Positions 1 through 64,000 of a DNA stretch of 64,000 bases are shown piece after piece; within the stretch, counting starts at the first letter, position 1; each line of letters opens with the position of its first letter. The notes under the pieces are model-generated. The model made no database searches. It saw only the letters and a program-made list of their open reading frames with translations, and was not told where the DNA came from. The position numbers and the translations under genes were made by a program. Source of the DNA: a virus. The stretch lies in the IMG/VR virus record IMGVR_UViG_3300044684_000224, positions 29,361-93,360 of that record; one strand, written 5' to 3'.

Positions 1-37
1 ACGAGATGAGCGCGAGGATCGCTCTGGCCAGTTCCAT
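1..37 (-). CDS. Partial gene start, unknown product
   Basis: A leftward gene begins with ATG at base 37 and runs off the window after twelve codons (MELARAILALIS). The start is supported by an AGGAG ribosome site about 6 bases upstream, which overlaps the stop region of the repressor-like gene, so the two are probably co-transcribed. The visible residues are hydrophobic and could start a membrane segment or signal peptide, but too little is present for a function. Confidence 0.5.
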   Translation of the reverse strand, partial: MELARAILALIS

Positions 38-45
38 TGTGGCTC

Positions 46-450
46 CTATCCGGTTCGCCGGCGCCGGAACGCGCGCTGTTCGTTGATCCAGTCCACGGCG
101 TCGTTGAGGCGTTTCAGGGCCTCGTTCCGGCCGTGTTTGTCTTCCCAGAACTTGTAGACATCCATCAGTTCCCGCTGTTCCTCTGTGAGCGGCGGGGGCT
201 GTTCTCGTTCCAGTGGCAGTGGGTCGCCGCCGGCAAGGACAGACTCGAACGAGCCGGGCCCTAGGCCGATCACCGGCTCCATCTGCGCGGCCTTGTGCGC
301 CTGCGGCAGTCGTGTGCCGTCTTCGACGCCGGTCCAGGTGCCGCGGTCGACGCCCGCCTGCGCGGCCGCCGACCGGATGCTTAGTCCTCGCCGTGTGCGT
401 TCTCGGCGCACTATCTCGGCGAGCCGTGCCCTGTGTCCCCCGACTGGCAT
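46..450 (-). CDS. XRE-family helix-turn-helix regulator (repressor-like)
   Basis: This 134-aa protein has an N-terminal helix-turn-helix of the Cro/CI (XRE) class at about residues 20-60 (GLSIRSAAAQAGVDRGTW, then a G-x-R-x-P recognition pattern). A Pro/Glu linker and a charged helical tail with WEDKHGR follow. It is transcribed away from a second XRE gene across a 136-bp gap, the layout of a phage immunity switch, so it probably acts as the repressor that controls the rightward early operon. No peptidase or dimerisation domain is evident. The role is inferred from layout; the DNA-binding fold is well supported. Confidence 0.8.
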   Translation of the reverse strand: MPVGGHRARLAEIVRRERTRRGLSIRSAAAQAGVDRGTWTGVEDGTRLPQAHKAAQMEPVIGLGPGSFESVLAGGDPLPLEREQPPPLTEEQRELMDVYKFWEDKHGRNEALKRLNDAVDWINEQRAFRRRRTG

Positions 451-586
451 GGTGGCTCCCTATTGCCCGGTTTGGTTGTGGACTCTAGTGGAACTTGGCC
501 GCACTGTGTAACCCCTTCGCCACATGTTGACGTGTGTGGTCGAGGATGGTTGTGGAATCTGGTGGTACTTGGTAGCGTCCGGTGGC
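451..586. promoter_or_regulatory. Divergent promoter/operator region of the switch
   Basis: This gap separates two divergent XRE genes. It holds TTGACG at 527-532, the best -35 candidate for the rightward operon, inside CACATGTTGACGT (521-533). The same 13 bases recur before the gene at 10187. A convincing -10 is not obvious, with TTGTGG or TGGAAT the nearest candidates. Repeated GTGGT/GTGGAA motifs could be operator half-sites, but no clean palindrome is visible. Confidence 0.5.
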
Positions 587-829
587 ATGGGACCGAATCC
601 GCCGAATGTCGCCATCGACGGTGACGAGCTGCGGACGAGACGCAAGTTCGCGGGCTACTCGCAGATCGAACTGGCCGAGCAGGCGGAGATCACCAACCGC
701 TACGTCAGTGAGATCGAGCGCGGCAACCGAAAGTTCGTGAGCCCCGCCGTGTTCGTCCGTCTCTGTGACGCCCTCGACATCCGACCCGACCAGCGGTGGA
801 AGCTCGTCCGTTCGGCGGTGGCGTCGTGA
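587..829 (+). CDS. Small XRE-family regulator (Cro-like)
   Basis: This 80-aa protein is almost entirely one helix-turn-helix domain (ELRTRRKFAGYSQIELAE, then ITNRYVSEIERGNR and SPAVFVRLCDALDI), the canonical XRE/Cro pattern. ATG 587 is chosen over the in-frame ATG 524 because it starts just before the domain and leaves room for the promoter at 527. It is the first gene of the overlapping operon that ends in the Cas12m-like gene, so it may set expression of that locus as well as the lysis/lysogeny choice. Confidence 0.8.
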   Translation: MGPNPPNVAIDGDELRTRRKFAGYSQIELAEQAEITNRYVSEIERGNRKFVSPAVFVRLCDALDIRPDQRWKLVRSAVAS

Positions 830-1098
830 GCACCACACCCGCGCAACGCTCCGCCAACGCCTCCATCGCCGCGCACAGCATGTGGGCACGTTGCCCGGAC
901 CGGGCCAGACGTCTGCGCAACGCGCACGCCGCCCTGGAGGCCCGCATCGCCCGTGACTTCGGCATCCCGGCCGACCTGCCGCCGGCCGAGTACGCGACGC
1001 GGATCGAGTCGGCGAAGCGGGCCTACTTCGGGCGGCTGGCGCAGCGGTCGGCGAAGGCGCGGGCGGCGAAGCGGTTACGAGCGGGTGAGGCGGCATGA
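826..1098 (+). CDS. Unknown protein, basic and helical
   Basis: This 90-aa protein starts at GTG 826 inside the upstream stop (GTGA overlap), so it is translationally coupled. It is Ala/Arg-rich and predicted helical, with a motif DFGIPADLPPAEYATRIESA in the middle and a basic tail (SAKARAAKRLRAGEAA). I recognise no family. The basic tail could bind nucleic acid. It lies between the Cro-like regulator and the Cas12m-like gene. Confidence 0.6.
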   Translation: MSTTPAQRSANASIAAHSMWARCPDRARRLRNAHAALEARIARDFGIPADLPPAEYATRIESAKRAYFGRLAQRSAKARAAKRLRAGEAA

Positions 1099-1244
1099 AC
1101 GCCCGCACCACCCCGCCCGGCATGGTCGACATCCGGCGCCGCCCCGACGAGAGCGCCGAGCAGGCCCTGACCGGTGACCCGGACGACAAGAAGTCGAAGC
1201 CGGTGGAGCAGTCGAAGCCGGCCGGGAAGGACGGACCGAAGTGA
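1095..1244 (+). CDS. Small unknown protein (49 aa)
   Basis: ATG 1095 overlaps the upstream stop and the gene ends in a GTGA overlap with the next one. The 49-aa product is hydrophilic, with acidic and lysine/proline-rich stretches (DPDDKKSKPVEQSKPAGK), probably disordered. No family is recognised. Its position in the operon leading to the Cas12m-like gene is its main interest. Confidence 0.5.
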   Translation: MNARTTPPGMVDIRRRPDESAEQALTGDPDDKKSKPVEQSKPAGKDGPK

Positions 1245-1375
1245 CCTCGCAGCCCAGTGACGACGAGATCTTGGACGGTCTGGCCCGGAACCTCAACCAG
1301 GGTGCTGAGCGGGCCGCTGAGGACCGGGCCACGCAGCGTGCTGCTGATGCGGTGAAGAAAGGGGGAAAGTCGTGA
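1241..1375 (+). CDS. Small acidic helical protein (44 aa)
   Basis: GTG 1241 overlaps the previous stop and the gene ends by overlapping the Cas12m-like start (GTGA at 1372-1375). The 44-aa product (DDEILDGLARNLNQGAERAA and a basic end KKGGKS) is predicted helical. The 4-bp coupling means it is translated together with the effector. Function unknown; no accessory protein is described for Cas12m that I can match to it. Confidence 0.55.
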   Translation: MTSQPSDDEILDGLARNLNQGAERAAEDRATQRAADAVKKGGKS

Positions 1376-3048
1376 GCGATTTCGATCTCAACCAGGCGGT
1401 CGCCGACGTGCCCCATTCGACCCCCCTGGCCGACTACGCAACAGTCGTCTATCAGTACGGATGCCCGCACTGGGCGGACTTTGACGACATCGCGATGGAG
1501 CAACTGCGGTTGGCTCACAACCTCCGTAACCGTCTTGTCGAGATCGAACTGGCACACGAGGCGGCGCTGGCCGCTGCTCTCGCCGAGGACCCTTCCGTTA
1601 GTGCCGCGCAGGCCGCGCTGGCGGATGCCGACCAGGCAGTGAAGGACCTGGAGGAGCGTCTGCTGCGGGAGCGGGTGACGGATCGGTCTCGCGTGGCCCG
1701 AGTTGAGACGAAGGGGGCCATCAAGGCTGCGCGTGCCGCGCGGTCGGCTGCCAAGGTGGCGCTGAAGGCTGCGAAGGCGGCTGCGCGGGCGACACAGCGG
1801 GAACGTCGTGGAGAACTCCGGGACGCCCACATGGCCGCGCTGACCCAGGCGCGTGCCGCTGCGGTTGCTGACGGGCTGTTCTGGTCGACCGCGACCGATG
1901 TGTTGGACCACCATCGGGTCGCGGCGAAGGCAGTGATCCGTAAGCGTGTCGCTGGCCAGCCGGCCCGGTTGCGGTTTCACCGCTGGGATGGGTCGGGGAC
2001 CTTGACCACGCAGGTGCAGTGGCAGACGGGAGGCCCGCTGCCGTCGCCCGCCGCGCTCGCCGCCGGGTGGGGTGGGTTGGCGACGTTGTCGCCGTGCGGC
2101 GACCCAGCGGTGCGTCCCCGGGGCGCCGAGCGGTTCGGCGAGCTGGCAATGCGGGTGCGCAGCGCCGACCATGGCGGGGATCACCGGCTGGTCGTCCCTG
2201 TGATCTTGCACCGGTGGATGCCGGCGAATGCGGAGATCAAGCGTATTCAGGTGAGTCGCCGTGCGGTCGCGGGCCAGCACCGGCTGTTCGTGTCGGTGAC
2301 CTGCCGTGTGCCGGCGCCGGTGCCGTCCCGGTCGAGGACGGCTGTCGCGGTTGATGTGCAGTGGCGCGGTGTCGGTGACGGCAATGTGCTGGTGGCTCGG
2401 GTGGGTGTGTCTGGCGGTCCGGTTCCTGCGCCGCCGGATGCGGTGCGCGAGTTGTGTGTGTCGCGTCCGGGTGGTGTGGACATGCACGCCAGTGCCGAGT
2501 GGCGGGCGGTCCTGGCCCGTGGTGAGCGTATCCAGTCGGTGCGTGACGAGATGCTGGACGACCTGCGGCCCCGGCTGGTGGAGGCGCTGGCCGACGCGGC
2601 TGTTGCCGACGCGGTGGGTGTCACGGGTGCCGTGGTGGCGCGGTGGCGGTCACCGGGTCGGTTTGCGCGGTTGGCGCGCGTGTGGCCGCAGGATCATGCG
2701 CTGGCGGTGCCGCTGGAGTTGTGGCGCGCGCGGGATCGGCACCTGTGGGAGTTCCAGTCGCATGAGCGCGCCCAGATTCTGGGTCGGCGTCGCGAGGTGT
2801 ACCGCTGTTTCGCGGCGTGGCTGGCGGGGCACGCGTCCGTGATCGTGGTGTCCGATGTGGATATCGCTGAGGCGCGGCGGCGGCCGGATGTGTGCCAGGA
2901 CGATCCGCATGGTGCGCGTGGCGCGCGGCGTCTGGTGCAGTTCGCGGCGCCGGGGGAGTTGCGGGCGGCGATCGTGGCCGCTGCGGCTCGTCGGGGTGTT
3001 GAGGTGTTGTTCGCGTCCCAGTCAGCGACGACTGAGGTGGCGGCATGA
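1372..3048 (+). CDS. cas12m: Cas12m-like CRISPR effector (type V-U1/V-M), C-terminally truncated
   Basis: This 558-aa protein resembles Cas12m, the small actinobacterial type V effectors known to bind DNA guided by crRNA and silence transcription without cutting it. Family-like landmarks in order are: EQLRLAHNLRNRLVEIELAH (43-62), a long Ala/Arg coiled region (64-165), VLDHHRVAAKAVIRKR (177-192), RFHRWDGSGT (201-210), LHRWMPANAEI (279-289), RuvC-I TAVAVDVQW with Asp328, RWRSPGRFARLARVW (424-438), RREVYRCFAAWLAGH (473-487), a RuvC-II-like strand VIVVSDVDIAEA (490-501) and the end of the bridge region AAPGELRAAIV. At the usual RuvC-II acidic position the sequence reads Ser494-Asp495. The protein stops at SATTEVAA, before the CxxC zinc ribbon and RuvC-III that follow in Cas12m. 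A CRISPR repeat begins at the base after the stop. GTG 1372 sits behind GGGGGAAAG and overlaps the preceding gene. Most likely a binding-only silencer; the truncation could also mean decay. Confidence 0.88.
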   Translation: MSDFDLNQAVADVPHSTPLADYATVVYQYGCPHWADFDDIAMEQLRLAHNLRNRLVEIELAHEAALAAALAEDPSVSAAQAALADADQAVKDLEERLLRERVTDRSRVARVETKGAIKAARAARSAAKVALKAAKAAARATQRERRGELRDAHMAALTQARAAAVADGLFWSTATDVLDHHRVAAKAVIRKRVAGQPARLRFHRWDGSGTLTTQVQWQTGGPLPSPAALAAGWGGLATLSPCGDPAVRPRGAERFGELAMRVRSADHGGDHRLVVPVILHRWMPANAEIKRIQVSRRAVAGQHRLFVSVTCRVPAPVPSRSRTAVAVDVQWRGVGDGNVLVARVGVSGGPVPAPPDAVRELCVSRPGGVDMHASAEWRAVLARGERIQSVRDEMLDDLRPRLVEALADAAVADAVGVTGAVVARWRSPGRFARLARVWPQDHALAVPLELWRARDRHLWEFQSHERAQILGRRREVYRCFAAWLAGHASVIVVSDVDIAEARRRPDVCQDDPHGARGARRLVQFAAPGELRAAIVAAAARRGVEVLFASQSATTEVAA

Positions 3049-3162
3049 ACACATATGCCAGCGCGAAGGCTTCGTATTCGCGACAGCGACCAACTGGTCA
3101 GCTGGACGGCGATTTCGGTGAGCGTGGTGGAAATGCCAGCGCGAAGGCCTCGTATTTGCGAC
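3049..3162 (+). CRISPR. Two-repeat CRISPR unit directly behind the effector gene
   Basis: Two diverged copies of the 36-nt repeat of the main array lie at 3049-3084 and 3127-3162, separated by a 42-nt spacer (3085-3126). The first starts on the base after the effector stop. Its first few bases are degraded, but the 3' part ends in TTCGTATTCGCGAC. Stem arms CGCGAA/TTCGCG replace CGCAAA/TTTGCG of the consensus, so pairing is preserved. The second copy has CGCGAA/TTTGCG, a wobble intermediate. The reverse complement of the spacer reads as an open frame (TLTEIAVQLTSWS). Confidence 0.85.
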
Positions 3163-3196
3163 CCGTCCATGAACTGACCCACAAGCAGGAGGCGAC

Positions 3197-3700
3197 ATGA
3201 GCGTGACAGTGACAGTGCCGGACGACCCGATCTCGCACCAACTGACCGAGTTGATCCGCAAGGGCGCCACCCCGGAGGACGCGGCCACGGCCGTGCTGGA
3301 GCCCTACCAGCCGACGCCTCTCGCAGGCGAGGCGTGGCGGGTGGTGCGGGATGCGGCGTTGAAGATTTCACGGCTGGCGGCCAGGGCTGCGGAGGACCGC
3401 GCGTTCCAGCCGGCGGGGGAGCGCACCGCGCGGGAGGCACGGTTGGCGATTCCCCGGGTCCGGTTCCGGGTGGGCGATGGCACCGAGGTGGAGTGGGGTC
3501 GGGCGACTGTGACGCAGCATCAGGCACGGATCGCGTGGCAGCGCACCCAGATGGATGCGATCGCCGTGGATATCGACCGGCACACGGGGGCGGTCGATTT
3601 GATCGAACAGCACGGGGTTTCCTGCCTGGACGACATTCCCAACTGGCCGGATTTGCTTCCTGGCGTGTTGGACGGTGCGAGCGGCTCGGTGGCGGCCTAG
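3197..3700 (+). CDS. Unknown 167-aa protein between the two CRISPR units
   Basis: ATG 3197 follows an AGGAGG site with good spacing. The product starts with a short beta-like segment (MSVTVTVPDDP), then mostly helices (LTELIRKGATPEDAATAVLE, AWRVVRDAALKISRLAARAA), a strand pair RVRFRVGDGTEVEWG and an acidic tail. No nuclease, integrase (Cas1) or ATPase motif is visible. It sits between the two-repeat unit and the main array, so it may be an accessory of the system or an inserted phage gene. I do not recognise a family. Confidence 0.75.
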   Translation: MSVTVTVPDDPISHQLTELIRKGATPEDAATAVLEPYQPTPLAGEAWRVVRDAALKISRLAARAAEDRAFQPAGERTAREARLAIPRVRFRVGDGTEVEWGRATVTQHQARIAWQRTQMDAIAVDIDRHTGAVDLIEQHGVSCLDDIPNWPDLLPGVLDGASGSVAA

Positions 3701-3857
3701 GTACTGGGGACCGCTCGCATAGGTGGGTTGATCTGGAGGTTTAAGCGCGGTGGAGATCATGGTGACACGGGATGCGGTGCTTGCCGAGGGGTGCTCCGGG
3801 GGACCGCTCGCGTTGATCTCCGCTGCCGCAGGTCAGGGTTGCCAGAAACAGGTAGCC
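3701..3857 (+). promoter_or_regulatory. Probable leader of the main CRISPR array
   Basis: This 157-bp non-coding stretch lies directly before the first repeat and is the natural place for the array promoter. It contains a perfect 13-bp direct repeat GGGGACCGCTCGC at 3706-3718 and 3799-3811, 93 bp apart. An inverted partial copy (GCGAGCGG) lies at 3677-3684 in the end of the upstream gene. No strong -35/-10 pair is evident by eye. A short open frame crosses it but has no ribosome site and runs into the repeats. Confidence 0.45.
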
Positions 3858-4264
3858 GTGGAAATGCCAGCGCAAAGGCTTCGTATTTGCGACAACGTCA
3901 TCCGCGCGCCCTTGACGCGGGTGTCCGCCACGGTGGAAATGCCAGCGCAAAGGCTTCGTATTTGCGACTTGAACCCCGCCTCCATCATCTCGACTTGGAC
4001 CTGCGCGTCGTGGAAATGCCAGCGCAAAGGCTTCGTATTTGCGACGGGTACGGAGTGGAACAACTTGGCGAGTTCGTCGACCGGGTGGAAATGCCAGCGC
4101 AAAGGCTTCGTATTTGCGACGACCGGTTGGTGGCCGCAGTCATCAAAGGCTGGAGTGGAAATGCCAGCGCAAAGGCTTCGTATTTGCGACTCGTCGGTCA
4201 CCGGTCGCCCTCCTGTCGCAAGTCGCCGGTGGAAACGCCTGCGCAAAGGCTTCGTATTTGCGAC
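3858..4264 (+). CRISPR. CRISPR array, six 36-nt repeats and five spacers
   Basis: Repeats lie at 3858, 3933, 4010, 4085, 4155 and 4229 (36 nt each). They start GTGGAAATGCC and end CGTATTTGCGAC. The first five are identical; the last differs at two positions (T8C, A12T), typical of a terminal repeat, so the array reads rightward. Spacers are 39, 41, 39, 34 and 38 nt. Each repeat can fold CGCAAA/TTTGCG with a 9-nt loop near its 3' end, the expected place for a type V crRNA handle. All spacers differ, and I find no match to other parts of this window by eye. Confidence 0.97.
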
Positions 4265-4380
4265 GGGACCTGTGGCGCGAGGCCAAGCGGATACACGACG
4301 AAATAGACGAATGACCAAGCGCGGCCCGCTCGCTCTGGCAGGAGCTCACGGGCCGCTAACCCTAGGAGACGAGACCTCCC
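4265..4380 (+). other. Non-coding stretch behind the array
   Basis: The first 50 bases after the last repeat read as an open frame ending LWREAKRIHDEIDE-stop at 4314. That looks like the tail of a protein, so it may be a spacer whose following repeat was lost, or the remnant of a gene. The rest (GCGGCCCGCTCGC and a CTAACCCTAGGAG segment) leads into a ribosome site for the next small gene. Confidence 0.4.
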
Positions 4381-4464
4381 ATGGCTGGAGAAGACGGTAG
4401 ACCCCATGGCCCTGATCACCAAACCGCGCCGATTGACGGCTCACCGCTGGGTGGTGGTCGGTGA
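4381..4464 (+). CDS. Small hydrophilic protein (27 aa)
   Basis: ATG 4381 lies about 14 bases behind an AGGAG motif, longer than ideal, and the frame ends in a TGATG overlap with the next gene. The product (MAGEDGRPHGPDHQTAPIDG and a Gly-rich end) is too short for family assignment. It may simply act as a leader peptide coupled to the membrane protein that follows. Confidence 0.35.
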   Translation: MAGEDGRPHGPDHQTAPIDGSPLGGGR

Positions 4465-4613
4465 TGGGCAAGAAGAAGGACAACGGCGGCTATCGGTACA
4501 CGGCGAACGACCGGGATCTGCGGCGCTCGTGCCCGCTGACGCTGGTCCTGCTGGCGGGATGGCCGGCGTTCGGCGTGCTGGCCGCGGTCAGCGCCGTGAA
4601 GGGATGGCTATGA
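4464..4613 (+). CDS. Small membrane protein (49 aa)
   Basis: ATG 4464 overlaps the upstream stop. After a charged N-terminus (MGKKKDNGGYRYTANDRDLR) there is one hydrophobic segment of about 25 residues (PLTLVLLAGWPAFGVLAAVS), so a single-pass membrane protein is likely. The stop overlaps the next start (ATGA). Function unknown. Confidence 0.55.
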   Translation: MGKKKDNGGYRYTANDRDLRRSCPLTLVLLAGWPAFGVLAAVSAVKGWL

Positions 4614-4723
4614 GCAACAACCGCAAGGACTACGGGCCGTCCGGGTGTGCGAAGTCGATTCGCCGGTCAGCGTTCCTGCTCGGTCTGATCGTGGCGCTGC
4701 TGTTGCGTCGGAGGTCTCGGTGA
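4610..4723 (+). CDS. Small membrane-anchored basic protein (37 aa)
   Basis: ATG 4610 is chosen because it overlaps the upstream stop as ATGA; the frame is open further upstream but then overlaps the previous gene. The product has a basic N-terminus, one hydrophobic segment (SAFLLGLIVALLL) and an Arg-rich end (RRRSR). A paired small membrane protein with its neighbour is plausible. Confidence 0.5.
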   Translation: MSNNRKDYGPSGCAKSIRRSAFLLGLIVALLLRRRSR

Positions 4724-4854
4724 CCGAGGAGATGCTGGCGGTGTACCGCGACGCGGTGGACTGGACGACCACCCGATTCGAGCCGCGGTCCTCGCATGAC
4801 TGGGGTGTGCTGGCCCGGTTGGCGGAGGCCCTTGTGGAGGACGAGACCCCTTAG
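4720..4854 (+). CDS. Small unknown protein (44 aa)
   Basis: GTG 4720 overlaps the previous stop. The product (VTEEMLAVYRDAVDWTTTRF and WGVLARLAEALVEDETP) is acidic and helical. It is the last gene before a strong hairpin at 4862-4889 and so probably closes this operon. No family is recognised. Confidence 0.5.
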   Translation: MTEEMLAVYRDAVDWTTTRFEPRSSHDWGVLARLAEALVEDETP

Positions 4855-4861
4855 ATACAGC

Positions 4862-4889
4862 GCGGTCCGGGATTGCCGTCCCGGACCGC
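4862..4889 (+). terminator. Perfect 11-bp hairpin (terminator or attenuator)
   Basis: GCGGTCCGGGA pairs perfectly with TCCCGGACCGC around a TTGCCG loop. It lies in the only sizeable gap between two rightward genes here. There is no T-run after it, as is common for GC-rich hosts, so either a termination or an mRNA-processing role is possible. Confidence 0.6.
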
Positions 4890-4915
4890 ATCACCAGACT
4901 TGAAAGGACTTCCCA

Positions 4916-5356
4916 ATGTCTGATTCTACCGCACCCATGGAGTGGCTCGCGTCGCTTCGTCGTCACCTGATCAAGCACTCCCTAGACGACGTGGTCACCG
5001 CCATCAAATTGCCCGCGTATGGGGCGACCGGCATGGTCCACGTGTATCCGTCGCGCGGCACGGATCTGTCGATCCTGGCCGAGTTTCTGTGCAGTCTGCG
5101 CGGCACCACGGTGTTGGCCGCCGACTTTCCGACGGATCGTGACCGCGTGGTGCATCTGCATGCGATAGGCGGGATGGGTGATGGGTCGCCGTTGAAGGTC
5201 ATAGTGATCGTGGAGCACGAGGAGTTCGACCTGCTAATGGCGAACGCGTCGTTGATCCCGGGTGCCGATGTGTCGGTCGATCTGTTGCTGCGGTTGGTGG
5301 ACGCGTCCACTGCTGAGCGCCGCCCGGTCGTTGCCGGATCGGCGGTGTCGTCATGA
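4916..5356 (+). CDS. Unknown 146-aa protein
   Basis: ATG 4916 follows AAAGGACTTCCC with reasonable spacing and lies after the hairpin, so it opens a new transcription unit or escapes it. The protein has alternating helix and strand (TGMVHVYPSRGTDLSILAEF, PLKVIVIVEHEEFDLLM) like a compact alpha/beta domain. No catalytic motif is visible and I recognise no family. Confidence 0.65.
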   Translation: MSDSTAPMEWLASLRRHLIKHSLDDVVTAIKLPAYGATGMVHVYPSRGTDLSILAEFLCSLRGTTVLAADFPTDRDRVVHLHAIGGMGDGSPLKVIVIVEHEEFDLLMANASLIPGADVSVDLLLRLVDASTAERRPVVAGSAVSS

Positions 5357-5463
5357 CCCCGGCACAGGTGGCGAACGCTGATCAGTTCGAACGGTCCACT
5401 CCTGCCCTCGCGGGTTTGGCTGCCATGCTGCTAATCCGTGCGGCCGAAGCGGGTGCGGCATGA
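5353..5463 (+). CDS. Small unknown protein (36 aa)
   Basis: ATG 5353 overlaps the upstream stop as ATGA and the frame ends in the same overlap with the next gene. The product (MTPAQVANADQFERSTPALA then LAAMLLIRAAEAGAA) is one amphipathic or hydrophobic helix. The coupling on both sides supports that it is translated. Confidence 0.5.
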   Translation: MTPAQVANADQFERSTPALAGLAAMLLIRAAEAGAA

Positions 5464-5825
5464 GCGCTCTGGTGTCGGTATCTCAATCCGCAGTGGACGG
5501 ATGGCTGTGGCTCACCGCATGGCTGGTGCTGGGCGTCTATGTGGCGGCGCGTATTGCGCGGTGTCTGATCGACCGTGCGGACGGGGCCGTGTCGCGGTGG
5601 GTGTACGGGCACCGGGAGCGGGACGAGGATGCCGCGTACGAGCAGGGGTATCGGGATGGCCAGGAGTCCGGAGGTGTCGAGGACGTGGCCAAGGCGGCTC
5701 GCGAGCCAACCGGGCGTCATTCCGCCGAGAGTGCAGCCGAGGTGACCGGTGCGTTGTCGGTCGTGGCTGGGGAGATCCAGGACCCGGTCGGTGTCGCGTT
5801 CGGACAGGACGGTGGGGCGCCGTGA
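5460..5825 (+). CDS. Single-pass membrane protein
   Basis: This 121-aa product has a hydrophobic segment at about residues 15-33 (GWLWLTAWLVLGVYVAARIA) followed by a long charged tail with coiled-coil character (RERDEDAAYEQGYRDGQES). ATG 5460 overlaps the previous stop. The tail would face the cytoplasm. No recognised family. Confidence 0.6.
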   Translation: MSALVSVSQSAVDGWLWLTAWLVLGVYVAARIARCLIDRADGAVSRWVYGHRERDEDAAYEQGYRDGQESGGVEDVAKAAREPTGRHSAESAAEVTGALSVVAGEIQDPVGVAFGQDGGAP

Positions 5826-6016
5826 GCGGCAACGGATTCCGCATCACGTGCGAAGACTTGGCGACGGGCGAGAGTTCGACCGTGGAGATCGTCAGCGGCG
5901 ACTTCATGCTCATCCCGACCGGCACGTGCTACCTCCACAAGGTCGCGAAGTACACCAACGGAACTGTCGTGCTCACACTGAAGGGCTACGCGCCGCTGCG
6001 AGGTGAGACCTCGTGA
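5822..6016 (+). CDS. Small beta-rich unknown protein (64 aa)
   Basis: GTG 5822 overlaps the upstream stop and is the only start that does not overlap the previous gene deeply. The product has several predicted strands (NGFRITCEDLATGESSTVEI, NGTVVLTLKGYAPL), like a tiny beta-barrel. It overlaps the next start by 4 bp. No family assigned. Confidence 0.55.
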   Translation: MSGNGFRITCEDLATGESSTVEIVSGDFMLIPTGTCYLHKVAKYTNGTVVLTLKGYAPLRGETS

Positions 6017-6270
6017 GCTACGAAAGCAGGGCCTACGACAAGCCCAACACGGACGGCTTCCCGCCGGACCCGGTCGTCGTGCTCGTCGTCACCGGCACGC
6101 ATGACGTGTCCCGCTTCGTGCACCTGCTGTCCGGCGGTCAGCCCGTCATCGAGCAACTGATCGTCGGCAGGCGTGTCCGTGAGCAGGTGCGGCGCCACAA
6201 CGGCGGCCTGGCCGCGCTGAAGCTTCTGGCTCAGCACGGTGGTCCGGACTTCACGCAGGAGGCGCCATGA
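6013..6270 (+). CDS. Unknown 85-aa protein
   Basis: GTG 6013 is coupled to the gene before, and the stop overlaps the DUF3850-like gene after it. The product has a strand VVVLVVTGTHDVSRFVHLLS followed by helices with Arg-rich ends. It may be a small alpha/beta domain. No motif of known function. Confidence 0.55.
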   Translation: MSYESRAYDKPNTDGFPPDPVVVLVVTGTHDVSRFVHLLSGGQPVIEQLIVGRRVREQVRRHNGGLAALKLLAQHGGPDFTQEAP

Positions 6271-6563
6271 AGCACGAGCTGAAGACGCTGCCGGCCTACT
6301 TCGATCGACTCGAGGATGGCAGCAAAACGTTCGAAGTACGTCGTGATGACCGCGGCTTCCAGATGGGCGATGAGTTGTGGCTGCGTGAGTACGACCCTGA
6401 TCGCTGTGTCGCGCACAACATCCGCCATACCAGATGTGCGGCATACACGGGCCGTGAACTGGAATTCAAGGTGGGATTTGTCTTCAAGGCTGGCGTCGGC
6501 GTGGACCTCGGCGGGTACGTGATCCTGTCGCTGCTGCCGATGGATGGCGGTGATCCGTCGTGA
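6267..6563 (+). CDS. DUF3850 family (ASCH/PUA-like) protein
   Basis: This 98-aa protein matches the DUF3850 pattern seen in many phages: HELKTLPAYFDRLEDGSKTF, EVRRDDRGFQMGDELWLREY, then a later YTGRELEFKVGFVF and GYVILSLL. The fold is PUA/ASCH-like, generally linked to RNA or modified-nucleotide binding, but the precise role of the family is unknown. ATG 6267 overlaps the previous stop as ATGA. Confidence 0.85.
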   Translation: MKHELKTLPAYFDRLEDGSKTFEVRRDDRGFQMGDELWLREYDPDRCVAHNIRHTRCAAYTGRELEFKVGFVFKAGVGVDLGGYVILSLLPMDGGDPS

Positions 6564-6646
6564 GCGTGCATGCCGTCCAAGTGACGCGCGTGGTGGTCGT
6601 CGGCGGCATGGGGTGCGCCCTGTTTCTGGTGATGGTGACGCGGTGA
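6560..6646 (+). CDS. Tiny membrane protein (28 aa)
   Basis: GTG 6560 overlaps the upstream stop, and the frame ends in a GTGA overlap with the next gene. The product (VTRVVVVGGMGCALFLVMVT core) is a single hydrophobic helix. Tightly coupled tiny genes like this are common in phages, but it may serve only as a translational link. Confidence 0.4.
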   Translation: MSVHAVQVTRVVVVGGMGCALFLVMVTR

Positions 6647-6939
6647 GCGCGCCGGCCGAGTGGCCGCCTCCCGGCTACACCTTTGCGTGGACACCCACCA
6701 CTGTGGCTGAGCCGGGCACGAACTGGGAAGCGTTGCCGCCTAACGCCACGCCTCGGTCCTGTCGGTATCGCACGTCGCCAACGGGTGTGTGCGAGGGCGA
6801 TGCAGTGGCGCGAATGCGTCTGGTCGCCAACGGGCACGTGCAGTGGCGGTACTTCTGTGAGGCCCACCTGTACGGCCGGCGCCTGCGTGACGGAGTGCTG
6901 GTGACCGCGGTGCTGGTCCCGATTGGAGGTGTGGCGTGA
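6643..6939 (+). CDS. Unknown 98-aa protein, possible zinc/HNH-like knuckle
   Basis: GTG 6643 overlaps the preceding stop. The product contains TPRSCRYRTSPTGVCEGDAV and, later, VQWRYFCEAHLYG, so Cys/Cys ... Cys/His could bind one zinc ion. Residues fit a small treble-clef or ribbon. The C-terminus is hydrophobic (GVLVTAVLVPIGGVA). Function unknown. Confidence 0.6.
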   Translation: MSAPAEWPPPGYTFAWTPTTVAEPGTNWEALPPNATPRSCRYRTSPTGVCEGDAVARMRLVANGHVQWRYFCEAHLYGRRLRDGVLVTAVLVPIGGVA

Positions 6940-7127
6940 ACCGCTTCATTGTTGACGTGGTCGTCGCGGCGATTGCTACGCCCATCCTGCATGCGTACTC
7001 CCAGCCGCTGTTCCACGCGGCTATCTCGTGGCCGGTGTCGGTCGTGGGTGGTCTCGTCTTGGGTTTCGGCGGCTGGTGTGCCTGGTTCTGGTTCGTCGAT
7101 GGCGTTGAGGACGGTGACTGGTGGTGA
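6936..7127 (+). CDS. Two-pass small membrane protein (63 aa)
   Basis: ATG 6936... GTG 6936 overlaps the upstream stop. Two hydrophobic stretches are visible (FIVDVVVAAIATPIL and VSVVGGLVLGFGGWCAWFWF), with an acidic end DGVEDGDWW. Likely an integral membrane protein of unknown function. Confidence 0.55.
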   Translation: MNRFIVDVVVAAIATPILHAYSQPLFHAAISWPVSVVGGLVLGFGGWCAWFWFVDGVEDGDWW

Positions 7128-7540
7128 GCCTCGACTTCGACGACGCCTACGCGCGCTCCACTGAGGAGCACACCTTCAGCAACTCGACCATGTGGGAGAT
7201 CTGGTCCGGTAACTGGTGTGCACGCTGCAAGCGTGAGGCACCGCTGCGCGCTGGCCTGAAGGGCCAGATTGGCTGCCCGTTGGTCGCGGTCGCTCTGTTG
7301 GGCCGGAAGCCAGCGGAATGGCTGCGGCAACCTGACTCGGAGATCGAGACCGAGAACGGCTACGACGTGGCGAATATCTTTCACTGTATCGAATTTCGTG
7401 GGCCGGACGGCGGCGGTGGCAGCGAGCCGGGCCCGAAGCCGGACCCGCGGGGGATGGACGGCTTGTTCCCGCGCCCTGAGCGTCGGGCGCGGATGTTTGT
7501 GCAGCCGCAACCGGAGCACGTCTTGGCAGGTGCGCCGTGA
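7124..7540 (+). CDS. Unknown protein with a CxxC zinc motif
   Basis: GTG 7124 is preferred over GTG 7121 because it forms the usual GTGA overlap with the previous stop. The 138-aa product contains NWCARCKREAPLRAG near residue 31, which looks like half of a zinc ribbon, then HCIEFRGPD, and a Pro/Gly-rich, probably disordered tail (GGGGSEPGPKPDPRGMDG). No function assigned. Confidence 0.6.
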   Translation: MSLDFDDAYARSTEEHTFSNSTMWEIWSGNWCARCKREAPLRAGLKGQIGCPLVAVALLGRKPAEWLRQPDSEIETENGYDVANIFHCIEFRGPDGGGGSEPGPKPDPRGMDGLFPRPERRARMFVQPQPEHVLAGAP

Positions 7541-7662
7541 CCTCTCATGTGCACCGTCGTCATCCGATCCTGGCGCTGCGCCGACAGTCCTGGTGCCTGC
7601 CGGCCGCGTTCGCTGCGGTTTGTGCGCTGGCTGCTATCTGGTGGGTGGTGGCGACAGCATGA
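7537..7662 (+). CDS. Small membrane protein (41 aa)
   Basis: GTG 7537 overlaps the previous stop and the stop overlaps the next ATG. A basic N-terminus (HVHRRHPILALRRQSW) precedes one hydrophobic helix (PAAFAAVCALAAIWWVVATA). Single-pass membrane protein, function unknown. Confidence 0.5.
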   Translation: MTSHVHRRHPILALRRQSWCLPAAFAAVCALAAIWWVVATA

Positions 7663-7880
7663 CGATTTCCCACTGCCCGCGCTGCGCGGCTGACCTCCGT
7701 GAGGAGTGGGTCAGCGGAGACGGCTCTCGTGTCATCGGCGTCAAGATCCGTGGCGTCTACGACGGAGTCCTGTTCTACCTCTGCCCGGCCTGCGACGACA
7801 CATGGAACCGATGGTCAGAGGACCATCCGCTCTTCGCCGTTGCTGAGCGCCATATGGCAGAGAGGAAGGCCGCTCGATGA
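7659..7880 (+). CDS. Zinc-ribbon protein (73 aa)
   Basis: ATG 7659 overlaps the upstream stop. The product has two CxxC pairs, SHCPRCAADL and LYLCPACDDTW (read FYLCPACDDTW), about 37 residues apart, the classic zinc-ribbon layout. A charged helical tail follows. Such ribbons often bind nucleic acid or protein; the partner is unknown. Confidence 0.65.
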   Translation: MTISHCPRCAADLREEWVSGDGSRVIGVKIRGVYDGVLFYLCPACDDTWNRWSEDHPLFAVAERHMAERKAAR

Positions 7881-8164
7881 GCGTCGCGCCCATGTGGATT
7901 GTCATTGCTGGCGCTGGTTTCGTCGCCCTCCTGGCTGCATTCCTTCTAGGTCGGTGGCGCTGGCTGGAGGACCACCCGCAGCCGGAAACCGAGCCCGAAC
8001 CGGCGCTCGTCGAAGCGAGACACCGCGCCGAGGACAAGGCGGAGGGCTTGCCGCCAGAAGTCCAGTTCTTCCGTGGTCTTGCCGACACGGTGCCGAATAT
8101 TCGGCTGGCCGCGCTCGCCGAGCAGGCCGCGGTAGCCAACGTGGAACTCGGGGGTGAGCGGTGA
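7877..8164 (+). CDS. Membrane-anchored protein (95 aa)
   Basis: ATG 7877 overlaps the upstream stop. One N-terminal hydrophobic helix (WIVIAGAGFVALLAAFLLG) is followed by a charged cytoplasmic tail of about 65 residues (EPEPALVEARHRAEDKAEG). No signal peptidase or lipobox site is visible. Function unknown. Confidence 0.6.
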   Translation: MSVAPMWIVIAGAGFVALLAAFLLGRWRWLEDHPQPETEPEPALVEARHRAEDKAEGLPPEVQFFRGLADTVPNIRLAALAEQAAVANVELGGER

Positions 8165-8739
8165 GCATCTATAGCACCGAATGGGACATTGACTCCAGCG
8201 ATCACCGCGACGACTGCGCCCGGTGGCGGGACTGCGCTTGCGACGATCCGTTTTCGCATGGCCGGTGGATGGGCACGGGGCAGCATCATTTGGCTTACGA
8301 CCGCAGTCGGGCATGCACGTGTCTGTGCGGTCCGATCGCCTACCGAGGCAGCCACATCGTGCCGTCCGAGCAGGACGAGCGCGGCGGTTCGCTGACGATG
8401 GCCACGATTGCCGGGTTCATCACGCGGGACGGCCGGGACGATGGCCCGGAGGACGAGGACGCGGTCTGGCCTTTTTTGCGCGTCTCGCTGACGCCAGCGT
8501 TGGGTCCGAACCCGGCCGCGCGTCCGCGTCCGTGGCTGGATCGCCTGATCCGTCTGTTGCCGCTGCGGTGGCGGTGGCGGATCTCGGACACGCTGCGCGG
8601 CAGGTACTGCGAGGACGTGGTGCTCGACCGCGAGCAGATTGTTTCGCTGCGGGACTATCTGACCGAGGTGCTGGACCGGATACCGCCGGCCGATGGTGCG
8701 GCGCCGGCCGATGGCGTGTCCCCGCTGGCGGTGGGGTGA
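8161..8739 (+). CDS. Unknown 192-aa protein with a Cys-rich N-terminus
   Basis: GTG 8161 is coupled to the gene before. The first 60 residues hold six Cys and several His (HRDDCARWRDCACDDPF, RACTCLCGP), suggesting metal binding. The C-terminal half has a basic, Trp-rich segment (RLLPLRWRWRISDTL) and an acidic helix. I recognise no family. Confidence 0.6.
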   Translation: MSIYSTEWDIDSSDHRDDCARWRDCACDDPFSHGRWMGTGQHHLAYDRSRACTCLCGPIAYRGSHIVPSEQDERGGSLTMATIAGFITRDGRDDGPEDEDAVWPFLRVSLTPALGPNPAARPRPWLDRLIRLLPLRWRWRISDTLRGRYCEDVVLDREQIVSLRDYLTEVLDRIPPADGAAPADGVSPLAVG

Positions 8740-9044
8740 TGGCGGACGAGGAACAGGAGCCCCGGCCCGGCGAAGTCTGCGGTACGTACGCGATGTACCA
8801 GAAGCACTACAAGCGCGGCGATAAGCCGTGTCAGGACTGCGCCCACGCTCACGCGGTCTACATGAACCGCTGGCGTCGCCGCAATGGACGGACCAAGACG
8901 GCCGCAGTGCCTTACGCAGTGCTCGGTGAACTGCTGCTGGCGTTGCCGACGGACATGGAGGAGTGGGCGGAGAAGCAGCTCGGCGACGCGGTCGTGACGA
9001 ACGCGATCGAGGCGGCCGAGGAAGCGCGGGGGTGTGCCTCGTGA
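8739..9044 (+). CDS. Phage protein with CGTY...C-x2-C zinc motif
   Basis: This 101-aa protein carries a motif common in actinophage proteins: VCGTYAMYQKHYKRGDKPCQ then DCAHAHAVYMNRW. That is, a Cys, an aromatic/basic helix and a CxxC pair ending in an Ala/His-rich helix, probably a zinc-stabilised DNA-binding unit. The C-terminus is an acidic helix. It is the last rightward gene before a convergent leftward patch. Confidence 0.65.
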   Translation: MADEEQEPRPGEVCGTYAMYQKHYKRGDKPCQDCAHAHAVYMNRWRRRNGRTKTAAVPYAVLGELLLALPTDMEEWAEKQLGDAVVTNAIEAAEEARGCAS

Positions 9045-9055
9045 CCGCGGCCGCC

Positions 9056-9265
9056 CTAGTCGCCGTCCACCGGCACGTCGGGACGCGGGCAGGCGCACGC
9101 GCGCCGAATGGCCTCCACGGTGTCGTCGGCTACACGGGCCAGTACGCGGGTGCCGTGGTGGATGAGGTCATGCGGGAGGACCACATCCTCCGGGAGGTCA
9201 TCGATCTCCTTGCGGGACTCGCAGAAGTATCCGTCTCCGTACTCGATGCGCACGATGATCCGCAT
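9056..9265 (-). CDS. Small unknown protein (69 aa)
   Basis: The leftward gene starts at ATG 9265 behind AAGGCG. The product begins with a strand (MRIIVRIEYGDGYFC), then an acidic segment and a helical end with two Cys (AIRRACACPRPD). Part of a three-gene leftward patch under a palindromic operator. Function unknown. Confidence 0.6.
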   Translation of the reverse strand: MRIIVRIEYGDGYFCESRKEIDDLPEDVVLPHDLIHHGTRVLARVADDTVEAIRRACACPRPDVPVDGD

Positions 9266-9337
9266 GGGTCACGCCTTCTTCCGGGGCTTGATGGAACAGC
9301 GCCCGACGTGGTGTCCGGGCGCCGTGGGGGAAGAGGG

Positions 9338-9802
9338 TCAGTTCTCGGTTGGCGGCAGCCTCAGGTCGAGCACGCGACCGAGATAGGGATACGTGGCCAT
9401 CTCCGCGTCTTGGTTGGTCCACTCGGCCGGCCGTCCGTCCGTCCAAAACAGCCACCACTCACCCGCGTACACGGCGACGCCGCTGCCCGCCGGCCAGTCG
9501 AATGCGCGCACATCGCCAACGGTATGGACCTTGAGCACGACGCCGTCATCCTCATCGGCCAGAACCGCGCCGTTCCATTCATACGCGCGGAGCCCTCGCT
9601 CCGCCGCGATCTTCCCTGCCAGGAGGCAGGCGGCGTGCTCGGTCGGCTCACCGTCGACCTCGATGATCTCGTCTACGGTCGGGTCACCGAGCGTGTAGAT
9701 CTCGACGCGGTAGGCGTCGTCGTCGACGCTGTAGCCAACGGTGACGTACTGGGTGGTCGTCGGGTTGGTGACGGGCGTGAAGGTGCGGGTGCGTCCGGGC
9801 AT
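9338..9802 (-). CDS. Unknown 154-aa protein of the leftward patch
   Basis: ATG 9802 (MPGRTRTFTPVTNPTT) is chosen because GGAGG lies just upstream; a longer frame to 9967 would cross the operator at 9840. The protein is beta-rich (YVTVGYSVDDDAYRVEIYTL, GVAVYAGEWWLFWTDGRP) and acidic. It may be a small immunity-linked or lysogeny-expressed protein, since leftward genes in this window are otherwise regulators. No family recognised. Confidence 0.6.
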   Translation of the reverse strand: MPGRTRTFTPVTNPTTTQYVTVGYSVDDDAYRVEIYTLGDPTVDEIIEVDGEPTEHAACLLAGKIAAERGLRAYEWNGAVLADEDDGVVLKVHTVGDVRAFDWPAGSGVAVYAGEWWLFWTDGRPAEWTNQDAEMATYPYLGRVLDLRLPPTEN

Positions 9803-9839
9803 GGTGTCCTCCGTGTCTCTCGGTATGGCTCCAGTGTAC

Positions 9840-9857
9840 CTACACCGGCATGTGTAG
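9840..9857. promoter_or_regulatory. Palindromic operator CTACAC-N6-GTGTAG
   Basis: CTACACCGGCATGTGTAG is an inverted repeat (CTACAC/GTGTAG around 6 bases) just upstream of the leftward gene starting at 9802. An 18-bp sequence identical in 15 positions occurs at 39323-39340, also upstream of a leftward gene. This supports one phage regulator binding both sites. Confidence 0.65.
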
Positions 9858-9870
9858 TGCAACCGGGTAG

Positions 9871-10080
9871 CTACGACCGGCTGTCCTCGCGCTCGGCCGC
9901 AGCGATGATCGAGTCCACTGTTGGGCCACCGACACCCAACACCTTCGCGATCCGGTACTTGCTCCACTTCGCCTCGCGCGCTGCCATCACGGCAGCCTGT
10001 CGCCGCAGGCGGGCCGCGTCCGCCGCACGCATCGCGTCCTGCGCTTCCGTGAGCTCTCGTTCGATCTCAGCGTCATCCAT
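9871..10080 (-). CDS. Small helix-turn-helix-like protein (69 aa)
   Basis: ATG 10080 gives a product with an acidic N-terminal helix (MDDAEIERELTEAQDAMRAA) and a C-terminal segment WSKYRIAKVLGVGGPTVDSI that fits a helix-turn-helix (K-Y-R-I-A-K-V-L-G-V-x-x-x-T-V). It is divergent from the rightward gene at 10187 and may regulate that promoter or the leftward patch. Confidence 0.65.
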   Translation of the reverse strand: MDDAEIERELTEAQDAMRAADAARLRRQAAVMAAREAKWSKYRIAKVLGVGGPTVDSIIAAAEREDSRS

Positions 10081-10115
10081 GGGTGGAGGGTACCGCACAT
10101 CACCAAGCGTGCGCA

Positions 10116-10150
10116 CACATGTTGACGTAGGCACACTGGTATGTGTAAGG
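10116..10150 (+). promoter_or_regulatory. Rightward promoter
   Basis: CACATGTTGACGT at 10116-10128 carries a -35 TTGACG. A -10-like TGTAAG lies 16 bases on (10144-10149). The same 13 bases and a downstream GGTCGAG recur at the switch (521-544), suggesting a common early promoter type. ATGTGTA here also resembles the half-site of the operator at 9840. Confidence 0.6.
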
Positions 10151-10186
10151 TCGAGCTATCAGCAAGACCAGCAAGGAGCAGCCGAG

Positions 10187-10438
10187 ATGACCACCGGCGA
10201 CCTGATCCCCTACATGGCGACCCAGCACCTCAACCTGGACGGCCCGACCGGTGCGAACGCCGCCCGCGACGCGCTTCAGGCGCTCGGCGACCGCGACTTC
10301 GAAAAGGCCCACTCCATCGAAGACGCCTTCGTGTGGGCCGTCATCCAGGCGATCGCGGACGGCCACCCGGACCCGGTCGGCCTGGCCAAGTCCGCACTGG
10401 TTGTCCACGAAGCCGACTTCGCTCGCTACACCGCCTGA
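10187..10438 (+). CDS. Unknown 83-aa protein
   Basis: ATG 10187 follows AAGGAGCAGCCGAG, a good ribosome site. This is the first gene behind a strong promoter candidate. The product is all-helical (GANAARDALQALGDRDFEKA, VWAVIQAIADGHPDPVGLAK) and acidic. No family recognised. Confidence 0.65.
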   Translation: MTTGDLIPYMATQHLNLDGPTGANAARDALQALGDRDFEKAHSIEDAFVWAVIQAIADGHPDPVGLAKSALVVHEADFARYTA

Positions 10439-10449
10439 AGGAGGCCGAA

Positions 10450-10776
10450 ATGACCACCGAGACCACCGCCAGTGACGAGTACCTCTGCGCCTGCGGGCAC
10501 TCGAAGTTTGAGCACGCCGGTCGCACCCACCGTGGCATCTGCTACCCGTGCAACGGCAACGGCGGTTCTGCGGGTGCGCCGGGGACCTACTGCTCTCGGT
10601 ACCGCAAGCCAGTCACCACCGAGCAGGGCCAGTCCGTCTCCGAGGTCCCCGGCAAGCCGGGCCGTGTCATCACCGGACGACCCCAGAACGTCGAGATCCA
10701 CAACCCGACGACGGCCGATCCGTTTGCCTTGGTCCCCGGTGCATATGGATACGACTGGGAGGTGGAGGACCGTTGA
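10450..10776 (+). CDS. Zinc-binding unknown protein (108 aa)
   Basis: ATG 10450 follows GAAGGAGGCCGAA, a near-ideal ribosome site. The N-terminal half has Cys/His pairs (YLCACGHSKFEHAGRTH, GICYPCNGN, TYCSRY) compatible with one or two zinc ions. This arrangement is common in actinophage early proteins. The C-terminal half is probably disordered. Its stop overlaps TTG 10773. Confidence 0.65.
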   Translation: MTTETTASDEYLCACGHSKFEHAGRTHRGICYPCNGNGGSAGAPGTYCSRYRKPVTTEQGQSVSEVPGKPGRVITGRPQNVEIHNPTTADPFALVPGAYGYDWEVEDR

Positions 10777-11378
10777 CGCTTACAGACCTACCCGAGACTT
10801 GGCTCACCATTCCTGGATTTGATGGCCGTTACGACGCGTCCTCGCTCGGTCGCATCCGGAGCAACGCGAGGACGCGCCACCCTAATAGGATCATGAAGTC
10901 TCATATGATCGAGAAAGGGAACGGGCTCAGGTATCGTCGCGTAGCGCTTAGCCCTAAGGGTGGACCCAATGTCGCGAGGCCAGTCCACGTCTTCGTGGCT
11001 AGCGCGTTCCACGGCGAGCGTCCGACGGGGCAGCACGTCCGCCATCTCGATGGCGACTCGCTCAACAACTGCGCGTCAAATCTGGCGTGGGGTTCCGTTT
11101 CTGAGAACACACTAGATCGGGTGCGACACGGAACCCACAACGAAACTAGGAAGACCCACTGTCCTCACGGGCACGAGTACACGCCGGATAATACCTACCG
11201 TACACGCAAGGGTCACCGTATCTGCGTAACTTGCAAACTGGCCGATAACCGCCGTCGCAAGCGTCAACGAAGTCTCCTTCGGCGCGCCCAAAGGAACAGC
11301 GCGCTCGCCGCGCCGGCCGAACCCGTCACGAAGCCCAATCAGCAAATGACCATCAACGACAGAAAGAGGCAGCGAAAC
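10773..11378 (+). CDS. HNH homing-type endonuclease, no stop codon of its own
   Basis: TTG 10773 overlaps the upstream stop. The domain order is a NUMOD4-like motif (TWLTIPGFDGRYDASSLGRI), an HNH core (VHVFVASAFHGERP, QHVRHLDGDSLNNC, NLAWGSVSENTLDRVRHG) and a C-terminal zinc module (HCPHGHEYTPDNTYR, ICVTCK). Base composition is poorer in GC than its neighbours. The frame has no stop and runs directly into the lipoprotein start at 11379, so translation either yields a nuclease-lipoprotein fusion or re-initiates. The listed end marks the junction, not a stop. This looks like a mobile gene inserted in an operon. Confidence 0.8.
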
Positions 11379-11957
11379 ATGCGGTTCAAGAAGGCAGCGC
11401 TCGCGGCGACCGGCGTGGTGGTGCTCATCGCGGCGACGGCGTGCACGTCGTCGAGTTCGGACAACGCGCAGATGCAGTCGCAGGCGGTCACCGAGAAGTA
11501 CCAGGAGGCCAGTCAGAAGCAGGTGCCCTACAGGCAGCCCACGAACTGGCTGGAGCGCACCGAACTGAACAAGCACCTGGCCCGGCAGGACGACCCGAAC
11601 GCGATCCGCTACGTGGTGCTGATGACCCAGCAGGGTCAGGTGATCGCGCAGTACGTCATCAAGGGCATGGTGTTCGACCCGAACAGCCAGCTGACCAACG
11701 ACCAGCAGATCGTGTCCGGCTGGTCGGGCGGCTCGTCGTCCACCTACTACAGCCAGGTCGTGAACGCACCGGGCGACAACGGCACGTGGGGACCGGAGGC
11801 CGGCTCGGCGGCGTTCTTCACGCAGCAGGACGTGGAGGTGCAGATCCCGCCGGGCGTGTGGTGGGTCGAGTCGGACGCGCCGCAGAACTTCACGTCCACG
11901 CCGCTGCTGACGATCGCGGCCGACGCGACGCCCTCGACACACGCGGGCGGCAAGTGA
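11379..11957 (+). CDS. Predicted lipoprotein
   Basis: ATG 11379 follows AGAAAGAGGCAGCGAA. The N-terminus MRFKKAALAATGVVVLIA then ATACTSSSS is a signal peptide with a lipobox (A-T-A-C), so the mature protein is probably lipid-anchored outside the membrane after Cys23. The rest is soluble, with DPNAIRYVVLMTQQGQVIAQ and a Ser/Gly-rich centre. The family is common in actinophages but its function is not known to me; superinfection control is a possibility. The HNH frame upstream is continuous with it. Confidence 0.75.
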   Translation: MRFKKAALAATGVVVLIAATACTSSSSDNAQMQSQAVTEKYQEASQKQVPYRQPTNWLERTELNKHLARQDDPNAIRYVVLMTQQGQVIAQYVIKGMVFDPNSQLTNDQQIVSGWSGGSSSTYYSQVVNAPGDNGTWGPEAGSAAFFTQQDVEVQIPPGVWWVESDAPQNFTSTPLLTIAADATPSTHAGGK

Positions 11958-12457
11958 TGGGACTGTGGCGTTCGGCCGACGGGTGGGCCAGCGATTTCCA
12001 GCGCAAGCCGGGGATCACCGTGTTCAAGGCGGTGTTCTGGATCGTCCTGCTGGGCGTGTTCGTCGTGGTGGTCCTGTGGACGACCGGCGTGGTGACCGCC
12101 CCGTGGAAGGGCAAGGGCGACGCCTACATCCAGAAGAACTCGGCTGACAACTGGGTCGCGGCGCAGCGCACGTTCCACCAGGAGAACAACGACTACACGG
12201 CGGACCTGGTGAAGATCCGGGACGCCAAGACGGCACTGACCCAGTTCGAGGCTGGCGCGAAGCCGCACCCGAACTCGATCGCCGCGTTCCAGTGGCAGCA
12301 GCAGGACACCAACCTGCGCACGACGCTGACCGGTCTGGAGCAGGGCTGCGAGCAAGTGGCCGCGAATTACGCGACCGACGCCCAGTCCTACCTGACGGAG
12401 TCGTTCCGGGACGCTGGCCTGCCGGCGACGCTCGACGCGGCTGCGTGTAGCCGATGA
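11957..12457 (+). CDS. Membrane-anchored protein (166 aa)
   Basis: ATG 11957 overlaps the lipoprotein stop (TGATG). One transmembrane helix lies at about residues 22-46 (FKAVFWIVLLGVFVVVVLW), followed by a helical external domain (NWVAAQRTFHQENNDYTADL) with a C-terminal pair of Cys about 45 residues apart. It probably acts together with the upstream lipoprotein at the cell surface. Confidence 0.65.
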   Translation: MGLWRSADGWASDFQRKPGITVFKAVFWIVLLGVFVVVVLWTTGVVTAPWKGKGDAYIQKNSADNWVAAQRTFHQENNDYTADLVKIRDAKTALTQFEAGAKPHPNSIAAFQWQQQDTNLRTTLTGLEQGCEQVAANYATDAQSYLTESFRDAGLPATLDAAACSR

Positions 12458-12462
12458 CCGGC

Positions 12463-12499
12463 GACGGCACGGGCCATTCCGAAGTTGGTCCGTGCCGTC
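12463..12499 (+). terminator. 14-bp hairpin after the membrane gene
   Basis: GACGGCACGGGCCA (12463-12476) pairs with TGGTCCGTGCCGTC (12486-12499) with one G-T pair and a 9-base loop. It lies in a gap between two genes and has no T-run. Terminator or processing site. Confidence 0.55.
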
Positions 12500-12560
12500 A
12501 CGCCCATTGTCCTTCCGCTGCCCCGTGTACCGCCTGAGACCACCGAGGAGACGACAAGCA

Positions 12561-12689
12561 ATGGCCGACGAGGACGACGACTGGGAGAACGGCGACGCCT
12601 ACAACTCGGCGGGGCCGTGGAAGTGCGGCATCACCGGTCGCGATTGTCCGGCTGACCCGGAGCAGACCAAGAACTGCCCCAAGTGCTGA
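12561..12689 (+). CDS. Small Cys-containing acidic protein (42 aa)
   Basis: ATG 12561 follows GAGGAGACGACAAGCA. The product is acidic at the N-terminus (MADEDDDWENGD) and has four Cys (WKCGITGRDCPADPEQ, NCPKC), enough for one zinc site. No family recognised. Confidence 0.5.
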   Translation: MADEDDDWENGDAYNSAGPWKCGITGRDCPADPEQTKNCPKC

Positions 12690-12719
12690 GCGCGTACCGC
12701 CTGAGACCGAGGAGCCGAA

Positions 12720-13043
12720 ATGAACGAGAACAACGAGACCGCCGTACCGCTCGACCGCGAAGCATTGAAGGCACACGCCCGCGCCAAGGCGTTCGACACC
12801 GGCCGGGACTGCGAGCACTGCGACGGCGAGGGCAAGGTCTACCCAGGACGCCGTGTCATCCACACGCGCCTGGGGGGCTCCGGTGCCGACTGGGACGAGG
12901 ACGCAATCTGCCGCGCGATCGACGAGGCGGCGGACCTCCAGTGGGGGCGTGGCCTGTTCGGTCCGTTCCTGGCGGTCACGAACACCGACGGTAAGACGCT
13001 CCTCGTGGAGATCCCGCCGATGGACAACGAGGTTCCGGCATGA
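12720..13043 (+). CDS. Unknown protein with one CxxC (107 aa)
   Basis: ATG 12720 lies behind GAGGAGCCGAA. The motif RDCEHCDGEGKVYPGRR resembles one DnaJ-type CxxCxGxG knuckle (C-E-H-C-D-G-E-G), so it may bind zinc or protein. The C-terminal half ends with a strand (GKTLLVEIPP). The stop overlaps the next start. Confidence 0.6.
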   Translation: MNENNETAVPLDREALKAHARAKAFDTGRDCEHCDGEGKVYPGRRVIHTRLGGSGADWDEDAICRAIDEAADLQWGRGLFGPFLAVTNTDGKTLLVEIPPMDNEVPA

Positions 13044-13174
13044 CCACCTCCACTGCTCCCTCTCTGCTGCTGTCTGTGGTGGACGAGGACGAGGACTTCG
13101 ACCCGAACTGTCTATGCCCGGACGGGATGCCGTGCTGCTGCATGGCCGAGTCCCGCGATCCGATGGAGTGGTGA
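13040..13174 (+). CDS. Small Cys-rich protein (44 aa)
   Basis: ATG 13040 overlaps the previous stop. The product has an acidic centre (VVDEDEDFDPNCLCPDG) and a Cys cluster (MPCCCMAES). It may bind metal. TGATG overlap to the next gene shows tight coupling. Confidence 0.45.
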   Translation: MTTSTAPSLLLSVVDEDEDFDPNCLCPDGMPCCCMAESRDPMEW

Positions 13175-13473
13175 TGAAACCGATCAACATCCGCGTGGCC
13201 AGTGACGTGCCGGCGGAAGACCTGGCGCAGCACATCGCCGACGCGCTCGACTTCGACGACCTGATCGAGTTCGTCCGTGTGCTCGACGAGCGTGTGTCGG
13301 ATTGGGACTTCTCGCGCAAGGTCTGGGAGTTCGGCGAGGAACTGCGTGCCGCGAAGGCGAAGGAAGACCAGCTCGACCAGGAGGCCGGCACTGTCGCGAA
13401 CGCCGGATGGGGCGAGCAAGTTCCCGCTGTGGCTGCGGCGGGACTGGAAGACGAGCGGGGGATGGAGAGATGA
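13174..13473 (+). CDS. Unknown helical protein (99 aa)
   Basis: ATG 13174 overlaps the previous stop (TGATG). The product is acidic and helical (VPAEDLAQHIADALDFDDLI, VWEFGEELRAAKAKEDQLDQ), probably with coiled-coil character. No family recognised. Confidence 0.6.
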   Translation: MKPINIRVASDVPAEDLAQHIADALDFDDLIEFVRVLDERVSDWDFSRKVWEFGEELRAAKAKEDQLDQEAGTVANAGWGEQVPAVAAAGLEDERGMER

Positions 13474-13808
13474 GCGACGGGGCCAGTGTCTACGTCCACG
13501 ATGGCGACGAGCGCGGTGTCTACCTCTACACCTACTGGTACGGGCCGGAGCTGCCCGACATGGTGTGGAAAGCGCTGGCGCGCAGGCAGCGCTGGAACGA
13601 CGACGCATACCTCGCCCGGATCATTTTCAACACGATGACGAAGGGCCGCGAGGACGCGGAGATCGGCTTCGGGATCTCCGCCTACGAGATCGGCGCGAAC
13701 TACGTCATCGACGTGGATACCGCCGCACAGCAGGTGACGGTCGGCGACGAACCGGTGCAGTCCTTCCGCGACTTCATCCACGCCGCCCGGACCGGCGGTG
13801 CGCGATGA
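13470..13808 (+). CDS. Unknown 112-aa alpha/beta protein
   Basis: ATG 13470 overlaps the upstream stop. The product starts with strands (ASVYVHDGDERGVYLYTYWY), continues with helices (LPDMVWKALARRQRW, YLARIIFNTMTKG) and a strand ANYVIDVDTAAQQVTV. This pattern is frequent in actinophage hypothetical proteins. Function unknown. Confidence 0.65.
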   Translation: MSDGASVYVHDGDERGVYLYTYWYGPELPDMVWKALARRQRWNDDAYLARIIFNTMTKGREDAEIGFGISAYEIGANYVIDVDTAAQQVTVGDEPVQSFRDFIHAARTGGAR

Positions 13809-13963
13809 CCCGCCTTCTCCGCCGCTCCTGGTTGCGCCTCTGCCGTTTCGTGTTGTGGCCGTGGCGATACATGCGGTCGGTGACGTGCCGAGCCGCATGG
13901 ACTGAGGCCGATGACCTCGATGTTGAGTTGGAGTGTGCCGAGTACCGATGGGGGCCGATGTGA
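13805..13963 (+). CDS. Small basic protein (52 aa)
   Basis: ATG 13805 overlaps the previous stop. A strongly basic, Trp/Leu-rich N-terminus (RLLRRSWLRLCRFVLWPWRY) is followed by an acidic C-terminus. It could associate with membranes or nucleic acid. It overlaps the exonuclease start. Confidence 0.5.
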   Translation: MTRLLRRSWLRLCRFVLWPWRYMRSVTCRAAWTEADDLDVELECAEYRWGPM

Positions 13964-14511
13964 CTGACGAGCGACACGTGGTCATCGTGGACGTCGAGAC
14001 CTCCGGGTTGCTTCCGGATCACGACGTGGCCGTGGAGGTCGCCTGGTGGGACCTCGCCACCGGGGAACGCGGATGCTTCGTGCCGGTCCATGACGTGGCG
14101 TGGGTGCTGGAGCACGGCAACCCGCAAGCGTTGGAGATCAACGGCTACCGGCGACGGCTGGCAACGGCGAAGCAGGACGAAGGTTACCTGCTTCAGCGAC
14201 AACTGAAGGGCACACTGCGCGGGAACACGATCGCCGGCTCAAACCCGGGCTTCGATGTGGATTTCCTGCGCAAGCTGATCCCGTCCACGCCGTGGCATCA
14301 CCGCAAGCTGGATCTGGCCACGTATGCGGCTGCGGTGCTCGGGATTCCGCCGTGGCAGTTGCCGGGCTTGTCGTCGGTGTGCGAGCGGCTGAGCATCCTG
14401 AACTCCGCGCCGCACACGGCCGAGGGCGACGTGGACGCGACGGGCCACTGCTTCTTGGCGTTGTTCGAACTCGCCGGTGTTTCGGCTGCTGCTGAGGGGA
14501 GGCAGCAGTGA
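13960..14511 (+). CDS. DEDDh 3'-5' exonuclease (DnaQ/RNase T superfamily)
   Basis: GTG 13960 forms a 4-bp overlap with the previous stop; an in-frame ATG at 13948 is the alternative. The 183-aa protein has all exonuclease motifs: ExoI VIVDVETSG (Asp11, Glu13), ExoII SNPGFDVDFL (Asp99) and ExoIII HTAEGDVDA (His152, Asp157), with the DEDDh spacing. It probably trims DNA (or RNA) ends during phage replication or recombination, together with the Sak4-like ATPase encoded nearby. Confidence 0.9.
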   Translation: MTDERHVVIVDVETSGLLPDHDVAVEVAWWDLATGERGCFVPVHDVAWVLEHGNPQALEINGYRRRLATAKQDEGYLLQRQLKGTLRGNTIAGSNPGFDVDFLRKLIPSTPWHHRKLDLATYAAAVLGIPPWQLPGLSSVCERLSILNSAPHTAEGDVDATGHCFLALFELAGVSAAAEGRQQ

Positions 14512-14741
14512 TGGCCCGCTACGTGCTGATCCGCATCGAAAGCGACGTGGAAGCCGACCGGCTGATCGAGGACGCCCGCGACTACCCGGACAACCCGATC
14601 CTCACGCCCTCCCAGGAAAACGACGTGCACGCCACGGTGGTGAACCACTGGAGCGCGGACGCGGACTGTCCTCCTGGCTGTACCAAGCCGTGCTGTCAGC
14701 CCACAGCGGCGCAGTTCCCAGGTGAAGCAGGCGAATTCTGA
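14511..14741 (+). CDS. Unknown 76-aa protein with C-terminal Cys cluster
   Basis: ATG 14511 overlaps the exonuclease stop; GTG 14508 is an alternative. The product starts with a strand (YVLIRIESDVEADRLIEDA) and carries DCPPGCTKPCC near its end, a possible zinc knuckle. Short gene inside the exonuclease-recombinase operon. Confidence 0.6.
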   Translation: MARYVLIRIESDVEADRLIEDARDYPDNPILTPSQENDVHATVVNHWSADADCPPGCTKPCCQPTAAQFPGEAGEF

Positions 14742-15364
14742 TGGGCGCAGAGATCGCACCCCTGACCGGCATCGATCAGGTACTGCTGCGCCTGACCTAC
14801 CTGAAGGTGATGGCTGCGGCAGTGGCCGAGGCCGACAAGGATGCTCGGACAGCAGCGGCGAAGTTGCTGCGCAAGGGTGACACGCTGGCCTGCTGGTCTC
14901 CGCTCGACCCCGACGCGCTGATGTCCCGAGTTTCCATGTCCAAGCCGAAACCGGTCGCGAAGGTCACCGATGCGGCTGCACTGGACCAATGGATCCGGGA
15001 GAACTACCCGGACAAGGTGCGCACCGAGGAGAGCATCGTCGGTACCGATGCCGAGGTGATCGCTGTCCTGCGCGAACACGCGCCGCACCTGCTTGCCAAG
15101 ACCAGCACGGTACCGGGCTGGGCCGTGAACGAACTGCTCACCCGATCCAAGGGTGCCGGCGAGCCGGCCGGTTTCGGCGGCGAACTGGGTGAGCACGCAC
15201 CGCCCGGCATCGAAGTCTCCAATCCGCACGGCGTCCTGTCCGTCACCGTCGACCCGAAGACCGGACCTGCCGCGATCCGTGAACTGTGGGACGCGCGCTG
15301 GTTCGGGATGGACGGCACCGTCATCGCACTACCAGGAGGTGAATCCCATGACACTGAAGGTTAG
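14741..15364 (+). CDS. Unknown 207-aa protein beside the recombinase
   Basis: ATG 14741 overlaps the previous stop. It is helical at the N-terminus (VLLRLTYLKVMAAAVAEADK) with a later LDQWIRENYPDKVRTEESIV. Similar genes sit next to Sak4-like recombinases in other actinophages, so an accessory role in recombination is possible; this is inference from position. Its end overlaps the Sak4-like start by 17 bases. Confidence 0.65.
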   Translation: MGAEIAPLTGIDQVLLRLTYLKVMAAAVAEADKDARTAAAKLLRKGDTLACWSPLDPDALMSRVSMSKPKPVAKVTDAAALDQWIRENYPDKVRTEESIVGTDAEVIAVLREHAPHLLAKTSTVPGWAVNELLTRSKGAGEPAGFGGELGEHAPPGIEVSNPHGVLSVTVDPKTGPAAIRELWDARWFGMDGTVIALPGGESHDTEG

Positions 15365-16364
15365 GAAGCCCAGCGGGGTAGTGCCATGGCCGCTGGTGCT
15401 GATCGAAGGCCCGGAGAAGTCGGGCAAGTCGTGGGCGTGCGCGGAGTTCTCCGCCTCGGAGCGTGTCGGCCAGACCTACTGGCTGGATCTGGGCGAGGGT
15501 GCGGCGGACGAGTACGGCGCGGTGCCGGGTGCCCGGTATCTGGTGGTGGACCACGACGGGACGTGGCGAGACATCATCGGCCAGGTCGAGGAGGTCAAGG
15601 CCGAAGCGGAACGCGCCGCGAAGGCCGGGGAACCGCCCGTGGTGCTCGTAGTCGACTCTATGACCGCCGAGTGGGCGATGCTGTCGGACTGGGCGAACCA
15701 GCGGGCCAAGAAGACCGAGTCGAACCGGAAGAAGCTTCAGGCCAACCCGGACGCCGACATCACGGTGTCGATGAACTTCTGGAACGACTCCACCGCCCGC
15801 CACCGCAAGCTGATGACGATGCTGTTGACCTTCCCCGGCATCGTGGTGATCACCGCGCGGGGCAAGGACACCGCCGAGGTCGGTGACGACGGGAAGCCGA
15901 CCGGGTCGAAGACCTACAAGGTCGAGGGACACAAGACGCTGGCCTACGACGCATCGGTGTGGGTGCGCATGTCGCGGGAGTCCGCGCCGATCGTGGTCGG
16001 CTGCCGCTCGGTGCACCACGGTGTTCGCCCTGGTAAGGACGACCCGGTCCCGGTGCCGAACTTCCGGGTGGAGTGGCTGGTGTTCGAACTGCTCGGCTGC
16101 GACCCGCAGACTGCCGAGTCGCGGGACGTGAAAGCGCTGGACGGCGGTGAGGCAACACCGGAGGAGATGGGCATGTCGCCGCTCGATGCGCTGAAGACGG
16201 AGATCTGGGCCGAAGCTGGCCGGCACGGGTTGCAGGACAAGGGCAAGCTCGCCGACGACTACGCGGGCTGGTCGGAAGGCGCGGAACTGGCGAAGGCCGG
16301 GATGGCCGAACTGACCGAATACCTCGGTCACCTGCGCAAGCAGTCGGCGGGTGACTCGAAGTGA
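15348..16364 (+). CDS. Sak4-like RecA-fold ATPase (single-strand annealing recombinase)
   Basis: ATG 15348 follows AGGAGGTGAATCCC. The 338-aa protein has Walker A GPEKSGKS (21-28), Walker B VVLVVDSMT (98-106), and a later IVVITARGKD strand and VWVRMSRESAP typical of the AAA_24/Sak4 group. Sak4 proteins are minimal RecA-like ATPases that promote annealing with a single-strand binding protein. The neighbouring DEDDh exonuclease and HNH/VRR-NUC nucleases fit a recombination module. Confidence 0.88.
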   Translation: MTLKVRKPSGVVPWPLVLIEGPEKSGKSWACAEFSASERVGQTYWLDLGEGAADEYGAVPGARYLVVDHDGTWRDIIGQVEEVKAEAERAAKAGEPPVVLVVDSMTAEWAMLSDWANQRAKKTESNRKKLQANPDADITVSMNFWNDSTARHRKLMTMLLTFPGIVVITARGKDTAEVGDDGKPTGSKTYKVEGHKTLAYDASVWVRMSRESAPIVVGCRSVHHGVRPGKDDPVPVPNFRVEWLVFELLGCDPQTAESRDVKALDGGEATPEEMGMSPLDALKTEIWAEAGRHGLQDKGKLADDYAGWSEGAELAKAGMAELTEYLGHLRKQSAGDSK

Positions 16365-16738
16365 GCTACGAGCCGTTGTCACCGATCGACGTGGAGCAGC
16401 GTCTCCGTCAGTCCGTGTCGGACATGACGAAGGCCGAGCAGGCGCTACGGGCAGCCCGGGACAGCGAGACGGACGCGGAGATCGCCTACAAGCGGGTGTA
16501 TCGGCGCGCGATGCTCTCCCCGAAGTGCCCGAAGGTGACACGCGGCGGGTTCACGGTGACCGAGCGGGACGCATGGGTCGATGAGGAGTGCGCCGCCGAG
16601 TGGGAGCGGTACCGGCTGGCGCAGACGGCATGTCAGGCAGCGCAGGACCATGTGCGGTCCGTCCGTGATATCGCCGTCGCGGTCCAAAGCATCGGTGCCC
16701 TGGTGAGGACCGGCTACTCCGTGGCAGGTGCGTCGTGA
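16361..16738 (+). CDS. Coiled-coil protein downstream of the recombinase
   Basis: GTG 16361 overlaps the Sak4-like stop. The 125-aa product is nearly all helix (DVEQRLRQSVSDMTKAEQAL and YRLAQTACQAAQDHVRSVRD) with a break at MLSPKCPKVTRGGFTVTERD, so a helical hairpin is likely. Position suggests a recombination accessory. No family recognised. Confidence 0.65.
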   Translation: MSYEPLSPIDVEQRLRQSVSDMTKAEQALRAARDSETDAEIAYKRVYRRAMLSPKCPKVTRGGFTVTERDAWVDEECAAEWERYRLAQTACQAAQDHVRSVRDIAVAVQSIGALVRTGYSVAGAS

Positions 16739-16911
16739 TCTGCCTTCCGCTTGCCGTAACGCTTCGGTCGCTACCGCAGGTGTGCGAGGTTTGCCGTGGT
16801 CGTGAGCGTGTGCTGATCGCGAGCCCGAAAGCCACGCACTCGGCTGTCGTCCCGTGCCTTCACTGCCGCTGGGGGCTTCCTATTGTGCAGATGCCGGGAG
16901 GTGGGCGATGA
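16735..16911 (+). CDS. Zinc-ribbon protein (58 aa)
   Basis: GTG 16735 overlaps the previous stop and the stop overlaps the next ATG. CEVCRGRERVLI and VVPCLHCRWG give two CxxC pairs 24 residues apart, a small zinc ribbon. Function unknown. Confidence 0.55.
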   Translation: MICLPLAVTLRSLPQVCEVCRGRERVLIASPKATHSAVVPCLHCRWGLPIVQMPGGGR

Positions 16912-17363
16912 AGCGCCTCTTGGTCACCGGTTCGCGGTCCTGGACTGACCGCGCCAAGATCCTGGCCGAGTTGGACATCGCCCGCGCAGAACTGGGCGAC
17001 GACACCGTCCTCGTCCACGGTGACGCCCGAGGTGTGGACCGGATCGCTGCGCACCTGTGGCACTGCGAATGGGGCCTGCCGGTCGAGGATCATCCGGCGG
17101 ACTGGTGTGGCCCGTGCCGACCAGAGTGCAAGCCGAACCACCGCCGCGCCAAGGCGTCCGGCCTGCCGAAGGTGTGTCCTGCGGCGGGGATGTACCGCAA
17201 CGCCGACATGGTCGCGTTGGGTGCGGATCTCCTCCTGGCGTTCATTCTCGACGAGTCGCGTGGGGCTACCGGGTGTGTGCGGCTGGCCCGTAAGGCTGGG
17301 ATTCCGGTGCGGATCTTCCGTGCGTCGTCTGCCCTGTCTGTGCCGATCGGAGGCGAGCGGTGA
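16908..17363 (+). CDS. SLOG-family (DUF2493-like) protein
   Basis: The 151-aa protein opens with MKRLLVTGSRSWTDRAKILA and has VLVHGDARGVDRIAAHLW, the Rossmann-like pattern of DUF2493/YspA proteins in the SLOG superfamily. These are thought to bind nucleotide-type ligands. A Cys-containing insert (WCGPCRPECKP) follows, then NADMVALGADLLLAFI and GATGCVRLARKAGIPV. ATG 16908 overlaps the zinc-ribbon gene. Common in phages; exact role unknown. Confidence 0.82.
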   Translation: MKRLLVTGSRSWTDRAKILAELDIARAELGDDTVLVHGDARGVDRIAAHLWHCEWGLPVEDHPADWCGPCRPECKPNHRRAKASGLPKVCPAAGMYRNADMVALGADLLLAFILDESRGATGCVRLARKAGIPVRIFRASSALSVPIGGER

Positions 17364-17674
17364 GCGAGAGCCTGGTTCACATCTACTGGAAGTCCAACCG
17401 CTTCCTGCGCAAGCGCTATGTCCGCTGCCCGACTGATGAGTGCATCACTGAGTTCGTCGTTCGCTTCGAGGCGTACCACGGCGACACCTGGATGTGCTGC
17501 AAGTGCGGCGACTCGTGGTCCGATGAGGGACTGAACTACCGGCCGTTTGAACGCGACTGGCGCAAGAAGGCAGCGTCTTACCATCGGCGTCTGTGGGATC
17601 TGGCCACGCACGGTCCGTCGCCTACCTATGACGACTTGTATGCGGAGCCGGCCAGGGTGGGTGGTGCGTCGTGA
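17360..17674 (+). CDS. Zinc-ribbon-like protein (104 aa)
   Basis: GTG 17360 overlaps the previous stop. RCPTDECITEFVVRFEAY and MCCKCGDSWSDEG supply four or five Cys in a ribbon layout. The remainder is basic and aromatic (RDWRKKAASYHRRLWDLA). Probably nucleic-acid associated; no family assigned. Confidence 0.6.
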   Translation: MSESLVHIYWKSNRFLRKRYVRCPTDECITEFVVRFEAYHGDTWMCCKCGDSWSDEGLNYRPFERDWRKKAASYHRRLWDLATHGPSPTYDDLYAEPARVGGAS

Positions 17675-18201
17675 AGAAGTCGCGCCTGAACCGCACCACG
17701 GGGTTGCGCCGCACGCCGATGCCGCCCCGCAAGACCCCGCTGGAGGGCAAGCGCCTGTCCTCCAGCGGCCTGGACTCGGTGGACCGGACTGGCTTCCCCG
17801 CGGCCCGGTCCGCCGAGCCGATGCGCCCACCAGTCAAGCAGCGACGCCGCGACACCGGACCGCGCAAGTCCGTGGCGGACCTGGCGCGGGAACGCTTCGG
17901 TGACCTCTGTGCCCGATGCGGCTTGCCGGGCCACACCATCCAACACCGGCGGCCGCGCCAGATCGGCGGTAGCCGCGATCCGCGCATCAACGCGCTGCCG
18001 AACCTCGTCCTGCTATGCGGTGACGGGACAACGCTGTGCCACGGCACCGTGGAGTCGCACCGGACTCAGGCCCAGGCCGATGGCTACCTCGTGCGCTGGC
18101 CGACCGATCCGCGTGACGTGCCGATGCTGCTGTGGGACGGCCGGCGCGTGCTGCTCACCGACGATGGGCTGTGGACCGAGGTCGAGGCTGGTGCGGCATG
18201 A
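17671..18201 (+). CDS. HNH endonuclease
   Basis: GTG 17671 overlaps the upstream stop. A basic, Pro-rich N-terminus of about 70 residues precedes an HNH domain with CARCGLPGHTIQHRRPRQIG, DPRINALPNLVLLCGDG and CHGTVESHRTQAQ: two Cys pairs for zinc plus His/Asn/His catalytic positions. This phage HNH type (VSHRVHR-like motif class) is often found in replication or recombination modules, unlike the homing-type HNH genes elsewhere in the window. Confidence 0.85.
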   Translation: MKKSRLNRTTGLRRTPMPPRKTPLEGKRLSSSGLDSVDRTGFPAARSAEPMRPPVKQRRRDTGPRKSVADLARERFGDLCARCGLPGHTIQHRRPRQIGGSRDPRINALPNLVLLCGDGTTLCHGTVESHRTQAQADGYLVRWPTDPRDVPMLLWDGRRVLLTDDGLWTEVEAGAA

Positions 18202-18461
18202 GGTGCCTCGGGAAGGTCCGGTATCCGACGCAGGACGAAGCCGAAACTGCGCTTCGTGAGGTACGTGCGTGGCGCCGCGCACGCCAGTGGCACGGGAAAC
18301 ACGAGCAGAACACGTACGAGTGCGGCACGTGCGGGTCCTGGCATCTCACATCCATGTCGGAGCGTGAGCGGGAACGTAAGGCGCAGTTGATGGCGGGCAT
18401 TGCCGAGTTGGCTGAAGTTTCGGACGTGGCCGCTGTGGCGGCAGGGGAGGAAGCAGAGTGA
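18198..18461 (+). CDS. Small zinc-finger protein (87 aa)
   Basis: ATG 18198 overlaps the HNH stop. The product has KVRYPTQDEAETALREV followed by YECGTCGSWHLTS, a well-known phage zinc motif (Cys...CxxCxxWHLTS). A charged helical tail with a poly-acidic end follows. Function unknown, presumably nucleic-acid binding. Confidence 0.7.
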   Translation: MRCLGKVRYPTQDEAETALREVRAWRRARQWHGKHEQNTYECGTCGSWHLTSMSERERERKAQLMAGIAELAEVSDVAAVAAGEEAE

Positions 18462-18913
18462 TCGACAAGTCGACGGAGCTCGCCGAGCGCGTGATCGACA
18501 AGTGGGCCGAACAAGGAATCGTGACTCTGGCCGATCCCGACGGCACTCTCCAGTGCGACACCTTCGGCCGTGAGTCGGATGTGGTTTACCGCGCCGCGCT
18601 CGCCGCCGCCGGCCTGCTCGCGCTGCCACAGCCACTACCGCCGTGCAAGGACTGTGGCGGCAAGCTGGGCGACCCGAGCGGCGAGAATCTGGTGTGCACG
18701 TCCTGCGGCACTGCATGGGCACGCGAGGCCGTCACGTCGGCATTCCCGGACGACGAGGCCGCGATCGAGCGCATGGCGCTCGCAATCGGGGATCAGTTCT
18801 TCGGTTCGCCGAAGTGGACAGGCGAGATCGAGGTTAAGGCGGACAGCGAATGCAGCCTGTGGCGTGACCTGGCTCTCGTTGCTCTCGCTGCACTGAGGGG
18901 AGAGCAGGCATGA
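18458..18913 (+). CDS. Unknown protein with central zinc ribbon (151 aa)
   Basis: GTG 18458 overlaps the previous stop. Helical N-terminus (ELAERVIDKWAEQGIVTLAD), then PPCKDCGGKLGDPSG and VCTSCGTAW, two CxxC pairs 18 residues apart, then an acidic helical C-terminus. No family recognised. Confidence 0.6.
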   Translation: MIDKSTELAERVIDKWAEQGIVTLADPDGTLQCDTFGRESDVVYRAALAAAGLLALPQPLPPCKDCGGKLGDPSGENLVCTSCGTAWAREAVTSAFPDDEAAIERMALAIGDQFFGSPKWTGEIEVKADSECSLWRDLALVALAALRGEQA

Positions 18914-19110
18914 CCAACACGCGACTTGCCGGCCACACGCTCGACTCCGAGGGCGCGGCATTCGACGGTCGTGGACGCCGCGTCCGCGACAGCCGTCTCG
19001 GGTACGGCGTCTGCTCCTGCGGTGACATGTCCGAGTTGCTCACGTCCAACAATGCCCGGAAGCGCTGGCACCGCGACCACAAGGCTGAGATCCGCGGGGA
19101 GGCGTCATGA
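18910..19110 (+). CDS. Small unknown protein (66 aa)
   Basis: ATG 18910 overlaps the previous stop. The product contains GYGVCSCGDMSELLTSNNAR then KRWHRDHK, a possible CxC/HxxxH zinc site similar to short fingers in actinophages. Function unknown. Confidence 0.55.
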   Translation: MTNTRLAGHTLDSEGAAFDGRGRRVRDSRLGYGVCSCGDMSELLTSNNARKRWHRDHKAEIRGEAS

Positions 19111-20753
19111 CCGAAAACCTTGCTCGGGACCTCGCCGAGGCGCTGGCCTTGAAGTTCACCAGCGACGTCGGCGCACGCAACTCGAACTGGGACATCGACG
19201 GCCCGGACGACGCGTCGAACCCCTATCACCTGACGGTGCCGATGGAGCAGCGCATCGAGCGCGACCTAATGGTTACTTTCAAGGCTGGCGACGGGCATCT
19301 GTCGCTGCGGCCAGCGACGATCCCGGAAGTCGTGAACGTCGCGCTGCCTGTCGTCCAGGCCGCTATCTCTGCCGCTGTCCAGCAGGAGCGGGCACTGTGC
19401 ACGGAGGAGGTCGAGAAAGCCACACTGGCCCTGACGGATGCCATGGCTCAGCGCTGGCGGCTGCGGCAGGCGTGGCAGTCGGCACGGCGTGGCCGTGAAC
19501 GCGCCCGCATTGAACTGCACGAACTGATCGATGTTCTGCCGTGCGACCACTGCCATGACACCGGCATCGAACCAGCTGAGTTTTCCGGGCACGACGAGAC
19601 CGGCGCCTTCCTGGTGGACGAGGACCGTCCTTGCCCGAAGGGTTGCGAGGTGCGGCGGGACATCGCGGAGGTCATGGCCGAACGGGACGAGGCACGCCTC
19701 GACATGGCGGGGTTAGAGGCGAACCTCCATTACGTCCACACCACACTGATCGAGCAGTTGGACCTCCCGAGCGACATGTCACTGCCGGACGCGTTGTCCG
19801 CAGTCGGCACGAAACTGGACGAGGCGTACCGGCATGCCAACGCGGTCGCACTCGATGCCCGTAAGCGCATCGACGAGCTGAGCGGCGAGTTGCGCGACCG
19901 CACCGAACTGATGGTCATGGCCGGTGTGGACGCTGACGACGCTGCGGAAGAAGTCGAGGACTTGCGCGAGTCTCGTCTTCAGTGGGCTGCTGAGGCGATC
20001 GACGCTGAGGCGAAACTGGATTACGTGCTGTGGCTGCACGCCGAAGCGGTGTGGCAACAGGAGCAGCAGACGGACAGGCTGAGGCAGCAAGTTGCCGAAC
20101 TGATGACCCAGCGGGATTCCTGGCAGAGGTTGGCCACAGATGCGTGCGAACGCGGCCTGGCTGCGCAACAAGACTTGGCCGAGTTGCGTGCGGCTGCTGC
20201 GGACGCTGTAGCCCCCGCAACGACCGCCACTTCCGAGCAGCGGGAGGAGGGACCAGATCACGGGGAAGAAACCGCCGCCAAGACGCAGGGTCGGGAGCTG
20301 ACCGGTTCGGCCGTGCTGGAGCCGGGCGCCGTAACGGCTACACCCGCTCGTCCCTCCTCCCGCGCCGATGTGCTGTATCCGCCGAACGCAGACGAGTGGT
20401 GCAACTGCCAAGCCATCCCCGGCACCCCGAACTATCCGGGACCGTGGCATCCGGTCGGCGACTCGGGCGCGGACTGCAAGCGAACGCCCGATTCCCTGAA
20501 TGCCGGCACCGACGATTCAGGGAAGCCTGAGCAGTGGGACCTCAGCGACGAGTGCGAGGTACTGACCGGCGGCGTCTGGACTCGGGGCGTCGTTGAGGGC
20601 GTGCGCTACGGGGGTGGCGAAGTGACGTACGACGTTGGCCTGGATGACGACTACGAGGTCAACGTCTATCCGCACCAGATGCGCCGTCCTGTCGAAACTG
20701 TCGAGCTTCCGGCTGTCCCACTGCAAGGAGAGGAGAGCGCCGATGAGCGCTGA
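19107..20753 (+). CDS. Large coiled-coil protein with zinc site and C-terminal Tudor-like domain
   Basis: ATG 19107 overlaps the upstream stop. The 548-aa protein has a short N-terminal domain, helices (PVVQAAISAAVQQERALCTE), a zinc site LPCDHCHDTGIEP with CPKGCEVRR at about 147-180, and long coiled coils (residues about 190-370). Then a low-complexity linker, a Cys/Trp segment (EWCNCQAIPGTPNYPGPWHP) and a C-terminal beta domain DECEVLTGGVWTRGVVEGVR plus GEVTYDVGLDDDYEV, like Tudor/Agenet modules. It may be a scaffold; no enzyme motif is visible. Confidence 0.65.
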   Translation: MTENLARDLAEALALKFTSDVGARNSNWDIDGPDDASNPYHLTVPMEQRIERDLMVTFKAGDGHLSLRPATIPEVVNVALPVVQAAISAAVQQERALCTEEVEKATLALTDAMAQRWRLRQAWQSARRGRERARIELHELIDVLPCDHCHDTGIEPAEFSGHDETGAFLVDEDRPCPKGCEVRRDIAEVMAERDEARLDMAGLEANLHYVHTTLIEQLDLPSDMSLPDALSAVGTKLDEAYRHANAVALDARKRIDELSGELRDRTELMVMAGVDADDAAEEVEDLRESRLQWAAEAIDAEAKLDYVLWLHAEAVWQQEQQTDRLRQQVAELMTQRDSWQRLATDACERGLAAQQDLAELRAAAADAVAPATTATSEQREEGPDHGEETAAKTQGRELTGSAVLEPGAVTATPARPSSRADVLYPPNADEWCNCQAIPGTPNYPGPWHPVGDSGADCKRTPDSLNAGTDDSGKPEQWDLSDECEVLTGGVWTRGVVEGVRYGGGEVTYDVGLDDDYEVNVYPHQMRRPVETVELPAVPLQGEESADER

Positions 20754-21018
20754 CGATCTGATCGAAGCGGTGTTCGTCAACATGTGCCCGGCCGAGGACC
20801 GGAAGTACTACTCCGATTCCGAAGTCGAGGGCTGGCGCAAGGATGCCCGTGCCGCTGTCGAGATCGTGCTGCGGGGACTCGTCGAAGCCCACTTCGGCCC
20901 GCTCGACTCGGATGAGGATGTCGACTACCACTATGCCTGCGAGGGGCTGGCGCAGGACGCGTGCGACATGTTGCGGGAACTGGTTGAGCGTGGTGCTTCC
21001 GAGGCGGTACAGCCATGA
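20743..21018 (+). CDS. Unknown acidic helical protein (91 aa)
   Basis: ATG 20743 is behind GGAGAGGAGAGCGCC and overlaps the large coiled-coil gene by 11 bases. The product has VEGWRKDARAAVEIVLRGLV and CEGLAQDACDMLRELVERGA. No family recognised; common composition for phage early proteins. Confidence 0.6.
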   Translation: MSADDLIEAVFVNMCPAEDRKYYSDSEVEGWRKDARAAVEIVLRGLVEAHFGPLDSDEDVDYHYACEGLAQDACDMLRELVERGASEAVQP

Positions 21019-21479
21019 CCATCCACTTCGACATCTGCTCCGGCCAGGACTTCCCGGACCTGGGCCTGTACTGCTGCTACGGCGTCACCATCAACGGGCC
21101 GTCCGGCTGCACCTGCTGGGAAACCGTCTACGGCCACGAGCAGGCACCCCCTGTGACGGGGCAGCAGCCGACGACGCGGCGGCTCATGTGCGAGGACTGT
21201 GCGTATCGGCCCGGCAGTCCGGAGAAGCGCGACGACCCGATGTACCGGGGCGACGCCAACGACTTGGAGATGGCCGCCGAGACGGGCCAGTTCTACTGCC
21301 ACCAGGGCTTGCGTCGCATCCTGGGGTGGCGGCATCCGTCTGGGGCGTGGCATCCCGCACCGCCGGGCGGTTATGACCCGCCGGTCGTGGACAACATTCC
21401 GTACCGTGTCGATGGGTCGCCGGAGGAGTTGTGCGCCGGCTGGGACGCGCGGCGTCGAGCACTGGAGGCCCAGTCGTGA
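21015..21479 (+). CDS. Conserved-type phage protein, Cys-rich (154 aa)
   Basis: ATG 21015 overlaps the previous stop. About nine Cys occur: YCCYGVTINGPSGCTCWE, MCEDCAYRPGSPEKRDDPMY and FYCHQGLRRILGWRHPSG. This layout (CEDCAYRPGSPE followed by FYCHQG) looks like a recurrent actinophage family with a metal-binding core. Function unknown. Confidence 0.7.
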   Translation: MTIHFDICSGQDFPDLGLYCCYGVTINGPSGCTCWETVYGHEQAPPVTGQQPTTRRLMCEDCAYRPGSPEKRDDPMYRGDANDLEMAAETGQFYCHQGLRRILGWRHPSGAWHPAPPGGYDPPVVDNIPYRVDGSPEELCAGWDARRRALEAQS

Positions 21480-21763
21480 CGAACTCCAGCGAAATCGCGC
21501 GCCTCGCACTCAAGCGCATGGACAGCCACGAAGCAGAGTCGTACGAGGGCGGTGGTTCGGAGACCTTCGACGACCCGGACGGCGCCCTGCTGCGCTACAG
21601 CCGCGCCCTGCGCCGCGTCATGGCGCTGTGCGACACATGGGAGATGGCGCGGACCGCCTGGGACCCGAGACCTACCGAGGCCGGCTTCCGTGACCGCATC
21701 CGCCAGGCCATCGGCTACGAGATGGGTGTCACCCAAGCGCCACCGGAAGGGAGCGGACCGTGA
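21476..21763 (+). CDS. Unknown 95-aa protein
   Basis: GTG 21476 overlaps the previous stop. The product is helical (LLRYSRALRRVMALCDTWEM, FRDRIRQAIGYEMGV) and acidic at the N-terminus. No recognised family. It is coupled on both sides. Confidence 0.6.
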   Translation: MTNSSEIARLALKRMDSHEAESYEGGGSETFDDPDGALLRYSRALRRVMALCDTWEMARTAWDPRPTEAGFRDRIRQAIGYEMGVTQAPPEGSGP

Positions 21764-21957
21764 GCAACCTGGACGCGGCACTACGTGCACGCCTAGCGGC
21801 TGACGTTGATCGCGACTTGCATGAGTGCGGCGCTGCCTACCACGACGCCCTGACAAAGGTCGTGGACCTGTGCGACCGGACGATCTGGATTCTCTCCGCG
21901 AACGACGTGCGCGCTGCCATCGCTGAGGCTCTGGGTGTGCCGGACGGCCAGCCATGA
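21760..21957 (+). CDS. Unknown 65-aa helical protein
   Basis: GTG 21760 overlaps the upstream stop; the stop overlaps the nuclease start. Product: ALRARLAADVDRDLHECGAA and IWILSANDVRAAIAEALGV. The second segment resembles the one in the gene before (RDRIRQAIGYEMGV), so both may share a short domain. Confidence 0.55.
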   Translation: MSNLDAALRARLAADVDRDLHECGAAYHDALTKVVDLCDRTIWILSANDVRAAIAEALGVPDGQP

Positions 21958-22301
21958 CGCGCCGCATGTCCGAAGCCGAATGGCAGACGCGCGTCATCGA
22001 CACCGCACGCCTGAAGGGCTGGCGTGTTGCGCACTTCCGGCCGGCACGCCGCCAGTCCGGCGGCTACAGCACGCCCATGACAGGCGACCGCGGTTTCCCG
22101 GACCTCGTCCTCGGCCGTGGCGGGCGGGTGCTGTGCGTGGAGTTGAAGACGGATGTGGGCCGGTTGGGTCCGGGCCAGGAGGACTGGTTGCTCGCGCTCG
22201 GCGACCACGGCCGGCTGTGGCGGCCGGTGGACTGGCCGCACGTTCTGGCTGAACTTTCCGCGCCAGCCGGCTGTCACATCACCATCCAGGAGGCGACATG
22301 A
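21954..22301 (+). CDS. VRR-NUC domain nuclease
   Basis: ATG 21954 overlaps the previous stop. The 115-aa protein is a stand-alone VRR-NUC (PD-(D/E)XK) domain: SEAEWQTRVIDTARLKGWRV, then GFPDLVL (Asp50) and RVLCVELKTDVG (Glu63, Lys65), then GQEDWLLAL. Stand-alone phage VRR-NUC proteins are proposed to act on DNA junctions or replication intermediates. It fits the recombination module here. Confidence 0.88.
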   Translation: MTRRMSEAEWQTRVIDTARLKGWRVAHFRPARRQSGGYSTPMTGDRGFPDLVLGRGGRVLCVELKTDVGRLGPGQEDWLLALGDHGRLWRPVDWPHVLAELSAPAGCHITIQEAT

Positions 22302-22540
22302 AGCCCAGTAAGCCGCGACGCTGCGGATGTGGTCGGCCAGCGACCCATCGCCTGAAGGGTGGCGTGTGCACGATGTTCAAGCGCTGGACACCGCAGGGTG
22401 AATTCCCGCTGCGGTTCCCGCGCGACTATCCGGCAGTGTGCCGCCGCTGCGCCTGGCACTGGCATCGGTTCTACGGCGGCCGGATCTACCGCTGGCGCAC
22501 CGTTCCGGGTGGCGTGCCCGACTACCGGGACACGCCGTGA
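22298..22540 (+). CDS. Cys-containing unknown protein (80 aa)
   Basis: ATG 22298 overlaps the nuclease stop. RRCGCGRPATHRLKGGVC and VCRRCAWHWHRFYGG suggest a zinc site with an aromatic basic tail. Function unknown. Confidence 0.6.
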   Translation: MKPSKPRRCGCGRPATHRLKGGVCTMFKRWTPQGEFPLRFPRDYPAVCRRCAWHWHRFYGGRIYRWRTVPGGVPDYRDTP

Positions 22541-22944
22541 GCTCGCGCGGGCTTTCGCAGCGGAAGCACTCCAGCGGCCAGTGGAAGCTTTGCGTCCACT
22601 GCGGGGCCAAGTTCGTGCGCCGCGCCAACCTCTCCACGCCGGAATGGGGTAGGCGCCGCTACTGCTCGAAGTCCTGCTCGGCGCGGGCCACCATCGCACG
22701 ACCCGCCGACCGGCAGGACGAGCTCGCCGCTCTCGGTCAGGACGTCCGGGAACGCGGCGCCTGCCGGGGAAGCACGGCGAACTTCGTGCCTGATTCCAAG
22801 ATGGAAGCGGCTGACGCGCTGCGTGAGTGCCGGGCTGCTGACTGTCCAGTCCGGGCCGCATGCCGAGCCTTCGCTGTCGGTACCCACGCTTACGGGGTGT
22901 GGGGCGGCGAGTACTTCACGTACGGGGAGGTGAAAGCGGCGTGA
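22537..22944 (+). CDS. WhiB-like iron-sulfur regulator with N-terminal zinc knuckle
   Basis: GTG 22537 overlaps the upstream stop. The C-terminal half is WhiB-like: GACRGSTANFVPDS, RECRAADCPVRAACRAFAVG and GVWGGEYF, with Cys76, Cys98, Cys103 and Cys109 to hold a 4Fe-4S cluster and the G[V/I]WGG turn. Spacing between the middle cysteines is four residues rather than the usual two. The N-terminus adds LCVHCGAKFVRR and CSKSCSARA, a zinc knuckle not seen in most WhiB proteins. Actinophage WhiB proteins modulate host sigma-factor-dependent transcription and can affect superinfection; the same is likely here. Confidence 0.85.
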   Translation: MSSRGLSQRKHSSGQWKLCVHCGAKFVRRANLSTPEWGRRRYCSKSCSARATIARPADRQDELAALGQDVRERGACRGSTANFVPDSKMEAADALRECRAADCPVRAACRAFAVGTHAYGVWGGEYFTYGEVKAA

Positions 22945-23177
22945 GTGTCCTCATGGAATTGTCCACAGGAATTGTCCACACCTGTGGATGTGAAACAGTG
23001 CGTGAAACATTCCTTGTGGACAACACGCTGGTAGACGTGGGTGTTGGACACGTGATCGGCGATCCGGTTGAATTGCTGGTGACACCACTTCTTCCCGCCG
23101 CGAAGTGTTCCGGCGGTTGCTATTGCGTGAAAGACCGGTTCGCGTGGCGATGCGTCGTCTGCCACTGCTTGTGTTGA
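22941..23177 (+). CDS. Small Cys-rich protein overlapping a DnaA-box cluster (78 aa)
   Basis: GTG 22941 overlaps the WhiB stop and the frame stays open to 23177. The product has a Val-rich middle (LVDNTLVDVGVGHVIGDPVE) and seven Cys near the end (CSGGCYCVKD, WRCVVCHCLC). Its first 28 codons contain three TTGTCCACA-type boxes, so part of the protein sequence may be dictated by origin function. It could be a real metal-binding protein or a chance open frame. Confidence 0.5.
   Translation: MSVLMELSTGIVHTCGCETVRETFLVDNTLVDVGVGHVIGDPVELLVTPLLPAAKCSGGCYCVKDRFAWRCVVCHCLC
22959..23023. other. DnaA-box cluster, candidate replication origin
   Basis: TTGTCCACA, the actinobacterial DnaA-box consensus, occurs perfectly at 22959-22967 and 22972-22980, and inverted (TGTGGACAA) at 23015-23023. 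A weaker TGTGGATGT lies at 22984. Three perfect boxes in 65 bp, followed immediately by a replication-initiator-like gene and a DnaB-type helicase gene, suggest an origin. The local sequence is also less GC-rich than its surroundings. Confidence 0.6.
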
Positions 23178-23192
23178 TGGGAGTCGACCTAC

Positions 23193-23426
23193 ATGGATAT
23201 GGGCCTGGTGGACACCCTGCACGCCGAGATGATGGCGGCCTACGAGACCGCCCGTCTGTCGATGCTGGCATGCCAGGAGACCGGTTCCAGCCAGGACCTT
23301 GAGCGACATCAGGAAGACCTCCGTGCCGCGATGGCGCTGTCCGTCGCGTACCACGACGAGGCCGAGCGGGTGTGGTTCGCGCAACTGTCCGAAGGCGAGG
23401 TGTCGGGATGTCATGGCCAGCCATGA
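23193..23426 (+). CDS. Unknown helical protein (77 aa)
   Basis: ATG 23193 follows GGGAGTCGACCTAC. The acidic product is helical throughout (LVDTLHAEMMAAYETARLSM, EDLRAAMALSVAYHDEAERV). It lies between the origin candidate and the initiator-like gene and overlaps the latter by 19 bases. Function unknown. Confidence 0.6.
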   Translation: MDMGLVDTLHAEMMAAYETARLSMLACQETGSSQDLERHQEDLRAAMALSVAYHDEAERVWFAQLSEGEVSGCHGQP

Positions 23427-24493
23427 AGTGGGCGGTCGAACAAGCGCCGATCCTCACCAGCGACGCCGGCCGGCGTAACTCGTCCGCAGCGCACGTGTTG
23501 CAGATCCTCGCCTACCACGCGGACACCGACGGTGTCGCGTGGCCATCTCCAGAGCGCTTGGAGCAGGAGACCGGCCTGGGTACGTCCGCAGTGCGCGACG
23601 CGTTGACCGCGCTGGAGGACGGTGGCCTCGTCGAGCGCGAGGTGGTGGACGGGGTGACGCGGTGGCGGTTGCAGATGGACCGTCAGCGCGATGTGCCGAT
23701 CCAGCAGGAGATCCGGGAGAAGATTGAACGGCGCCAGGAGCAGGCTCGGCTGCGTCAGGCGAAGCGACGCGGGCTGCGGTCCGCCGCGTCGTCTGTCACG
23801 CCGGAATCCAACGTGACTGTCACGCTGAACGGCGGCGTGACAGACGACGATGTCACGCTGAACGGCAACGTGATGTCACGCTGGAATCCGGAGAATGTCA
23901 CGCTGGAAACCAACGTGACCCATATAAGGAATGAACAGTCAGTTGAACAACCACTAGAACCTCCAGCGCCGCGGACGCGGCGCAGACGAACGCCGGACCC
24001 TGCGGAGACGATCAACGGCTTCGCCGACTTCTGGGCCGCCTACCCCAAGCGCGGCGGCCGGAACATGGCCAAGGACGACGCCCGGAAGGCGTGGGGCTCC
24101 ACGCTCAAGGCGATCAGGAAGCCTGACGACGACGGGAAAACCTGGACGGTCGAGCAGATCGTCGCTGGTGCTCGCCGGTACGCCGTGGAGTGCGAGAGCC
24201 TACGCGACCGGCAGTTCGTGAGCATGCCCGCATCCTGGCTTCGTGCCGGCCGGTGGAAGTACGACGACAACGACCTGAGCCCGGTGGGCCGCGACCCGCG
24301 TGAGTTCCTGCGCGACTGCTGGCGCAAGTCCAGCGTGCGGGAGATTCACCGGTTCTTCACCAGCGGATACGTCCAACCGCCTGCCGGTGACGGCGACTAC
24401 GTGACGACCGTGCTGGAGCCCTACAACCGCCGCTGGATCGAAGAACACGAGACCGAAATCCTCGCCCGACTAGCCGCTTCGGAGGCATCGTGA
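23408..24493 (+). CDS. Replication-initiator-like protein with winged helix
   Basis: ATG 23408 (MSWPAMKWAVEQAPILTS) is the start closest to the conserved N-terminus. Residues about 1-85 form a winged helix of the phage replication-organiser type (HVLQILAYHADTDGVAWPSP, LGTSAVRDALTALEDGGLVE). A Thr/Asn-rich variable linker with repeated NVTL-type units follows, then a C-terminal domain FADFWAAYPKRGGRNMAKDD ... MPASWLRAGRWKYDD found in phage replisome organisers upstream of DnaB. It probably binds the origin at 22959-23023 and loads the helicase encoded next. Confidence 0.8.
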   Translation: MSWPAMKWAVEQAPILTSDAGRRNSSAAHVLQILAYHADTDGVAWPSPERLEQETGLGTSAVRDALTALEDGGLVEREVVDGVTRWRLQMDRQRDVPIQQEIREKIERRQEQARLRQAKRRGLRSAASSVTPESNVTVTLNGGVTDDDVTLNGNVMSRWNPENVTLETNVTHIRNEQSVEQPLEPPAPRTRRRRTPDPAETINGFADFWAAYPKRGGRNMAKDDARKAWGSTLKAIRKPDDDGKTWTVEQIVAGARRYAVECESLRDRQFVSMPASWLRAGRWKYDDNDLSPVGRDPREFLRDCWRKSSVREIHRFFTSGYVQPPAGDGDYVTTVLEPYNRRWIEEHETEILARLAASEAS

Positions 24494-25818
24494 CCGACGA
24501 CCCGACCATTGCCCTGGCCCGCGAGGACGAGGAGCGCTACCTGCTGGGCCTGCTGCTGCCCGTCACGCTGCACACGCTGCGCGAGCGGGCACTGGACCAG
24601 GTCTCGCCCGAGCACTTCGGCTCCGGCCACTACGGCGGCATCTGGGCGGCCGCCCAGCGGCTGCGGGCCAACGACCGGCCGATCAACCGCCGCAACCTGG
24701 TTGCCGAGTGCGGCACCGAGGCGGGCGGGTCGCGGGTGCCGCAACTGCTGGACCAGTTGGTCGGCTACATCCCGCCGCAGCACGAGTTCGCCCGGGTCGT
24801 GCGGGACGTGGTCACCGCGGGGAAGTTGCGCATGCTCGTCGGGGCGTGCGTGCGGGCGATGCAGCGGGCGATGACGGCGGAGGATTTCGGGCAGGCGTAC
24901 AGCGTGGCGCTGGAGGAGTTGGAGCGGTTGGCCGAGCAGGACGAGGGCGACGACCTGGTGCCGATCGGGCGCATCGTCGCCGAGTTGGGTGAGCGGTTCA
25001 AGGCAGGGCCGGGGAACCGGGCGATCCCGTCGCCGTGGCCGGACTTCAACGAGCGCGGCGCCGGCGGCTTCCACCGCGGCCGGCTCTACGTCATCGGCGC
25101 CAGGCCGGGGGACGGGAAGTCCATCGCGGCGCACCAGGCGGCGGCGCACGCGGCCGAGTGTGGCCAGCATGCCGTGATCTTCTCGATGGAGATGGGTCGC
25201 CACGAGGTGGGCGACCGGCTGCTGGCCAACGGCAGCCGGGAGCTGGACGAGCGCGGCAAGCTCGGCCCAGGGATCGACCTGGGCGAGATCACGGCGATGC
25301 GGCTGTCGGCGGACTCGTGGCGCCGCTACGGCGAGTTCGCCGACAGGACGCAGGGCTGGCCGCTGTGGGTGGTGGACCGCGGCGGGCAGACGGTCGAGTC
25401 CATCAAGTCGACCTGCCGGATGATGAAACGTCGCCGCGGGCTGGACATGGTGTGCGTGGACTACCTCCAACTGCTGTCGATCGAGAGCATCAAGTCCCGC
25501 GAGCAGCAGGTGTCGGAGATAGCCCGCCAGTTCAAGAACTTGTCGCGGGAACTGGAGTGCGCGGTGCTGTTGCCCAGTCAGCTCAACCGCAACAGTGTGC
25601 ACCGCGGTAAGCCGTCGCTGGCCGACCTGCGCGAGTCTGGCGGTATCGAGGCGCACGCCGATGTGGTGGTGCTGTTGTCCCGTGGCGTGTTTCCCGACGA
25701 CCACGGGCAGGCGGGCCTGTATGACGGCACGATCGACCTGGATGTGGCGAAGAACCGGTTCGGGCCTGTCGGCTCGATCAACCTGCCGTGGCGAGGTTGC
25801 TATGCGTCCATCGGATGA
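24490..25818 (+). CDS. dnaB: Replicative DNA helicase, DnaB family
   Basis: GTG 24490 overlaps the initiator stop. The 442-aa protein has an N-terminal DnaB domain (EDEERYLLGLLLPVTLHTLR), then a RecA-like domain with Walker A GARPGDGKS (203-211), Walker B LDMVCVDYLQLL (about 318-329), a DnaB4 region EQQVSEIARQFKNLSRELEC with LLPSQLNR, and ADVVVLLSR near the end. Length and motif order are standard for phage DnaB helicases. It unwinds DNA at the phage fork. Confidence 0.93.
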   Translation: MTDDPTIALAREDEERYLLGLLLPVTLHTLRERALDQVSPEHFGSGHYGGIWAAAQRLRANDRPINRRNLVAECGTEAGGSRVPQLLDQLVGYIPPQHEFARVVRDVVTAGKLRMLVGACVRAMQRAMTAEDFGQAYSVALEELERLAEQDEGDDLVPIGRIVAELGERFKAGPGNRAIPSPWPDFNERGAGGFHRGRLYVIGARPGDGKSIAAHQAAAHAAECGQHAVIFSMEMGRHEVGDRLLANGSRELDERGKLGPGIDLGEITAMRLSADSWRRYGEFADRTQGWPLWVVDRGGQTVESIKSTCRMMKRRRGLDMVCVDYLQLLSIESIKSREQQVSEIARQFKNLSRELECAVLLPSQLNRNSVHRGKPSLADLRESGGIEAHADVVVLLSRGVFPDDHGQAGLYDGTIDLDVAKNRFGPVGSINLPWRGCYASIG

Positions 25819-26056
25819 CGGCCGGCTACCGCAGCATTTGGACCCGGCACGGGCGACCGCGCTGGACCGTCTGCGGTATCCGTGGGTGCACGACCCGCAG
25901 TGGCAGTCACCGCACCAGAAGGCGCACGGCCACGACTACATGGGCGGCCCGGTGGACGCGAAGACCGGCGCGTGCCGGCTCTGTCCAGATGCGCCGGACT
26001 ACCTACGTAAGAGCATCGAGACTGATCCTGCGACGTGCGAGGGGGAACGGCTGTGA
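25802..26056 (+). CDS. Small unknown protein (84 aa)
   Basis: ATG 25802 lies inside the end of the helicase gene (17-base overlap). The product has His-rich SPHQKAHGHDYMGGPVDAKT and ACRLCPDAPD, a possible zinc site. The stop overlaps GTG 26053. Function unknown. Confidence 0.55.
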   Translation: MRPSDDGRLPQHLDPARATALDRLRYPWVHDPQWQSPHQKAHGHDYMGGPVDAKTGACRLCPDAPDYLRKSIETDPATCEGERL

Positions 26057-27036
26057 CACTGAACGTAAGACCTGTTGACATGGTCGAACTACGCGCCGAG
26101 TTGATGCAGGACGTATCCAATCGGGGTGCGGAAAGGTACCGGCGCATCATCATCGCAAACGGAGGGCACCCGCTGGTCTCTACGAAGGACCCAGCGAAGG
26201 CTGGGCTCGCTATGGCGGACGCGGAATATCAACGTCTCAGTATGTCCGAGCTTTACCATGTCAGTGCAGACATGGTCGATCTTGCGGTTATCGCGGAGCG
26301 GTCCCTTCCTGGGTTCAGGTTCGTACCGGAGGATCTGCCGTCACATTTCGGGTTCTTGTATTTTGATAAGCCAATTGAGTGGGATATTGACTCAAGTTCG
26401 GAGGCTGTAGTACGGAGAAGCTCCGTCGTCGCAGTATCGTGGGGGATATTGGGGAAAGCACCGCAAGTCGACGTACATCCGGGCGCCGATGTCTGGATCA
26501 GTTGGTACGCCGACGCTCACGAATTCTTCTATCGTGAATTCAACGCTGGTCGGTTTCCTGGGGTATCCGCGAGAGAGGCAGAGTTGGCACGGCTAGGCCC
26601 ACGTCTCGAGTTGGCCCATGAAACTACTATGTGGTTCGGCGATACAATAGAGGCCGAAGAATACGAACAGGTACGCAGTAATAGTACGACTATCGAACTA
26701 TTAGGAATACTGAAGACGGTCTGGTTGTTGATGGGCCAGTCGCTGGCATCGGCGGAACAGGCCAAGTACGACCGCCCATCTCTGCGACGACTGAAACGCG
26801 CCAGCCGTGAGCCGGCACCAGTGCGAGTCATAACCCTGCGGCGTCAGCCAGCGGACACAGGAAGCCATGACAGCGACCGCGAGTACCACCACCAGTGGGT
26901 GGTCCGCGGCCACTGGCGCAAGCAGTGGTACCCGAGCGTGAATGACCACAGGCCAGTGTGGATAGCGCCGCACATCAAAGGCCCGGAAGGCGCTCCGCTG
27001 CTCGGTGGCGAACGCGTCTACTCGCTCAAGAGATGA
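26053..27036 (+). CDS. Low-GC accessory protein of unknown function (327 aa)
   Basis: GTG 26053 is coupled to the previous gene. Base composition and codon use are clearly poorer in GC than neighbours (many ATA, TTA, AGA, AGT codons). Landmarks are LPSHFGFLYFDKPIEWDI, VAVSWGILG, VWISWYADAHEFF, IELLGILKTVWLLMGQSL and an end HHQWVVRGHWRKQWYPSV ... HIKGPEGAPLLGG. That end matches a pattern I know from many actinobacterial proteins of unknown role. It behaves like a recently gained cargo gene; defence or regulatory roles are possible but not shown. Confidence 0.75.
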   Translation: MTLNVRPVDMVELRAELMQDVSNRGAERYRRIIIANGGHPLVSTKDPAKAGLAMADAEYQRLSMSELYHVSADMVDLAVIAERSLPGFRFVPEDLPSHFGFLYFDKPIEWDIDSSSEAVVRRSSVVAVSWGILGKAPQVDVHPGADVWISWYADAHEFFYREFNAGRFPGVSAREAELARLGPRLELAHETTMWFGDTIEAEEYEQVRSNSTTIELLGILKTVWLLMGQSLASAEQAKYDRPSLRRLKRASREPAPVRVITLRRQPADTGSHDSDREYHHQWVVRGHWRKQWYPSVNDHRPVWIAPHIKGPEGAPLLGGERVYSLKR

Positions 27037-27072
27037 GCCTGTCCGCCCACGAACCCACCCAGGAGCCCCAGG

Positions 27073-27486
27073 ATGCCTGAACGGATACAGCGCAGACGTA
27101 CCAAGGGCTGGCGCATGCCCGAAGGCGCGATCTATGTCGGCCGGCCGACGCCATGGGGAAGCCCGTTCTACATCGGCCAGTACGGCGACGCACGGAACTG
27201 GCTCGGCTGGTACGCCACCACGCAATCCGACACCGAGCACTTCCACACCAAGGACGAAGCGCTCGCCCGCACGGTCGAGGTCTACCGCGAATGGACCGCA
27301 GGGGCCGACGGGTTTCCCACCTCCTACGTGATCGACGGACACACCTACTCGCGACGCTGGGTGCTGGCCAACCTCGACCAGTTGCGCGGAAAGGACCTGG
27401 CCTGCTGGTGCCGGGTCGGCCAGCCTTGTCACGCCGACCGCCTACTTGAGCTCGCCAACCCGCCATTGGAGCCCAGTGATGCCTGA
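27073..27486 (+). CDS. DUF4326 family protein
   Basis: ATG 27073 follows an AGGAGCCCCAGG site. The 137-aa product matches DUF4326: RRTKGWRMPEGAIYVGRPTP, WGSPFYIGQYGD, and the C-terminal LRGKDLACWCRVGQPCHADR with LLELAN. These are compact alpha/beta proteins with a conserved CWC...PCHA site, found in phages and actinobacteria; their activity is not established. Confidence 0.85.
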   Translation: MPERIQRRRTKGWRMPEGAIYVGRPTPWGSPFYIGQYGDARNWLGWYATTQSDTEHFHTKDEALARTVEVYREWTAGADGFPTSYVIDGHTYSRRWVLANLDQLRGKDLACWCRVGQPCHADRLLELANPPLEPSDA

Positions 27487-27811
27487 CTACGCCATCGGAG
27501 CCGTTGAGTCCAGCACGCCGAAGGCTGTCCGCGAGGCGCTGTGCGCCGCTCAGTCCGCGCTTACCGAACGCGCGGAACGCGGCGTCGATGTGGACCGCGT
27601 TCCGGTGTGGATCGGCCACCTCCAGAGGTTGATCGACGCCATCGACACGGCCGTCGAGTGGGGTGTCCGGCAGGAACCCGGAGTCACCCAGTTCGACGAC
27701 CAGGAAACGGCGACCATCATGGCCATCCCGATGCGGTACCCGTTCTCGACCGAGGTCGTCTGGCGGATTGTGACGCCGTGGCTGGCGCTGCCCGCTGACG
27801 AGCAGCCATGA
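27479..27811 (+). CDS. Unknown 110-aa protein
   Basis: ATG 27479 overlaps the DUF4326 gene by 8 bases. The product is helical (TPKAVREALCAAQSALTERA, VWIGHLQRLIDAIDTAVEWG) and ends with a Trp-rich segment (VVWRIVTPWLALPADEQP). No family recognised. Confidence 0.6.
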   Translation: MPDYAIGAVESSTPKAVREALCAAQSALTERAERGVDVDRVPVWIGHLQRLIDAIDTAVEWGVRQEPGVTQFDDQETATIMAIPMRYPFSTEVVWRIVTPWLALPADEQP

Positions 27812-27903
27812 CCCGTATCCCCGCGCATCTGGACCACCTGCCGACGTGGCGCGGCCTGCCGGTGCCGTACCAGTCCCATGCACTCAGCGGAGAGAGACTT
27901 TGA
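27808..27903 (+). pseudogene. 31-codon fragment resembling the start of the gene at 28358
   Basis: ATG 27808 overlaps the previous stop. The peptide MTRIPAHLDHLPTWRGLPVP then YQSH parallels MNIPEHLKGRPTERRGLVIP then Y of the gene at 28358 (IPxHLxxxPTxRGLxxPY). It stops after ten unrelated codons directly where an HNH endonuclease gene begins. It is probably the cut-off front end of a paralogue, left by HNH insertion or a partial duplication. Confidence 0.6.
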
Positions 27904-28361
27904 TGACCAAACCGAGCCCGTCGCTGCTGGAGCGCCTGATGCTGCGATCAATCCAGCAAGGTGGCTGCCTGGTCTGGACGGCCGCCACCAACGCCAACGG
28001 TTATGGAGTCATATCCATTGGTGGCCGCGCCCACTTAGTGCACCGCGTGGCCTGGGTCGAACGGCACGGGCCGATTGCTGACGGTATATGCGTTCTGCAC
28101 CACTGCGACAACCCGCCATGTTTTTCCGATTCTTGCCTGTTTCTCGGCACGCGCACTGATAACAACGCAGACAAGGTAGCGAAGGGGCGTGCCCGTGGCG
28201 GTCGGTGGCACGCTGAGTTGACGCATTGCCCGGCGGGGCACGGGTACACGGAAGAGAATACGTATCGGGATGCGAAGGGCTGGCGCAAGTGTAAGACCTG
28301 TGTTCTCGCGCAACAGCGTAGATACCGCCTCAGGCGCCTCCGTGAGAGAACTGCCTCATGA
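27903..28361 (+). CDS. HNH homing-type endonuclease
   Basis: ATG 27903 overlaps the fragment's stop (TGATG). The 152-aa protein has LVWTAATNANGYGVISIGG, HRVAWVERHGPIADGICVLH, HCDNPPCFSDSCLFLGTRTD and NNADKVAKGR, an HNH_3-type core. A C-terminal zinc module follows (HCPAGHGYTEENTYR, WRKCKTC), shared with the HNH genes at 10773 and 37399. GC is slightly lower than its neighbours. A mobile, probably selfish gene. Confidence 0.85.
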   Translation: MTKPSPSLLERLMLRSIQQGGCLVWTAATNANGYGVISIGGRAHLVHRVAWVERHGPIADGICVLHHCDNPPCFSDSCLFLGTRTDNNADKVAKGRARGGRWHAELTHCPAGHGYTEENTYRDAKGWRKCKTCVLAQQRRYRLRRLRERTAS

Positions 28362-28930
28362 ATATCCCCGAGCATCTCAAGGGGCGACCCACGGAGCGGC
28401 GCGGTCTCGTGATTCCCTACATCAACCGCCGCGGCACGGGTGAGCGCGAGGACGACTGGTCCATCCGGTTCGACCGGACACTGGGCCGGGTCGCGGCGTT
28501 CATGGCCGACGAGCCGGACGCGCCGCCGGACTTCACGCACCAGTGCATCCAACGCCAGCGGGAGTGCGTGCTGCGCGGGCTGTGCCAGGTGTGCGAGCGG
28601 CCGCTGGACTGGTCGGACCGCCGACTCGTGGTTTCCTCGGTGTCGATCGAGACGGTGGAAGTCGAGGGACGTCGGGTGCCGGTGCTGACGGAGCCGTGGC
28701 TGTGCCCGGGATGCGCGCGGTTCGCCGTGCAGACGTGCCCGGCGCTGATTCGTCGTAGCCGGGACGAGGGCCTGTGTGTCGTGGCCGTCTCGAAGCCGGC
28801 GGACTGTCGGATCGTGTTGTCCTCCGGCTGGCTGGAGGGCCGCTACGAGGCGGCGACGAAGGCGCATCCGGTGGCGATGTGGGCGAAGATCCTCGTTCTC
28901 AACGGGACGGTGGTGGACAACGATGGGTGA
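28358..28930 (+). CDS. Unknown 190-aa protein with paired Cys motifs
   Basis: ATG 28358 overlaps the HNH stop. The product begins MNIPEHLKGRPTERRGLVIP, then CVLRGLCQVCERPLDWSD and LCPGCARFAVQTCPALIRR, two zinc-type pairs separated by strands. The pattern recurs in actinophages, often as several tandem copies; the fragment at 27808 is such a relative. Function unknown. It overlaps the methyltransferase start. Confidence 0.7.
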   Translation: MNIPEHLKGRPTERRGLVIPYINRRGTGEREDDWSIRFDRTLGRVAAFMADEPDAPPDFTHQCIQRQRECVLRGLCQVCERPLDWSDRRLVVSSVSIETVEVEGRRVPVLTEPWLCPGCARFAVQTCPALIRRSRDEGLCVVAVSKPADCRIVLSSGWLEGRYEAATKAHPVAMWAKILVLNGTVVDNDG

Positions 28931-29633
28931 GCCGTACTACCGCGACGACCACGCGACCCTCTACCTCGGTGATTGCCGGGACGTGCTGCCGGACCTCGCT
29001 CCCGTGGACCTCGTGCTGACCGACCCGCCCTACGGGGTCACCTACGAGAGCAACCACGCCATCGGGCGAACGGCGAACACCAACAACCGGATCAGCAACG
29101 ACGGAACACGTTTGTCCCTGGCGCTGTACCGGTCGGTGCTGCCGTTGCTCCGGGCGAATCACGTGCTGTGGGCGACCCGCTGGGACGCATGGCCGGACGT
29201 GTGGGCTCTCCTGGGTCAGTACTGGCCGCTGCGGGGGCTTCTCGTGTGGGACAAGGGCAGCCCGGGGATGGGGGACCTGAACCACTGGGGGCCGTCCTAC
29301 GAGCTGTACGCGTCGGCCGGGTATGGCAAGACGGTCGGTAGCCGGGACCAGAGCGTGCTGCGGTTCCCCAAGGTCAGTTCGACGCGGCGGCACCACCCGA
29401 CCGAGAAGCCGCTGCCGCTGCTGACTTACCTGATCGGCAAACTCGATCCGTCGTCGCTGCTGGACCCGTTCGCCGGCTCGGGCACGGCGCTGGTGGCGGC
29501 GAAGAACCTGAAGGTCCCGGCCATCGGCGTCGAGTTGGATGAGCGGTACTGCGAGGTGGCGGCGAAGCGGTTGGCCGGCGTCGACCCGCGCGCCGATGAA
29601 TCCAGCCCGGACCTTTTCGAGGTGATCACATGA
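28923..29633 (+). CDS. DNA methyltransferase (DPPY class)
   Basis: ATG 28923 overlaps the previous stop. The 236-aa protein has the catalytic motif LVLTDPPYG (Asp34-Tyr37) before the cofactor motif LLDPFAGSGTALVAAK, the beta-class order for N6-adenine or N4-cytosine methylation. HHPTEKPLPLLTYLI is also typical. It stands alone with no restriction gene next to it, so it probably shields phage DNA from host enzymes or serves regulation. Target sequence cannot be read from the protein. Confidence 0.9.
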   Translation: MGEPYYRDDHATLYLGDCRDVLPDLAPVDLVLTDPPYGVTYESNHAIGRTANTNNRISNDGTRLSLALYRSVLPLLRANHVLWATRWDAWPDVWALLGQYWPLRGLLVWDKGSPGMGDLNHWGPSYELYASAGYGKTVGSRDQSVLRFPKVSSTRRHHPTEKPLPLLTYLIGKLDPSSLLDPFAGSGTALVAAKNLKVPAIGVELDERYCEVAAKRLAGVDPRADESSPDLFEVIT

Positions 29634-29857
29634 CCGGCTCGATGGTCCTGCCGAACCCGGACTGCCCGAACAGCGCGGCGCATGAGTTGCGACCCAAGGG
29701 CTACCTGGCGCATTCGGCGTGGGCTGACGAGATGGCCGAGACCCACGAGCAGCAGCAGTGCCCGGAGTGCAGCCTGTGGGTCATCTGGGTGCCGAAACAA
29801 CCCGACGCAGCGCCAACTGTCGGCGCTGCCCACGAACCCAAGGAGACGAACGAATGA
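29630..29857 (+). CDS. Small zinc-binding unknown protein (75 aa)
   Basis: ATG 29630 overlaps the methyltransferase stop. NPDCPNSAAHELRPKGYLAH and QQCPECSLWVIWVPK give Cys/His plus CxxC, one zinc site. The stop overlaps the next ATG. Function unknown. Confidence 0.6.
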   Translation: MTGSMVLPNPDCPNSAAHELRPKGYLAHSAWADEMAETHEQQQCPECSLWVIWVPKQPDAAPTVGAAHEPKETNE

Positions 29858-30309
29858 ACGACCGACCGAGCCTCGACGACCAGATGGCGGACGCGGTCCG
29901 CAACCAACGCGAGCACGTCCGCGCGTCGATGGCCGTGGACCGGCGCGGCTGGACGCGGCAGCAGTGGATCGACGACGCACGCCGCCTGATGCACGACCTC
30001 GACGGCAGTGTCCTGGCACTGGTGAACGGTCACGTGATGGCGTTGCTCGACGAGGTCGGCGACCGCACGCCCCGTAGCGTCGCAACGCAGCCTGCGAAGC
30101 GGTACGCGCTGGTTCAGGACGACGACTGCCACTGGTACGTGGTCGAAGCCGACCGGGTCGACGAGTGGTACGAGCTGGACGACGACCAGATCAACGCCGG
30201 GCAGCCATGGATGCGGCAGGTCGGCGGAGCACCGAACCAGGTGACGTTCACCGACCCGCTGATCTTCGGGAAGCCCTTCGTGCAGGACGAGCCCGGGGAG
30301 ACGGAATGA
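29854..30309 (+). CDS. Unknown 151-aa protein
   Basis: ATG 29854 overlaps the previous stop. Helical first half (MADAVRNQREHVRASMAVDR, WTRQQWIDDARRLMHDLDGS) and a beta-rich acidic second half (YALVQDDDCHWYVVEADRVD). No family recognised. Confidence 0.6.
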   Translation: MNDRPSLDDQMADAVRNQREHVRASMAVDRRGWTRQQWIDDARRLMHDLDGSVLALVNGHVMALLDEVGDRTPRSVATQPAKRYALVQDDDCHWYVVEADRVDEWYELDDDQINAGQPWMRQVGGAPNQVTFTDPLIFGKPFVQDEPGETE

Positions 30310-30641
30310 GCTACGACAACGGCCGAGGACTCGGCACATGGCATGGATCGGAAACGGCACCCGATGTGCGCGTCGGTCAGATCTGGGCCGACAACGACTG
30401 GCGCAGCAAGGGCCGCACGCTGCGTGTCGACGAGGTCAAGCACAGCTCGCGGATGGGCAAGCAGGTCGCGGTGTGCACGATCCTCACCAACGCCGATCGG
30501 GTGCAGGCCGAGGTCGATCGAGGCAGTCCGTGGGTGAAGGATCGTCGAGGCAAGACCACGGAGGTCGGCGTGGAGCGCATGAAGCCAACGTCCACCGGCT
30601 ACCGCCTCGTTCAGGATGTGCACGAGGAGGCAAAGGCGTGA
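30306..30641 (+). CDS. Unknown protein with R-x-GQIW beta domain (111 aa)
   Basis: ATG 30306 overlaps the previous stop. VRVGQIWADNDWRSKGRTLR followed by VDEV resembles VRPGQIWDEVQPKRRAKAHR at 32232, so the two genes share a small beta domain that may be a KOW/SH3-like fold. The remainder has strands and ends with a helix. Function unknown. Confidence 0.6.
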   Translation: MSYDNGRGLGTWHGSETAPDVRVGQIWADNDWRSKGRTLRVDEVKHSSRMGKQVAVCTILTNADRVQAEVDRGSPWVKDRRGKTTEVGVERMKPTSTGYRLVQDVHEEAKA

Positions 30642-30871
30642 GCGCCGACGAGATCGAACAGCGCCGAGTGAGACGTCCGGCCCGTGGTGTCTACGCGGCC
30701 GGTCTGCTGCTGAGTTTGCTCACCTGTCTGGGCATCATCGGCTGGCTCGTCGGGGTCGCTGTCCACGACAGTCACAACGACGCGACGTGGCTCATCTTCC
30801 CGGCGCTGTTCGCGGCGATCGGCTGTGTCCGGCGCCTGGGCTGGCTGGCCGGCATCCACGAGGACGACTGA
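30638..30871 (+). CDS. Two-pass membrane protein (77 aa)
   Basis: GTG 30638 overlaps the previous stop. Two hydrophobic helices are visible (GVYAAGLLLSLLTCLGIIGW and ATWLIFPALFAAIGCV), with a basic N-terminus. Function unknown. Confidence 0.6.
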   Translation: MSADEIEQRRVRRPARGVYAAGLLLSLLTCLGIIGWLVGVAVHDSHNDATWLIFPALFAAIGCVRRLGWLAGIHEDD

Positions 30872-31137
30872 TGACCGCTGAGATCGCCGTAGAGCCTCCG
30901 AAGCTCACCGCCGCGGACCTACGTCGGGCAGACCGCGAACGCGAAGCGGCAGCCAAGCGAGCCGTCGCTGTGGCTGCCCCGGAGCGTGGTGGTCTGCACC
31001 CGGACCCGCTGAGGACCACGTTCGCCCAGCCGCCGTTGGTCGACTGTCTCGACTGCGACCGCCGCAAGATCGCCGCGTGGCTGTTGGGTGGACGGTTCGA
31101 CTCGACCCGGTGCACACACGGAGGGACGACGACATGA
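30871..31137 (+). CDS. Unknown 88-aa protein with CxxC
   Basis: ATG 30871 touches the previous stop (TGATG). Charged helical N-terminus (LRRADREREAAAKRAVAVAA) and VDCLDCDRRKIAAWLL with a later Cys/His pair (RCTHGG), a possible zinc site. Function unknown. Confidence 0.55.
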   Translation: MTAEIAVEPPKLTAADLRRADREREAAAKRAVAVAAPERGGLHPDPLRTTFAQPPLVDCLDCDRRKIAAWLLGGRFDSTRCTHGGTTT

Positions 31138-31997
31138 GCACCCGGTGGCATCCGCTTGGCGCGAAGATGAGCTTCGAGCGCCCCGAGGTCGGCGCGCTGA
31201 TCGCGTACGACCACGCCGCGTATCGGGTGATCGAGGTCAACGAGCCACCTGAGGATCTGTGGTCGGACGAAGAACGCATCGCGGTGGCGGCGGGCAGTCG
31301 TAGCCGCCCCTACGTGGCCGTGGTGCGCCCGGTGTCCATCGGGGGCGACGACCCGCGTGCGCGTGATCACGATCTCCACCTGGGCGCGCGGCGTGCCCTG
31401 ACCCAGTGGTGGATCTACCCGACCGAGCACTACCCGGTGTGCGCGACCTGTCATGAGCCGTTGCCCTGTCGCGAGGTCAGCGCGACGGAGCAAGCCCGGC
31501 AGGCCATCGAGCACATGGGCCGGTTCGAGTCCCCGAACGTCTGCCCGGCATGCGAAGGGCTGATTACAATCGGACAGCGCCGGCAGACGTTCAACATCAA
31601 CCTGGAGATCCCCGGCGGCCCGCCGGTGACCTTCCATCTTCGACAGAAGTGCTTCCCCTCGGCGTACCGATACGAGATGCGGCTACGGAAGGCATTCCCA
31701 GAGGCCGAGCCGCTGCTGTGCGGGGGCCTGTGGCGCGACACCGCGTGCGACCACGGGCCGGCCGGATGCACCAGTGACGACTGTCCAGGTTCGGGCGCGG
31801 TGCACGGGGAGCGCGGCTGCCACTACTGCCCGAAGCCCCAGCGTCGGCGGCGCGCGACGAGCGGCCAGTGTCGCCATTGCAGCCGTCCGGTGCGCCGGGA
31901 CGACACCCGCAGTGGCCTGTGGGTCCATGTCGGCACTGATCTGCCGCGGTGCGCAGGCGCGGATGCGGTGGCCATGCCGAGAGGAATCCAGCCGTGA
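31134..31997 (+). CDS. Multi-zinc-site unknown protein (287 aa)
   Basis: ATG 31134 overlaps the previous stop. Cys clusters occur along the chain: YPVCATCHEPLPCREV, NVCPACEGLITIGQ, ACDHGPAGCTSDDCPG, GCHYCPKPQRRR, GQCRHCSRPVRR. In between is a beta segment (FNINLEIPGGPPVTFHLRQK). At least three zinc sites are likely. It resembles large Cys-rich actinophage proteins; no enzymatic motif visible. Confidence 0.65.
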   Translation: MSTRWHPLGAKMSFERPEVGALIAYDHAAYRVIEVNEPPEDLWSDEERIAVAAGSRSRPYVAVVRPVSIGGDDPRARDHDLHLGARRALTQWWIYPTEHYPVCATCHEPLPCREVSATEQARQAIEHMGRFESPNVCPACEGLITIGQRRQTFNINLEIPGGPPVTFHLRQKCFPSAYRYEMRLRKAFPEAEPLLCGGLWRDTACDHGPAGCTSDDCPGSGAVHGERGCHYCPKPQRRRRATSGQCRHCSRPVRRDDTRSGLWVHVGTDLPRCAGADAVAMPRGIQP

Positions 31998-32239
31998 CCG
32001 CCCCGCTGCCTCCGAATGTCCGTCCCGGCTACCGATGGGTGCGGCGTACCGAGGACAAGCCGCACCGGTGTCCTGAATGCCATGCCGTGGCGACATGGGA
32101 CCGCAAGCACGCCGGTCCACGGACGCGCCTACGGTGCCCGCGCTCGTGCGGCGTCCAGTGGCGTTACGGGGCGCGCATTGAGCGTCGCGGGCGGTGGATG
32201 AAGGAGTTCTTCCGGACGTATGGAGGTTCCGATGCCTGA
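31994..32239 (+). CDS. Zinc-ribbon protein (81 aa)
   Basis: GTG 31994 overlaps the previous stop. HRCPECHAVATWDRKH and LRCPRSCGVQWRYG form a ribbon, followed by an aromatic-basic tail. The stop lies 8 bases inside the next gene. Function unknown. Confidence 0.6.
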   Translation: MTAPLPPNVRPGYRWVRRTEDKPHRCPECHAVATWDRKHAGPRTRLRCPRSCGVQWRYGARIERRGRWMKEFFRTYGGSDA

Positions 32240-32513
32240 CCTGTCACCGCTGCCGGGTGTCCGTCCCGGCCAGATCTGGGACGAGGTCCAGCCGAAACGC
32301 CGAGCCAAGGCGCACCGCTGGACGGTGTTCGCCGTGGATCACATGTTTGTCGTGCTGAGGAGGGGAACGGTGCCGGACGTGGTGGCCCGACAGACGTTCC
32401 GCGATGGCTTTGAGCAGCGCTACCGGCTGGTGTCCGAGCCCGCTCCGATGGATGTGGGTTACCTGAGCCTGCCGGCCGAGGTGCAGCAGGAGACCGAGAG
32501 GGGAGAGCAATGA
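32232..32513 (+). CDS. Unknown protein with R-x-GQIW beta domain (93 aa)
   Basis: ATG 32232 follows TGGAGGTTCC. VRPGQIWDEVQPKRRAKAHR then WTVFAVDHMFVVLRRG is a small beta domain related to that of the gene at 30306. A helical, acidic end follows. Function unknown. Confidence 0.6.
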   Translation: MPDLSPLPGVRPGQIWDEVQPKRRAKAHRWTVFAVDHMFVVLRRGTVPDVVARQTFRDGFEQRYRLVSEPAPMDVGYLSLPAEVQQETERGEQ

Positions 32514-32827
32514 CCGACCACCTGAACGGCACGCAAACGGATCGCGGCTTTACGCGCTATCCGCCGTTGCCAAATGTGTACGGCGGCCATGTCCGCGTGT
32601 ACGAGTCCTCATCGGCCAGTGGTCCGCACGTGTGGTTGCAAGCCACCGCGCCGCAGAACGCGAATAATCCAACGGGCGTGCTGATGGACGACGTAGCTGT
32701 TCTGCTGACTGCCGAGGATGCGTGGCGGCTATCGGAGCAGATTCAGGTGCTCGTCCGTAACCACTATCAAGGCGACGCTCGGCCGCCGTGGGCCATCGGT
32801 AGCGACGAGGCGAACGCCGATGACTGA
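32510..32827 (+). CDS. Unknown 105-aa protein
   Basis: ATG 32510 overlaps the previous stop. Beta-rich N-terminal half (GHVRVYESSSASGPHVWLQA), then LTAEDAWRLSEQIQVLVRNH. This looks like a recurring actinophage family with a C-terminal helix; no function assigned. Confidence 0.6.
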   Translation: MTDHLNGTQTDRGFTRYPPLPNVYGGHVRVYESSSASGPHVWLQATAPQNANNPTGVLMDDVAVLLTAEDAWRLSEQIQVLVRNHYQGDARPPWAIGSDEANADD

Positions 32828-32996
32828 GTCGCCATTGCTGACCGTGTGGCACATCTGCCCGTCCGGCATCCGTTCGTCGTGGGTGCCGGACTACAGCGCC
32901 GACAAGCCCGACCGCTGCCCGTGCTGCGGCGCTGAGTTCGTCTACACGACGGACGGCTGGGTCCAACTCGACGAGAGGACAGGAGGGCAGGAGTGA
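32820..32996 (+). CDS. Zinc-ribbon-like protein (58 aa)
   Basis: ATG 32820 overlaps the previous gene by 8 bases. ICPSGIRSSWVPDYSADKPD then RCPCCGAEFVY gives one Cys plus CxC/CxxC. Function unknown. Confidence 0.55.
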   Translation: MTESPLLTVWHICPSGIRSSWVPDYSADKPDRCPCCGAEFVYTTDGWVQLDERTGGQE

Positions 32997-33319
32997 CCGA
33001 ACAAGCCGCCGAGCGCTCCGACCGGGACATGCGCCGGGAGATCGTGCTGCGCGAGATCAACCAAGGCGCCCTGGCCGGCATGCAGTCCCAGATCACCGAG
33101 GAAGCAGCGGACCTGGTGCTCGACGCCCTGGACCGCTACGACCGGTGGAAGGCGCTGCGGGACGAGATGCTGGCCGCACGTGCGGAGGTGCTGGCCGACC
33201 ATCCCGAGGTTGAGACAGCAGCCGAACTGGCCGCGTTCCTGCCCGCACATTTCCAGTCTGCGTACTGGGACTGGCAACTGGGCAACTACTTCGCCGCCGA
33301 GGAGGCGTTCGATGCCTGA
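32993..33319 (+). CDS. Unknown helical protein (108 aa)
   Basis: GTG 32993 overlaps the previous stop. All-helical, acidic (REINQGALAGMQSQITEEAA, LRDEMLAARAEVLADHPEVE) and aromatic near the end (YWDWQLGNYFAAEE). No family recognised. Confidence 0.6.
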   Translation: MTEQAAERSDRDMRREIVLREINQGALAGMQSQITEEAADLVLDALDRYDRWKALRDEMLAARAEVLADHPEVETAAELAAFLPAHFQSAYWDWQLGNYFAAEEAFDA

Positions 33320-33482
33320 GTCCGTCACTGAGTGGGCTCTGCGCTGGCCCGCTGGTTTCGTGAAGCCCTGCGCCAACGAGCAGGAGGCCCGGGACGCTCT
33401 GGCGTTGATGCGGGACAACCCGGTCCTGGTGCGGCGCACGGTGACCAGCACGGAATGGGAGGAGGTGGCCGGTGATGGGTGA
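33312..33482 (+). CDS. Small paralogue A (56 aa)
   Basis: ATG 33312 overlaps the previous gene by 8 bases. ESVTEWALRWPAGFVKPCAN and VLVRRTVTSTEWEEVAGDG match the next gene (ESFTEWGVRWDGGFWSPSTQ, VVVCRTVTRAEWREVA), so the two are tandem duplicates of a small beta-alpha-beta domain. Function unknown. Confidence 0.65.
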   Translation: MPESVTEWALRWPAGFVKPCANEQEARDALALMRDNPVLVRRTVTSTEWEEVAGDG

Positions 33483-33810
33483 GTCGTTCACCGAGTGGGG
33501 TGTCCGCTGGGATGGCGGCTTCTGGTCGCCTTCCACGCAGCCCCTCTTTGGCGGCGTGGTTGACCACGAGGAAGCGGTCCGCGAGTTCGCGAAGGGAATT
33601 CCTGCCGACCGGCACCCCGTTGTGGTCTGTCGCACTGTCACGCGCGCGGAGTGGCGGGAGGTGGCGCGCAGCGAGGACGAATCGCCGGCCCAGTACGACC
33701 GCAGGCTGTGTCGTTCGTGCCAGCAGCCGGAATGGCCGACGCACGTAGCCGACGCGCCAGGCGGCACCGTCAAGCACCCATACGTCGCCCCAGTGGGCAC
33801 CGATGGCTGA
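33475..33810 (+). CDS. Paralogue B with added C-terminal Cys tail (111 aa)
   Basis: ATG 33475 overlaps paralogue A. The N-terminal 65 residues repeat paralogue A. The extra C-terminus has RLCRSCQQPEWPTHVADA and HPYVAPVG. The duplication plus extension suggests copy-and-diverge. Function unknown. Confidence 0.65.
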   Translation: MGESFTEWGVRWDGGFWSPSTQPLFGGVVDHEEAVREFAKGIPADRHPVVVCRTVTRAEWREVARSEDESPAQYDRRLCRSCQQPEWPTHVADAPGGTVKHPYVAPVGTDG

Positions 33811-34006
33811 CCCAATCCCCGATATCCCGGTGTACGGCGTGGACTTCGGTTCCCGCTGCCCACTCAGGCCACCGTGCGAGATGTGCACCCGTCCCGGGCG
33901 TCCCTGCGGCCAGTGGGAAGGGCTCGACACCGACGAGCCTGACCGCTTCTGCCCGTGCTGCGGGTGGCAGCGCCGCTACCACTCGGAGGTGGACGTCGAT
34001 GGGTGA
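33803..34006 (+). CDS. Zinc-binding unknown protein (67 aa)
   Basis: ATG 33803 overlaps the previous gene by 8 bases. SRCPLRPPCEMCTRPGRPCG and RFCPCCGWQRRYH provide seven Cys. Function unknown. Confidence 0.55.
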   Translation: MADPIPDIPVYGVDFGSRCPLRPPCEMCTRPGRPCGQWEGLDTDEPDRFCPCCGWQRRYHSEVDVDG

Positions 34007-34295
34007 GCAAGCATCCGACCGAGTCGGCGACGAAACCGCAGGTCGCGAAGAATCACCGCAGACCAACGACCCGACCAGCCTGTCCCCCTCCCCGGCTTCC
34101 GTGCTGTTGTCGGTCAACATCGGCACCGACACGCAGACTGCGCTCGCGGACTTTATAGCCCTCTACGGCGTCTCGCTGACGGAGGCGCTGCGGCGCCTGG
34201 TGGCCTACGGGGACTTCGTGGCCAGGGAGATCCATGCCGGGCACCAGGTGCTCGTGAGGGACGGCGACGAGGTGCGGGAGGTGACCCTGCTGTGA
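33999..34295 (+). CDS. Ribbon-helix-helix-like regulator (98 aa)
   Basis: ATG 33999 overlaps the previous gene by 8 bases. After a disordered N-terminus (about 35 residues), VLLSVNIGTDTQTALADFIA then GVSLTEALRRLVAYGDFVAR fits a ribbon-helix-helix with a strand and two helices. The end VLVRDGDEVREVTLL is typical of this phage and plasmid group. It probably binds an operator as a dimer; its target is not evident nearby. Confidence 0.7.
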   Translation: MGEQASDRVGDETAGREESPQTNDPTSLSPSPASVLLSVNIGTDTQTALADFIALYGVSLTEALRRLVAYGDFVAREIHAGHQVLVRDGDEVREVTLL

Positions 34296-34402
34296 CGCCA
34301 CCTGAAACCTCTGCGTGCCGCAGCCGCGACGCGGTGGCGAACTCGGAGCCCGGTTCGATGTGCAACCACTTTCGCTCGCACGATCCTGGAGGACTGACAC
34401 TG

Positions 34403-34567
34403 ATGGGTTGGATCAAGAATAATCTCGGCAAACCCAAGGCTGATGAGCGGCCGAAAGGATCCGATCACACGTATACCTGGTCGGCATGGGGTGACTCGGA
34501 TCTTGCCTGGCAGGAGGAGCGCACCTGTGCGTGCGGTAACAAACAAACCCGAAACAAGCGCACTTGA
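34403..34567 (+). CDS. Small unknown protein (54 aa)
   Basis: ATG 34403 (MGWIKNNLGKPKADERPKGS) is chosen because GGAGG lies 10 bases upstream; an in-frame GTG at 34292 overlaps the previous stop and would give 91 aa. The product is beta-like (HTYTWSAWGDSDLAWQEERT) and has a CACG motif. GC is lower than neighbours. Confidence 0.5.
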   Translation: MGWIKNNLGKPKADERPKGSDHTYTWSAWGDSDLAWQEERTCACGNKQTRNKRT

Positions 34568-34570
34568 ATC

Positions 34571-34600
34571 CACTGAAAATCAGTGTTGAACTGCGATAAT
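34571..34600 (+). promoter_or_regulatory. Hairpin followed by an extended -10 promoter
   Basis: CACTGA/TCAGTG around AAA (34571-34585) forms a short hairpin after the gene ending at 34567. Directly behind it TGCGATAAT (34592-34600) is an extended -10 element that could drive the gene at 34625. A canonical -35 is not clear, which is acceptable for extended -10 promoters. Confidence 0.5.
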
Positions 34601-34624
34601 GATACCAAGAGACGGGGGAAGTAG

Positions 34625-35080
34625 ATGGGCTGCGACATACACACCTACGTTGAGCGCCAGAACGCCGATGGCGAATGGGAACGCATCGAAGGCGAGCCAT
34701 TCGATGTCCGGAGCTACGGCATGTTCGGTTTCCTCGCCAACGTGCGGAACTATTCGGAGGTGCCGACGATCGCGCTTCCGCGCGGGTTGCCTTCGGATGC
34801 GTCGGACTATGTAACGAGCGAGTGGCAGTACTGGCTGAGCGATGGTCACACGCCCTCGTGGTTGACGGTCGAGGAGTTGAGCGCTTTCGACTACGACGCC
34901 GAGTTCGAAGACCTTCGGGTCACTCGTGGCGGCAACGGCGGCTGCACGGCGGAGCCGGGTGGCGGCGAGATGACCACGTTCCGGGAGTTCTTGGGGCCAT
35001 CGTTCTTCGACGACCTGACGGTCCTGCAAGCCGCAGCGGCCGAGGGGCCCGTCCGCGTCGTGTTCTGGTTCGATTGCTGA
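34625..35080 (+). CDS. Conserved phage protein of the MGCDIH type (151 aa)
   Basis: ATG 34625 follows GGGGGAAGTAG. The N-terminus MGCDIHTYVERQNADGEWER then RSYGMFGFLANVRNYS is a signature of a widespread phage family of unknown function. Cys3, Asp4 and His6 may bind metal. The central YWLSDGHTPSWLTVEEL and the end VRVVFWFDC are also typical. It has its own promoter candidate, so it may be expressed separately from the long operon. Confidence 0.75.
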   Translation: MGCDIHTYVERQNADGEWERIEGEPFDVRSYGMFGFLANVRNYSEVPTIALPRGLPSDASDYVTSEWQYWLSDGHTPSWLTVEELSAFDYDAEFEDLRVTRGGNGGCTAEPGGGEMTTFREFLGPSFFDDLTVLQAAAAEGPVRVVFWFDC

Positions 35081-35089
35081 GGGGTGACG

Positions 35090-35560
35090 ATGCCTGACGA
35101 CGTGTCCGCTCTCCTTGCCGCTATCGCTGAGACCGAACGGATAGCCCGAGAAGCAACGCCTGGACCCTGGACCGCCTTCCCGCCTGGCGACATCGCCGAG
35201 TGGACGGTCTACGGCGAGGGCTGGGCCATCGCGCACGCCGCACAGTACGGCAGTGAGTGCATGCACAACGAGGCAACGAAGCTGCGCATGCCCGCGACTG
35301 TGGTTGAACATGCGAACGCGAACGCCGCTCACATCGCCCTTCAGGACCCTGCCTCCACCCTGCTGCGCTGCGAGGTAGACCGGGAGATCGTGGAGCTACA
35401 CGCGCCGCACGGTGAGTGGCGTGGCGACGATATGCAGCGGATCTGTGTCACGTGCGGACGTGGCCATCCAGACGGCGGGTGGGTGGAAGGCTTCTGGCCA
35501 TGCGACACCATCCGCGCTCTGGCCCGCTTCTACCGTGTGGAGGTGTCCGATGGCGGATAA
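35090..35560 (+). CDS. DUF6221-like actinophage protein (156 aa)
   Basis: ATG 35090 follows GAGGGGTGAC; GTG 35084 is an alternative. Pattern: LLAAIAETERIAREATPGPW, a variable middle, DPASTLLRCEVDREIVELHA, Cys pairs (ICVTCGRG, WPCDTIRALARFY). This fits the actinobacterial DUF6221 layout (N-terminal helix, GPW, central helix with 'R.C.A.R.I', CPTLR-like end). Related genes follow at 35782, 43096 and 43524. Function unknown. Confidence 0.65.
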   Translation: MPDDVSALLAAIAETERIAREATPGPWTAFPPGDIAEWTVYGEGWAIAHAAQYGSECMHNEATKLRMPATVVEHANANAAHIALQDPASTLLRCEVDREIVELHAPHGEWRGDDMQRICVTCGRGHPDGGWVEGFWPCDTIRALARFYRVEVSDGG

Positions 35561-35792
35561 GGCAAGCCGCGCGATCTGGCGGGAACTGGGAGCGCCGAGT
35601 CGGTGGAAGCTGCACCGGCCACGCTTCTACCGCTACCGCGTTGCCGAAGCGGGCATCGGCGTGAGGTGGAACAAGTACTCCGATCACGCGCCGATCGGCG
35701 TTGCGGTGACCATCGGCCGGTTCGCCTACTGCGTCAAGTGGGCCAGTCTGAAAACCAGACGCCATGATCCGGTGATGTCCGATGTCCAGTGA
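35550..35792 (+). CDS. Unknown basic protein (80 aa)
   Basis: ATG 35550 overlaps the previous gene by 11 bases. Basic and beta-rich (WKLHRPRFYRYRVAEAGIGV, VAVTIGRFAYCVKWASLK). It may bind nucleic acid. The end overlaps the next gene by 11 bases. No family recognised. Confidence 0.6.
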   Translation: MADKASRAIWRELGAPSRWKLHRPRFYRYRVAEAGIGVRWNKYSDHAPIGVAVTIGRFAYCVKWASLKTRRHDPVMSDVQ

Positions 35793-36291
35793 CCTCGCCG
35801 AGAGGCTGCTCGCTGCGATTGAGAAGAGGGCAGCGGATGCCCGTGCGCACCTCGCTGTCCTGCGCGACCTTGAGGTCAATCCGCAGGCTCGGCGCCCGAG
35901 ACTGCGCGCCTGTGTCGAAGCGTGGCCCGGCTGCGCCGAGGGGGAGTACGACCCGCGCTGTTGCCGGTTCCCGAAGTCGTGCTCGTGTGACATCTACAGC
36001 GACGAGCACGTGTTGCCTGAGTGGCTGGAGGAGGTCGAGCCGACGACGGTATCAGCCGGGGACTCGTCCGCTGCTGCTGATCTGCGCCGCTGCGAGGCCG
36101 ACAAGCGCATCGTGCAGCGCTACCAGGACGCCGAGCAGCAGTACCACGGCATCCTGGAGTTGTTCGTTCAGTACGGGCCACCAGACGCGTTGGCCAGAAC
36201 GCTGATGGAACTGCACAAGCAGTCCTATGACGCGCTGAGCGCTGTTCTGGTCGACCTGGCCGAGGGCTACGGACTGAAGGTGACAACGTGA
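35782..36291 (+). CDS. DUF6221-like protein (169 aa)
   Basis: ATG 35782 overlaps the previous gene. DLAERLLAAIEKRAADARAH, CCRFPKSCSCDIYSDEHVLP and AADLRRCEADKRIVQRYQDA correspond to the same ordered elements as at 35090 and 43524. Five Cys cluster in the middle, probably binding a metal. The end carries an extra helix. Function unknown. Confidence 0.6.
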   Translation: MSSDLAERLLAAIEKRAADARAHLAVLRDLEVNPQARRPRLRACVEAWPGCAEGEYDPRCCRFPKSCSCDIYSDEHVLPEWLEEVEPTTVSAGDSSAAADLRRCEADKRIVQRYQDAEQQYHGILELFVQYGPPDALARTLMELHKQSYDALSAVLVDLAEGYGLKVTT

Positions 36292-36467
36292 GCGGCCATG
36301 CGCGCTGGGGAATTTTCCTGCTTGGGGCATGCGCCGGGCTAGGAACAGCCGATGGGATTCTCTGGCTGTCCGGCCGAGGAAGCCTCCCACCCTGGTGGAT
36401 GCTGCTGTGGCTGGCGCTGTTCGTCACTAGCCTTCAGTTGCGCAAGCATGATCGGAGTCGGTCGTGA
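36288..36467 (+). CDS. Two-pass small membrane protein (59 aa)
   Basis: GTG 36288 overlaps the previous stop; the stop overlaps the next GTG. Hydrophobic segments (WGIFLLGACAGLGTADGILW and WWMLLWLALFVTSLQL) with a basic end RKHDRSRS. Function unknown. Confidence 0.55.
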   Translation: MSGHARWGIFLLGACAGLGTADGILWLSGRGSLPPWWMLLWLALFVTSLQLRKHDRSRS

Positions 36468-36847
36468 CCCCGCTGGACGTCTTCAGCCTCGCCTCCGGTG
36501 TTGTCGCCGTGGTGCGGCACTACCTGCCGTCGCTGGACCTCGACGCGTGGCGCAGGGCAGCAGCGGCTCGTGCTGAGGAGATCGAAGCTGAGATTGACCG
36601 CCTGCTCGCGGAGATTCGATCGATCCAGTGGAGCGATCCCGGGACGCCCGCTCGGCCGCCGCACGCCGAGGCCATCTCGGTCCGATGGCACCGTGAGCGT
36701 CCCGCACTAGAAACCGGCGCTTCGCGTCGTGTCGAGTGGAATCGGTACGTGGCGCCATCGCCAGCGTTCCCTACTGGGCAGCGTGAGAGCTACCTCGCCG
36801 ACGAACTGGCGCACTACGCCGCCGCGGTCATCAAACGAGCGAACTGA
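36464..36847 (+). CDS. Unknown 127-aa protein
   Basis: GTG 36464 is coupled to the membrane gene. Helical (LDAWRRAAAARAEEIEAEID then RLLAEIRSIQW), then a variable loop and LADELAHYAAAVIKRAN. No family recognised. Confidence 0.6.
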   Translation: MTPLDVFSLASGVVAVVRHYLPSLDLDAWRRAAAARAEEIEAEIDRLLAEIRSIQWSDPGTPARPPHAEAISVRWHRERPALETGASRRVEWNRYVAPSPAFPTGQRESYLADELAHYAAAVIKRAN

Positions 36848-36859
36848 TATGGAGATCCC

Positions 36860-37402
36860 ATGATCCGTGCCTTCCTGGCCGGTGTCGTCACCCTGCTGGC
36901 CCTGTGTGGCTGCCAGAGCCCCACGACACCACCCACGAACTCTCCGGCCGTCACAGCCACTCTCGCGGCCGGGTCCTGCCACCTCCGCATGGAGGACGGT
37001 CAGCCACTCCCGGACCCGGCCTGCACGCCGGGCGCGCTCAACCCGAACGTGACGCAGGCGACCATCGGGAGCACGATCTGCCGGCTGGGATGGACGAAGA
37101 CGATCAGACCGTCCGTCGCGTACACCGACGCGCTCAAGCGGCGCGGCATCGTGGCGTACGGCTACTCGGACAAACGGATGGGCGCCTATGAGGAAGATCA
37201 TCTAGTCCCATTGGAATTAGCTGGAAATCCCACTGCACCGACAAATCTGTGGCCCCAGCCCGGCGGTTCGCCTAATGGAAAAGACCTGGTAGAAGGTACA
37301 CTCAATCATGCGGTTTGTGCTGGGAAAGTGAGCCTAGCCGCAGCCCAGAACGCGATCGCGAAGGACTGGGTAACAGCCGAGAGTGTACTAGGACTGAAAT
37401 GA
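36860..37402 (+). CDS. Secreted lipoprotein with HNH-like nuclease motif
   Basis: ATG 36860 follows TATGGAGATCCC. The signal peptide MIRAFLAGVVTLLALCGC has a lipobox ending at Cys18. The mature domain carries TPGALNPNVTQATIGSTICR, then MGAYEEDHLVPLELAGNP, NLWPQPGGSPNGKDLVEG and a VCAGK...AQNAIAKDW end. EDHLVPLEL/NLWPQ/KD is a known His-Me-finger-like signature in actinobacterial exported proteins. An extracellular nuclease blocking incoming DNA is an attractive reading, but inference only. Codon use turns AT-richer after about 37200. Confidence 0.75.
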   Translation: MIRAFLAGVVTLLALCGCQSPTTPPTNSPAVTATLAAGSCHLRMEDGQPLPDPACTPGALNPNVTQATIGSTICRLGWTKTIRPSVAYTDALKRRGIVAYGYSDKRMGAYEEDHLVPLELAGNPTAPTNLWPQPGGSPNGKDLVEGTLNHAVCAGKVSLAAAQNAIAKDWVTAESVLGLK

Positions 37403-37863
37403 CTCCAACCCGCCGCAAGCCTGGATCAATGTATGGCTGGCCATGGCGCGCGAAGTTGGCCGTGGTGGTCGAACGGGGTGCGCCTGACGAGTGCTGGCCG
37501 GCACGTTGCGGTATCGATAAGGATGGCTACGCCCACCTGAGCGCGTTCGATACCAAGGAGACGCTAGTCCATCGACTGGCCGTCATGGCCGATGGCCGCG
37601 AGATCCCGCCCGGCCACGAGGTAGACCACGTGGCCGAGAGGTGCACCCGGCGCGACTGCGCCAATCCCCGCCACCTGGAGGTCGTACCGAAGCGGGAGAA
37701 CCTCCGCCGCGCCGCCGTGAGACGCCAGAAGGCGCGGTTCTGCATCCACGGCCATGACCGTTCCGACGCCTATCCGGACGGTAGCTGTCGGACCTGCAAG
37801 ACGATCTACGGTCATGCCCGGTATGCGGCCAAGAAGGCTGCGCGGCTTCGGGATGCCGCGTGA
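37399..37863 (+). CDS. HNH homing-type endonuclease
   Basis: ATG 37399 overlaps the lipoprotein stop as ATGA. The 154-aa protein has DECWPARCGIDKDGYAHLSA, VHRLAVMADGREIPPGHEVD, HVAERCTRRDCANPRHLEVV and KRENLRRA, an HNH_3-type core. A C-terminal zinc module FCIHGHDRSDAYPDGSCRTC resembles those at 10773 and 27903. Likely a selfish mobile gene. Confidence 0.85.
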   Translation: MTPTRRKPGSMYGWPWRAKLAVVVERGAPDECWPARCGIDKDGYAHLSAFDTKETLVHRLAVMADGREIPPGHEVDHVAERCTRRDCANPRHLEVVPKRENLRRAAVRRQKARFCIHGHDRSDAYPDGSCRTCKTIYGHARYAAKKAARLRDAA

Positions 37864-37886
37864 TCTCCTCGGACTGGGTCAAACTC

Positions 37887-37917
37887 GGGCAGGTGCTCGG
37901 TGTATTGCACTGATCTG
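37887..37917. repeat. Direct repeat, left copy
   Basis: GGGCAGGTGCTCGGTGT (37887-37903), followed 4 bases later by CACTGA-N-CTG, recurs at 39358-39388. The two copies bracket a three-gene leftward cassette. They may be an insertion scar or recombination target, or duplicated promoter-proximal sequence. Confidence 0.75.
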
Positions 37918-37920
37918 GCC

Positions 37921-38301
37921 TCAGCGCAACCCGAGCCAGTCCTTCACCGCCATGCGGTCCACGCCGGCCGCGGTCGCGAACCCGGCCTGCGACCGCACCC
38001 CGCGCGCCGACCGGTCACCTACTCGCACCAGCGTCACCGCGGCCTGCCGCAGGGCGGCTTTCGCGTTTGCCTCGGCGACCCGCGCCCGGGTCAGTGCCGC
38101 ACCCAGTTCGTCCACGACGTTCTCGGGTGGCTCGACGAGCAGTCGGTACGCCACCGTCAGGGCTGTCTCGCGGTCGTCGGCGTCGTCCGGGTCCGGGTAG
38201 CGGGCGGCGATCTCGTCGGCTGTGCGGAGCAGGTCGCGGATCTGATCCTCGGTGAGACCGTGGTCGTCGCCGAGCCACGCCTCGATCTCGTAGCGCTGCA
38301 T
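37921..38301 (-). CDS. Unknown protein with C-terminal helix-turn-helix-like segment (126 aa)
   Basis: ATG 38301 (MQRYEIEAWLGDDHGLTEDQ) follows AGAAAGATTGACC. The N-terminal half is acidic and helical (IRDLLRTADEIAARYPDPDD); the C-terminal half reads ALRQAAVTLVRVGDRSARGV then FATAAGVDRMAVKDWLGLR, close to a helix-turn-helix. Last gene of the leftward cassette. It may regulate the cassette or the flanking operons. Confidence 0.6.
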   Translation of the reverse strand: MQRYEIEAWLGDDHGLTEDQIRDLLRTADEIAARYPDPDDADDRETALTVAYRLLVEPPENVVDELGAALTRARVAEANAKAALRQAAVTLVRVGDRSARGVRSQAGFATAAGVDRMAVKDWLGLR

Positions 38302-38328
38302 GGTCAATCTTTCTCTTCTGGGCTTCAG

Positions 38329-38949
38329 TCAGTGTGGATGGTGTGCTCGCCGGCAGTCAGGGCATCGGCAGCGATGTCTCCTGTATCCGCCGGGAGAGCC
38401 GTGATCGATAGCGGGGTCCCGTCCGGCGATCAGCGCGGCGTCCAGTTTGTCGGCGAAGCCCCTAGTGATCTTGGCGAGAGCCCAGATCTGCTGGGTGGTG
38501 GTGCCGACCTGCATAGCCGCTTGTGGCACGGACGCACCCGTGCGCAGCAGTCGAAGGAGTTGCCGACGTTCACGGCCGGACAGTGCGGCCCTTGCGCGAC
38601 TTCGACGCCAACGTCGCAGGTCAGCGTTGTGGGCGCGACGGCACCGCTCGCAGCGGCACCCCGCTCGCCAGCGGCTAGGGCTGCCGTGGCCAGAGCGAGC
38701 GCGCCGCTCTTCTCTCGAACCCTCAGTGGCGGCCGCCGTGCACGCTGCGCACCGGCATCCCCAGTTCGAATACGTGTTCCGCGACCCATGCACCGAGGCG
38801 CCCGTCGCGACGAGAAGCCCGCCAACGAGGACACGGCTGGCATACCGTGCGGCCTTCGCTTTCCTTTGGCGGAGCCTGTGTCCGGAGGTGCACACCTCGC
38901 ATCTGCATCCCCGGTTGACGTAAGCGCTCGCACCATGTTGCCAGGTCAC
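38329..38949 (-). CDS. Protein with four GCRCxxC zinc repeats and a helix-turn-helix (206 aa)
   Basis: GTG 38949 lies just behind the stop of the upstream gene. Four repeats of HG...Y...(G)CRCxxC are visible: HGASAYVNRGCRCEVC, HGSRNTYSNWGCRCAAC, HGSPSRWRAGCRCERC, HGSPGGYRRHRCRCPDC. Between repeats three and four lies ALSGRERRQLLRLLRTGASV then VGTTTQQIWALAK, a sigma-70-region-4-like helix-turn-helix. The whole is very basic. It looks like a multi-finger DNA-binding protein of the cassette. I know single copies of this motif in actinophages but not this four-fold arrangement. Confidence 0.65.
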   Translation of the reverse strand: MTWQHGASAYVNRGCRCEVCTSGHRLRQRKAKAARYASRVLVGGLLVATGASVHGSRNTYSNWGCRCAACTAAATEGSREERRARSGHGSPSRWRAGCRCERCRRAHNADLRRWRRSRARAALSGRERRQLLRLLRTGASVPQAAMQVGTTTQQIWALAKITRGFADKLDAALIAGRDPAIDHGSPGGYRRHRCRCPDCRRAHHPH

Positions 38950-38955
38950 TTGCGG

Positions 38956-39312
38956 TCAGTCCTCCAGGGCGTCGTAGGCGGCGCCGATCAGGTCGAAGAA
39001 CTCGTCGTCGATCGGGGCGACGGAGATGATCCGGGTGGGGTGGACGAGCAGCTCGCCGTACTCGGCGTCCAGAGGCTGGTCCGCGGACGGGGTGCCGTCC
39101 AGTTCGACGAGGACCCAACCGGGGGAGCCGTAGGGGATTCCGCTGCCGGCGAAGGCGAGGTAGGCGGCGAGGGTTTCGCGGCTGTCGCAGACGGAGACGC
39201 CGTTGCGGGTGAGGTCGTCGCGGTGCCAGGCGTCGGAGGTCTGGAAGGTGGCGTCGAGCAGGTCGGCGGCGTTCCGGTCGGGGCTCTGGACTCGGTAGTA
39301 GCTCGTCGTCAT
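38956..39312 (-). CDS. Unknown 118-aa protein heading the leftward cassette
   Basis: ATG 39312 has its start codon at the edge of a tandem operator (39312-39351), so the leader is very short or absent. The product is acidic alpha/beta (MTTSYYRVQSPDRNAADLLD, GWVLVELDGTPSADQPLDAE, DDEFFDLIGAAYDALED). Operator control suggests lysogenic or stress-linked expression. No family recognised. Confidence 0.6.
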   Translation of the reverse strand: MTTSYYRVQSPDRNAADLLDATFQTSDAWHRDDLTRNGVSVCDSRETLAAYLAFAGSGIPYGSPGWVLVELDGTPSADQPLDAEYGELLVHPTRIISVAPIDDEFFDLIGAAYDALED

Positions 39313-39351
39313 GTAGATGAGTCTACACCAAGATGTGTAGAGCTGTCTACA
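39312..39351. promoter_or_regulatory. Tandem operators TGTAGA-N4-TCTACA
   Basis: Two perfect 16-bp inverted repeats, TGTAGA-TGAG-TCTACA (39312-39327) and TGTAGA-GCTG-TCTACA (39336-39351), lie 24 bp centre to centre. The junction CTACACCAAGATGTGTAG (39323-39340) closely matches the operator at 9840. They lie between the leftward gene and the rightward gene at 39472 and should control one or both. Confidence 0.75.
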
Positions 39352-39357
39352 TCAGGA

Positions 39358-39388
39358 GGGCAGGTGCTCGGTGTCCTCCACTGACCTG
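39358..39388. repeat. Direct repeat, right copy
   Basis: Second copy of GGGCAGGTGCTCGGTGT plus CACTGA-N-CTG (see 37887-37917). It lies directly after the tandem operators, at the right edge of the leftward cassette. Confidence 0.75.
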
Positions 39389-39399
39389 CACGACGTGTT

Positions 39400-39459
39400 G
39401 CCTGTTTCCTGTCCAGCCACGCAACAGGCAGACCCTCCCGCCGCGACCGAGCCGGAGGG
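39400..39459 (+). promoter_or_regulatory. Leader with hairpins covering a ribosome site
   Basis: GCCTGTT (39400-39406) pairs with AACAGGC (39423-39429). CCCTCC (39433-39438) can pair with GGAGGG (39454-39459), which is part of the GGAGGGAGG ribosome site for the gene at 39472. The second hairpin could hide the ribosome site and make translation conditional. Confidence 0.45.
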
Positions 39460-39471
39460 AGGCTTGACGCC

Positions 39472-40068
39472 ATGACGACCACCACCCTGATTCCCGGCCT
39501 GACCCTCACCGACAACCAGTACGAACTCGCCGCGTCCGCCGTGGCCCAGCACGCCCCCGACCTCGGCCCGCTGACCCGGGAGGCGTTCCTCGACCTCCCC
39601 AAGTGGTGCCTGGTGCCGGACGACCGGGGCGAGCTCTCGAAGGCCGAGTACACCCTCCTGGCCACCGAGGACCGGACGGCGAAGCTGAACCTCTGGTACC
39701 GGGCCGACACCCGTGGAGGCGTGAAGCCGCTCCCGCACAACCACCGCTGGCAACGCTTCACCAGCCACATCCTGTCGGGCGGCTACGACGAGGACCGCTA
39801 CGACCTGCGTGACGACGAGCGCGCACCCGTCGCCTCTGCCTCCGTGTCGCACGTGGCCGGCCGGTCGAACACGGTCCTGCACGACACGTACCACGAGGTC
39901 GTCGCCATCCACGATCCTGGTGCGACCATGACTCTGATGGCGTGCGGCTACGGCCGCTTCGGCGACTGGTGCCATCTGGACGTGGACAGCGGGCGGTTGG
40001 TCAAGGGACAGCCGGTGGCCGACTTCGAGCGCATGTTCGACGCCTTGAACCCACACCTACGGCGATAG
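39472..40068 (+). CDS. Cupin-like protein (198 aa)
   Basis: ATG 39472 follows GGAGGGAGGCTTGACGCC. The protein has LPHNHRWQRFTSHILSGGYD, then SNTVLHDTYHEVVAIHDPGA, TMTLMACGYGRFGDW. The spaced His residues (HNHRW, and YHEV) and the beta-rich body fit a cupin fold of a type common in actinobacteria and phages. A metal-dependent or sugar/nucleotide-binding role is possible. First gene of the rightward operon behind the regulated leader. Confidence 0.6.
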   Translation: MTTTTLIPGLTLTDNQYELAASAVAQHAPDLGPLTREAFLDLPKWCLVPDDRGELSKAEYTLLATEDRTAKLNLWYRADTRGGVKPLPHNHRWQRFTSHILSGGYDEDRYDLRDDERAPVASASVSHVAGRSNTVLHDTYHEVVAIHDPGATMTLMACGYGRFGDWCHLDVDSGRLVKGQPVADFERMFDALNPHLRR

Positions 40069-40077
40069 GAGAACGGC

Positions 40078-40416
40078 GTGACCTACGCCGACGTCGTGGC
40101 CATGTACGAGCGGTTCAAAGAACCGCCGGCGCCGATCGAGCCGATCAAACTCACCTGCGAACAGCGCGACTGGATGAGGCAGCAGGTGACCACCCTCCAG
40201 CCGAACGCCTACGAGCTCGCCCCGCTGCTCGGCGTGCCAATCCACCTCGTCGAGGATGCCGCCGAGTCCACACCGGTGCAGCAGCAGTGGAACGACGGAT
40301 GGCCCGGTGTCACGGTCCGGCTTCCCGGTCGGTGGTGGTATCGCTGGACCGCCAGAAGGAAGAAGTGGGTGTACCTGTCCACCTTGATCCGTCGCATGTA
40401 CCGGGGGAAGCCGTGA
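40078..40416 (+). CDS. Unknown 112-aa protein
   Basis: GTG 40078 follows AGGAGAACG. CEQRDWMRQQVTTLQPNAYE, then a Trp-rich basic end (RLPGRWWYRWTARRKKWVYL). The basic Trp-rich tail may contact nucleic acid or membrane. No family recognised. Confidence 0.6.
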   Translation: MTYADVVAMYERFKEPPAPIEPIKLTCEQRDWMRQQVTTLQPNAYELAPLLGVPIHLVEDAAESTPVQQQWNDGWPGVTVRLPGRWWYRWTARRKKWVYLSTLIRRMYRGKP

Positions 40417-40787
40417 GCGAACCACAGGAGTACGACATCGAGGACCTGGACTCGCTGACCCGCGACCAGCTCGGCGAGATCGACCCGATGCACCGCGTCC
40501 TCGCCGACGTGCTGGACGACTGGGTGGCGCGCCGGTTCGGAATCCTGTCCGGACACCATGGCATCGGCCTGTTCCTGGACCTGCTGGCGGCCGAGGGCTA
40601 CCGGGTCACGGCGATCCAGAAGCCGTACATCGTGGAAGGCTCGCCGAGCGGTGAATGGTGGGTGCTGCGGACGGATATCGGCGCCGAGTACGTCACGTCG
40701 GCATCGACGCGTGAGGCGGCGCAGGAGATCGCGGACCAGAAGAACGCCGAGGCCCTTGGCGCCCTACTGCCGCCGCCGACGGAGTGA
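40413..40787 (+). CDS. Unknown 124-aa protein
   Basis: GTG 40413 overlaps the previous stop. Acidic N-terminus (YDIEDLDSLTRDQLGEIDPM), helix (VLDDWVARRFGILSGHHGIG) and strands (EWWVLRTDIGAEYVTSASTR). No family recognised. Confidence 0.6.
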   Translation: MSEPQEYDIEDLDSLTRDQLGEIDPMHRVLADVLDDWVARRFGILSGHHGIGLFLDLLAAEGYRVTAIQKPYIVEGSPSGEWWVLRTDIGAEYVTSASTREAAQEIADQKNAEALGALLPPPTE

Positions 40788-40791
40788 TCAC

Positions 40792-40887
40792 GTGAGCGCT
40801 CCTGACCGCCGCCTCCTGCGCTGCCTCTCGGCGCTCACCGTGGTCGTGCTAGTGGCCATGGTGACGATCGGACTGGTGTTGAGGTGA
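40792..40887 (+). CDS. Tiny membrane protein (31 aa)
   Basis: GTG 40792 lies 5 bases behind the previous stop and the stop overlaps the next GTG. Basic N-terminus and one hydrophobic helix (ALTVVVLVAMVTIGLVL). Function unknown. Confidence 0.45.
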   Translation: MSAPDRRLLRCLSALTVVVLVAMVTIGLVLR

Positions 40888-41033
40888 GCGGCGACGAGTG
40901 CGACGCCGCGCGACCGGAGATCGCCGCGTGGCTGGAGTCCGTCGACAAGCTGCACGACGCCGAGCGGCGTCTACGTGAGGTTCAGGCGGTCGCGGCGGCC
41001 GAACTGGTCCTGCTGGAGGCGCAACTACCGTGA
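40884..41033 (+). CDS. Small helical protein (49 aa)
   Basis: GTG 40884 overlaps the previous stop. ARPEIAAWLESVDKLHDAER then LREVQAVAAAELVLLEAQ is one or two coiled-coil helices. Last rightward gene before a convergent leftward gene. Function unknown. Confidence 0.5.
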   Translation: MSGDECDAARPEIAAWLESVDKLHDAERRLREVQAVAAAELVLLEAQLP

Positions 41034-41038
41034 CGGGG

Positions 41039-41452
41039 TCACGCCGCGAGCGCGAACACCGCGAACGGGTCCGCCGGCACCAGCTCGACGCGCGGGCGCC
41101 GCGGCTTCGGCATGGCCAGCAGCTCGACCGCGACCCGGTGGTAGCACATCCTGCCGTGCAGGCCGGCCGGGCAGTTGCAGGCTTCGCCGGCGACCAGGTA
41201 GGTGCGCTGCCCGTCCGAGCTGACGGCCCGGTAGGCGCGGCCGTGGTGGACGGTGACCATGCCACCGGTTTCGATGAGCTCGACAGCCTTGGCGACCTGC
41301 GCGGGCTGGTGGGTGCTGGCCTGAGCGGCTTCGGCGATGCGCTTGGCGCAGACCGGCCCGTAGCCTGCGGCGACCGATTCGGGGTCGGTGAGGGTGCGTC
41401 CGCAGCGTCCACACTGGGTGGTCTGGGTGGTGGTGGTTCCTGCGTTCGTCAT
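41039..41452 (-). CDS. DUF6011-like zinc ribbon plus SWIM zinc finger protein (137 aa)
   Basis: ATG 41452 is chosen because longer versions would cross the operators. N-terminal QCGRCGRTLTDPESVAAGYG then PVCAKRIAEA matches the DUF6011 zinc ribbon. The C-terminal half TYLVAGEACNCPAGLHGRMC followed by YHRVAVELL is a SWIM finger (CxC...CxH). SWIM domains bind DNA or protein. It is divergent from an RHH gene across palindromic operators. Confidence 0.8.
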   Translation of the reverse strand: MTNAGTTTTQTTQCGRCGRTLTDPESVAAGYGPVCAKRIAEAAQASTHQPAQVAKAVELIETGGMVTVHHGRAYRAVSSDGQRTYLVAGEACNCPAGLHGRMCYHRVAVELLAMPKPRRPRVELVPADPFAVFALAA

Positions 41453-41469
41453 ACCTATAGTGTAGCTCG

Positions 41470-41518
41470 GGTGGGACCCACCCGCAATACCGTGAATCAC
41501 CATGGGACCCACCATGGT
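41470..41518. promoter_or_regulatory. Two palindromic operators between SWIM and RHH genes
   Basis: GGTGGGACCCACC (41470-41482) is an odd-centred perfect palindrome. ACCATGG-GACCCA-CCATGGT (41499-41518) is a second inverted repeat. Both contain TGGGACCCACC (41472-41482 and 41503-41513), 31 bp or three DNA turns apart. This layout suits cooperative binding, most simply by the RHH protein encoded at 41531. Confidence 0.75.
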
Positions 41519-41530
41519 ACGATTGTGACC

Positions 41531-41722
41531 ATGCCGACACCCGGACGACCGAAGCTCACCGTACGACTGGATGAGGAGGAACTGCGCCTACTCCAAGCCA
41601 TGGCCTACAACGCTGGCACCACTGGTGCCGAACTGGCCCGGTCGGTCCTCCTCGACTACATCCAAGCCAACAGGGACGCCGCATCGGCGCCTGCTATGCA
41701 GCCGGAGGACGACCGTGGCTGA
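41531..41722 (+). CDS. Ribbon-helix-helix regulator (63 aa)
   Basis: ATG 41531. PGRPKLTVRLDEEELRLLQA then AGTTGAELARSVLLDYIQ is a classic RHH (strand K-L-T-V-R-L, helix, turn, helix) of the CopG/Arc type. It probably dimerises and binds the operators just upstream, controlling itself and the divergent SWIM gene. No toxin gene is obvious next to it. Confidence 0.8.
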   Translation: MPTPGRPKLTVRLDEEELRLLQAMAYNAGTTGAELARSVLLDYIQANRDAASAPAMQPEDDRG

Positions 41723-41927
41723 CGAACTGACGCCGCAGCAGCACCTCGACGCAGCCGAGGAGGAGTTGCGTCTCGTCGACGCGAACCTGGTCCCCGGCCA
41801 GAGGAGGATGGGCGTCATCTCGATGCACCTGTTCAAGGCCGACTGGCACCTGCTGAAGGCCAAGGCGGCGTTGTTGCGCGAGGAGATCCACGACGCACAG
41901 ATGCGACACAGGAGCGCCCATGACTGA
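41715..41927 (+). CDS. Unknown helical protein, VADELT family member A (70 aa)
   Basis: GTG 41715 overlaps the RHH gene by 8 bases. VADELTPQQHLDAAEEELRL opens the protein; the gene at 42200 opens VADELTADQHYALAMDFRNE, so the two share an N-terminal segment. Otherwise a two-helix protein (GVISMHLFKADWHLLKAKAA). Function unknown. Confidence 0.55.
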   Translation: MADELTPQQHLDAAEEELRLVDANLVPGQRRMGVISMHLFKADWHLLKAKAALLREEIHDAQMRHRSAHD

Positions 41928-42207
41928 AGCGAACATCCTCGCCCGCCACGAGTTCGGCCCGATGGTCGGCGATGTCCACAACGCGCACCGGCTGCTGCGC
42001 TCGCTGCGCCACACCGAGCAGGACGTGAACGCGGACACGGTGGCCGAGCATCTCGGCGCGGCGTGTGATGCCCTCGCTGAGGCGTTGGCCGAGATGTATG
42101 TGGCGTGCGGCATTGGGGACTTGATGCCTGACCCGCGCTCGGTGAAACCGGGGTATGTGGGTTACACGTTGCGGCAGATCGCCGAGATGGAGGCACGACG
42201 TGGCTGA
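41920..42207 (+). CDS. Unknown 95-aa protein
   Basis: ATG 41920 overlaps the previous gene by 8 bases. Helical (DVHNAHRLLRSLRHTEQDVN, HLGAACDALAEALAEMYVAC). Lies between the two VADELT genes. No family recognised. Confidence 0.6.
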   Translation: MTEANILARHEFGPMVGDVHNAHRLLRSLRHTEQDVNADTVAEHLGAACDALAEALAEMYVACGIGDLMPDPRSVKPGYVGYTLRQIAEMEARRG

Positions 42208-42610
42208 CGAACTTACCGCCGACCAGCACTACGCGTTGGCCATGGACTTCCGCAACGAGGCTCGGATCAGCCGCGAGTTCGACGGCGAGCAGCGGATGTT
42301 GGCCCGGGCCCAGTTCCACGCCACCATGGCTGTCGCGGCCCGGCTAGCCGGTTCGTCGCAGCCACTTGACGCTCCGGCGCCTATGTCGCGCGCCGAGTTC
42401 CGGTACGAGCAGCAACGCCTCGCTGACCGCCTCCGTGGCCCACTGCCGAAGAACGACCCCAACGGGCTGATCACCCGCGTGAAGGAACTCGCGAAGGTGG
42501 TCACTGAGGGCATCGTGGACGGTCAGGTCACTGAGGCGCAGGCCGGTTACATCGCGGTCGCGCTGTTCAACAACGGACTGCTGAGGAGAACCGGTGAAAC
42601 TGACGCCTGA
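42200..42610 (+). CDS. Unknown helical protein, VADELT family member B (136 aa)
   Basis: GTG 42200 overlaps the previous gene by 8 bases. After the shared start, residues HATMAVAARLAGSSQ and RVKELAKVVTEGIVDGQVTE follow. Mostly helical. Function unknown. Confidence 0.55.
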   Translation: MADELTADQHYALAMDFRNEARISREFDGEQRMLARAQFHATMAVAARLAGSSQPLDAPAPMSRAEFRYEQQRLADRLRGPLPKNDPNGLITRVKELAKVVTEGIVDGQVTEAQAGYIAVALFNNGLLRRTGETDA

Positions 42611-42887
42611 TCACACGCTCGCCGAGTGGGAGCGGTTCGCCGCCGAGGCCGGCATCCCCTACGTGGCCACTCGCGACAAGGTCACCGTCGGCGACCCTGG
42701 CCGCGCGAGTGTTGCCTATGACGCTGTCGTGTCCCAGCAGGTTCGGCTGTATGCCTGGGATCCCAAGCGTGAGTGGTCGTTCGTTGAGATGACCGCCGCG
42801 GACGCGCGCCGCTTGGCGGCCGAGCTGATGTTCGCGGCCGACCGTGTTGACAACGGTGGCCAAGATGCGAAGCAGGAGCACTCATGA
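42594..42887 (+). CDS. Unknown 97-aa protein
   Basis: GTG 42594 overlaps the previous gene by 17 bases. Mixed alpha/beta (PYVATRDKVTVGDPGRASVA, QQVRLYAWDPKREWSFVEMT, ADARRLAAELMFAADRV). The middle looks like a small beta domain. No family recognised. Confidence 0.55.
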   Translation: MKLTPDHTLAEWERFAAEAGIPYVATRDKVTVGDPGRASVAYDAVVSQQVRLYAWDPKREWSFVEMTAADARRLAAELMFAADRVDNGGQDAKQEHS

Positions 42888-43099
42888 CTGACTCCGTGCG
42901 CCAGGAGATCGCGGACCTACTAGACCTGCCGGCCGAAGTGCTGGAGCCGACTGCCGAGGAGGTCGAGCTGCGACGCCGGTTCGAGGAGTACCGCGCCGAA
43001 CTGCCCGGCCGGCTTGCCCGCGCCGCGGCCGACGCCACGGAGATCGGGCACCGCGAGGGCTGGCTACCCGCCAACATGACCATTGAGGTCGTGTCATGA
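42884..43099 (+). CDS. Unknown helical protein (71 aa)
   Basis: ATG 42884 overlaps the previous stop. VRQEIADLLDLPAEVLEPTA and VELRRRFEEYRAELPGRLAR are helices; the end is NMTIEVVS. The stop overlaps the next ATG. Function unknown. Confidence 0.55.
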   Translation: MTDSVRQEIADLLDLPAEVLEPTAEEVELRRRFEEYRAELPGRLARAAADATEIGHREGWLPANMTIEVVS

Positions 43100-43527
43100 C
43101 TGATGACCTGGTGGCTTTCATCCTGGCCCGAATCGCCGAGGATGAGCAGGCGGCGATTGACGCCAACGCTGAGCACGAGCGGTACCCGTCCGGTCCGCGT
43201 CGGCACACGATCCGCTACCCGCATCCGCAGCGGGATGCCACCGCCGACCTCAACGGCCACTACAACGTCTCTCGCGTGCTCTGTGGTGTCACCGCGAAGC
43301 GGCAGATGGTCGACCTCTGGAAGAGCACGTTCGAGTGGTCGCAGCACCCCGACTGCCCACCAAGTGAGCGAGCAACGGTCGCTGCTGCCGCGCGCGGGCT
43401 GCGCGAGGCTCTGCAACTGCTGGCGGTCGAATGGGGGATGCATCCGGACTACCGACGTGCCACGAACTATGAGGCGCGATTGCAAGCGTTGCTCGATTCA
43501 GGCGGCAGGCAGGCGGGTTCGGCGTGA
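43096..43527 (+). CDS. DUF6221-like protein (143 aa)
   Basis: ATG 43096 overlaps the previous stop. MTDDLVAFILARIAEDEQAA is the typical DUF6221 opening; VLCGVTAKRQMVDLWKSTFE and LQLLAVEWGMHPDYRRATNY follow in order. It is a tandem paralogue of the next gene. Function of the family unknown. Confidence 0.75.
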   Translation: MTDDLVAFILARIAEDEQAAIDANAEHERYPSGPRRHTIRYPHPQRDATADLNGHYNVSRVLCGVTAKRQMVDLWKSTFEWSQHPDCPPSERATVAAAARGLREALQLLAVEWGMHPDYRRATNYEARLQALLDSGGRQAGSA

Positions 43528-44075
43528 CCGATGATCTGGTGGCCTTCATCAAGGCCCGACTTGACGCCGATCAGAACGCCGCACAGCAGGCGCTCGACGA
43601 GCTGAAGGCCCACGGCGGCAACGAGCATCTGCCGGACCACAAGCGGTTGAAGTTCCCGTTCCCCGAGTGGTTGGCCCGATGCGTGCACGACACGTTGCAG
43701 AGCCCTCACCGCGTGCTCCGTGCCGTCGAGGCCAAGCGGCGCATGCTGGCTCGCCACAAGCGCGAAACCGACCTGTGGTGCGACGACGACGGACAGCCCC
43801 TCGATGTCGACCTGTGCATGATCTGCGCCTACGGCCGGTCCTGCTCCTGCTGCTTCGACCGCGAGTACGACGGCCCGTTCGCGAAGTGGCCGTGTCCGGA
43901 AGTCCGTGACATCGCCTCGGAGTGGGCGACGCACCCGGACTACAGGCCCGAGTGGGCACCGCTCGAAGATCACAAGGGTGCCGAGTCTGCCGAGGCGGTA
44001 CTCGATTCAGTCGCGCCTATACCGCCCACCGACCAAGATCGACCGGTTGGCGACGGCTCGCGAAAGGACGCGTGA
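43524..44075 (+). CDS. DUF6221-like protein, tandem copy (183 aa)
   Basis: GTG 43524 overlaps the previous stop. MTDDLVAFIKARLDADQNAA, HRVLRAVEAKRRMLARHKRE, then a Cys cluster (LCMICAYGRSCSCCFDREYD) and the closing WPCPEVRDIASEWATHPDYR. This is the fullest family copy here, including the C-P-x-x-R end. Function unknown. Confidence 0.78.
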   Translation: MTDDLVAFIKARLDADQNAAQQALDELKAHGGNEHLPDHKRLKFPFPEWLARCVHDTLQSPHRVLRAVEAKRRMLARHKRETDLWCDDDGQPLDVDLCMICAYGRSCSCCFDREYDGPFAKWPCPEVRDIASEWATHPDYRPEWAPLEDHKGAESAEAVLDSVAPIPPTDQDRPVGDGSRKDA

Positions 44076-44944
44076 TGGGCCGCATCGAAATCCCCCGCGC
44101 CGGCGACGACTGCCGCACTGCCTACCGAATCGACTGGGGCTACACCCCCAACATCGACTTCACCGTCACCACTGACCAACTCGCCTTCTACGCCACCATC
44201 CCGCCGGAGCAGTTGCGCCAACTGGCGGATGCGTTCGCGAAGGCAGCGAACTGGGCCGGTGTCGGCGTGCCTGTCGTTGCGCGCTACCGCGGGGAGTTCG
44301 GCAGCGAGTACCACGTGCACGCGGACCGGTCCGTGTCCTACCACTCGCAGCCACCGCTCGAACTGCTTGCGCTCACCGCGGACGAGGTCGAAGCGGAAGC
44401 CGCCGCCGGTCACCTCCAACGCCTGTACGAACCCGGCGAGTGCCCGTGCCTCGCGTGGGCGCAGGCGGACATGCGGCAGAGCCACCACGGCATCGAGCAT
44501 CACCAGCGCTGCGACGGAACCGGCCACCACCTCGACAAGCCACGCGAGGTGGATGTCGACGAGGACGGTTGGTGCCGGTGCGAGCGGCACCAGCAGTGGA
44601 AACGCGACGTGCAGTCTGGTGACAGCGACCATCCGTTCGCTGGCATGTGGGCGGCGCACCACTGCGACAACGCCTGCGTGTGTCCGACCCACGGCATCCC
44701 GCTGTACTACGAGCCCGCAGCCGGCAAGCACGGATGCATGGTCCCGAACTGCACCTACAAAACCACGCCAATGCCGTGGCCGTATCCCGCCGGACCCGAA
44801 TTCCTGCCGGCGCACACGCGGCAAGTGGCCCGCGCGATGTGTCCGTGTCTGCGCTGGGCTGTCGCCGACATTCGGACCGCCGCGTACCCGAACGGCCACC
44901 ACGAGTTGTGCGACGGCCACGGCAACCGAAAGGACCAACCATGA
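44075..44944 (+). CDS. Unknown 289-aa protein with many Cys/His pairs
   Basis: ATG 44075 touches the previous stop (TGATG). N-terminal alpha/beta domain (FTVTTDQLAFYATIPPEQLR), then Cys/His sites: GECPCLAWAQADMRQSHHGI with HHQRCDGTGHH, GWCRCERHQQW, HHCDNACVCPTHGIPLYYEP, and AMCPCLRWAVADIRT with HHELCDGHG. The CPCLxWAxADxR...HH..CDG unit occurs twice, so the protein contains an internal duplication. Function unknown. Confidence 0.65.
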   Translation: MGRIEIPRAGDDCRTAYRIDWGYTPNIDFTVTTDQLAFYATIPPEQLRQLADAFAKAANWAGVGVPVVARYRGEFGSEYHVHADRSVSYHSQPPLELLALTADEVEAEAAAGHLQRLYEPGECPCLAWAQADMRQSHHGIEHHQRCDGTGHHLDKPREVDVDEDGWCRCERHQQWKRDVQSGDSDHPFAGMWAAHHCDNACVCPTHGIPLYYEPAAGKHGCMVPNCTYKTTPMPWPYPAGPEFLPAHTRQVARAMCPCLRWAVADIRTAAYPNGHHELCDGHGNRKDQP

Positions 44945-45342
44945 CGCCCGACCTACTGAAGGCCGAACGTGTTGATTCGGGCTACGGCGTGTGCTGGCGC
45001 GGTCGGCACGCGGTCATCACGAACGGCGCCACCCACACCGTGCACGCCGAAGTCGTAGTCGGCGACCGAGACCTCGTGCTCTACGTCGAGCCGCTTGTTA
45101 CCGACGAGTTGCATGAAGGTCCAGATCAAGGACGACCCGAGGCGCGGCGTGTACTGGTCCACCGACGCCGGCGTCTGCATCGCCAGCGCGACCTCGACCA
45201 ATGTCGAGGTCGCCGAGTACGCGCCCGCCCGCGTCCGCGACGCCGCCCACGCCGCCGGCCGGGACTCGCCGCGAACCTCGATGCCGACCTACGCCACTAC
45301 CTCGGCATGACGCTCCCGCCGGATGAATCGCTCGCACCGTAG
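44941..45342 (+). pseudogene. Probably frameshifted gene(s), three coding segments in two frames
   Basis: ATG 44941 opens a plausible protein (VCWRGRHAVITNGATHTVHA then VVVGDRDLVLYVEP). After about 57 codons the frame turns into Arg-rich nonsense. From ATG 45113 the +1 frame reads well (MKVQIKDDPRRGVYWSTDAG, CIASATSTNVEVAEYAPARV), then fails after RDAAHAAGRDS. The first frame resumes with LAANLDADLRHYLGMTLPPD to a stop at 45342. Two compensating indels in one gene, or two genes each with one indel, would explain this; sequencing error is possible. Confidence 0.55.
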
Positions 45343-45356
45343 CCGAAGGACCAGCA

Positions 45357-45635
45357 GTGGCCGACACGCTCACGATCAACGACCAGCTCACCGCCCGGTT
45401 CGCCACCGAATGGGACACCGGAATCGAGTACGCCCGCCTCACCGACGGCGACTTCGTCCTGATCATGCTGAAGGACGACTTCGACGTGCTCGCCACCGAC
45501 CCGATCGCGCTCGTCTCGTACTTCGACGCCAAGCGCGCCGAACACGCCGCTGGCCAGCCCACCGGGACTACCCGTGCCGAGCGTGTCGGCCAGTTCCGGG
45601 CCGCACTCGTCGCAGCGACGGGAGACGAACTGTGA
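45357..45635 (+). CDS. Unknown 92-aa protein
   Basis: GTG 45357 follows AAGGACCAGCA. TINDQLTARFATEWDTGIEY and DFVLIMLKDDFDVLATDPIA indicate a small alpha/beta protein. The stop overlaps the next GTG. Function unknown. Confidence 0.55.
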   Translation: MADTLTINDQLTARFATEWDTGIEYARLTDGDFVLIMLKDDFDVLATDPIALVSYFDAKRAEHAAGQPTGTTRAERVGQFRAALVAATGDEL

Positions 45636-45811
45636 TCACACTCCTGCTGCGACTGCTGCGCGTGCCGTGCGGCGCGTTCGGTGGCCAGTGGCCCGATCGC
45701 TGGACACGCTGGTGCATGAAGCGGTTCGGTCACAGTGACTCGTGCGCGTTTGACTTCGGCCGGCAGCCATTGGACCGTGAACGCCGACGTGCCCGGGGGT
45801 GGGACGATTGA
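45632..45811 (+). CDS. Small basic protein (59 aa)
   Basis: GTG 45632 overlaps the previous stop. Hydrophobic start (VITLLLRLLRVPCGAFG), then RWTRWCMKRFGHSDSCAFDF and a basic-acidic end. Possibly membrane-associated. Function unknown. Confidence 0.5.
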   Translation: MITLLLRLLRVPCGAFGGQWPDRWTRWCMKRFGHSDSCAFDFGRQPLDRERRRARGWDD

Positions 45812-46818
45812 CCGACATCATTGATCTGATCGACCAGGCCATCACACCCACCTGCGCCCAGTGCGGCGCCGAACTCGGCGACAGCCTGTCCAACTACTAC
45901 TGCGGACCCGACTGCCAGAAAGCCTGGAACGAGGCCCGCAGCGTGCCGCTCGTCGGCTACCGCGAACCGTCCGACCTGGAAGCGCACTACTCGAACCAGA
46001 TCGAACTGGCCAACCCGGAGACGATGCCAGACCGGCCCGACGACGGATACGACGGCTACACCGTCGTGAGCGAGACGCCGGCCCGCGACCCGTTCCGGTC
46101 GCTGCGCGACAGGACCCGTGGTCTACCTGCGGCCAGGAGGATTGTTGTCACGTCAAACCCCTGTAACCCTGGCGGAACGAGCCTCCCGAGCTACCTCACC
46201 GACGACCGCACCTACCGCTGGTTCGGGCCACGCCGCACGCACCTGCTCGACACCGGTGCACCGTGGATCCGGTCACTCATCACGCCGGCGCTCGGCGACT
46301 ACGTCAACTCGATCCGCCTCGAACAACGCACCGACACGCCGACGGTCGCCATGTTCATCGGCGGCTCACGCCACGGCCAAACTATCCCGGTCACCGCGCG
46401 GCCACAGCAGACGATCGAGGTCTACGTAACGCGGGCACCCACCCTGAGCGACGCGGCGCTGTTCCTCGCCGACACCATTCGGTTCGAGCGCCGGTTCTAC
46501 CACCTGAGCCACCATGCCCACGGCTACTGGTACTACCTGTACGACCAGCACAACGACACGGTCGTCCCCGCCACCGACCGGCACCCCGAACTCACCATCG
46601 AGCGCTACCATCAGGACTTTCCGCGCGATACGTCGTCAGCGCGGGTCACCGACGGCGAGTTCCACGTCGTCGGCAACTTCCCCAACCAACTCCTCGCCGA
46701 CCATCCGGCGCTCCGGGCCTGGTTCGCCCACCACAGGACGATCGAGACCCAGCGTGTCACCGACGGCTCGTGGGAGATCACCGAGCCACGGCCACCGTTC
46801 CGGAGGGAGCAGACATGA
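45808..46818 (+). CDS. Unknown 336-aa protein with N-terminal zinc ribbon
   Basis: TTG 45808 overlaps the previous stop; GTG 45799 is an alternative. N-terminal TPTCAQCGAELGDSLSNYYC then GPDCQKAW is a zinc ribbon. After a linker, a beta-rich region (VAMFIGGSRHGQTIPVTARP, RFERRFYHLSHHAHGYWYYL) and LADHPALRAWFAHHRTIETQ follow. Around 46120-46170 the reading changes character (AARRIVVTSNPCNPGG), while another frame there reads WSTCGQEDCCHVKPL and stops, so two genes may have been joined here. Confidence 0.55.
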   Translation: MTDIIDLIDQAITPTCAQCGAELGDSLSNYYCGPDCQKAWNEARSVPLVGYREPSDLEAHYSNQIELANPETMPDRPDDGYDGYTVVSETPARDPFRSLRDRTRGLPAARRIVVTSNPCNPGGTSLPSYLTDDRTYRWFGPRRTHLLDTGAPWIRSLITPALGDYVNSIRLEQRTDTPTVAMFIGGSRHGQTIPVTARPQQTIEVYVTRAPTLSDAALFLADTIRFERRFYHLSHHAHGYWYYLYDQHNDTVVPATDRHPELTIERYHQDFPRDTSSARVTDGEFHVVGNFPNQLLADHPALRAWFAHHRTIETQRVTDGSWEITEPRPPFRREQT

Positions 46819-47075
46819 CCAACGTCGAGCCACACTGGTGCACCGACCACCTACCGCAGTGGAACGCAGGCGAACCCGACGACGCTCAATGCGCGGCCTG
46901 CGGCCAGTGGCATCACTTCGGTGACGCGTTCCCGTTCGTCAACGCGTGGCGCCCGATGACCCGGCTGGGCGTGTGGTGGCGGCGTAAGCGCGGCGTGCTC
47001 GGCGACACAACCTGGCAGCCTGGTGTCGGCCGGTACCGCATCAGTGAGCATCCCGAATGGGCACCCGCACCATGA
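46815..47075 (+). CDS. Unknown 86-aa protein with Cys/His pairs
   Basis: ATG 46815 overlaps the previous stop. HWCTDHLPQWNAG and AQCAACGQWHHFGDAFPFVN give a zinc site, then a Trp-rich basic end. Function unknown. Confidence 0.55.
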   Translation: MTNVEPHWCTDHLPQWNAGEPDDAQCAACGQWHHFGDAFPFVNAWRPMTRLGVWWRRKRGVLGDTTWQPGVGRYRISEHPEWAPAP

Positions 47076-47275
47076 GCGACCTGTACGAGGACGAGCCGCT
47101 GACCCTCCGTGGCCTGATCCAGCGCCTCGCCGACGACGACACACTGTTCGACCAGCCGGTCCATGTAGACATCCCAGACCGGGACGGCACCTACCTCGAC
47201 TGCCTGATCACCGGGCTGACCGTCCGGGACGGACGCCAGGAGTTGGTCTACGAGCGGAACCGAGACGGACGGTGA
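47072..47275 (+). CDS. Small acidic protein (67 aa)
   Basis: ATG 47072 overlaps the previous stop. DEPLTLRGLIQRLADDDTLF, QPVHVDIPDRDGTYLDCLIT, GLTVRDGRQELVYER looks like a beta-rich fold seen in actinophages. Last rightward gene before the leftward island. Function unknown. Confidence 0.55.
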   Translation: MSDLYEDEPLTLRGLIQRLADDDTLFDQPVHVDIPDRDGTYLDCLITGLTVRDGRQELVYERNRDGR

Positions 47276-47298
47276 GCAGGGGGGCGAGCCGGTAGACA

Positions 47299-47874
47299 TC
47301 ACTGGCGTTGCTCCAGCGGGCCGGACGAGTCGACGGCGAGCAGTCCTTCGAGGCGAGCAACCTTGCGGTTCAGTTCCTCCACCGAGACGTTGTGCTCGAC
47401 AAGCTTCCGACCCTGCACCTTGAGTCGCCCCTCGGTGATTGCCTGCGCCTGTTCCAGTGAGGTGATCCGTTGGTCGTGCTGCCGAAGTTGCCGGGAGTGC
47501 GCGTCCAGCCTGATCGTCTGCTGCTCGTGCTGGGCGAGTTCCAGCACGCTCAGATCCTCGACGCGCGTGCCGCGCAGCGTCTCCAGCCCTCGCCGGACCT
47601 GCCGGCCGGCGCGCTTCCGTCGATTGCGCGCCTGGTCGGCATGCTCACGTGCGGCAGCTATGCGGTAGCCGACGCCGCGCACGTTCACCGCAGTGCGACG
47701 GTCGCGATCCTGAAGTAGCCGGATGGCGTCATACAGGGCCGCTCGACTCGCCACCAGGTCAACGCCGCTGGCCTCGTCCAGTTCCGCGAGGGTGAACACC
47801 TGGTCGACTCCACCGGTACGCAGCACGTTGTAGATCAGTTCACGCTGCGACAGTTCCGCCTTGGTCTCGAACAT
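47299..47874 (-). CDS. Winged-helix plus coiled-coil protein (191 aa)
   Basis: ATG 47874 overlaps the stop of the upstream leftward gene. Residues 1-75 (ELIYNVLRTGGVDQVFTLAE, ALYDAIRLLQDRDRRTAVNV, RGVGYRIA) read as a winged helix. The remainder is a basic stretch and a long coiled coil (LDAHSRQLRQHDQRITSLEQ, LVEHNVSVEELNRKVARLEG). A DNA-binding dimer is likely; its role in the leftward island is unknown. Confidence 0.65.
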   Translation of the reverse strand: MFETKAELSQRELIYNVLRTGGVDQVFTLAELDEASGVDLVASRAALYDAIRLLQDRDRRTAVNVRGVGYRIAAAREHADQARNRRKRAGRQVRRGLETLRGTRVEDLSVLELAQHEQQTIRLDAHSRQLRQHDQRITSLEQAQAITEGRLKVQGRKLVEHNVSVEELNRKVARLEGLLAVDSSGPLEQRQ

Positions 47875-48482
47875 CAGTCGACCACCTTGAAGGTCGAGAC
47901 CTGGAAGCGCCCGTAGCGGAGACGGAAGTCGCCGAGTCCGGCGATGGCGCCAGCGCGGTCCACGATGGTCTGGAATTTGTCGATGTCCAGCACGGTGTCG
48001 TCCACCTGCCACAGGGAGGTCAGTGCCCATTTGTGGAGCTTCGGACGGCAGCGCATGATCTTCACTCGCTGCTGCCCGGTCGGCCGGTAGTCGACATACG
48101 GCGAGCCTTCGAGCCCAGCACCCCAGAGTTTGTCGAGGGTACGCGGCCCCTCGTAGATCAGGGGGAGTTTGCCGTCTTCGGACGCGTCGGTCAGTCCGTC
48201 GCGGATGTAGCCGCCGTCCGATGTTTTCTTCGCCGCCGCGTGGATGGACGCCCACATCATCTGCGCCGGCAGGTATGGGCCGTAGACCTGGTCCCAATAC
48301 CAGGACATCTCCCATTCCAGCCACGCAATGCGGAGCAGAACCTCCTCGGTCTTGTCCTTCCCGCGCTTGCGGGCGAGAGAGGTCTTCTCTTTGTTGCTGG
48401 GGTCGAACGGGTTTACCAGGCGTTCGGCGTTGTGGATGAGCAGTGGACGGGTGCCACTGATGCCGATCTCGATGGTTTTCAT
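47874..48482 (-). CDS. Conserved phage-type protein ending GLGDFRLRYGRF (202 aa)
   Basis: ATG 48482 starts MKTIEIGISGTRPLLIHNAE. The order TRPLLIHN, ARKRGKDKTEEVLLRIAWLE, GPYLPAQMMWASIHAAAKKT, YEGP, RVKIMRCRPKLHKWALTSLW and GAIAGLGDFRLRYGRFQV matches a protein family I have seen in diverse phages, with a beta-rich RAMP-like impression. Function unknown to me; a nucleic-acid-binding role is possible only by analogy. Confidence 0.7.
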   Translation of the reverse strand: MKTIEIGISGTRPLLIHNAERLVNPFDPSNKEKTSLARKRGKDKTEEVLLRIAWLEWEMSWYWDQVYGPYLPAQMMWASIHAAAKKTSDGGYIRDGLTDASEDGKLPLIYEGPRTLDKLWGAGLEGSPYVDYRPTGQQRVKIMRCRPKLHKWALTSLWQVDDTVLDIDKFQTIVDRAGAIAGLGDFRLRYGRFQVSTFKVVD

Positions 48483-48554
48483 GCAGGACTCCCTTGTGTT
48501 CGAGCGGTCCTATTGCCAAGTGAGGCGCGCTGCCTCGTGGCGTTTACCGCTCCT

Positions 48555-48632
48555 GTGCGCGCCAAGGACTCGAACCCTGGTGTCTGCCCGTCACGCTCCG
48601 TCCCTACCTCACCTCGCCTGGCCACACCGCAC
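48555..48632 (-). other. tRNA-like sequence 1 (degenerate)
   Basis: On the minus strand a T-arm-like CAGGG-TTCGAGT-CCTTG is followed by GCGCGCAC, which pairs over 5 bases with GTGCG 78 nt upstream. D- and anticodon arms are poorly formed. It aligns with the second copy at 48664-48733 (shared GGAG..., GGCAG.CACC.GGGTTCGAG). Either a decayed tRNA or part of a tRNA-derived structure. Confidence 0.35.
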
Positions 48633-48663
48633 CTCGCCGGACCCAGCCCAACCCAGCCCCACT

Positions 48664-48733
48664 GTGTGCGCCGGGGCCTCGAACCCCGGTGACTGCCAGT
48701 CGCACTCCGTTGCCAAACCTTGCCCTGCCACAC
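48664..48733 (-). other. tRNA-like sequence 2 (degenerate)
   Basis: Minus strand: T-arm CGGGG-TTCGAGG-CCCCG is perfect. GTGTG at the 5' end pairs with CACAC at the 3' end, 70 nt apart. The anticodon arm (loop CTGGCAG) is only partly paired. It is homologous to copy 1 about 107 bp away, so the pair arose by tandem duplication. Confidence 0.4.
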
Positions 48734-48999
48734 CCAACGCAGCCGTACCGAACCACGCCGCACCGGACCCCACTCAGCCTCACCTCATCGCACCCAGCCA
48801 TGCCACACGGTGCCAAACACAGCCCTACCAAAGAGAGCGTCCAGGACCAGCGTCCAGGACGTACACAGTGAACCACCTGTCCAACTATTCGTCCAGCGCA
48901 ACGAGAATCACCAATTACGACCAACGCGTATCAACGGAATCGGGAACGTACCAACGCATGCCGATTTGTACGCCGCAGTGCGGCCGATGCTCCACATGC

Positions 49000-49350
49000 T
49001 CAGTCCCACAGTGCCCAGAAGTGCTCGACGAACAGCTTCAGCGCCTCGTCTATCGCTGCTCGTTCCGCCTTCTCCCGTTCGATCGCCTGCGAGTAGGTCT
49101 CACCCTCGACGTGGCGGTTGAGGTCAACCTTGAGTGGGTCGACGATGCGGGTGAGGGTGTCCCGCCATTCCTCCTCGGTCATGCTTGGGTCGTAACCCAT
49201 GCCGTGGTCTCGGAGGTGTTCCACCGTCCCAGCGATCACCGAGGCCAGGTAGCAGTGGAGTTCCCACACATCCCGCTCCGACCAGCCGCGCCGTGCACGC
49301 TGGATGCGCCACTTCATCGTCCGCAGCGGCTTCGTGAATCGGGGCATCAT
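49000..49350 (-). CDS. Unknown helical protein (116 aa)
   Basis: ATG 49350 (MMPRF; ATG 49347 also possible) overlaps the stop of the gene upstream. Basic N-terminus (RTMKWRIQRARRGWSERDVW), then helices (YLASVIAGTVEHLRDHG, IEREKAERAAIDEALKLFVE). Co-transcribed with the excisionase-like gene. No family recognised. Confidence 0.6.
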   Translation of the reverse strand: MMPRFTKPLRTMKWRIQRARRGWSERDVWELHCYLASVIAGTVEHLRDHGMGYDPSMTEEEWRDTLTRIVDPLKVDLNRHVEGETYSQAIEREKAERAAIDEALKLFVEHFWALWD

Positions 49351-49562
49351 GAGGCCGCCGAGATGTCGCCGCGACTACCGCGCCACTCCACCCACAGGGC
49401 ATGAAGCCGAACAGTGTCCGACGCCGAGTACCCCGTCAGCCGTAGGTAGTCACCGTCGGGTGTGGTGATCTCAACGGTCGGCGGTGCCAGCAGCCGTTCC
49501 CACACACGTTTCACCACTGCGACCACCCCGCGACCACGACAACCCGTCTCCGTAGTGGTCAC
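49347..49562 (-). CDS. Unknown 71-aa protein
   Basis: GTG 49562 overlaps the excisionase-like stop (GTGA). VVKRVWERLLAPPTVEITTP then DGDYLRLTGYSASDTVRLHA: basic helix and beta segment. Function unknown. Confidence 0.55.
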   Translation of the reverse strand: MTTTETGCRGRGVVAVVKRVWERLLAPPTVEITTPDGDYLRLTGYSASDTVRLHALWVEWRGSRGDISAAS

Positions 49563-49777
49563 GCAGCCGACCCCGTGTCCGTGCCGTACAGCTTCGCGAG
49601 AATCAACGGTGTCGAAACCTTCCACCGACGACCAATCTTCATCAACGGAGTCGGGAAAGTACCAGCCGACGCCATTTCGTACGCCGTAGTCCGCGACAAA
49701 CCAAACGCCGCAGCCGCCTCAACCAAACTCACCACAGCCGGCCAAGACCGGATCTGGTCCTCTGTGTACCGCTCCAT
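49559..49777 (-). CDS. Excisionase/AlpA-like helix-turn-helix protein (72 aa)
   Basis: ATG 49777 gives MERYTEDQIRSWPAVVSLVE, then AAAAFGLSRTTAYEMASAGT and PLMKIGRRWKVSTPLILAKL. This is the MerR-like DNA-binding fold of excisionases and AlpA regulators (S-R-T-T-A-Y followed by a wing R-R-W-K-V). It heads the leftward island, with a -10-like TACACT just upstream on the minus strand. It could promote prophage excision or regulate the island; no integrase is present in the window. Confidence 0.78.
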   Translation of the reverse strand: MERYTEDQIRSWPAVVSLVEAAAAFGLSRTTAYEMASAGTFPTPLMKIGRRWKVSTPLILAKLYGTDTGSAA

Positions 49778-49897
49778 ACCGAAAGTGTAAGCGACACACC
49801 CCAAACCACCAGGATTGCCGACACAGCCACGCCACACCCACACTGCGCGAAACAGGCCGTGATCACCACGCGCCACCAGTGAACGCAGGGGGTGGTC

Positions 49898-50404
49898 ATG
49901 CCGTCGACAGCCGGCCAAGCAAACCACCTCGAACAGCAGGCCGAAAGCGTCGCCAAAGACGCGCGCGTCGTCGAACTCGTCAACGAGGGCCGCACGTTAC
50001 AGCAGATCGCCGACGAGTTCGGCGTCAACAAGAGCGTCATCTGGCGCCGCTTCCACCGAGCGCTCGAACGCATCCCGCAGAAAGCCGTCGACGCCTACCG
50101 GACCGAACAGTTGGCGCGTCTCGCCGCTGCACGCCAGTCCGTGATGGACGTACTGAACGCGCACCACGTGGTCGTGTCGAACGGGCACGTCGTCTCGGAG
50201 ATCACCGGCACCGACGAGGACGGCAAGCCAGTCTTCGGTGACCCGCTGACCGATTCCGCGCCGGTACTGGCGGCGGTGGATCGGCTGGTGAAGCTGGACG
50301 ACCAGGAAGCGAAGCTGCTCGGTTTGTACGCGGCGGCGAAGGTCGAGCACGACTCCACGGTCCGCTACGAGGTCGTGGGAGTTGAGCCATCCGATGTGGT
50401 CTGA
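49898..50404 (+). CDS. Candidate terminase small subunit (helix-turn-helix)
   Basis: ATG 49898 follows GCAGGGGGTGGTC; GTG 49892 is an alternative. The 168-aa protein begins with VVELVNEGRTLQQIADEFGV then NKSVIWRRFHRALE, a helix-turn-helix of the type in small terminases, and continues with helices (LVKLDDQEAKLLGLYAAAKV). Its place before the large terminase supports DNA recognition during packaging. A different regulator is possible. Confidence 0.65.
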   Translation: MPSTAGQANHLEQQAESVAKDARVVELVNEGRTLQQIADEFGVNKSVIWRRFHRALERIPQKAVDAYRTEQLARLAAARQSVMDVLNAHHVVVSNGHVVSEITGTDEDGKPVFGDPLTDSAPVLAAVDRLVKLDDQEAKLLGLYAAAKVEHDSTVRYEVVGVEPSDVV

Positions 50405-50528
50405 CTCCTGGCTGTCGCGCGGATGCGGTGCCCCGATGACGCGTCGGATTGGTCTGGCCATGGGTGCCGCGTTTGTCGCGGTGGCATACGTTGTGGATCT
50501 TGACTTGTGCGGATTGGTCCGGCCATGA
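50394..50528 (+). CDS. Small membrane protein (44 aa)
   Basis: ATG 50394 overlaps the previous gene by 11 bases and the stop overlaps the next ATG. One hydrophobic stretch (RIGLAMGAAFVAVAYVVDLD). Function unknown. Confidence 0.45.
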   Translation: MWSDSWLSRGCGAPMTRRIGLAMGAAFVAVAYVVDLDLCGLVRP

Positions 50529-50806
50529 CCGCCCGTGTCGAGTTCGTGTGCGTGGCGACGCCGACCGTCATGGACGGCACTGTGGTCCGCTGGTACGCGG
50601 ATCTCGCGGCGCATGAGCGCGGCGAGGAGGTGGCGTCGGCCAGCCGGAACGGCGTGCGGCTCGCGGAAGATGTGCACCCGCGTATTCGGGACGCGGCCGA
50701 GGCGGCGCACCGCGAACTGGCCCGGAACCGTGACGCGGACGTGCGGCACTACACCACGCACACCGGTAGCCGGCGGGACGGCTTGGTTCCGGTTGGTGGT
50801 GTGTGA
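50525..50806 (+). CDS. Unknown 93-aa protein
   Basis: ATG 50525 overlaps the previous stop. MTARVEFVCVATPTVMDGTV, VHPRIRDAAEAAHRELARNR: strand then helix, basic. Common position beside terminase genes; function unknown. Confidence 0.55.
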   Translation: MTARVEFVCVATPTVMDGTVVRWYADLAAHERGEEVASASRNGVRLAEDVHPRIRDAAEAAHRELARNRDADVRHYTTHTGSRRDGLVPVGGV

Positions 50807-51123
50807 TGGCTGCCTTCTCGGCGAAGCGCATCGGGAACTGGACGTTCAGCGTCGCTGGCCACGTGTTTCCGCTGGAGGCGCACCTGGCCGGCCGGGTGAA
50901 GCAGACGGTGCCGAACCGGGCCGACCGGCGGCGCGCGGAGCGACGGTCACGAGTGGGCGCGCCGGGATTCGAACCCGGAACCTCCGATCCCAGGGGACTT
51001 GCCGCCGCGGTCGGCGCTACCCCACACGGTGCGGTATCCGTTCCGCTACACGCCCACGACGAATCGTACGACGAGCAATCGGCCGAATCGGCGACGCCTG
51101 CGACTGGCGGTGACCTGCCGTGA
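50806..51123 (+). CDS. Unknown protein overlapping an antisense tRNA-like gene (105 aa)
   Basis: ATG 50806 touches the previous stop (TGATG). The first 48 residues look real (FSAKRIGNWTFSVAGHVFPL, NRADRRRAERRSR). The stretch VGAPGFEPGTSDPRGLAAAV is the typical false translation of an antisense tRNA. The last residues (ESYDEQSAESATPATGGDLP) may again be genuine. So either the gene has absorbed tRNA sequence or its true end lies earlier and the rest is chance. Confidence 0.5.
   Translation: MAAFSAKRIGNWTFSVAGHVFPLEAHLAGRVKQTVPNRADRRRAERRSRVGAPGFEPGTSDPRGLAAAVGATPHGAVSVPLHAHDESYDEQSAESATPATGGDLP
50954..51055 (-). tRNA. tRNA-like gene with ~29-nt expansion in the anticodon region
   Basis: Minus strand: acceptor GGGCGTG/CGCGCCC (7 bp with one G-T), TA at positions 8-9, D-arm GCGG-AACGGATA-CCGC, and T-arm CCGGG-TTCGAAT-CCCGG are all canonical. 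Between D-arm and T-arm lie 51 bases instead of about 22. They contain GGGG/CCCC and CGCCG/CGGCG pairing potential, but I cannot place a standard 7-base anticodon loop. Possible readings are a tRNA split by a short insert, a class II tRNA with an unusual long variable arm, or a pseudogene. The anticodon is undetermined and no CCA is encoded. Confidence 0.5.
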
Positions 51124-51428
51124 GGTCATTTGCTAATGCGAGTGTCGAGTTTTCGCAGGCAGTACTCGATTCAGAAGCCGCCGGGGCCGCGATCGATCCG
51201 GCGGCACACGCCTCGCGTGCTCTGGAGGGCGACGCGCTGGCGGTTCCGCAGCCGATCGTGCTGCGGAAGCCCACCGACGCGGAACTCGCGGACTTCAAAC
51301 GCGAGTTCGACATCGCGTTCGGTGCCGGGTTCCTGCGCACGTGGTTCGCGGCCGAGGGCGACCAGCTCACTCCTGAGCGTGCCCGCGAACTGGCCGTGCA
51401 GGCGCTCGCTGAGGACGGTGCTTCGTGA
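51120..51428 (+). CDS. Unknown 102-aa protein
   Basis: GTG 51120 overlaps the previous stop. FANASVEFSQAVLDSEAAGA, DAELADFKREFDIAFGAGFL, LTPERARELAVQALAEDG: helical and acidic. Function unknown. Confidence 0.55.
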   Translation: MRSFANASVEFSQAVLDSEAAGAAIDPAAHASRALEGDALAVPQPIVLRKPTDAELADFKREFDIAFGAGFLRTWFAAEGDQLTPERARELAVQALAEDGAS

Positions 51429-51679
51429 CGGCCGCGCTCGCGGGCGGCTCGCTCGCCTACTGGATGCGGATCGACCGCTGCTCGGCCTCGTCGGGTCGTG
51501 GTGGCATGTGCGAGGCACCCTCGGCTGCGATCTGGGAGAGCCCGAACACTCACTGCCGGTCCCCGCTGTGCGGCTCGCATGTGGACTCGTGGTTCGACGT
51601 GTGCGACGACGATCCGGACCTGGAACCGGTGTCGGTCCGCTGGCTGGATGGCTCACGCGCACTGGTAGGTGCGCCGTGA
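51425..51679 (+). CDS. Cys-containing unknown protein (84 aa)
   Basis: GTG 51425 overlaps the previous stop. RCSASSGRGGMCEAP, HCRSPLCGSHVDSWFDVCDD: five Cys and a His suggest a metal site. Function unknown. Confidence 0.55.
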   Translation: MTAALAGGSLAYWMRIDRCSASSGRGGMCEAPSAAIWESPNTHCRSPLCGSHVDSWFDVCDDDPDLEPVSVRWLDGSRALVGAP

Positions 51680-51828
51680 TCACCGTCAGCGTGCTGTTGC
51701 TCATCCTCGCGCTCGTCGCGTTCCTTGTCGCTGCGGCCGGTTGGGTCGCGCGGGTGAACTGGATCGCGGTCGGCTTGGCGCTGATCACGCTGATGTGGCT
51801 ACTGCAAGCCCTGCGGGTGATCTCATGA
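51676..51828 (+). CDS. Two-pass membrane protein (50 aa)
   Basis: GTG 51676 overlaps the previous stop and the stop overlaps the next ATG. Almost all hydrophobic (VLLLILALVAFLVAAAGWVA, AVGLALITLMWLLQAL). Directly before the NlpC/P60-like gene. A holin-like role is conceivable but not supported by a motif. Confidence 0.55.
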   Translation: MITVSVLLLILALVAFLVAAAGWVARVNWIAVGLALITLMWLLQALRVIS

Positions 51829-52325
51829 GCCCGCAACCGGCCGACTTCTTCCTGCTGATCGGCACCGACCCGGTCGGCGTGGGCATCCGCATCGGCGAGT
51901 GGGCCGATGGCAAGGGGTTCAGCAAGTACGCCCACGCCGGCATCCTGCTCGACGACTCCACCGTCGTCGAGGCCGAGCCCGGCGGCGCGCGGATCAGGCC
52001 GATGACGGAGTACCCGGCCGACCTCATGGTGTGGTCGACGTGGGACTTGACGCCCGGCCAGCGCACCTCGATCGTCGCCGCGGCGCGCGGCCTCGAGGGC
52101 ACGCCGTACAGCTTCCTGGACTACTTCGCGATCGCCGCGCACCGCTTCCGCCTGCCGCTCCCGGGCCTGCGCCGCTATGTCGCGTCGTCCGGCCACATGA
52201 TCTGCTCGCAACTCGTTGACGAGGCGTACTCGCGGGCCGGCGTGCACCTGTTCACCGATGGGCGTTGGCCGGGCTTTGTGACGCCGGCTGATCTTGCGGC
52301 CGTCCTGTCGGGACCGCAGCGATGA
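51825..52325 (+). CDS. NlpC/P60-superfamily (YiiX-like) protein
   Basis: ATG 51825 overlaps the previous stop. The 166-aa protein has YAHAGILLDDSTVVEAEPGG (with His), GTPYSFLDYFAIAAHR and SGHMICSQLVDEAYSRAG (with Cys). This order His ... Cys is the permuted NlpC/P60 (YaeF/YiiX) layout, in which Cys and His form the catalytic pair. Such proteins can be amidases or peptidases acting on peptidoglycan or lipids. Position next to terminase is unusual for an endolysin, so a virion-linked or regulatory role is possible. Confidence 0.78.
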   Translation: MSPQPADFFLLIGTDPVGVGIRIGEWADGKGFSKYAHAGILLDDSTVVEAEPGGARIRPMTEYPADLMVWSTWDLTPGQRTSIVAAARGLEGTPYSFLDYFAIAAHRFRLPLPGLRRYVASSGHMICSQLVDEAYSRAGVHLFTDGRWPGFVTPADLAAVLSGPQR

Positions 52326-54739
52326 CCGCCGCGCTGGCCGAGCAGCCCGAGGTGACGGTCGTCCGGTACGAGCCGCGCGGCGCAGCGAAGCAACTCTGGA
52401 CCACCCGCGACCCTGTCGTGATCATGTGCGGCCCCACGGGAACAGGCAAAACGCTGGCCGCGCTCTGGAAGCTTCACTATGTCGCGTTGCAGCGCCCGAA
52501 GTTCAAGGGCCTAATCGTGCGCCAGACGCACGCCAGCCTCACCGGCACCACGCTCGTGTCCTTCGACGAGGAAGTCATCGCCGCGGCACTGCTCAACGGA
52601 ACCGTGAAGTGGTTCGGCGGATCCGCCCGCAAACCGCCCGCCTACATCTACTCCAACGGGTCCACGATCACCATCGGCGGCTTGGACAAGCCGGTGAAGT
52701 GGATGGGCGGCCAGTACGACCGGGTCGTCGTCGACGAGGCCACCGAGATCTCCACGGCCGCGCTGGAAGCGCTCATCACGCGGATGCGCGCGCAGGCGAA
52801 GACGTTCAAGCAGATCATCCTGTGCTGCAACCCCGACCACCCGAAACACTGGCTGTACACCCGCGCACAAGAGGGCGCCCTGCCGATGCTGCACTCGCGG
52901 CACCAGGACAACCCGCGCTACTTCCGCCGCATCGTCGAGGCGGACGGCAGCGAGCGGTTCGAGATGACCGCCGAGGGCCGCGACTACATCGAAGGCAAAC
53001 TCGGACTGCTGACCGGTGTGCGCAGGCTGCGGTACGTGCTCGGCCAGTGGGCCGCGGCCGACGGTGTGGTGTACGACGAGTTCGACGCGAACGTCCACCT
53101 GATCGACTCGATGCCGGCGGGGTGGGAGTCGTGGACGCGTTGGTGGACGGTGGACTTCGGGTTCTCCAACCCGTTCGTGTGCTACGACGATCAGACCGAT
53201 GTCCTGACTGACCAGGGTTGGAAGCGTTTCGCCGACCTCGATCGGACTGAGCGCGTCGCCACGACCAACATGGAGACGCACGTCGTTGAGTGGCAGCGGC
53301 CCACCGACTACATCGTGCAGGACTACTCCGGGCCGATGGTGCAAGCGAGCAGCAGTCGCGCGGGCGCCGATTTCTGCGTGACCCCGAACCACCGTATGGT
53401 GCTGGAGAACCGCAAGCGTGGCGGTTGGTCCATTCACCGCGCCGACCAGATGCCGACCGGGAACTACTCGATCCCGATGGGCTGGGAACCGATCGAGGAC
53501 AAGGGCGGCGACCCGATCTTCGCTCGTTTCCTCGGCCTGTGGCTGGCCGACGGCTGCCTCACCTTCGGTGGCCATGGCAAGAAGCAGCCCAGTATTCGGA
53601 TCACCCAGAAGAACCGCGTCGACGCCGTGCGGGCAGTGATCGCCGATATGGGCGTCACCTGGTCCGAGCGAGTCGACACGCATGGCGTCACCGACTTTCG
53701 GATCAACGACAAGGATCTTATCGACCGCACCTTCGGCATGTGCGGCAAGGTCTACTCGGCCCAGAAGCGCATCCCCGCCGGGATGCTGACTTGGGGCCGC
53801 GACTCGCTGGAAGCGTTGCTCGACGGGCTACTTATGGGCGACGGTTCACCCGAGAAGCGGGACGAACGCGGTGTCGTCATCGCCAATCAGGTGTACATCA
53901 CCACCTCTACGGGTCTTGCGGATGACGTGCAGGCCGTTGCGTCGCTGCTGGGACTGCCCACCACGCGCACGGTGCAGCACACGACCTCTGGTTACACCGG
54001 AAGGCCGATCGACGTGTTCACTGTGCGGTTCGCAGCACGCCGCCGTGCCGCGTTGTCTGGCATGAACCTGACCGCGCCGCACTACAGCGGCAGGGTCTAC
54101 TGCGTCACGGTCCCCAACGGCACGCTGATCGTGCGTCGCAACGGCAAGCCGATGGTCAGCGGAAACTGCCAGTGCTGGGCGCAGGACGGCGACGGCCGGA
54201 TCTACCTGTACCGCGAGATTTACATGTCCAAGCGGCTGGTCGAGGACCACGCCAAGCAGATCCTCGGCATCGTCGCGCCGGGCGGCACGCCCAACAGCGA
54301 CGGCATCCTGCGGGCCGGGACGTGGATCGAGCCCAAGCCACGCGCGATCATCTGCGACCACGACGCTGAGGACCGGGCGACCCTGGAACGTCACCTGGGC
54401 ATGACGACCAAGCCGGCCAAGAAGGCACCGAAGGCCGGTCAGCGGGACCTGGTGGGGCTTCAAGCGACCCAGGCCCGCTACAAGATCCAGGCGGACGGCA
54501 AGCCGCGGATCTTCTTCGTGCGTGGCTGCACGGTCGAATTGGACAGGGAACTGAAGGACGCCGGGAAACCGACGTCCACCGTGGACGAGTTGTCGTGTTA
54601 CGTGTGGCCGCCGGACGTGAAGCCCGAGCAGCGCGAGCACCCCGTGAAAGAAAATGATCATGGTGCGGACGCAACACGCTATCTCGTGGCCGAACTCGAC
54701 CAGGGTCAGACGAAGTGGATGCGGTGGGTGCCGAAATGA
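52322..54739 (+). CDS. terL: Terminase large subunit interrupted by an intein
   Basis: ATG 52322 overlaps the previous stop. The 805-aa precursor has Walker A GPTGTGKT (37-44), Walker B RVVVDEATE (134-142), motif III IILCCNPDHP, and the nuclease-domain start WWTVDFGFSNPFV (Asp278). An intein occupies residues 287-615, then the terminase resumes with CQCWAQDGDGRIYLYREIYM, RAIICDHDAEDRATLERHL and a final HGADATRYLVAEL with the last acidic residue. After splicing the enzyme is about 476 aa. It pumps DNA into the head and cuts concatemers. Confidence 0.95.
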   Translation: MTAALAEQPEVTVVRYEPRGAAKQLWTTRDPVVIMCGPTGTGKTLAALWKLHYVALQRPKFKGLIVRQTHASLTGTTLVSFDEEVIAAALLNGTVKWFGGSARKPPAYIYSNGSTITIGGLDKPVKWMGGQYDRVVVDEATEISTAALEALITRMRAQAKTFKQIILCCNPDHPKHWLYTRAQEGALPMLHSRHQDNPRYFRRIVEADGSERFEMTAEGRDYIEGKLGLLTGVRRLRYVLGQWAAADGVVYDEFDANVHLIDSMPAGWESWTRWWTVDFGFSNPFVCYDDQTDVLTDQGWKRFADLDRTERVATTNMETHVVEWQRPTDYIVQDYSGPMVQASSSRAGADFCVTPNHRMVLENRKRGGWSIHRADQMPTGNYSIPMGWEPIEDKGGDPIFARFLGLWLADGCLTFGGHGKKQPSIRITQKNRVDAVRAVIADMGVTWSERVDTHGVTDFRINDKDLIDRTFGMCGKVYSAQKRIPAGMLTWGRDSLEALLDGLLMGDGSPEKRDERGVVIANQVYITTSTGLADDVQAVASLLGLPTTRTVQHTTSGYTGRPIDVFTVRFAARRRAALSGMNLTAPHYSGRVYCVTVPNGTLIVRRNGKPMVSGNCQCWAQDGDGRIYLYREIYMSKRLVEDHAKQILGIVAPGGTPNSDGILRAGTWIEPKPRAIICDHDAEDRATLERHLGMTTKPAKKAPKAGQRDLVGLQATQARYKIQADGKPRIFFVRGCTVELDRELKDAGKPTSTVDELSCYVWPPDVKPEQREHPVKENDHGADATRYLVAELDQGQTKWMRWVPK
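53180..54166 (+). mobile_element. Intein with LAGLIDADG homing endonuclease
   Basis: The 329-aa insert starts at Cys287 (CYDDQTDVLTDQGWKRFADL) and ends ...GKPMVSGN, followed by Cys as +1 residue, so splice residues are Cys1, Asn329 and Cys+1. The residue before the terminal Asn is Gly instead of the usual His. LAGLIDADG motifs are FLGLWLADGCL and LLDGLLMGDGS. The insertion point is next to the terminase nuclease motif DFGFSNP, a conserved active-site region typical for inteins. Confidence 0.93.
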
Positions 54740-55035
54740 CAGTCCTGGTTGACCACTCCGGTTCGGTCCTGGGCCGTTTCCTGCCCGAGCGTCGCGTCAA
54801 GACCATCGCCGCACCCACCGCGCGCCGCGAGCGTGTGCCGTTGCGCGCACGACTGGCCGGCCGTGGTCGGGCGGTGAAGGACTTCGTGGTCGCCGTCACC
54901 GCGTTCGGGTGCTGCGACTACGCCGCGTTCCAGTGGCACTCCTGGGCCGGTTTCCTCGCCATCGGAATCTCCGTGCTCCTCGTCGATCACTCGGTGGACC
55001 GCAAGCCCGTGCCGCCTGGTGGTGATGGCCCGTGA
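54736..55035 (+). CDS. Small membrane protein between terminase and portal (99 aa)
   Basis: ATG 54736 overlaps the terminase stop. Basic middle (RRVKTIAAPTARRERVPLRA), then a hydrophobic stretch (AFQWHSWAGFLAIGISVLLV). Single- or two-pass membrane protein; function unknown. Confidence 0.6.
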   Translation: MTVLVDHSGSVLGRFLPERRVKTIAAPTARRERVPLRARLAGRGRAVKDFVVAVTAFGCCDYAAFQWHSWAGFLAIGISVLLVDHSVDRKPVPPGGDGP

Positions 55036-56333
55036 GCGTCCTCGCGAACCTCGGGCGTCGCCGTCCAGCCAATGCCGCCGCGCCAGCACGGCAGACACAG
55101 CCGCGGGTGCCGATGGTGGGCCGTTTCCAGACCGCGATGGCCTCCCTGTTCGGCACGTCGGATCCTGAGCAGCAGATGGAGATGTTCGGCCGGTCCGGCA
55201 CCCTGTTCTCCGTCGTCACCCTGAACGCCAGCTCGTTTTCGACGGTGCAGTGGCGGCTGTTCCGCACCTCCGACGGCCGCGGCCGGATCTCCGGGCCCGA
55301 CCCGCGTAAAGAGGTCGAGCGGCACGCCGCGCTGGACATGTGGCACCGCCCGAATCAGTGGATGAGCGGCCAGTTCTTCCGCGAGGCATACCAGCAGCAT
55401 TTGGAGTTGACCGGGCAGGCGTTCTGGGTGATCTCCTACGTCGGGTCCATCCCGGCGTGGATGTGGCCCGTGCGCCCGGACCGGATGCAACCGGTCCCGG
55501 ACGTCGACAAGTTCATCCGGGGCTGGGTGTATCGGGGTCCGAGCGGCGAGTTGGTGCCGTTGGAGAACAACGAGGTGGTGTGGCTGCGGCAGCCGCACCC
55601 CTTGAACCCGTACGGGGGGATGGGCGCGGTTGAGCCGTTGATGCCGGACATCGAATCGGCGCGGGCGATCAGCGACTTCCAGCGGAACTTCTTCCGCAGC
55701 GACGCCACCCCGGGCGGGTTCGTGCAGTTCCCTGAAGGCACGCGCCTGTCCGACGAAGACTTCGAGCAACTCACGGAGCGGTGGGCCGAGCAGCACCAGG
55801 GCGTCCAGCGTGCCCATCGGGTCGCGTTCCTGGAGATGGGTGCGACCTGGCAGTCCTCGGACATGGCGCTGGACAAGATGCAGTTCACCGAGTTGCGCCG
55901 CGACTCCCGCGACATCATCTACGAGGCCAACGGCACATCGAAGGGCATGTTGGGTGTCGTCGATGACGTGAACCGCGCCAACATCCAGGGCAGCGAATAC
56001 ATTTTCTCGAAGTACCGGCAGTGCGTGAAGTTGGACCGCACCAAGGATGTTCTGAACCAGCAGTTCCTGCCGTTGTTCGGGTCGACCGGCAGCGGCGTGG
56101 ATTTCGACTACGACAACCCGGTCCCGAAGGACTGGCAGGCCGACGCCGCCACGACCGCCGCGAACGCGTCCGCGGTAGTCGGCCTGGTGTCGGTCGGGTT
56201 CGACCCCGAAGGGGCATTGAACGCCATGTCGTTGCCGGCGATCAAACACACCGGCGTGATCCCGGCCCAGGTGCAGCCACCGAAGCTGCCACCAGGCAAG
56301 ACCTACGAGCCGGCCGAGACGGAGGCAGCATGA
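55032..56333 (+). CDS. Portal protein, HK97 type
   Basis: GTG 55032 overlaps the previous stop. The 433-aa protein has the HK97/lambda-like portal order: SVVTLNASSFSTVQWRLF, HAALDMWHRPNQWMSGQFFR, LELTGQAFWVISYVG, MWPVRPDRMQPVPD, NEVVWLRQPHPLNPYGGMGA, ISDFQRNFFRSDATPGGFVQ, VAFLEMGATWQSSDMALDKM, IYEANGTSKGMLGVVDDVNR. The portal forms the ring through which DNA enters and leaves the head. Placement between terminase and protease is standard. Confidence 0.93.
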   Translation: MSVLANLGRRRPANAAAPARQTQPRVPMVGRFQTAMASLFGTSDPEQQMEMFGRSGTLFSVVTLNASSFSTVQWRLFRTSDGRGRISGPDPRKEVERHAALDMWHRPNQWMSGQFFREAYQQHLELTGQAFWVISYVGSIPAWMWPVRPDRMQPVPDVDKFIRGWVYRGPSGELVPLENNEVVWLRQPHPLNPYGGMGAVEPLMPDIESARAISDFQRNFFRSDATPGGFVQFPEGTRLSDEDFEQLTERWAEQHQGVQRAHRVAFLEMGATWQSSDMALDKMQFTELRRDSRDIIYEANGTSKGMLGVVDDVNRANIQGSEYIFSKYRQCVKLDRTKDVLNQQFLPLFGSTGSGVDFDYDNPVPKDWQADAATTAANASAVVGLVSVGFDPEGALNAMSLPAIKHTGVIPAQVQPPKLPPGKTYEPAETEAA

Positions 56334-56674
56334 AGGCGGTCCGCGAACGATTGGCCCGGCTGCGCAGACGCGGCCCCACGCCCGCACCCGAACCGGCGCC
56401 CGCTGTCGAGCAGCTCGTGGTGACGCCGTCCGGGCGGCACGAACCTACGTCCCTGAACGACTTCACCGTCACGGTCGACACGAAGGCGTCCGGGGGTGAC
56501 CGGCTCGTGCTGCACCTCGACCGTGAGGGTGAGCCGACGTTGCACATGCAGGTCGCCGTTGCCCAGTTGATGTGGCTGTTGGACGACCCGGCGATGTTCG
56601 CGGAGGCGTACGCGCACCGCGCGAACTGGGCAGACCCCTACGCCACGCCAGAACCGGTGGAGGTGAGGGCATGA
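56330..56674 (+). CDS. Unknown 114-aa protein in the head module
   Basis: ATG 56330 overlaps the portal stop. Basic Pro-rich N-terminus (RLARLRRRGPTPAPEPAPAV) and beta-rich body (LNDFTVTVDTKASGGDRLVL then AQLMWLLDDPAMFAEAYAH). No recognised family; perhaps a head accessory protein. Confidence 0.6.
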   Translation: MKAVRERLARLRRRGPTPAPEPAPAVEQLVVTPSGRHEPTSLNDFTVTVDTKASGGDRLVLHLDREGEPTLHMQVAVAQLMWLLDDPAMFAEAYAHRANWADPYATPEPVEVRA

Positions 56675-56940
56675 CATCGGCGCAGGGGGCGGCGTTCGAG
56701 TCCGCAGTGAACGCACCGCGTGGCCGGATTGCCGTGCTGGCCGAGCACGAACTGCCGCACGTCGAAGTTGTGCGCCTGCGACCGGACGACGTGCTCGTCC
56801 TCCATTGCCCCAATAACCACCTAAGCGACCAGGAATACGAGGACCTCACCACGCTGATGAAGCAACGGTTCCCGAACCACGAGGTTCTGGTCATCGAGGG
56901 CAACGTGCGGCTCGCTGTGGCGCGAAAGGACGGCGACTGA
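56671..56940 (+). CDS. Unknown 89-aa protein in the head module
   Basis: ATG 56671 overlaps the previous stop. VEVVRLRPDDVLVLHCPNNH, LTTLMKQRFPNHEVLVIEGN: strand-helix-strand, typical of small actinophage proteins beside portals. Function unknown. Confidence 0.6.
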   Translation: MTSAQGAAFESAVNAPRGRIAVLAEHELPHVEVVRLRPDDVLVLHCPNNHLSDQEYEDLTTLMKQRFPNHEVLVIEGNVRLAVARKDGD

Positions 56941-58283
56941 TGCCAGCTCTACCTGTTCACCACACGGGGACTGAGGACTCCGCCTGGGATGGTCCCGCTG
57001 CGGTGGCGGCGATGCCGAATGACGACGCGGTGCTGCGCTACTGCCACGCCTGGCAGACCCAGGAAGCAGCGGACGCAGACCACAAGTCCGACGACGACGA
57101 TGTCGACGACCAGAAGAACCAGTACATGTTCCCCCATCATCGCAAGGAAGACGGTCCGGCGAACATCCCGGCGTGCAACAACGGCAAGTCCCGGTTGTCC
57201 AACGCGAACATCCCTGAGGCCGACAAGCCCGGCGTGGAGAAGCACCTTCAGGCCCACATCGACGACAGCAAGAAGGACAGCGGCGGCGCTGACAACAGTC
57301 TCGAAGCGGCGCGTCCGATGGTGGCGATGCGGTTCCCGGGCGAGAAACGCATCGACATCGTCGCGCTCGCGGGCACGAAGCGGTGGCAGCGCGCGGTGGC
57401 GCTCGGGACGATGACCGACGACCAGCGCGCCGCCGCGCACCTACCCCGCGCCAAACGGCTGTCCAACCGCGTGGACTGGCTGCGCATCAAGGACTACACC
57501 GACGGCACCCCCGCGCGGGTGGACATCTACGACGAGATCGGCTGGTCGTTCTGGGACGAGGGCATCACCGCGTCGTCGGTCGCCGCCCAGTTGCAGGCCA
57601 TCGAGGCACCGTCGATCGAACTGCACATCAACAGCCCCGGCGGGGATGTGTTCGACGGCATCGCGATCCTGAACTTGTTCCGTGCGTTCGACAAGCCGAT
57701 CGACGTGGTGATCGACGGGGTCGCCGCGTCCGCCGCGAGTTTCATCGCGCAGTGCGGCGACACGGTGACGGCGATGCCCCAGTCGCAGATGATGATCCAC
57801 GACGCGTCCGGTATCTGCCTGGGCAACGCCGCCGACATGACCGAGATGGCCGAACTGCTCGACCACATGTCGCAGAACATCGCCGACGTGTACGCGATGC
57901 GTTCGGGTGTGCCGGCGGATGAGTGGCGCACGGCGATGAAGGCCGAGACCTGGTACTCCGCTGATGAAGCTGTGGCGGCTGGGCTGGCGGACAAGGTCGG
58001 GGTGGTGCAGCGGGGCCAGAAGCAGCCCGACACCGAACCCGAACCGGCGGTGGCGAACCACTGGAACATGTCCTTCTACAACTACTCCGGCCGCGAGGCC
58101 GCCCCATCTCCGGTGCTGCCTACCGGTCATTCCGGCGAGTCCGGATCCCCCGTGGCTGGTACGGCAGCACCGGTCCACAACGACCAGGACGACCCGCAAC
58201 GGGGGCGGATCGATCCTGCCGTGGTGCGCAACGCGTTCGCGGGCGCATTCAAAGTCCCAACCCCGAAGGAGGCGCGGCCGTGA
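56940..58283 (+). CDS. Head maturation protease, ClpP family, with N-terminal extension
   Basis: ATG 56940 touches the previous stop. Residues 175-350 form a Clp protease-like domain: IELHINSPGGDVFDGIAILN, DVVIDGVAASAASFIAQCGD (Ser264) and MMIHDASGICLGNAADM (His287), then TWYSADEAVAAGLADKVG. The N-terminal 120 residues (AWDGPAAVAAMP, QYMFPHHRKEDGPANIPACN, EKHLQAHIDDSK) resemble a separate domain seen with phage Mu-type prohead proteases. The C-terminal 90 residues are low-complexity and may act as scaffold. It processes the capsid proteins during assembly. Confidence 0.9.
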   Translation: MPALPVHHTGTEDSAWDGPAAVAAMPNDDAVLRYCHAWQTQEAADADHKSDDDDVDDQKNQYMFPHHRKEDGPANIPACNNGKSRLSNANIPEADKPGVEKHLQAHIDDSKKDSGGADNSLEAARPMVAMRFPGEKRIDIVALAGTKRWQRAVALGTMTDDQRAAAHLPRAKRLSNRVDWLRIKDYTDGTPARVDIYDEIGWSFWDEGITASSVAAQLQAIEAPSIELHINSPGGDVFDGIAILNLFRAFDKPIDVVIDGVAASAASFIAQCGDTVTAMPQSQMMIHDASGICLGNAADMTEMAELLDHMSQNIADVYAMRSGVPADEWRTAMKAETWYSADEAVAAGLADKVGVVQRGQKQPDTEPEPAVANHWNMSFYNYSGREAAPSPVLPTGHSGESGSPVAGTAAPVHNDQDDPQRGRIDPAVVRNAFAGAFKVPTPKEARP

Positions 58284-59683
58284 CCGCACCTGTCATTCCC
58301 ACGGCTCCTGAGGAGCTACAGGAGTTCATGAACGACGACAAGCGCTGGGGCACCGTGGTCGCCGCGCTCGCCGCCGGCGACAACCAACCGTTCCAGCAGT
58401 TCATGGGCAACTACGCCGACGCGTTCATGGCCAAGCACGCCGACCTTGACAAGCAGGTCAGGGAAATGGCGCAGGCCGAGCTCCGGGAGTTCCTGGTGAA
58501 GAACGGCGCCGACATCACCGGCAAGCTCGACATGACCGACCTGGCCAAGGCCAAGGGCCTCAAGGCGGGGTCGCTCACCAACCGGGACAAGGGCCAGCGG
58601 TACAACCCGAAGGCCGCGGGTGCTCGGCTGGACAAGCAGTTTGTGGATCACGCCGAGTTTTTCCAGGCCGCCTACCACCGGCGCCAGAGCTTGCCGAACG
58701 CGGCCGAGCTGGAGAAGAAGGTCGCCGCCTACCACAAGGCGATCTCGGAGATCCGCAATGCCGCCGGGTCCACCGTGCCCTCCGACGGTGGTTTCCTGAT
58801 CCCGGAGATCCTGCGCAGCGAGATCCTCCAACTGGCACTGGAAACGGCGATCGCCCGGCCGCACGCCACGGTGATCCCGATGGACTCGCTGTCGGTGCCG
58901 ATCCCGGCGGTCGACGAAATCAGCCGCGTCAACAGCATCTTCGGTGGCATCCAGTTCTACTGGAGCGCTGAGGGCTCGGCGGGTATCGACACCTCGGCGA
59001 AGTTCACGCAGGTGATGCTGACGGCGAAGAAGCTGTTCGGCTACGCCGGCATCCCCAACGAGTTGGCCGCCGACGCCCCGGCGTTCATGGCGTGGTTCGC
59101 GGCGAAATTTCCGATGGGTATCGGCTGGTTCGAAGACCTCGGGTTCCTCGGCGGGGACGGCACCGACAAGCCTCTGGGCGTGACGAACGCCCCGGGCCGG
59201 GTGAACGTCACACGCAACACCGCCAACGAGATCCTGTACACGGACATCACGCAGATGTACTCGCAGATGTACCCGGCGTCGATCCGCAATGGACGGTGGA
59301 TCGCGTCGATCGACGCGTTCCCGCAGTTGGCGCAGCTCTCGTTCACGCCGGCCGGTGGCAGCACCCCGGTCCCGGTCATGTTGTGGCAGATGAACGCCAT
59401 CGGCGAACCGGTCGCGAGCCTGCTGGGTCGTCCGATCGACTTCACGGAGAAGGTCGGCCCGCTCGGCTCGGTCGGTGACCTGATGTTCGTCGACTGGACC
59501 GAGTACCTGATCGGCGACAGGCAGGCCATGAGCTTGGAGTCCAGCGCGGACTACCTGTTCGGGACGGACAAGACCGCGTTCCGGATCATCGAGCGCGTCG
59601 ACGGCCAGCCGTGGGTCAAGTCCCCGCTGACGCCCCACAACAACAGCAGCCACCAGCTCTCCCCGTACGTCGTCCTCAACTGA
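58280..59683 (+). CDS. Major capsid protein, HK97 fold
   Basis: GTG 58280 overlaps the protease stop. The 467-aa protein has a helical N-terminal delta region (about 1-150), probably cleaved by the protease, then the HK97 core: STVPSDGGFLIPEILRSEIL, RPHATVIPMDSLSVPIPAVD, VMLTAKKLFGYAGIPNELAA, DLGFLGGDGTDKPLGVTNAP and DRQAMSLESSADYLFGTDKT, FRIIERVDGQPWVKSPLTP. This is the shell protein and one of the surest calls here. Confidence 0.94.
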   Translation: MTAPVIPTAPEELQEFMNDDKRWGTVVAALAAGDNQPFQQFMGNYADAFMAKHADLDKQVREMAQAELREFLVKNGADITGKLDMTDLAKAKGLKAGSLTNRDKGQRYNPKAAGARLDKQFVDHAEFFQAAYHRRQSLPNAAELEKKVAAYHKAISEIRNAAGSTVPSDGGFLIPEILRSEILQLALETAIARPHATVIPMDSLSVPIPAVDEISRVNSIFGGIQFYWSAEGSAGIDTSAKFTQVMLTAKKLFGYAGIPNELAADAPAFMAWFAAKFPMGIGWFEDLGFLGGDGTDKPLGVTNAPGRVNVTRNTANEILYTDITQMYSQMYPASIRNGRWIASIDAFPQLAQLSFTPAGGSTPVPVMLWQMNAIGEPVASLLGRPIDFTEKVGPLGSVGDLMFVDWTEYLIGDRQAMSLESSADYLFGTDKTAFRIIERVDGQPWVKSPLTPHNNSSHQLSPYVVLN

Positions 59684-59692
59684 CACCTGATC

Positions 59693-59722
59693 TGCCCGGC
59701 GGTCCGCACCGACCGCCGGGCA
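59693..59722 (+). terminator. Perfect 12-bp hairpin after the capsid gene
   Basis: TGCCCGGCGGTC and GACCGCCGGGCA pair perfectly around CGCACC, with CCACACCTTTG behind. Strong hairpins after the capsid gene are common in phages and tune downstream expression by partial termination or mRNA stabilisation. Confidence 0.7.
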
Positions 59723-59762
59723 CCACACCTTTGTTCCACCCCGGAACTGAAACGGAGACCTG

Positions 59763-60263
59763 ATGTACAAGCTCGGATACACCTTCGACCTCGGCGTCGA
59801 TGTGGCTCCCGTGGACCTGTCGGCCGCAGCCGTGACCGGGAAGCGGATCAACCTGCGGCAGATGCAGAACCTCAACATCCTCGTCGCCAAGGGCGCGGCC
59901 GCGTCCGGCACGGACCCGGTGCTGACGTTCAACCAGTGGAAGGTGCAAACCTCCGGCACCGCGGCGGCGGTCAACCCGGATCACTTCTGGAAGAAGACCG
60001 CCGCCACGCTCGCGAACACCGAGCAGTGGGCGAACGTCGCGGTGTCCACCACGAACGGCCAGGTCACGTTGACCGGCGAGCAGGGCAACCAGGGCCTGTA
60101 CCTGTTCGAGATCAACACCAAGGACCTCACCGACGGCTACGACTACGTCAGCGTCGACACCGCGAAGGCCGGCACGATCGCGCAGCTCGCGGCGATCATC
60201 TACATCCCCGCCGACCTCGTGACCCGCAGGGGCCCGGCGAACATGCCGGCGCTGCTGTACTGA
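59763..60263 (+). CDS. Probable head decoration-type protein (166 aa)
   Basis: ATG 59763 follows AACGGAGACCTG. Beta-rich body (ATLANTEQWANVAVSTTNGQ, VTLTGEQGNQGLYLFEINTK, DGYDYVSVDTAKAGTIAQLA) directly after the capsid gene. The position and beta-rich composition suit a capsid-associated protein; the exact family is not recognised. Confidence 0.6.
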   Translation: MYKLGYTFDLGVDVAPVDLSAAAVTGKRINLRQMQNLNILVAKGAAASGTDPVLTFNQWKVQTSGTAAAVNPDHFWKKTAATLANTEQWANVAVSTTNGQVTLTGEQGNQGLYLFEINTKDLTDGYDYVSVDTAKAGTIAQLAAIIYIPADLVTRRGPANMPALLY

Positions 60264-60277
60264 CGGGAGGTTCGACA

Positions 60278-60718
60278 GTGACAATGTCCAGCCATCCGCC
60301 GTTCAACCACAACCCACACGTGTACGGCGGTGTCGACCCGGCGAAGCGTGCCGCGGTCGAGCCGGTCGCGGTGACCGAAGCCGCATCGACCGACAGCCCC
60401 GCAGCGCATTCGGATGTGGCGGCCCCGGCCGACGAGGAAGCGACCGAGCCCACCACTGCCGAAGTCGCCGGCGCGAGCGGCGTCTCGGACACCGCGAGCA
60501 CCGACACACCGCCCGACGAGGATGCGAACGTCGACGTTGACGGCGACGGCAAGGTCGACGGCTACGAGATGTTCACCAAGGCCGAGCTGATCGCGCACAT
60601 CGACACGCTCAACGAGGGACTGCCCGAGGACGAGAGGTTGTCGACGGCCGGTAACAAGCCGGATCTGGTGCGGCGCATCCAGGAGCACGAAGCCGCCACG
60701 AACCCGAGTAGCGCGTAG
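60278..60718 (+). CDS. Acidic protein with EF-hand-like loop and SAP/HeH-like end (146 aa)
   Basis: GTG 60278 lies 7 bases behind GGGAGG; ATG 60284 is the alternative. A long Ala/Thr/Asp/Glu-rich disordered region is followed by DVDGDGKVDGYE, a calcium-binding dockerin/EF-hand-like loop. The end FTKAELIAHIDTLNEGLPED then LVRRIQEHE resembles HeH/SAP-type helical domains common in phage head genes. Possibly a capsid-linked protein; function unknown. Confidence 0.6.
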   Translation: MTMSSHPPFNHNPHVYGGVDPAKRAAVEPVAVTEAASTDSPAAHSDVAAPADEEATEPTTAEVAGASGVSDTASTDTPPDEDANVDVDGDGKVDGYEMFTKAELIAHIDTLNEGLPEDERLSTAGNKPDLVRRIQEHEAATNPSSA

Positions 60719-60720
60719 CC

Positions 60721-60948
60721 ATGTCGGGCCCGATCGCGACTGGAGACGGCGGTGCCGGCTGGTACGGCCTGCTCGGCATTCTCCAGTCCGGTCGGGAGAC
60801 GTGGCAGGCGTTTAGGGAGATGACCCCGCAGGGCTGCCCGTTGTGCGGCGGGGAGTTGCGCAGCGGCCCGAACGGCGAGTTGTTCTGCCGCTTCGAGGGC
60901 TGGATCTGGGACGGCTCCGTCGAGGACGCGCAGCCGCGGAACCACTGA
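60721..60948 (+). CDS. Small zinc-binding protein (75 aa)
   Basis: ATG 60721 lies two bases after the previous stop. GWYGLLGILQSGRETWQAFR, then GCPLCGGELRSGPNGELFCR supplies three Cys. The pattern (CPxCGxxL... FC) is typical of small actinophage head-module proteins. Function unknown. Confidence 0.65.
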   Translation: MSGPIATGDGGAGWYGLLGILQSGRETWQAFREMTPQGCPLCGGELRSGPNGELFCRFEGWIWDGSVEDAQPRNH

Positions 60949-60968
60949 ACGAAGGGAGGTGATCGACG

Positions 60969-62057
60969 GTGACCGAGGTGTGTCTGTGCACGGTAGAGGA
61001 TGTCAAGGGCGCGTTGGACGTGCCCGAGACGAGTCGCTCGGACGCGCAGATCCTGCGCGAGATCCAGGGCTCCTCGCGGGGGATCGAGGGCGACCTGCTC
61101 AGGTATTTCTACCCGTCGGTCTCGACCCAGACGTTCGACTGGCCGGATCACCAGTACTCGACTCCGTGGCGGTTGTGGCTGGATGACCGCGAGTTGACAT
61201 CAGTGACACAGGTGCTGGCGGCTGGCGTGGATATCACGTCGTTGGTCATGCTGCGGCCGGATCAGGCTCCGTTGCGCGGGAAACCCTTCACGAGGATCGA
61301 GATCGATCTCTCGTCGAACGCCGCGTTCCAGGCCGGGGCGACGTTCCAACGGTCGATCTCGGTCACCGGCACGTTCGGGTACTGCGCCGCCGACAAGCCG
61401 GTCGGCACGATCACCGCATTCAGCGACACGGTCGGCACCACCGGAACCGTGTCTGACTCCAGCCAGGTCGGGGTCGGCAACATCATCCGCGTCGACACCG
61501 AACGCATGAACGTCACCGCGAAGTCGATGACGGCAACGGGCCAGACGTTGGGGAACAGCACACTGGCCGCGCAGACCAACGCGAACACCGTGCAAGTCCA
61601 GTCCGGTGCGGCGGTCAACGCGGGCGAGACAATCCAGATCGACTCCGAACAGATGTACATCCAGGCCATCACCGGCAACAACCTCACGGTGATCCGCGCG
61701 TGGAACGGCACCATCCTCGCGCAACACGCGGGCGGTACCACGATCTACGCGCCACGGCAGATCACGGTCGAGCGGGGCGTGCTCGGCACCACGGCCGCCA
61801 CACACGCCGCGAACGCCACGGTGAACGTGCACTTGGTGCCACCGTTGATCCGAGACCTGTGCATCGCCGAGACCCTGCAAACCCTGACGCAGACGCGCCG
61901 CGGCTACACCCAGGTCATCAAGCGCACCACCTCGGGTGGCTCGTCGGGCCCCGGTGACCCGGTGGAGATCGCAACAGCACTGGACGACCTCCGCCACCGC
62001 GTCCGCGCCCGCTACGGGCGTTCGATCCGCACCCGCACCGCTGCGAGGCTCGTATGA
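60969..62057 (+). CDS. Head-tail connector-like protein with beta-rich insertion (362 aa)
   Basis: GTG 60969 follows GAAGGAGGTGATCGACG. The N-terminal region CTVEDVKGALDVPETSRSDA then LREIQGSSRGIEGDLLRYFY and the C-terminal PPLIRDLCIAETLQTLTQTR match head-tail connectors of the gp6-like type. Between them about 150 residues of repeated beta units are inserted (VGVGNIIRVDTERMNVTAKS and VNAGETIQIDSEQMYIQAIT), probably a surface domain. It likely sits under the portal. Confidence 0.75.
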   Translation: MTEVCLCTVEDVKGALDVPETSRSDAQILREIQGSSRGIEGDLLRYFYPSVSTQTFDWPDHQYSTPWRLWLDDRELTSVTQVLAAGVDITSLVMLRPDQAPLRGKPFTRIEIDLSSNAAFQAGATFQRSISVTGTFGYCAADKPVGTITAFSDTVGTTGTVSDSSQVGVGNIIRVDTERMNVTAKSMTATGQTLGNSTLAAQTNANTVQVQSGAAVNAGETIQIDSEQMYIQAITGNNLTVIRAWNGTILAQHAGGTTIYAPRQITVERGVLGTTAATHAANATVNVHLVPPLIRDLCIAETLQTLTQTRRGYTQVIKRTTSGGSSGPGDPVEIATALDDLRHRVRARYGRSIRTRTAARLV

Positions 62058-63283
62058 GCAACGGATGGAATGGCGCGGACCCGACCCAGGTCACCGACCC
62101 AGCCAGTTACGAACTCGGCACCGAATACGTCGCGAACTCCGACATCCAGATCACCGCGGTGCGCGTGTGGGAAGGCGCATCGCCGGGGTCGTTCGCGAAC
62201 CGGCAGGGCCGCATCTGGTCGACCGGCGGGTCACTGCTCGGATCCGCGAGCATGCCGACGAACCTGCCGGCTGGTTGGAGCGTGTACACGCTCACGACAC
62301 CAGTCAACGTGTCGACGGGGACGCACGTCGTCGTGTCGTACTCGACCGGCGGCAACTACGGTGCGTTGAACCACGCGCTGGATTCGGCGGTCCCGTCGGC
62401 TGATGGGTTGGTGACTGCGGTCGCGGCGGCGTCGGGCGCGCACGGCAACGGCGCGTTCACCACGTCGCCGACGACCTATCCGAACACGCCGTCGAGCCAG
62501 AACACGTTCTACGGCATCGACATCGTGTACGGCGCGGCCGGGTCACAGCCGCCGATCATCACCGGGATGACGGTCACCGCGAACGCGTTGACGGCAACCG
62601 CGACGGTGAACGCGACCGACCACAACGGCAATCCGCTGGTGGGCGCGAACTATAAGTTCGACTGGGGTGACGGGACCACCACCAGCGGATCAGCGTCCAC
62701 GGCGACCCACACCTACACCGCAGCCGGCCAGTACGCAGTGCTGTGCACCGTGACCGACGCGTTCGGGCTCACCGCGAACAAGGCCGAACCGATCACGGTC
62801 GCTCCCGCACCGTCGGGGATCGACCCGAACGCGTTGATCAACGCGATCGTGTCCGCCGCCCAGTCCACTGGACAGTTCACCGATGTCGCCGGCCACGAAC
62901 CGGCCTCCCTCCCGGCGACGGGGATGTCCGCTGCGGTGTGGATGCAGGGCCTCGGGCCTGCGCGGAAGGTGTCCGGGCTTGCGGGCACCGCAGCGCGGAT
63001 CGAGTACAGGATGCGGATCTACACGCCGATGCTGACGGGGGCGATGGACTCGATCGACCCGGCCATGACCGCCGCAGCGAGCCAGATGATCGGCATCCTA
63101 TCGGGCGACTTCACGCTCGTCGGCTTGGTGTTCGAAGTGGACCTGTTGGGTGCCAACGGTGCCCCCCTGGCGGCGAAGGCCGACTACTACAAGCAGGGCG
63201 ACCAGTTCTACCGCATCTACGACCTGACGATCCCGCTGGTCGTGGACAACGCCTGGACCCAAGCAGCAGTGGGGGGGCCGTGA
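62054..63283 (+). CDS. Fusion of DUF4082-like and PKD domains to a tail-terminator-like end (409 aa)
   Basis: ATG 62054 overlaps the previous stop. Residues 1-155 resemble DUF4082 (SDIQITAVRVWEGASPGSFA, GRIWSTGGSLLGSASMP, TGTHVVVSYSTGG). Residues about 165-255 are a PKD domain (YKFDWGDGTTTSGSASTATH then TYTAAGQYAVLCTVTDAFG). The last 150 residues (DPNALINAIVSAAQSTGQFT, ARIEYRMRIYTPMLTGAMDS, DQFYRIYDLTIPLVVD) look like a head-completion or tail-terminator protein. The first two domains probably project from the neck and bind carbohydrate or cell surface; this is inferred. Confidence 0.7.
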   Translation: MSNGWNGADPTQVTDPASYELGTEYVANSDIQITAVRVWEGASPGSFANRQGRIWSTGGSLLGSASMPTNLPAGWSVYTLTTPVNVSTGTHVVVSYSTGGNYGALNHALDSAVPSADGLVTAVAAASGAHGNGAFTTSPTTYPNTPSSQNTFYGIDIVYGAAGSQPPIITGMTVTANALTATATVNATDHNGNPLVGANYKFDWGDGTTTSGSASTATHTYTAAGQYAVLCTVTDAFGLTANKAEPITVAPAPSGIDPNALINAIVSAAQSTGQFTDVAGHEPASLPATGMSAAVWMQGLGPARKVSGLAGTAARIEYRMRIYTPMLTGAMDSIDPAMTAAASQMIGILSGDFTLVGLVFEVDLLGANGAPLAAKADYYKQGDQFYRIYDLTIPLVVDNAWTQAAVGGP

Positions 63284-63708
63284 TGGTCAAGACCGGCCGG
63301 CATCTGTGGGCGCAGCACCCGCACGTCGACAACAGCCTCTCGTTCGGCGAGAAGTGGGCGGACAGGCTCAAAGCCGGATTCGGGTCGTGGACGTTCCTCG
63401 GCGTGCTCAACGGATTCATCGTGGTGTGGGCCATTCTCAACTGGGCCCATGTCGTGCACTTCGACCCATACCCGTTCATCGCGCTGAACCTCGTGCTGTC
63501 GTGGCTGGCCGCGCAGCAAGGCGGCGCTTTGCAGATCGCGGCGAACCGGGGCGACAAGAAGTCCGCCGAACTCGCGCTCGCGACGCACGCGAACGGTGAG
63601 GTGCTGCTGGACCTGAACAAGCAGCAGATGGTCATCCTTCAGGAAATGCGTGCACTGAGGCAGGCCGTCACTGAACACGCGAGCGACGCTGCGAAGGACG
63701 GTGAGTGA
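63283..63708 (+). CDS. DUF1003 membrane protein
   Basis: ATG 63283 overlaps the previous gene's stop. The 141-aa protein matches DUF1003: KWADRLKAGFGSWTFLGVLN, AILNWAHVVHFDPYPFIALN, LVLSWLAAQQGGALQIAANR, then a coiled helix (LLDLNKQQMVILQEMRALRQ). Two transmembrane helices are predicted. DUF1003 proteins are widespread in bacteria with unknown function; a copy in a phage head-tail region is unusual. Confidence 0.85.
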   Translation: MVKTGRHLWAQHPHVDNSLSFGEKWADRLKAGFGSWTFLGVLNGFIVVWAILNWAHVVHFDPYPFIALNLVLSWLAAQQGGALQIAANRGDKKSAELALATHANGEVLLDLNKQQMVILQEMRALRQAVTEHASDAAKDGE

Positions 63709-63710
63709 CG

Positions 63711-64000
63711 ATGTGGGACTGCGAATCCTGCGGCACGCAGGCGATCGCCGGTGATCTGGTGCGCTGCCCGGGATGCGGGAAGGACCGCGCGCAGCCGGTG
63801 AGCGAGTCGGGCACGCCGGTCGAGGTTGGCCAGGATGCGCACGAGTTGACCGATCCGGCCACCCGTGAGCTTGTGACCGGCGGCGCGCAGCTCATCGGCG
63901 AGCGCGGGCCCGAGATGTGGGACCGGAGCAAGTCGGTCGCACAGAACCTAGCGGAGGACCCGGTGCTGAAGGGCGAGCCCGGCCCCGAACTGACCGACCT
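63711..64000 (+). CDS. Zinc-ribbon protein, cut by the window end
   Basis: ATG 63711 is two bases after the DUF1003 stop. MWDCESCGTQAIAGDLVRCP then GCGKDRAQPV is a zinc ribbon of two CxxC pairs, followed by an acidic, probably disordered stretch. Only about 96 codons are visible and no stop is reached. Confidence 0.65.
   Translation, partial: MWDCESCGTQAIAGDLVRCPGCGKDRAQPVSESGTPVEVGQDAHELTDPATRELVTGGAQLIGERGPEMWDRSKSVAQNLAEDPVLKGEPGPELTD

Follow-up and report, generated by a model that had tools for sequence, protein, structure and literature searches.

The window analyzed here, 64,000 nucleotides (positions 29,361 to 93,360) of the virus record IMGVR_UViG_3300044684_000224, belongs to an actinobacterial virus and contains an open reading frame in which short cysteine-rich units surround a helix-turn-helix (HTH), raising the question of what such a protein does for a phage. 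The frame and its parts are:

38329 to 38949, minus strand: four-finger HTH protein, second gene of a cassette, 206 aa, GTG start
38890 to 38937, minus strand: finger unit 1, residues 5-20, HGASAYVNRGCRCEVC
38740 to 38790, minus strand: finger unit 2, residues 54-70, HGSRNTYSNWGCRCAAC
38641 to 38688, minus strand: finger unit 3, residues 88-103, HGSPSRWRAGCRCERC
38416 to 38586, minus strand: HTH domain, residues 122-178, with a predicted small-terminase-like fold (AlphaFold model, match to 3hef)
38353 to 38403, minus strand: finger unit 4, residues 183-199, HGSPGGYRRHRCRCPDC

The four units follow the pattern H-G-x3/4-[YW]-x2/3-[GR]-C-R-C-x2-C (the HG-CRC unit), with GCRC in three and RCRC in the fourth, and with W in place of Y in unit 3. 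Units 1-3 lie on the N-terminal side of the HTH and unit 4 on its C-terminal side; all ligands are present in all four, and the third residue after the last Cys is Ala in units 2, 3, and 4 and Gly in unit 1. A sequence-only reading had described four cysteine fingers around an HTH within 206 residues, and this arrangement is real, with no units arising in 200,000 residue shuffles of the protein. Among open frames of at least 60 codons this is the only one in the window with the full pattern HG..[YWF]..CxCxxC, and the 93,360-bp virus record holds a single copy of the protein.

A degenerate DNA pattern for the HG-CRC unit matched at least 120 IMG/VR stretches, and the finger is present in phages of Mycobacterium, Gordonia, Microbacterium, Arthrobacter, and Streptomyces. 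Among the matches listed, 134 finger-bearing open frames in 124 locus records have one unit (96 frames), two (30), three (6), four (1), or five (1), the lone four-unit frame being the 206-aa protein. Across 213 units, Ala occupies the third position after the last Cys in 80% and Arg or Lys directly follows that Cys in 68%, and the consensus also shows a basic helix; the ligand residues were in the search pattern, and their conservation in this consensus is circular. The same circularity applies in part to a 20-row finger-pair alignment in which H5, C15, C17, and C20, and H54, C65, C67, and C70, are invariant. The unit matches no Pfam or NCBIfam model above cut-off (PF05344, DUF746, scores 20.3 bits on the four-finger protein, below its gathering cut-off of 26.9), and the protein matches the PHROG finger families 14857, 4234, and 34332 with E values of 4e-12 to 5e-10. 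PHROG families holding the unit are called HNH endonuclease, HTH DNA binding protein, or integrase, and GenBank annotators have already named some finger carriers HTH DNA-binding proteins. A literature search at the level of listings gave no recognized description of the finger motif or of the operator described below, and the excerpted passages of PMC11075535 and PMC11797047 do not mention the HG-CRC finger. We regard the unit as common in phages and unnamed, rather than unknown. In Gordonia phage Hexbug the annotated frame of gp65 (L003) does not encode the finger pair located there, and in Phatniss and Button the finger-pair region has no annotated gene.

A Pfam scan of 81 of the 84 finger-bearing ORFs of at least 120 aa matched Phage_integrase in 16, HTH_23 in 7, HNH in 7, Whib in 2, and Endonuclease_7 in 1 (counts may overlap, 25 of 34 families were listed, and several of the integrases look like near copies). 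A control of 81 ORFs, drawn out of the 680 non-finger ORFs in the same loci, gave Phage_integrase in 1, HNH in 2, and Whib in 1; the enrichment of Phage_integrase, HTH_23, and HNH among finger ORFs over control ORFs argues for an association of the finger with DNA. The position of the finger varies, being at 67-71% of the length in about a dozen ORFs of 419-454 aa and otherwise at either end, and in integrases it may be an insertion. The 419-454-aa one-finger ORFs are those at L008, L027, L033, L039, L101, L041, L060, L073, L071, L082, L089, L081, and L011.

The four-finger gene lies between two others on the minus strand, in the order gene 1, four-finger gene, gene 3, and the cassette begins at a pair of palindromes:

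39336 to 39351: operator palindrome 2, TGTAGAGCTGTCTACA, holding a -35-like TAGACA (39344 to 39349, minus strand)
39312 to 39327: operator palindrome 1, TGTAGATGAGTCTACA, holding a -10-like TAGACT (39320 to 39325, minus strand)
38956 to 39312, minus strand: gene 1, 118 aa, start codon overlapping the operator, 49% to Finkle gp31
37921 to 38301, minus strand: gene 3, a 126-aa HTH protein ending GVDRMAVKDWLGLR, phrog_2311 at 2e-10

Gene 1 has no Pfam or PHROG hit, and phrog_2311, which gene 3 matches, is annotated as 'HTH DNA binding protein'. The palindromes are perfect (TGTAGA-N4-TCTACA) and are the sole copies in the 93-kb record at up to two mismatches. TAGACT lies 7 nt before the gene 1 start codon, with TAGACA beyond an 18-bp spacer, and we read these as the putative -10 and -35 hexamers of a leaderless promoter. 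A search in which the gap was set at 8 bp found exact copies of the double palindrome in seven IMG/VR contigs. Beside the operator, six of them (L127, L128, L129, L130, L132, and L133) encode a gene 3-like HTH protein bearing the helix [VIL]DRM[TA]V; the seventh, L131, is AT-rich repeat sequence and has no such protein. The start codon overlaps a palindrome in four of seven high-GC cases, including the window, and no finger unit is found in the six other high-GC operator loci.

The same parts recur in a different order in Gordonia phage Finkle (L134, gp31-gp29), where the gene 1 homologue is followed by the gene 3 homologue and then by a 382-aa HTH protein ending in one HG-CRC finger; the gene 3 homologue (gp30, 34%) has a different recognition helix, TRRTLRLWLG, and the operator of the window is absent, with other palindrome-like repeats seen by eye at the same place. 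This recurrence, together with the co-occurrence of the operator and gene 3 homologues, suggests that gene 3 codes for the operator binder. Its product is the likely repressor of the operon promoter, and the double palindrome and the DRM[TA]V helix likely constitute an operator-repressor code. We do not favor the four-finger protein as the operator binder, since the operator and gene 3 homologues occur in finger-free contigs. Single-sequence scans of viral contigs found no confirmed relative of gene 1 or gene 3, and gene 3 had no match in the phages collection at E 0.01, although Finkle gp30 is a 34% relative; because gene 3 relatives turned up beside the operator, the null viral-contig scans of both genes reflect the seeding method. 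In L130 an operator-proximal ORF (773 to 1378, plus strand) fuses what by eye is endonuclease VII-like sequence to a DRMTV-type HTH. For a family of small phage HTH repressors, the palindrome pair is an operator that can be tested directly.

Adjoining the cassette, and convergent with it, is an endonuclease gene:

37315 to 37863, plus strand: HNH endonuclease, zinc-binding loop region, PF13392 and PF05551

Its proximity raises the alternative that the finger protein and the HNH endonuclease belong to one mobile element and move as a pair, with the fingers guiding cleavage or insertion. Fingers are indeed carried by HNH proteins, endonuclease VII, and integrases, and third-position GC is low in both the HNH gene (0.73) and the four-finger gene (0.70), compared with 0.94 in gene 1 and 0.88 in gene 3. 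However, the HNH gene lies outside the operon, on the opposite strand, the four-finger protein matches no Pfam nuclease family, and its match to a PHROG HNH family falls on the finger stretches. We think a mobile-element accessory unlikely.

Where the four units came from is indicated by comparing them one by one. Within the protein, unit-versus-unit scores are 24-44, whereas the best match elsewhere scores 58-106 per unit, so the units are ordered by ancestry and not by local duplication. Unit 1 is closest to unit 1 of mycobacteriophage Doug gp48 (score 69) and then to unit 1 of the IMG/VR contig L002 (68), and unit 2 is closest to unit 2 of L002 (106). Units 3 and 4 are closest to units 1 (58) and 2 (78) of L151, a 128-aa actinobacterial finger-HTH-finger protein with 43% identity to the four-finger protein over residues 83-204 (E 7e-29). 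At the level of sequence relationships, this comparison establishes the 206-aa protein as a fusion of a finger pair (units 1-2) with a finger-HTH-finger domain (units 3-4). An origin by tandem copying of a single finger is rejected, as every unit resembles its counterpart in another genome more than it does its neighbors, and matches to designed armadillo repeats were taken as chance.

The arrangement had also been called unfamiliar, and this survives for the order of the four units and fails for the parts. Eighteen records in the phages collection match the four-finger protein, none at 80% coverage, and neither the one matching plasmid record nor the one confirmed locus among viral contigs matches over the whole length; bacterial genomes gave part-length matches only, in 5 of 397 and 78 of 345 genomes of two orders. 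Each half recurs, and proteins with five units, or with three units plus an HTH, exist; among the collections searched the exact four-unit architecture thus appears to be new and both its halves already known. In the loci read out from the 78 genomes, the match is mostly a stand-alone protein, ~102 aa long, that combines an HTH with a single finger. This protein (L155-L183, one bacterial order) is widespread, being found in most of the 78 matching genomes, and is possibly a conserved chromosomal regulator. The finger pair is rare in chromosomes, with three matches to its profile in 198 genomes of the phylum.

Nor do the repeats vanish in homologues, as units persist in relatives of each half, although the unit 3 counterpart is sometimes replaced by CxxC..CxxC or is cysteine-free. 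A CxxC..CxxC ribbon precedes the HTH in L137, L139, and L148 where the four-finger protein has its HG-CRC unit 3, and the lack of two CxxC pairs before the HTH sets the protein apart from the zinc-ribbon HTH proteins. Two homologues, L140 and L156, keep the surroundings SRWR.G...HN of finger 3 and have no cysteine left in its counterpart, suggesting that finger 3 can be dispensable.

The AlphaFold model of residues 80-206 is confident (pLDDT 89.3, pTM 0.77, 11 rows), with four helices between units 3 and 4, and that of the finger pair in residues 1-92 is fair (pLDDT 81.7, pTM 0.42, 20 rows). Fingers 1, 2, and 4 are modeled as a short helix, a CRC turn, and a further helix, this second helix being predicted as long and basic in fingers 1 and 2; in finger 3 the second helix alone is modeled with confidence. 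A Foldseek search with the finger-pair model (pTM 0.42) returned no PDB chain, and we claim no new fold; the model does match BFVD phage proteins, such as the Doug HTH protein. Pfam HTH_23 matches residues 125-158 under its cut-off (E 0.03). The HTH had been taken as sigma-4-like, a reading that finds no support here. The modeled HTH (residues 122-178) best matches the DNA-binding domain of the Sf6 small terminase gp1 (3hef; Z 8.9, rmsd 1.4 Å over 57 residues), far above the next structure outside the Sf6 small-terminase family (Z 5.1) and region 4 of SigD (3vfz; Z 3.1 over 41 aa), and Pfam Sigma70_r4 is absent among the hits of the four-finger protein at E values up to 10, a range in which HMMER filters drop most hits above 0.1.

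Since the model also matches many predicted small terminases, the protein could be of packaging type or a genome-marking protein, its HTH recognizing a site on phage DNA and not a promoter. The likely large terminase subunit is encoded elsewhere:

52322 to 54739, plus strand: terminase-like large subunit, 805 aa, named by sequence and not by profile

This gene is more than 13 kb away on the opposite strand, gene 3 shares a cassette with the four-finger gene, and many homologues are stand-alone genes in bacterial genomes, possibly within prophages; we consider a packaging or marking role quite unlikely. By eye, the 805-aa protein seems to hold an intein (CYDDQTD...VSGNC).

The identity of the metal bears on a further alternative, and another ORF of the same phage offers a finger for comparison:

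8778 to 8840, plus strand: CGT-type sister finger, CGTYAMYQKHYKRGDKPCQDC, for comparison only

The sister pattern, C-G-T-x3-Y-x2-H-x7-C-x2-C, matches at least 119 IMG/VR stretches, and among the matches listed 110 of 121 distinct CGT units have Ala three residues past the last Cys, a position that the search pattern did not specify; CGT-type fingers are also found at L029 and from L189 onwards. The HG-CRC and CGT units share a CxxC-[RK]-x-A-basic helix, and hhalign relates their profiles at 95% probability (at most 21% in 20 column-shuffled controls) in an alignment limited to the CxxC and the second helix. At its first two ligand positions the HG-CRC type has H..C and the CGT type C..H, and this Cys/His exchange between sister types points to a four-ligand metal site. 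Such exchange is usual in zinc sites, and each finger probably holds one zinc through one His and three Cys.

A site of three Cys and one His might instead bind an iron-sulfur cluster and, together with WhiB proteins, sense redox state or gases. Association with WhiB is recurrent: the finger is fused to WhiB in two of the 81 ORFs, lies beside WhiB on a Streptomyces tubercidicus plasmid and beside what by eye is a WhiB-like ORF in L002, and two WhiB-like PHROG families (12112 and 22267) are matched by the CGT unit in their C-terminal part. However, integrases and nucleases account for most fusions, and a redox sensor would not be expected on such proteins; ligand exchange of this kind is also more usual for zinc, so we give the iron-sulfur site a similarly small likelihood. 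The CDGSH iron-sulfur domain, with the 3Cys-1His signature C-x-C-x2-[ST]-x3-P-x-C-D-G-[SAT]-H, was rejected as a candidate, since in the 206-aa protein the His precedes the cysteines and the order differs.

Codon-position GC in the four-finger gene is flat (0.67/0.67/0.70), which we read as a mark of recent arrival or as an effect of an Arg- and Cys-rich composition, and not as disproof of translation. The frame is likely translated, because its homologues share it, because it fits snugly between two ordinary genes, its GTG start lying 6 nt past the gene 1 stop, and because third-position GC is also low in the HNH gene. That the frame is decayed or untranslated, its motifs left over, is very unlikely; the flat GC, the lack of a full-length relative in the collections searched, and a longer, 494-codon frame on the other strand are set against a single open frame that keeps every ligand of all four units, has a tightly placed start, and is shared with homologues.

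We therefore favor, as somewhat probable, the reading that the 206-aa ORF codes for a phage DNA-binding regulator, zinc dependent and fused from two modules; zinc binding, sequence-specific DNA binding, regulation, and the identity of the repressor are what we infer from sequence and models. The cassette setting had been taken to imply a regulator, and a three-gene operon, an operator-bearing promoter, and units mostly on DNA-acting proteins are consistent with this. Fusion of the finger pair to the finger-HTH-finger domain would make a four-finger regulator whose HTH reads DNA as the DNA-binding domains of small terminases do and whose fingers add DNA contacts, so that a longer site is read. 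Its gene would be expressed from the leaderless-type promoter covered by the two palindromes, which the gene 3 product would repress, and the four-finger protein would then be made on derepression only. It would be a passenger of the operon whose own target, early or lysogeny-related, probably lies elsewhere; the neighborhood of Doug gp48, which has a repressor, Cro, an antirepressor, the finger protein, and an excise, supports such a role in early or lysogeny control. Counted against the regulator reading are the lack of a full-length homologue in the collections searched, the atypical codon GC, the finger-pair pTM of 0.42, the cysteine-free unit 3 counterparts, and operator evidence that points to gene 3.

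A broader proposal, which we advance tentatively and think rather doubtful as a whole, is that the HG-CRC and CGT units are unnamed, phage-wide, compact, all-helical zinc fingers with swappable ligands, which integrases, HNH and endonuclease VII nucleases, WhiB proteins, and HTH regulators carry as portable modules for reading DNA. Arrays of two to five would act jointly like eukaryotic multi-finger transcription factors, and the 206-aa protein would read one long site with four fingers plus the HTH. If true, modular DNA reading by finger arrays would be a prokaryotic parallel to those factors. With a name for the HG-CRC unit, many phage genes now labeled 'hypothetical' would gain a new annotation, including some that are mis-framed or uncalled.

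Several known systems share parts with the four-finger protein. The small HTH proteins of phrog_2311 are the family of gene 3, its operon partner, and are not homologous to it, and the phage WhiB-like proteins of PHROG 12112 and 22267 carry a related finger, but of the CGT type and attached to a WhiB domain. The Sf6 small terminase gp1 has the same HTH fold, with 16% identity, but no fingers were seen in the match and the gene context is different; we do not file the 206-aa protein as a terminase, as it has the same DNA-binding fold and is not beside the large terminase. Mycobacteriophage Doug gp48, like PHROG 14857 ('HTH DNA binding protein'), is an immunity-region DNA-binding protein with a finger pair of the same type, and consists of two fingers and a C-terminal part; unlike the 206-aa protein it lacks the finger-HTH-finger half. 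That half is found in the actinobacterial finger-HTH(-finger) proteins, which have one or two fingers compared with four, and often a CxxC..CxxC ribbon or a cysteine-free stretch at unit 3. In L151, L142, L155-L183, Streptomyces phage Vondra gp53, and the Eklok homologue, the HTH is followed by [L]DxALxxGRDPxxxHG..Y...CRCPxC, as it is in the 206-aa protein.
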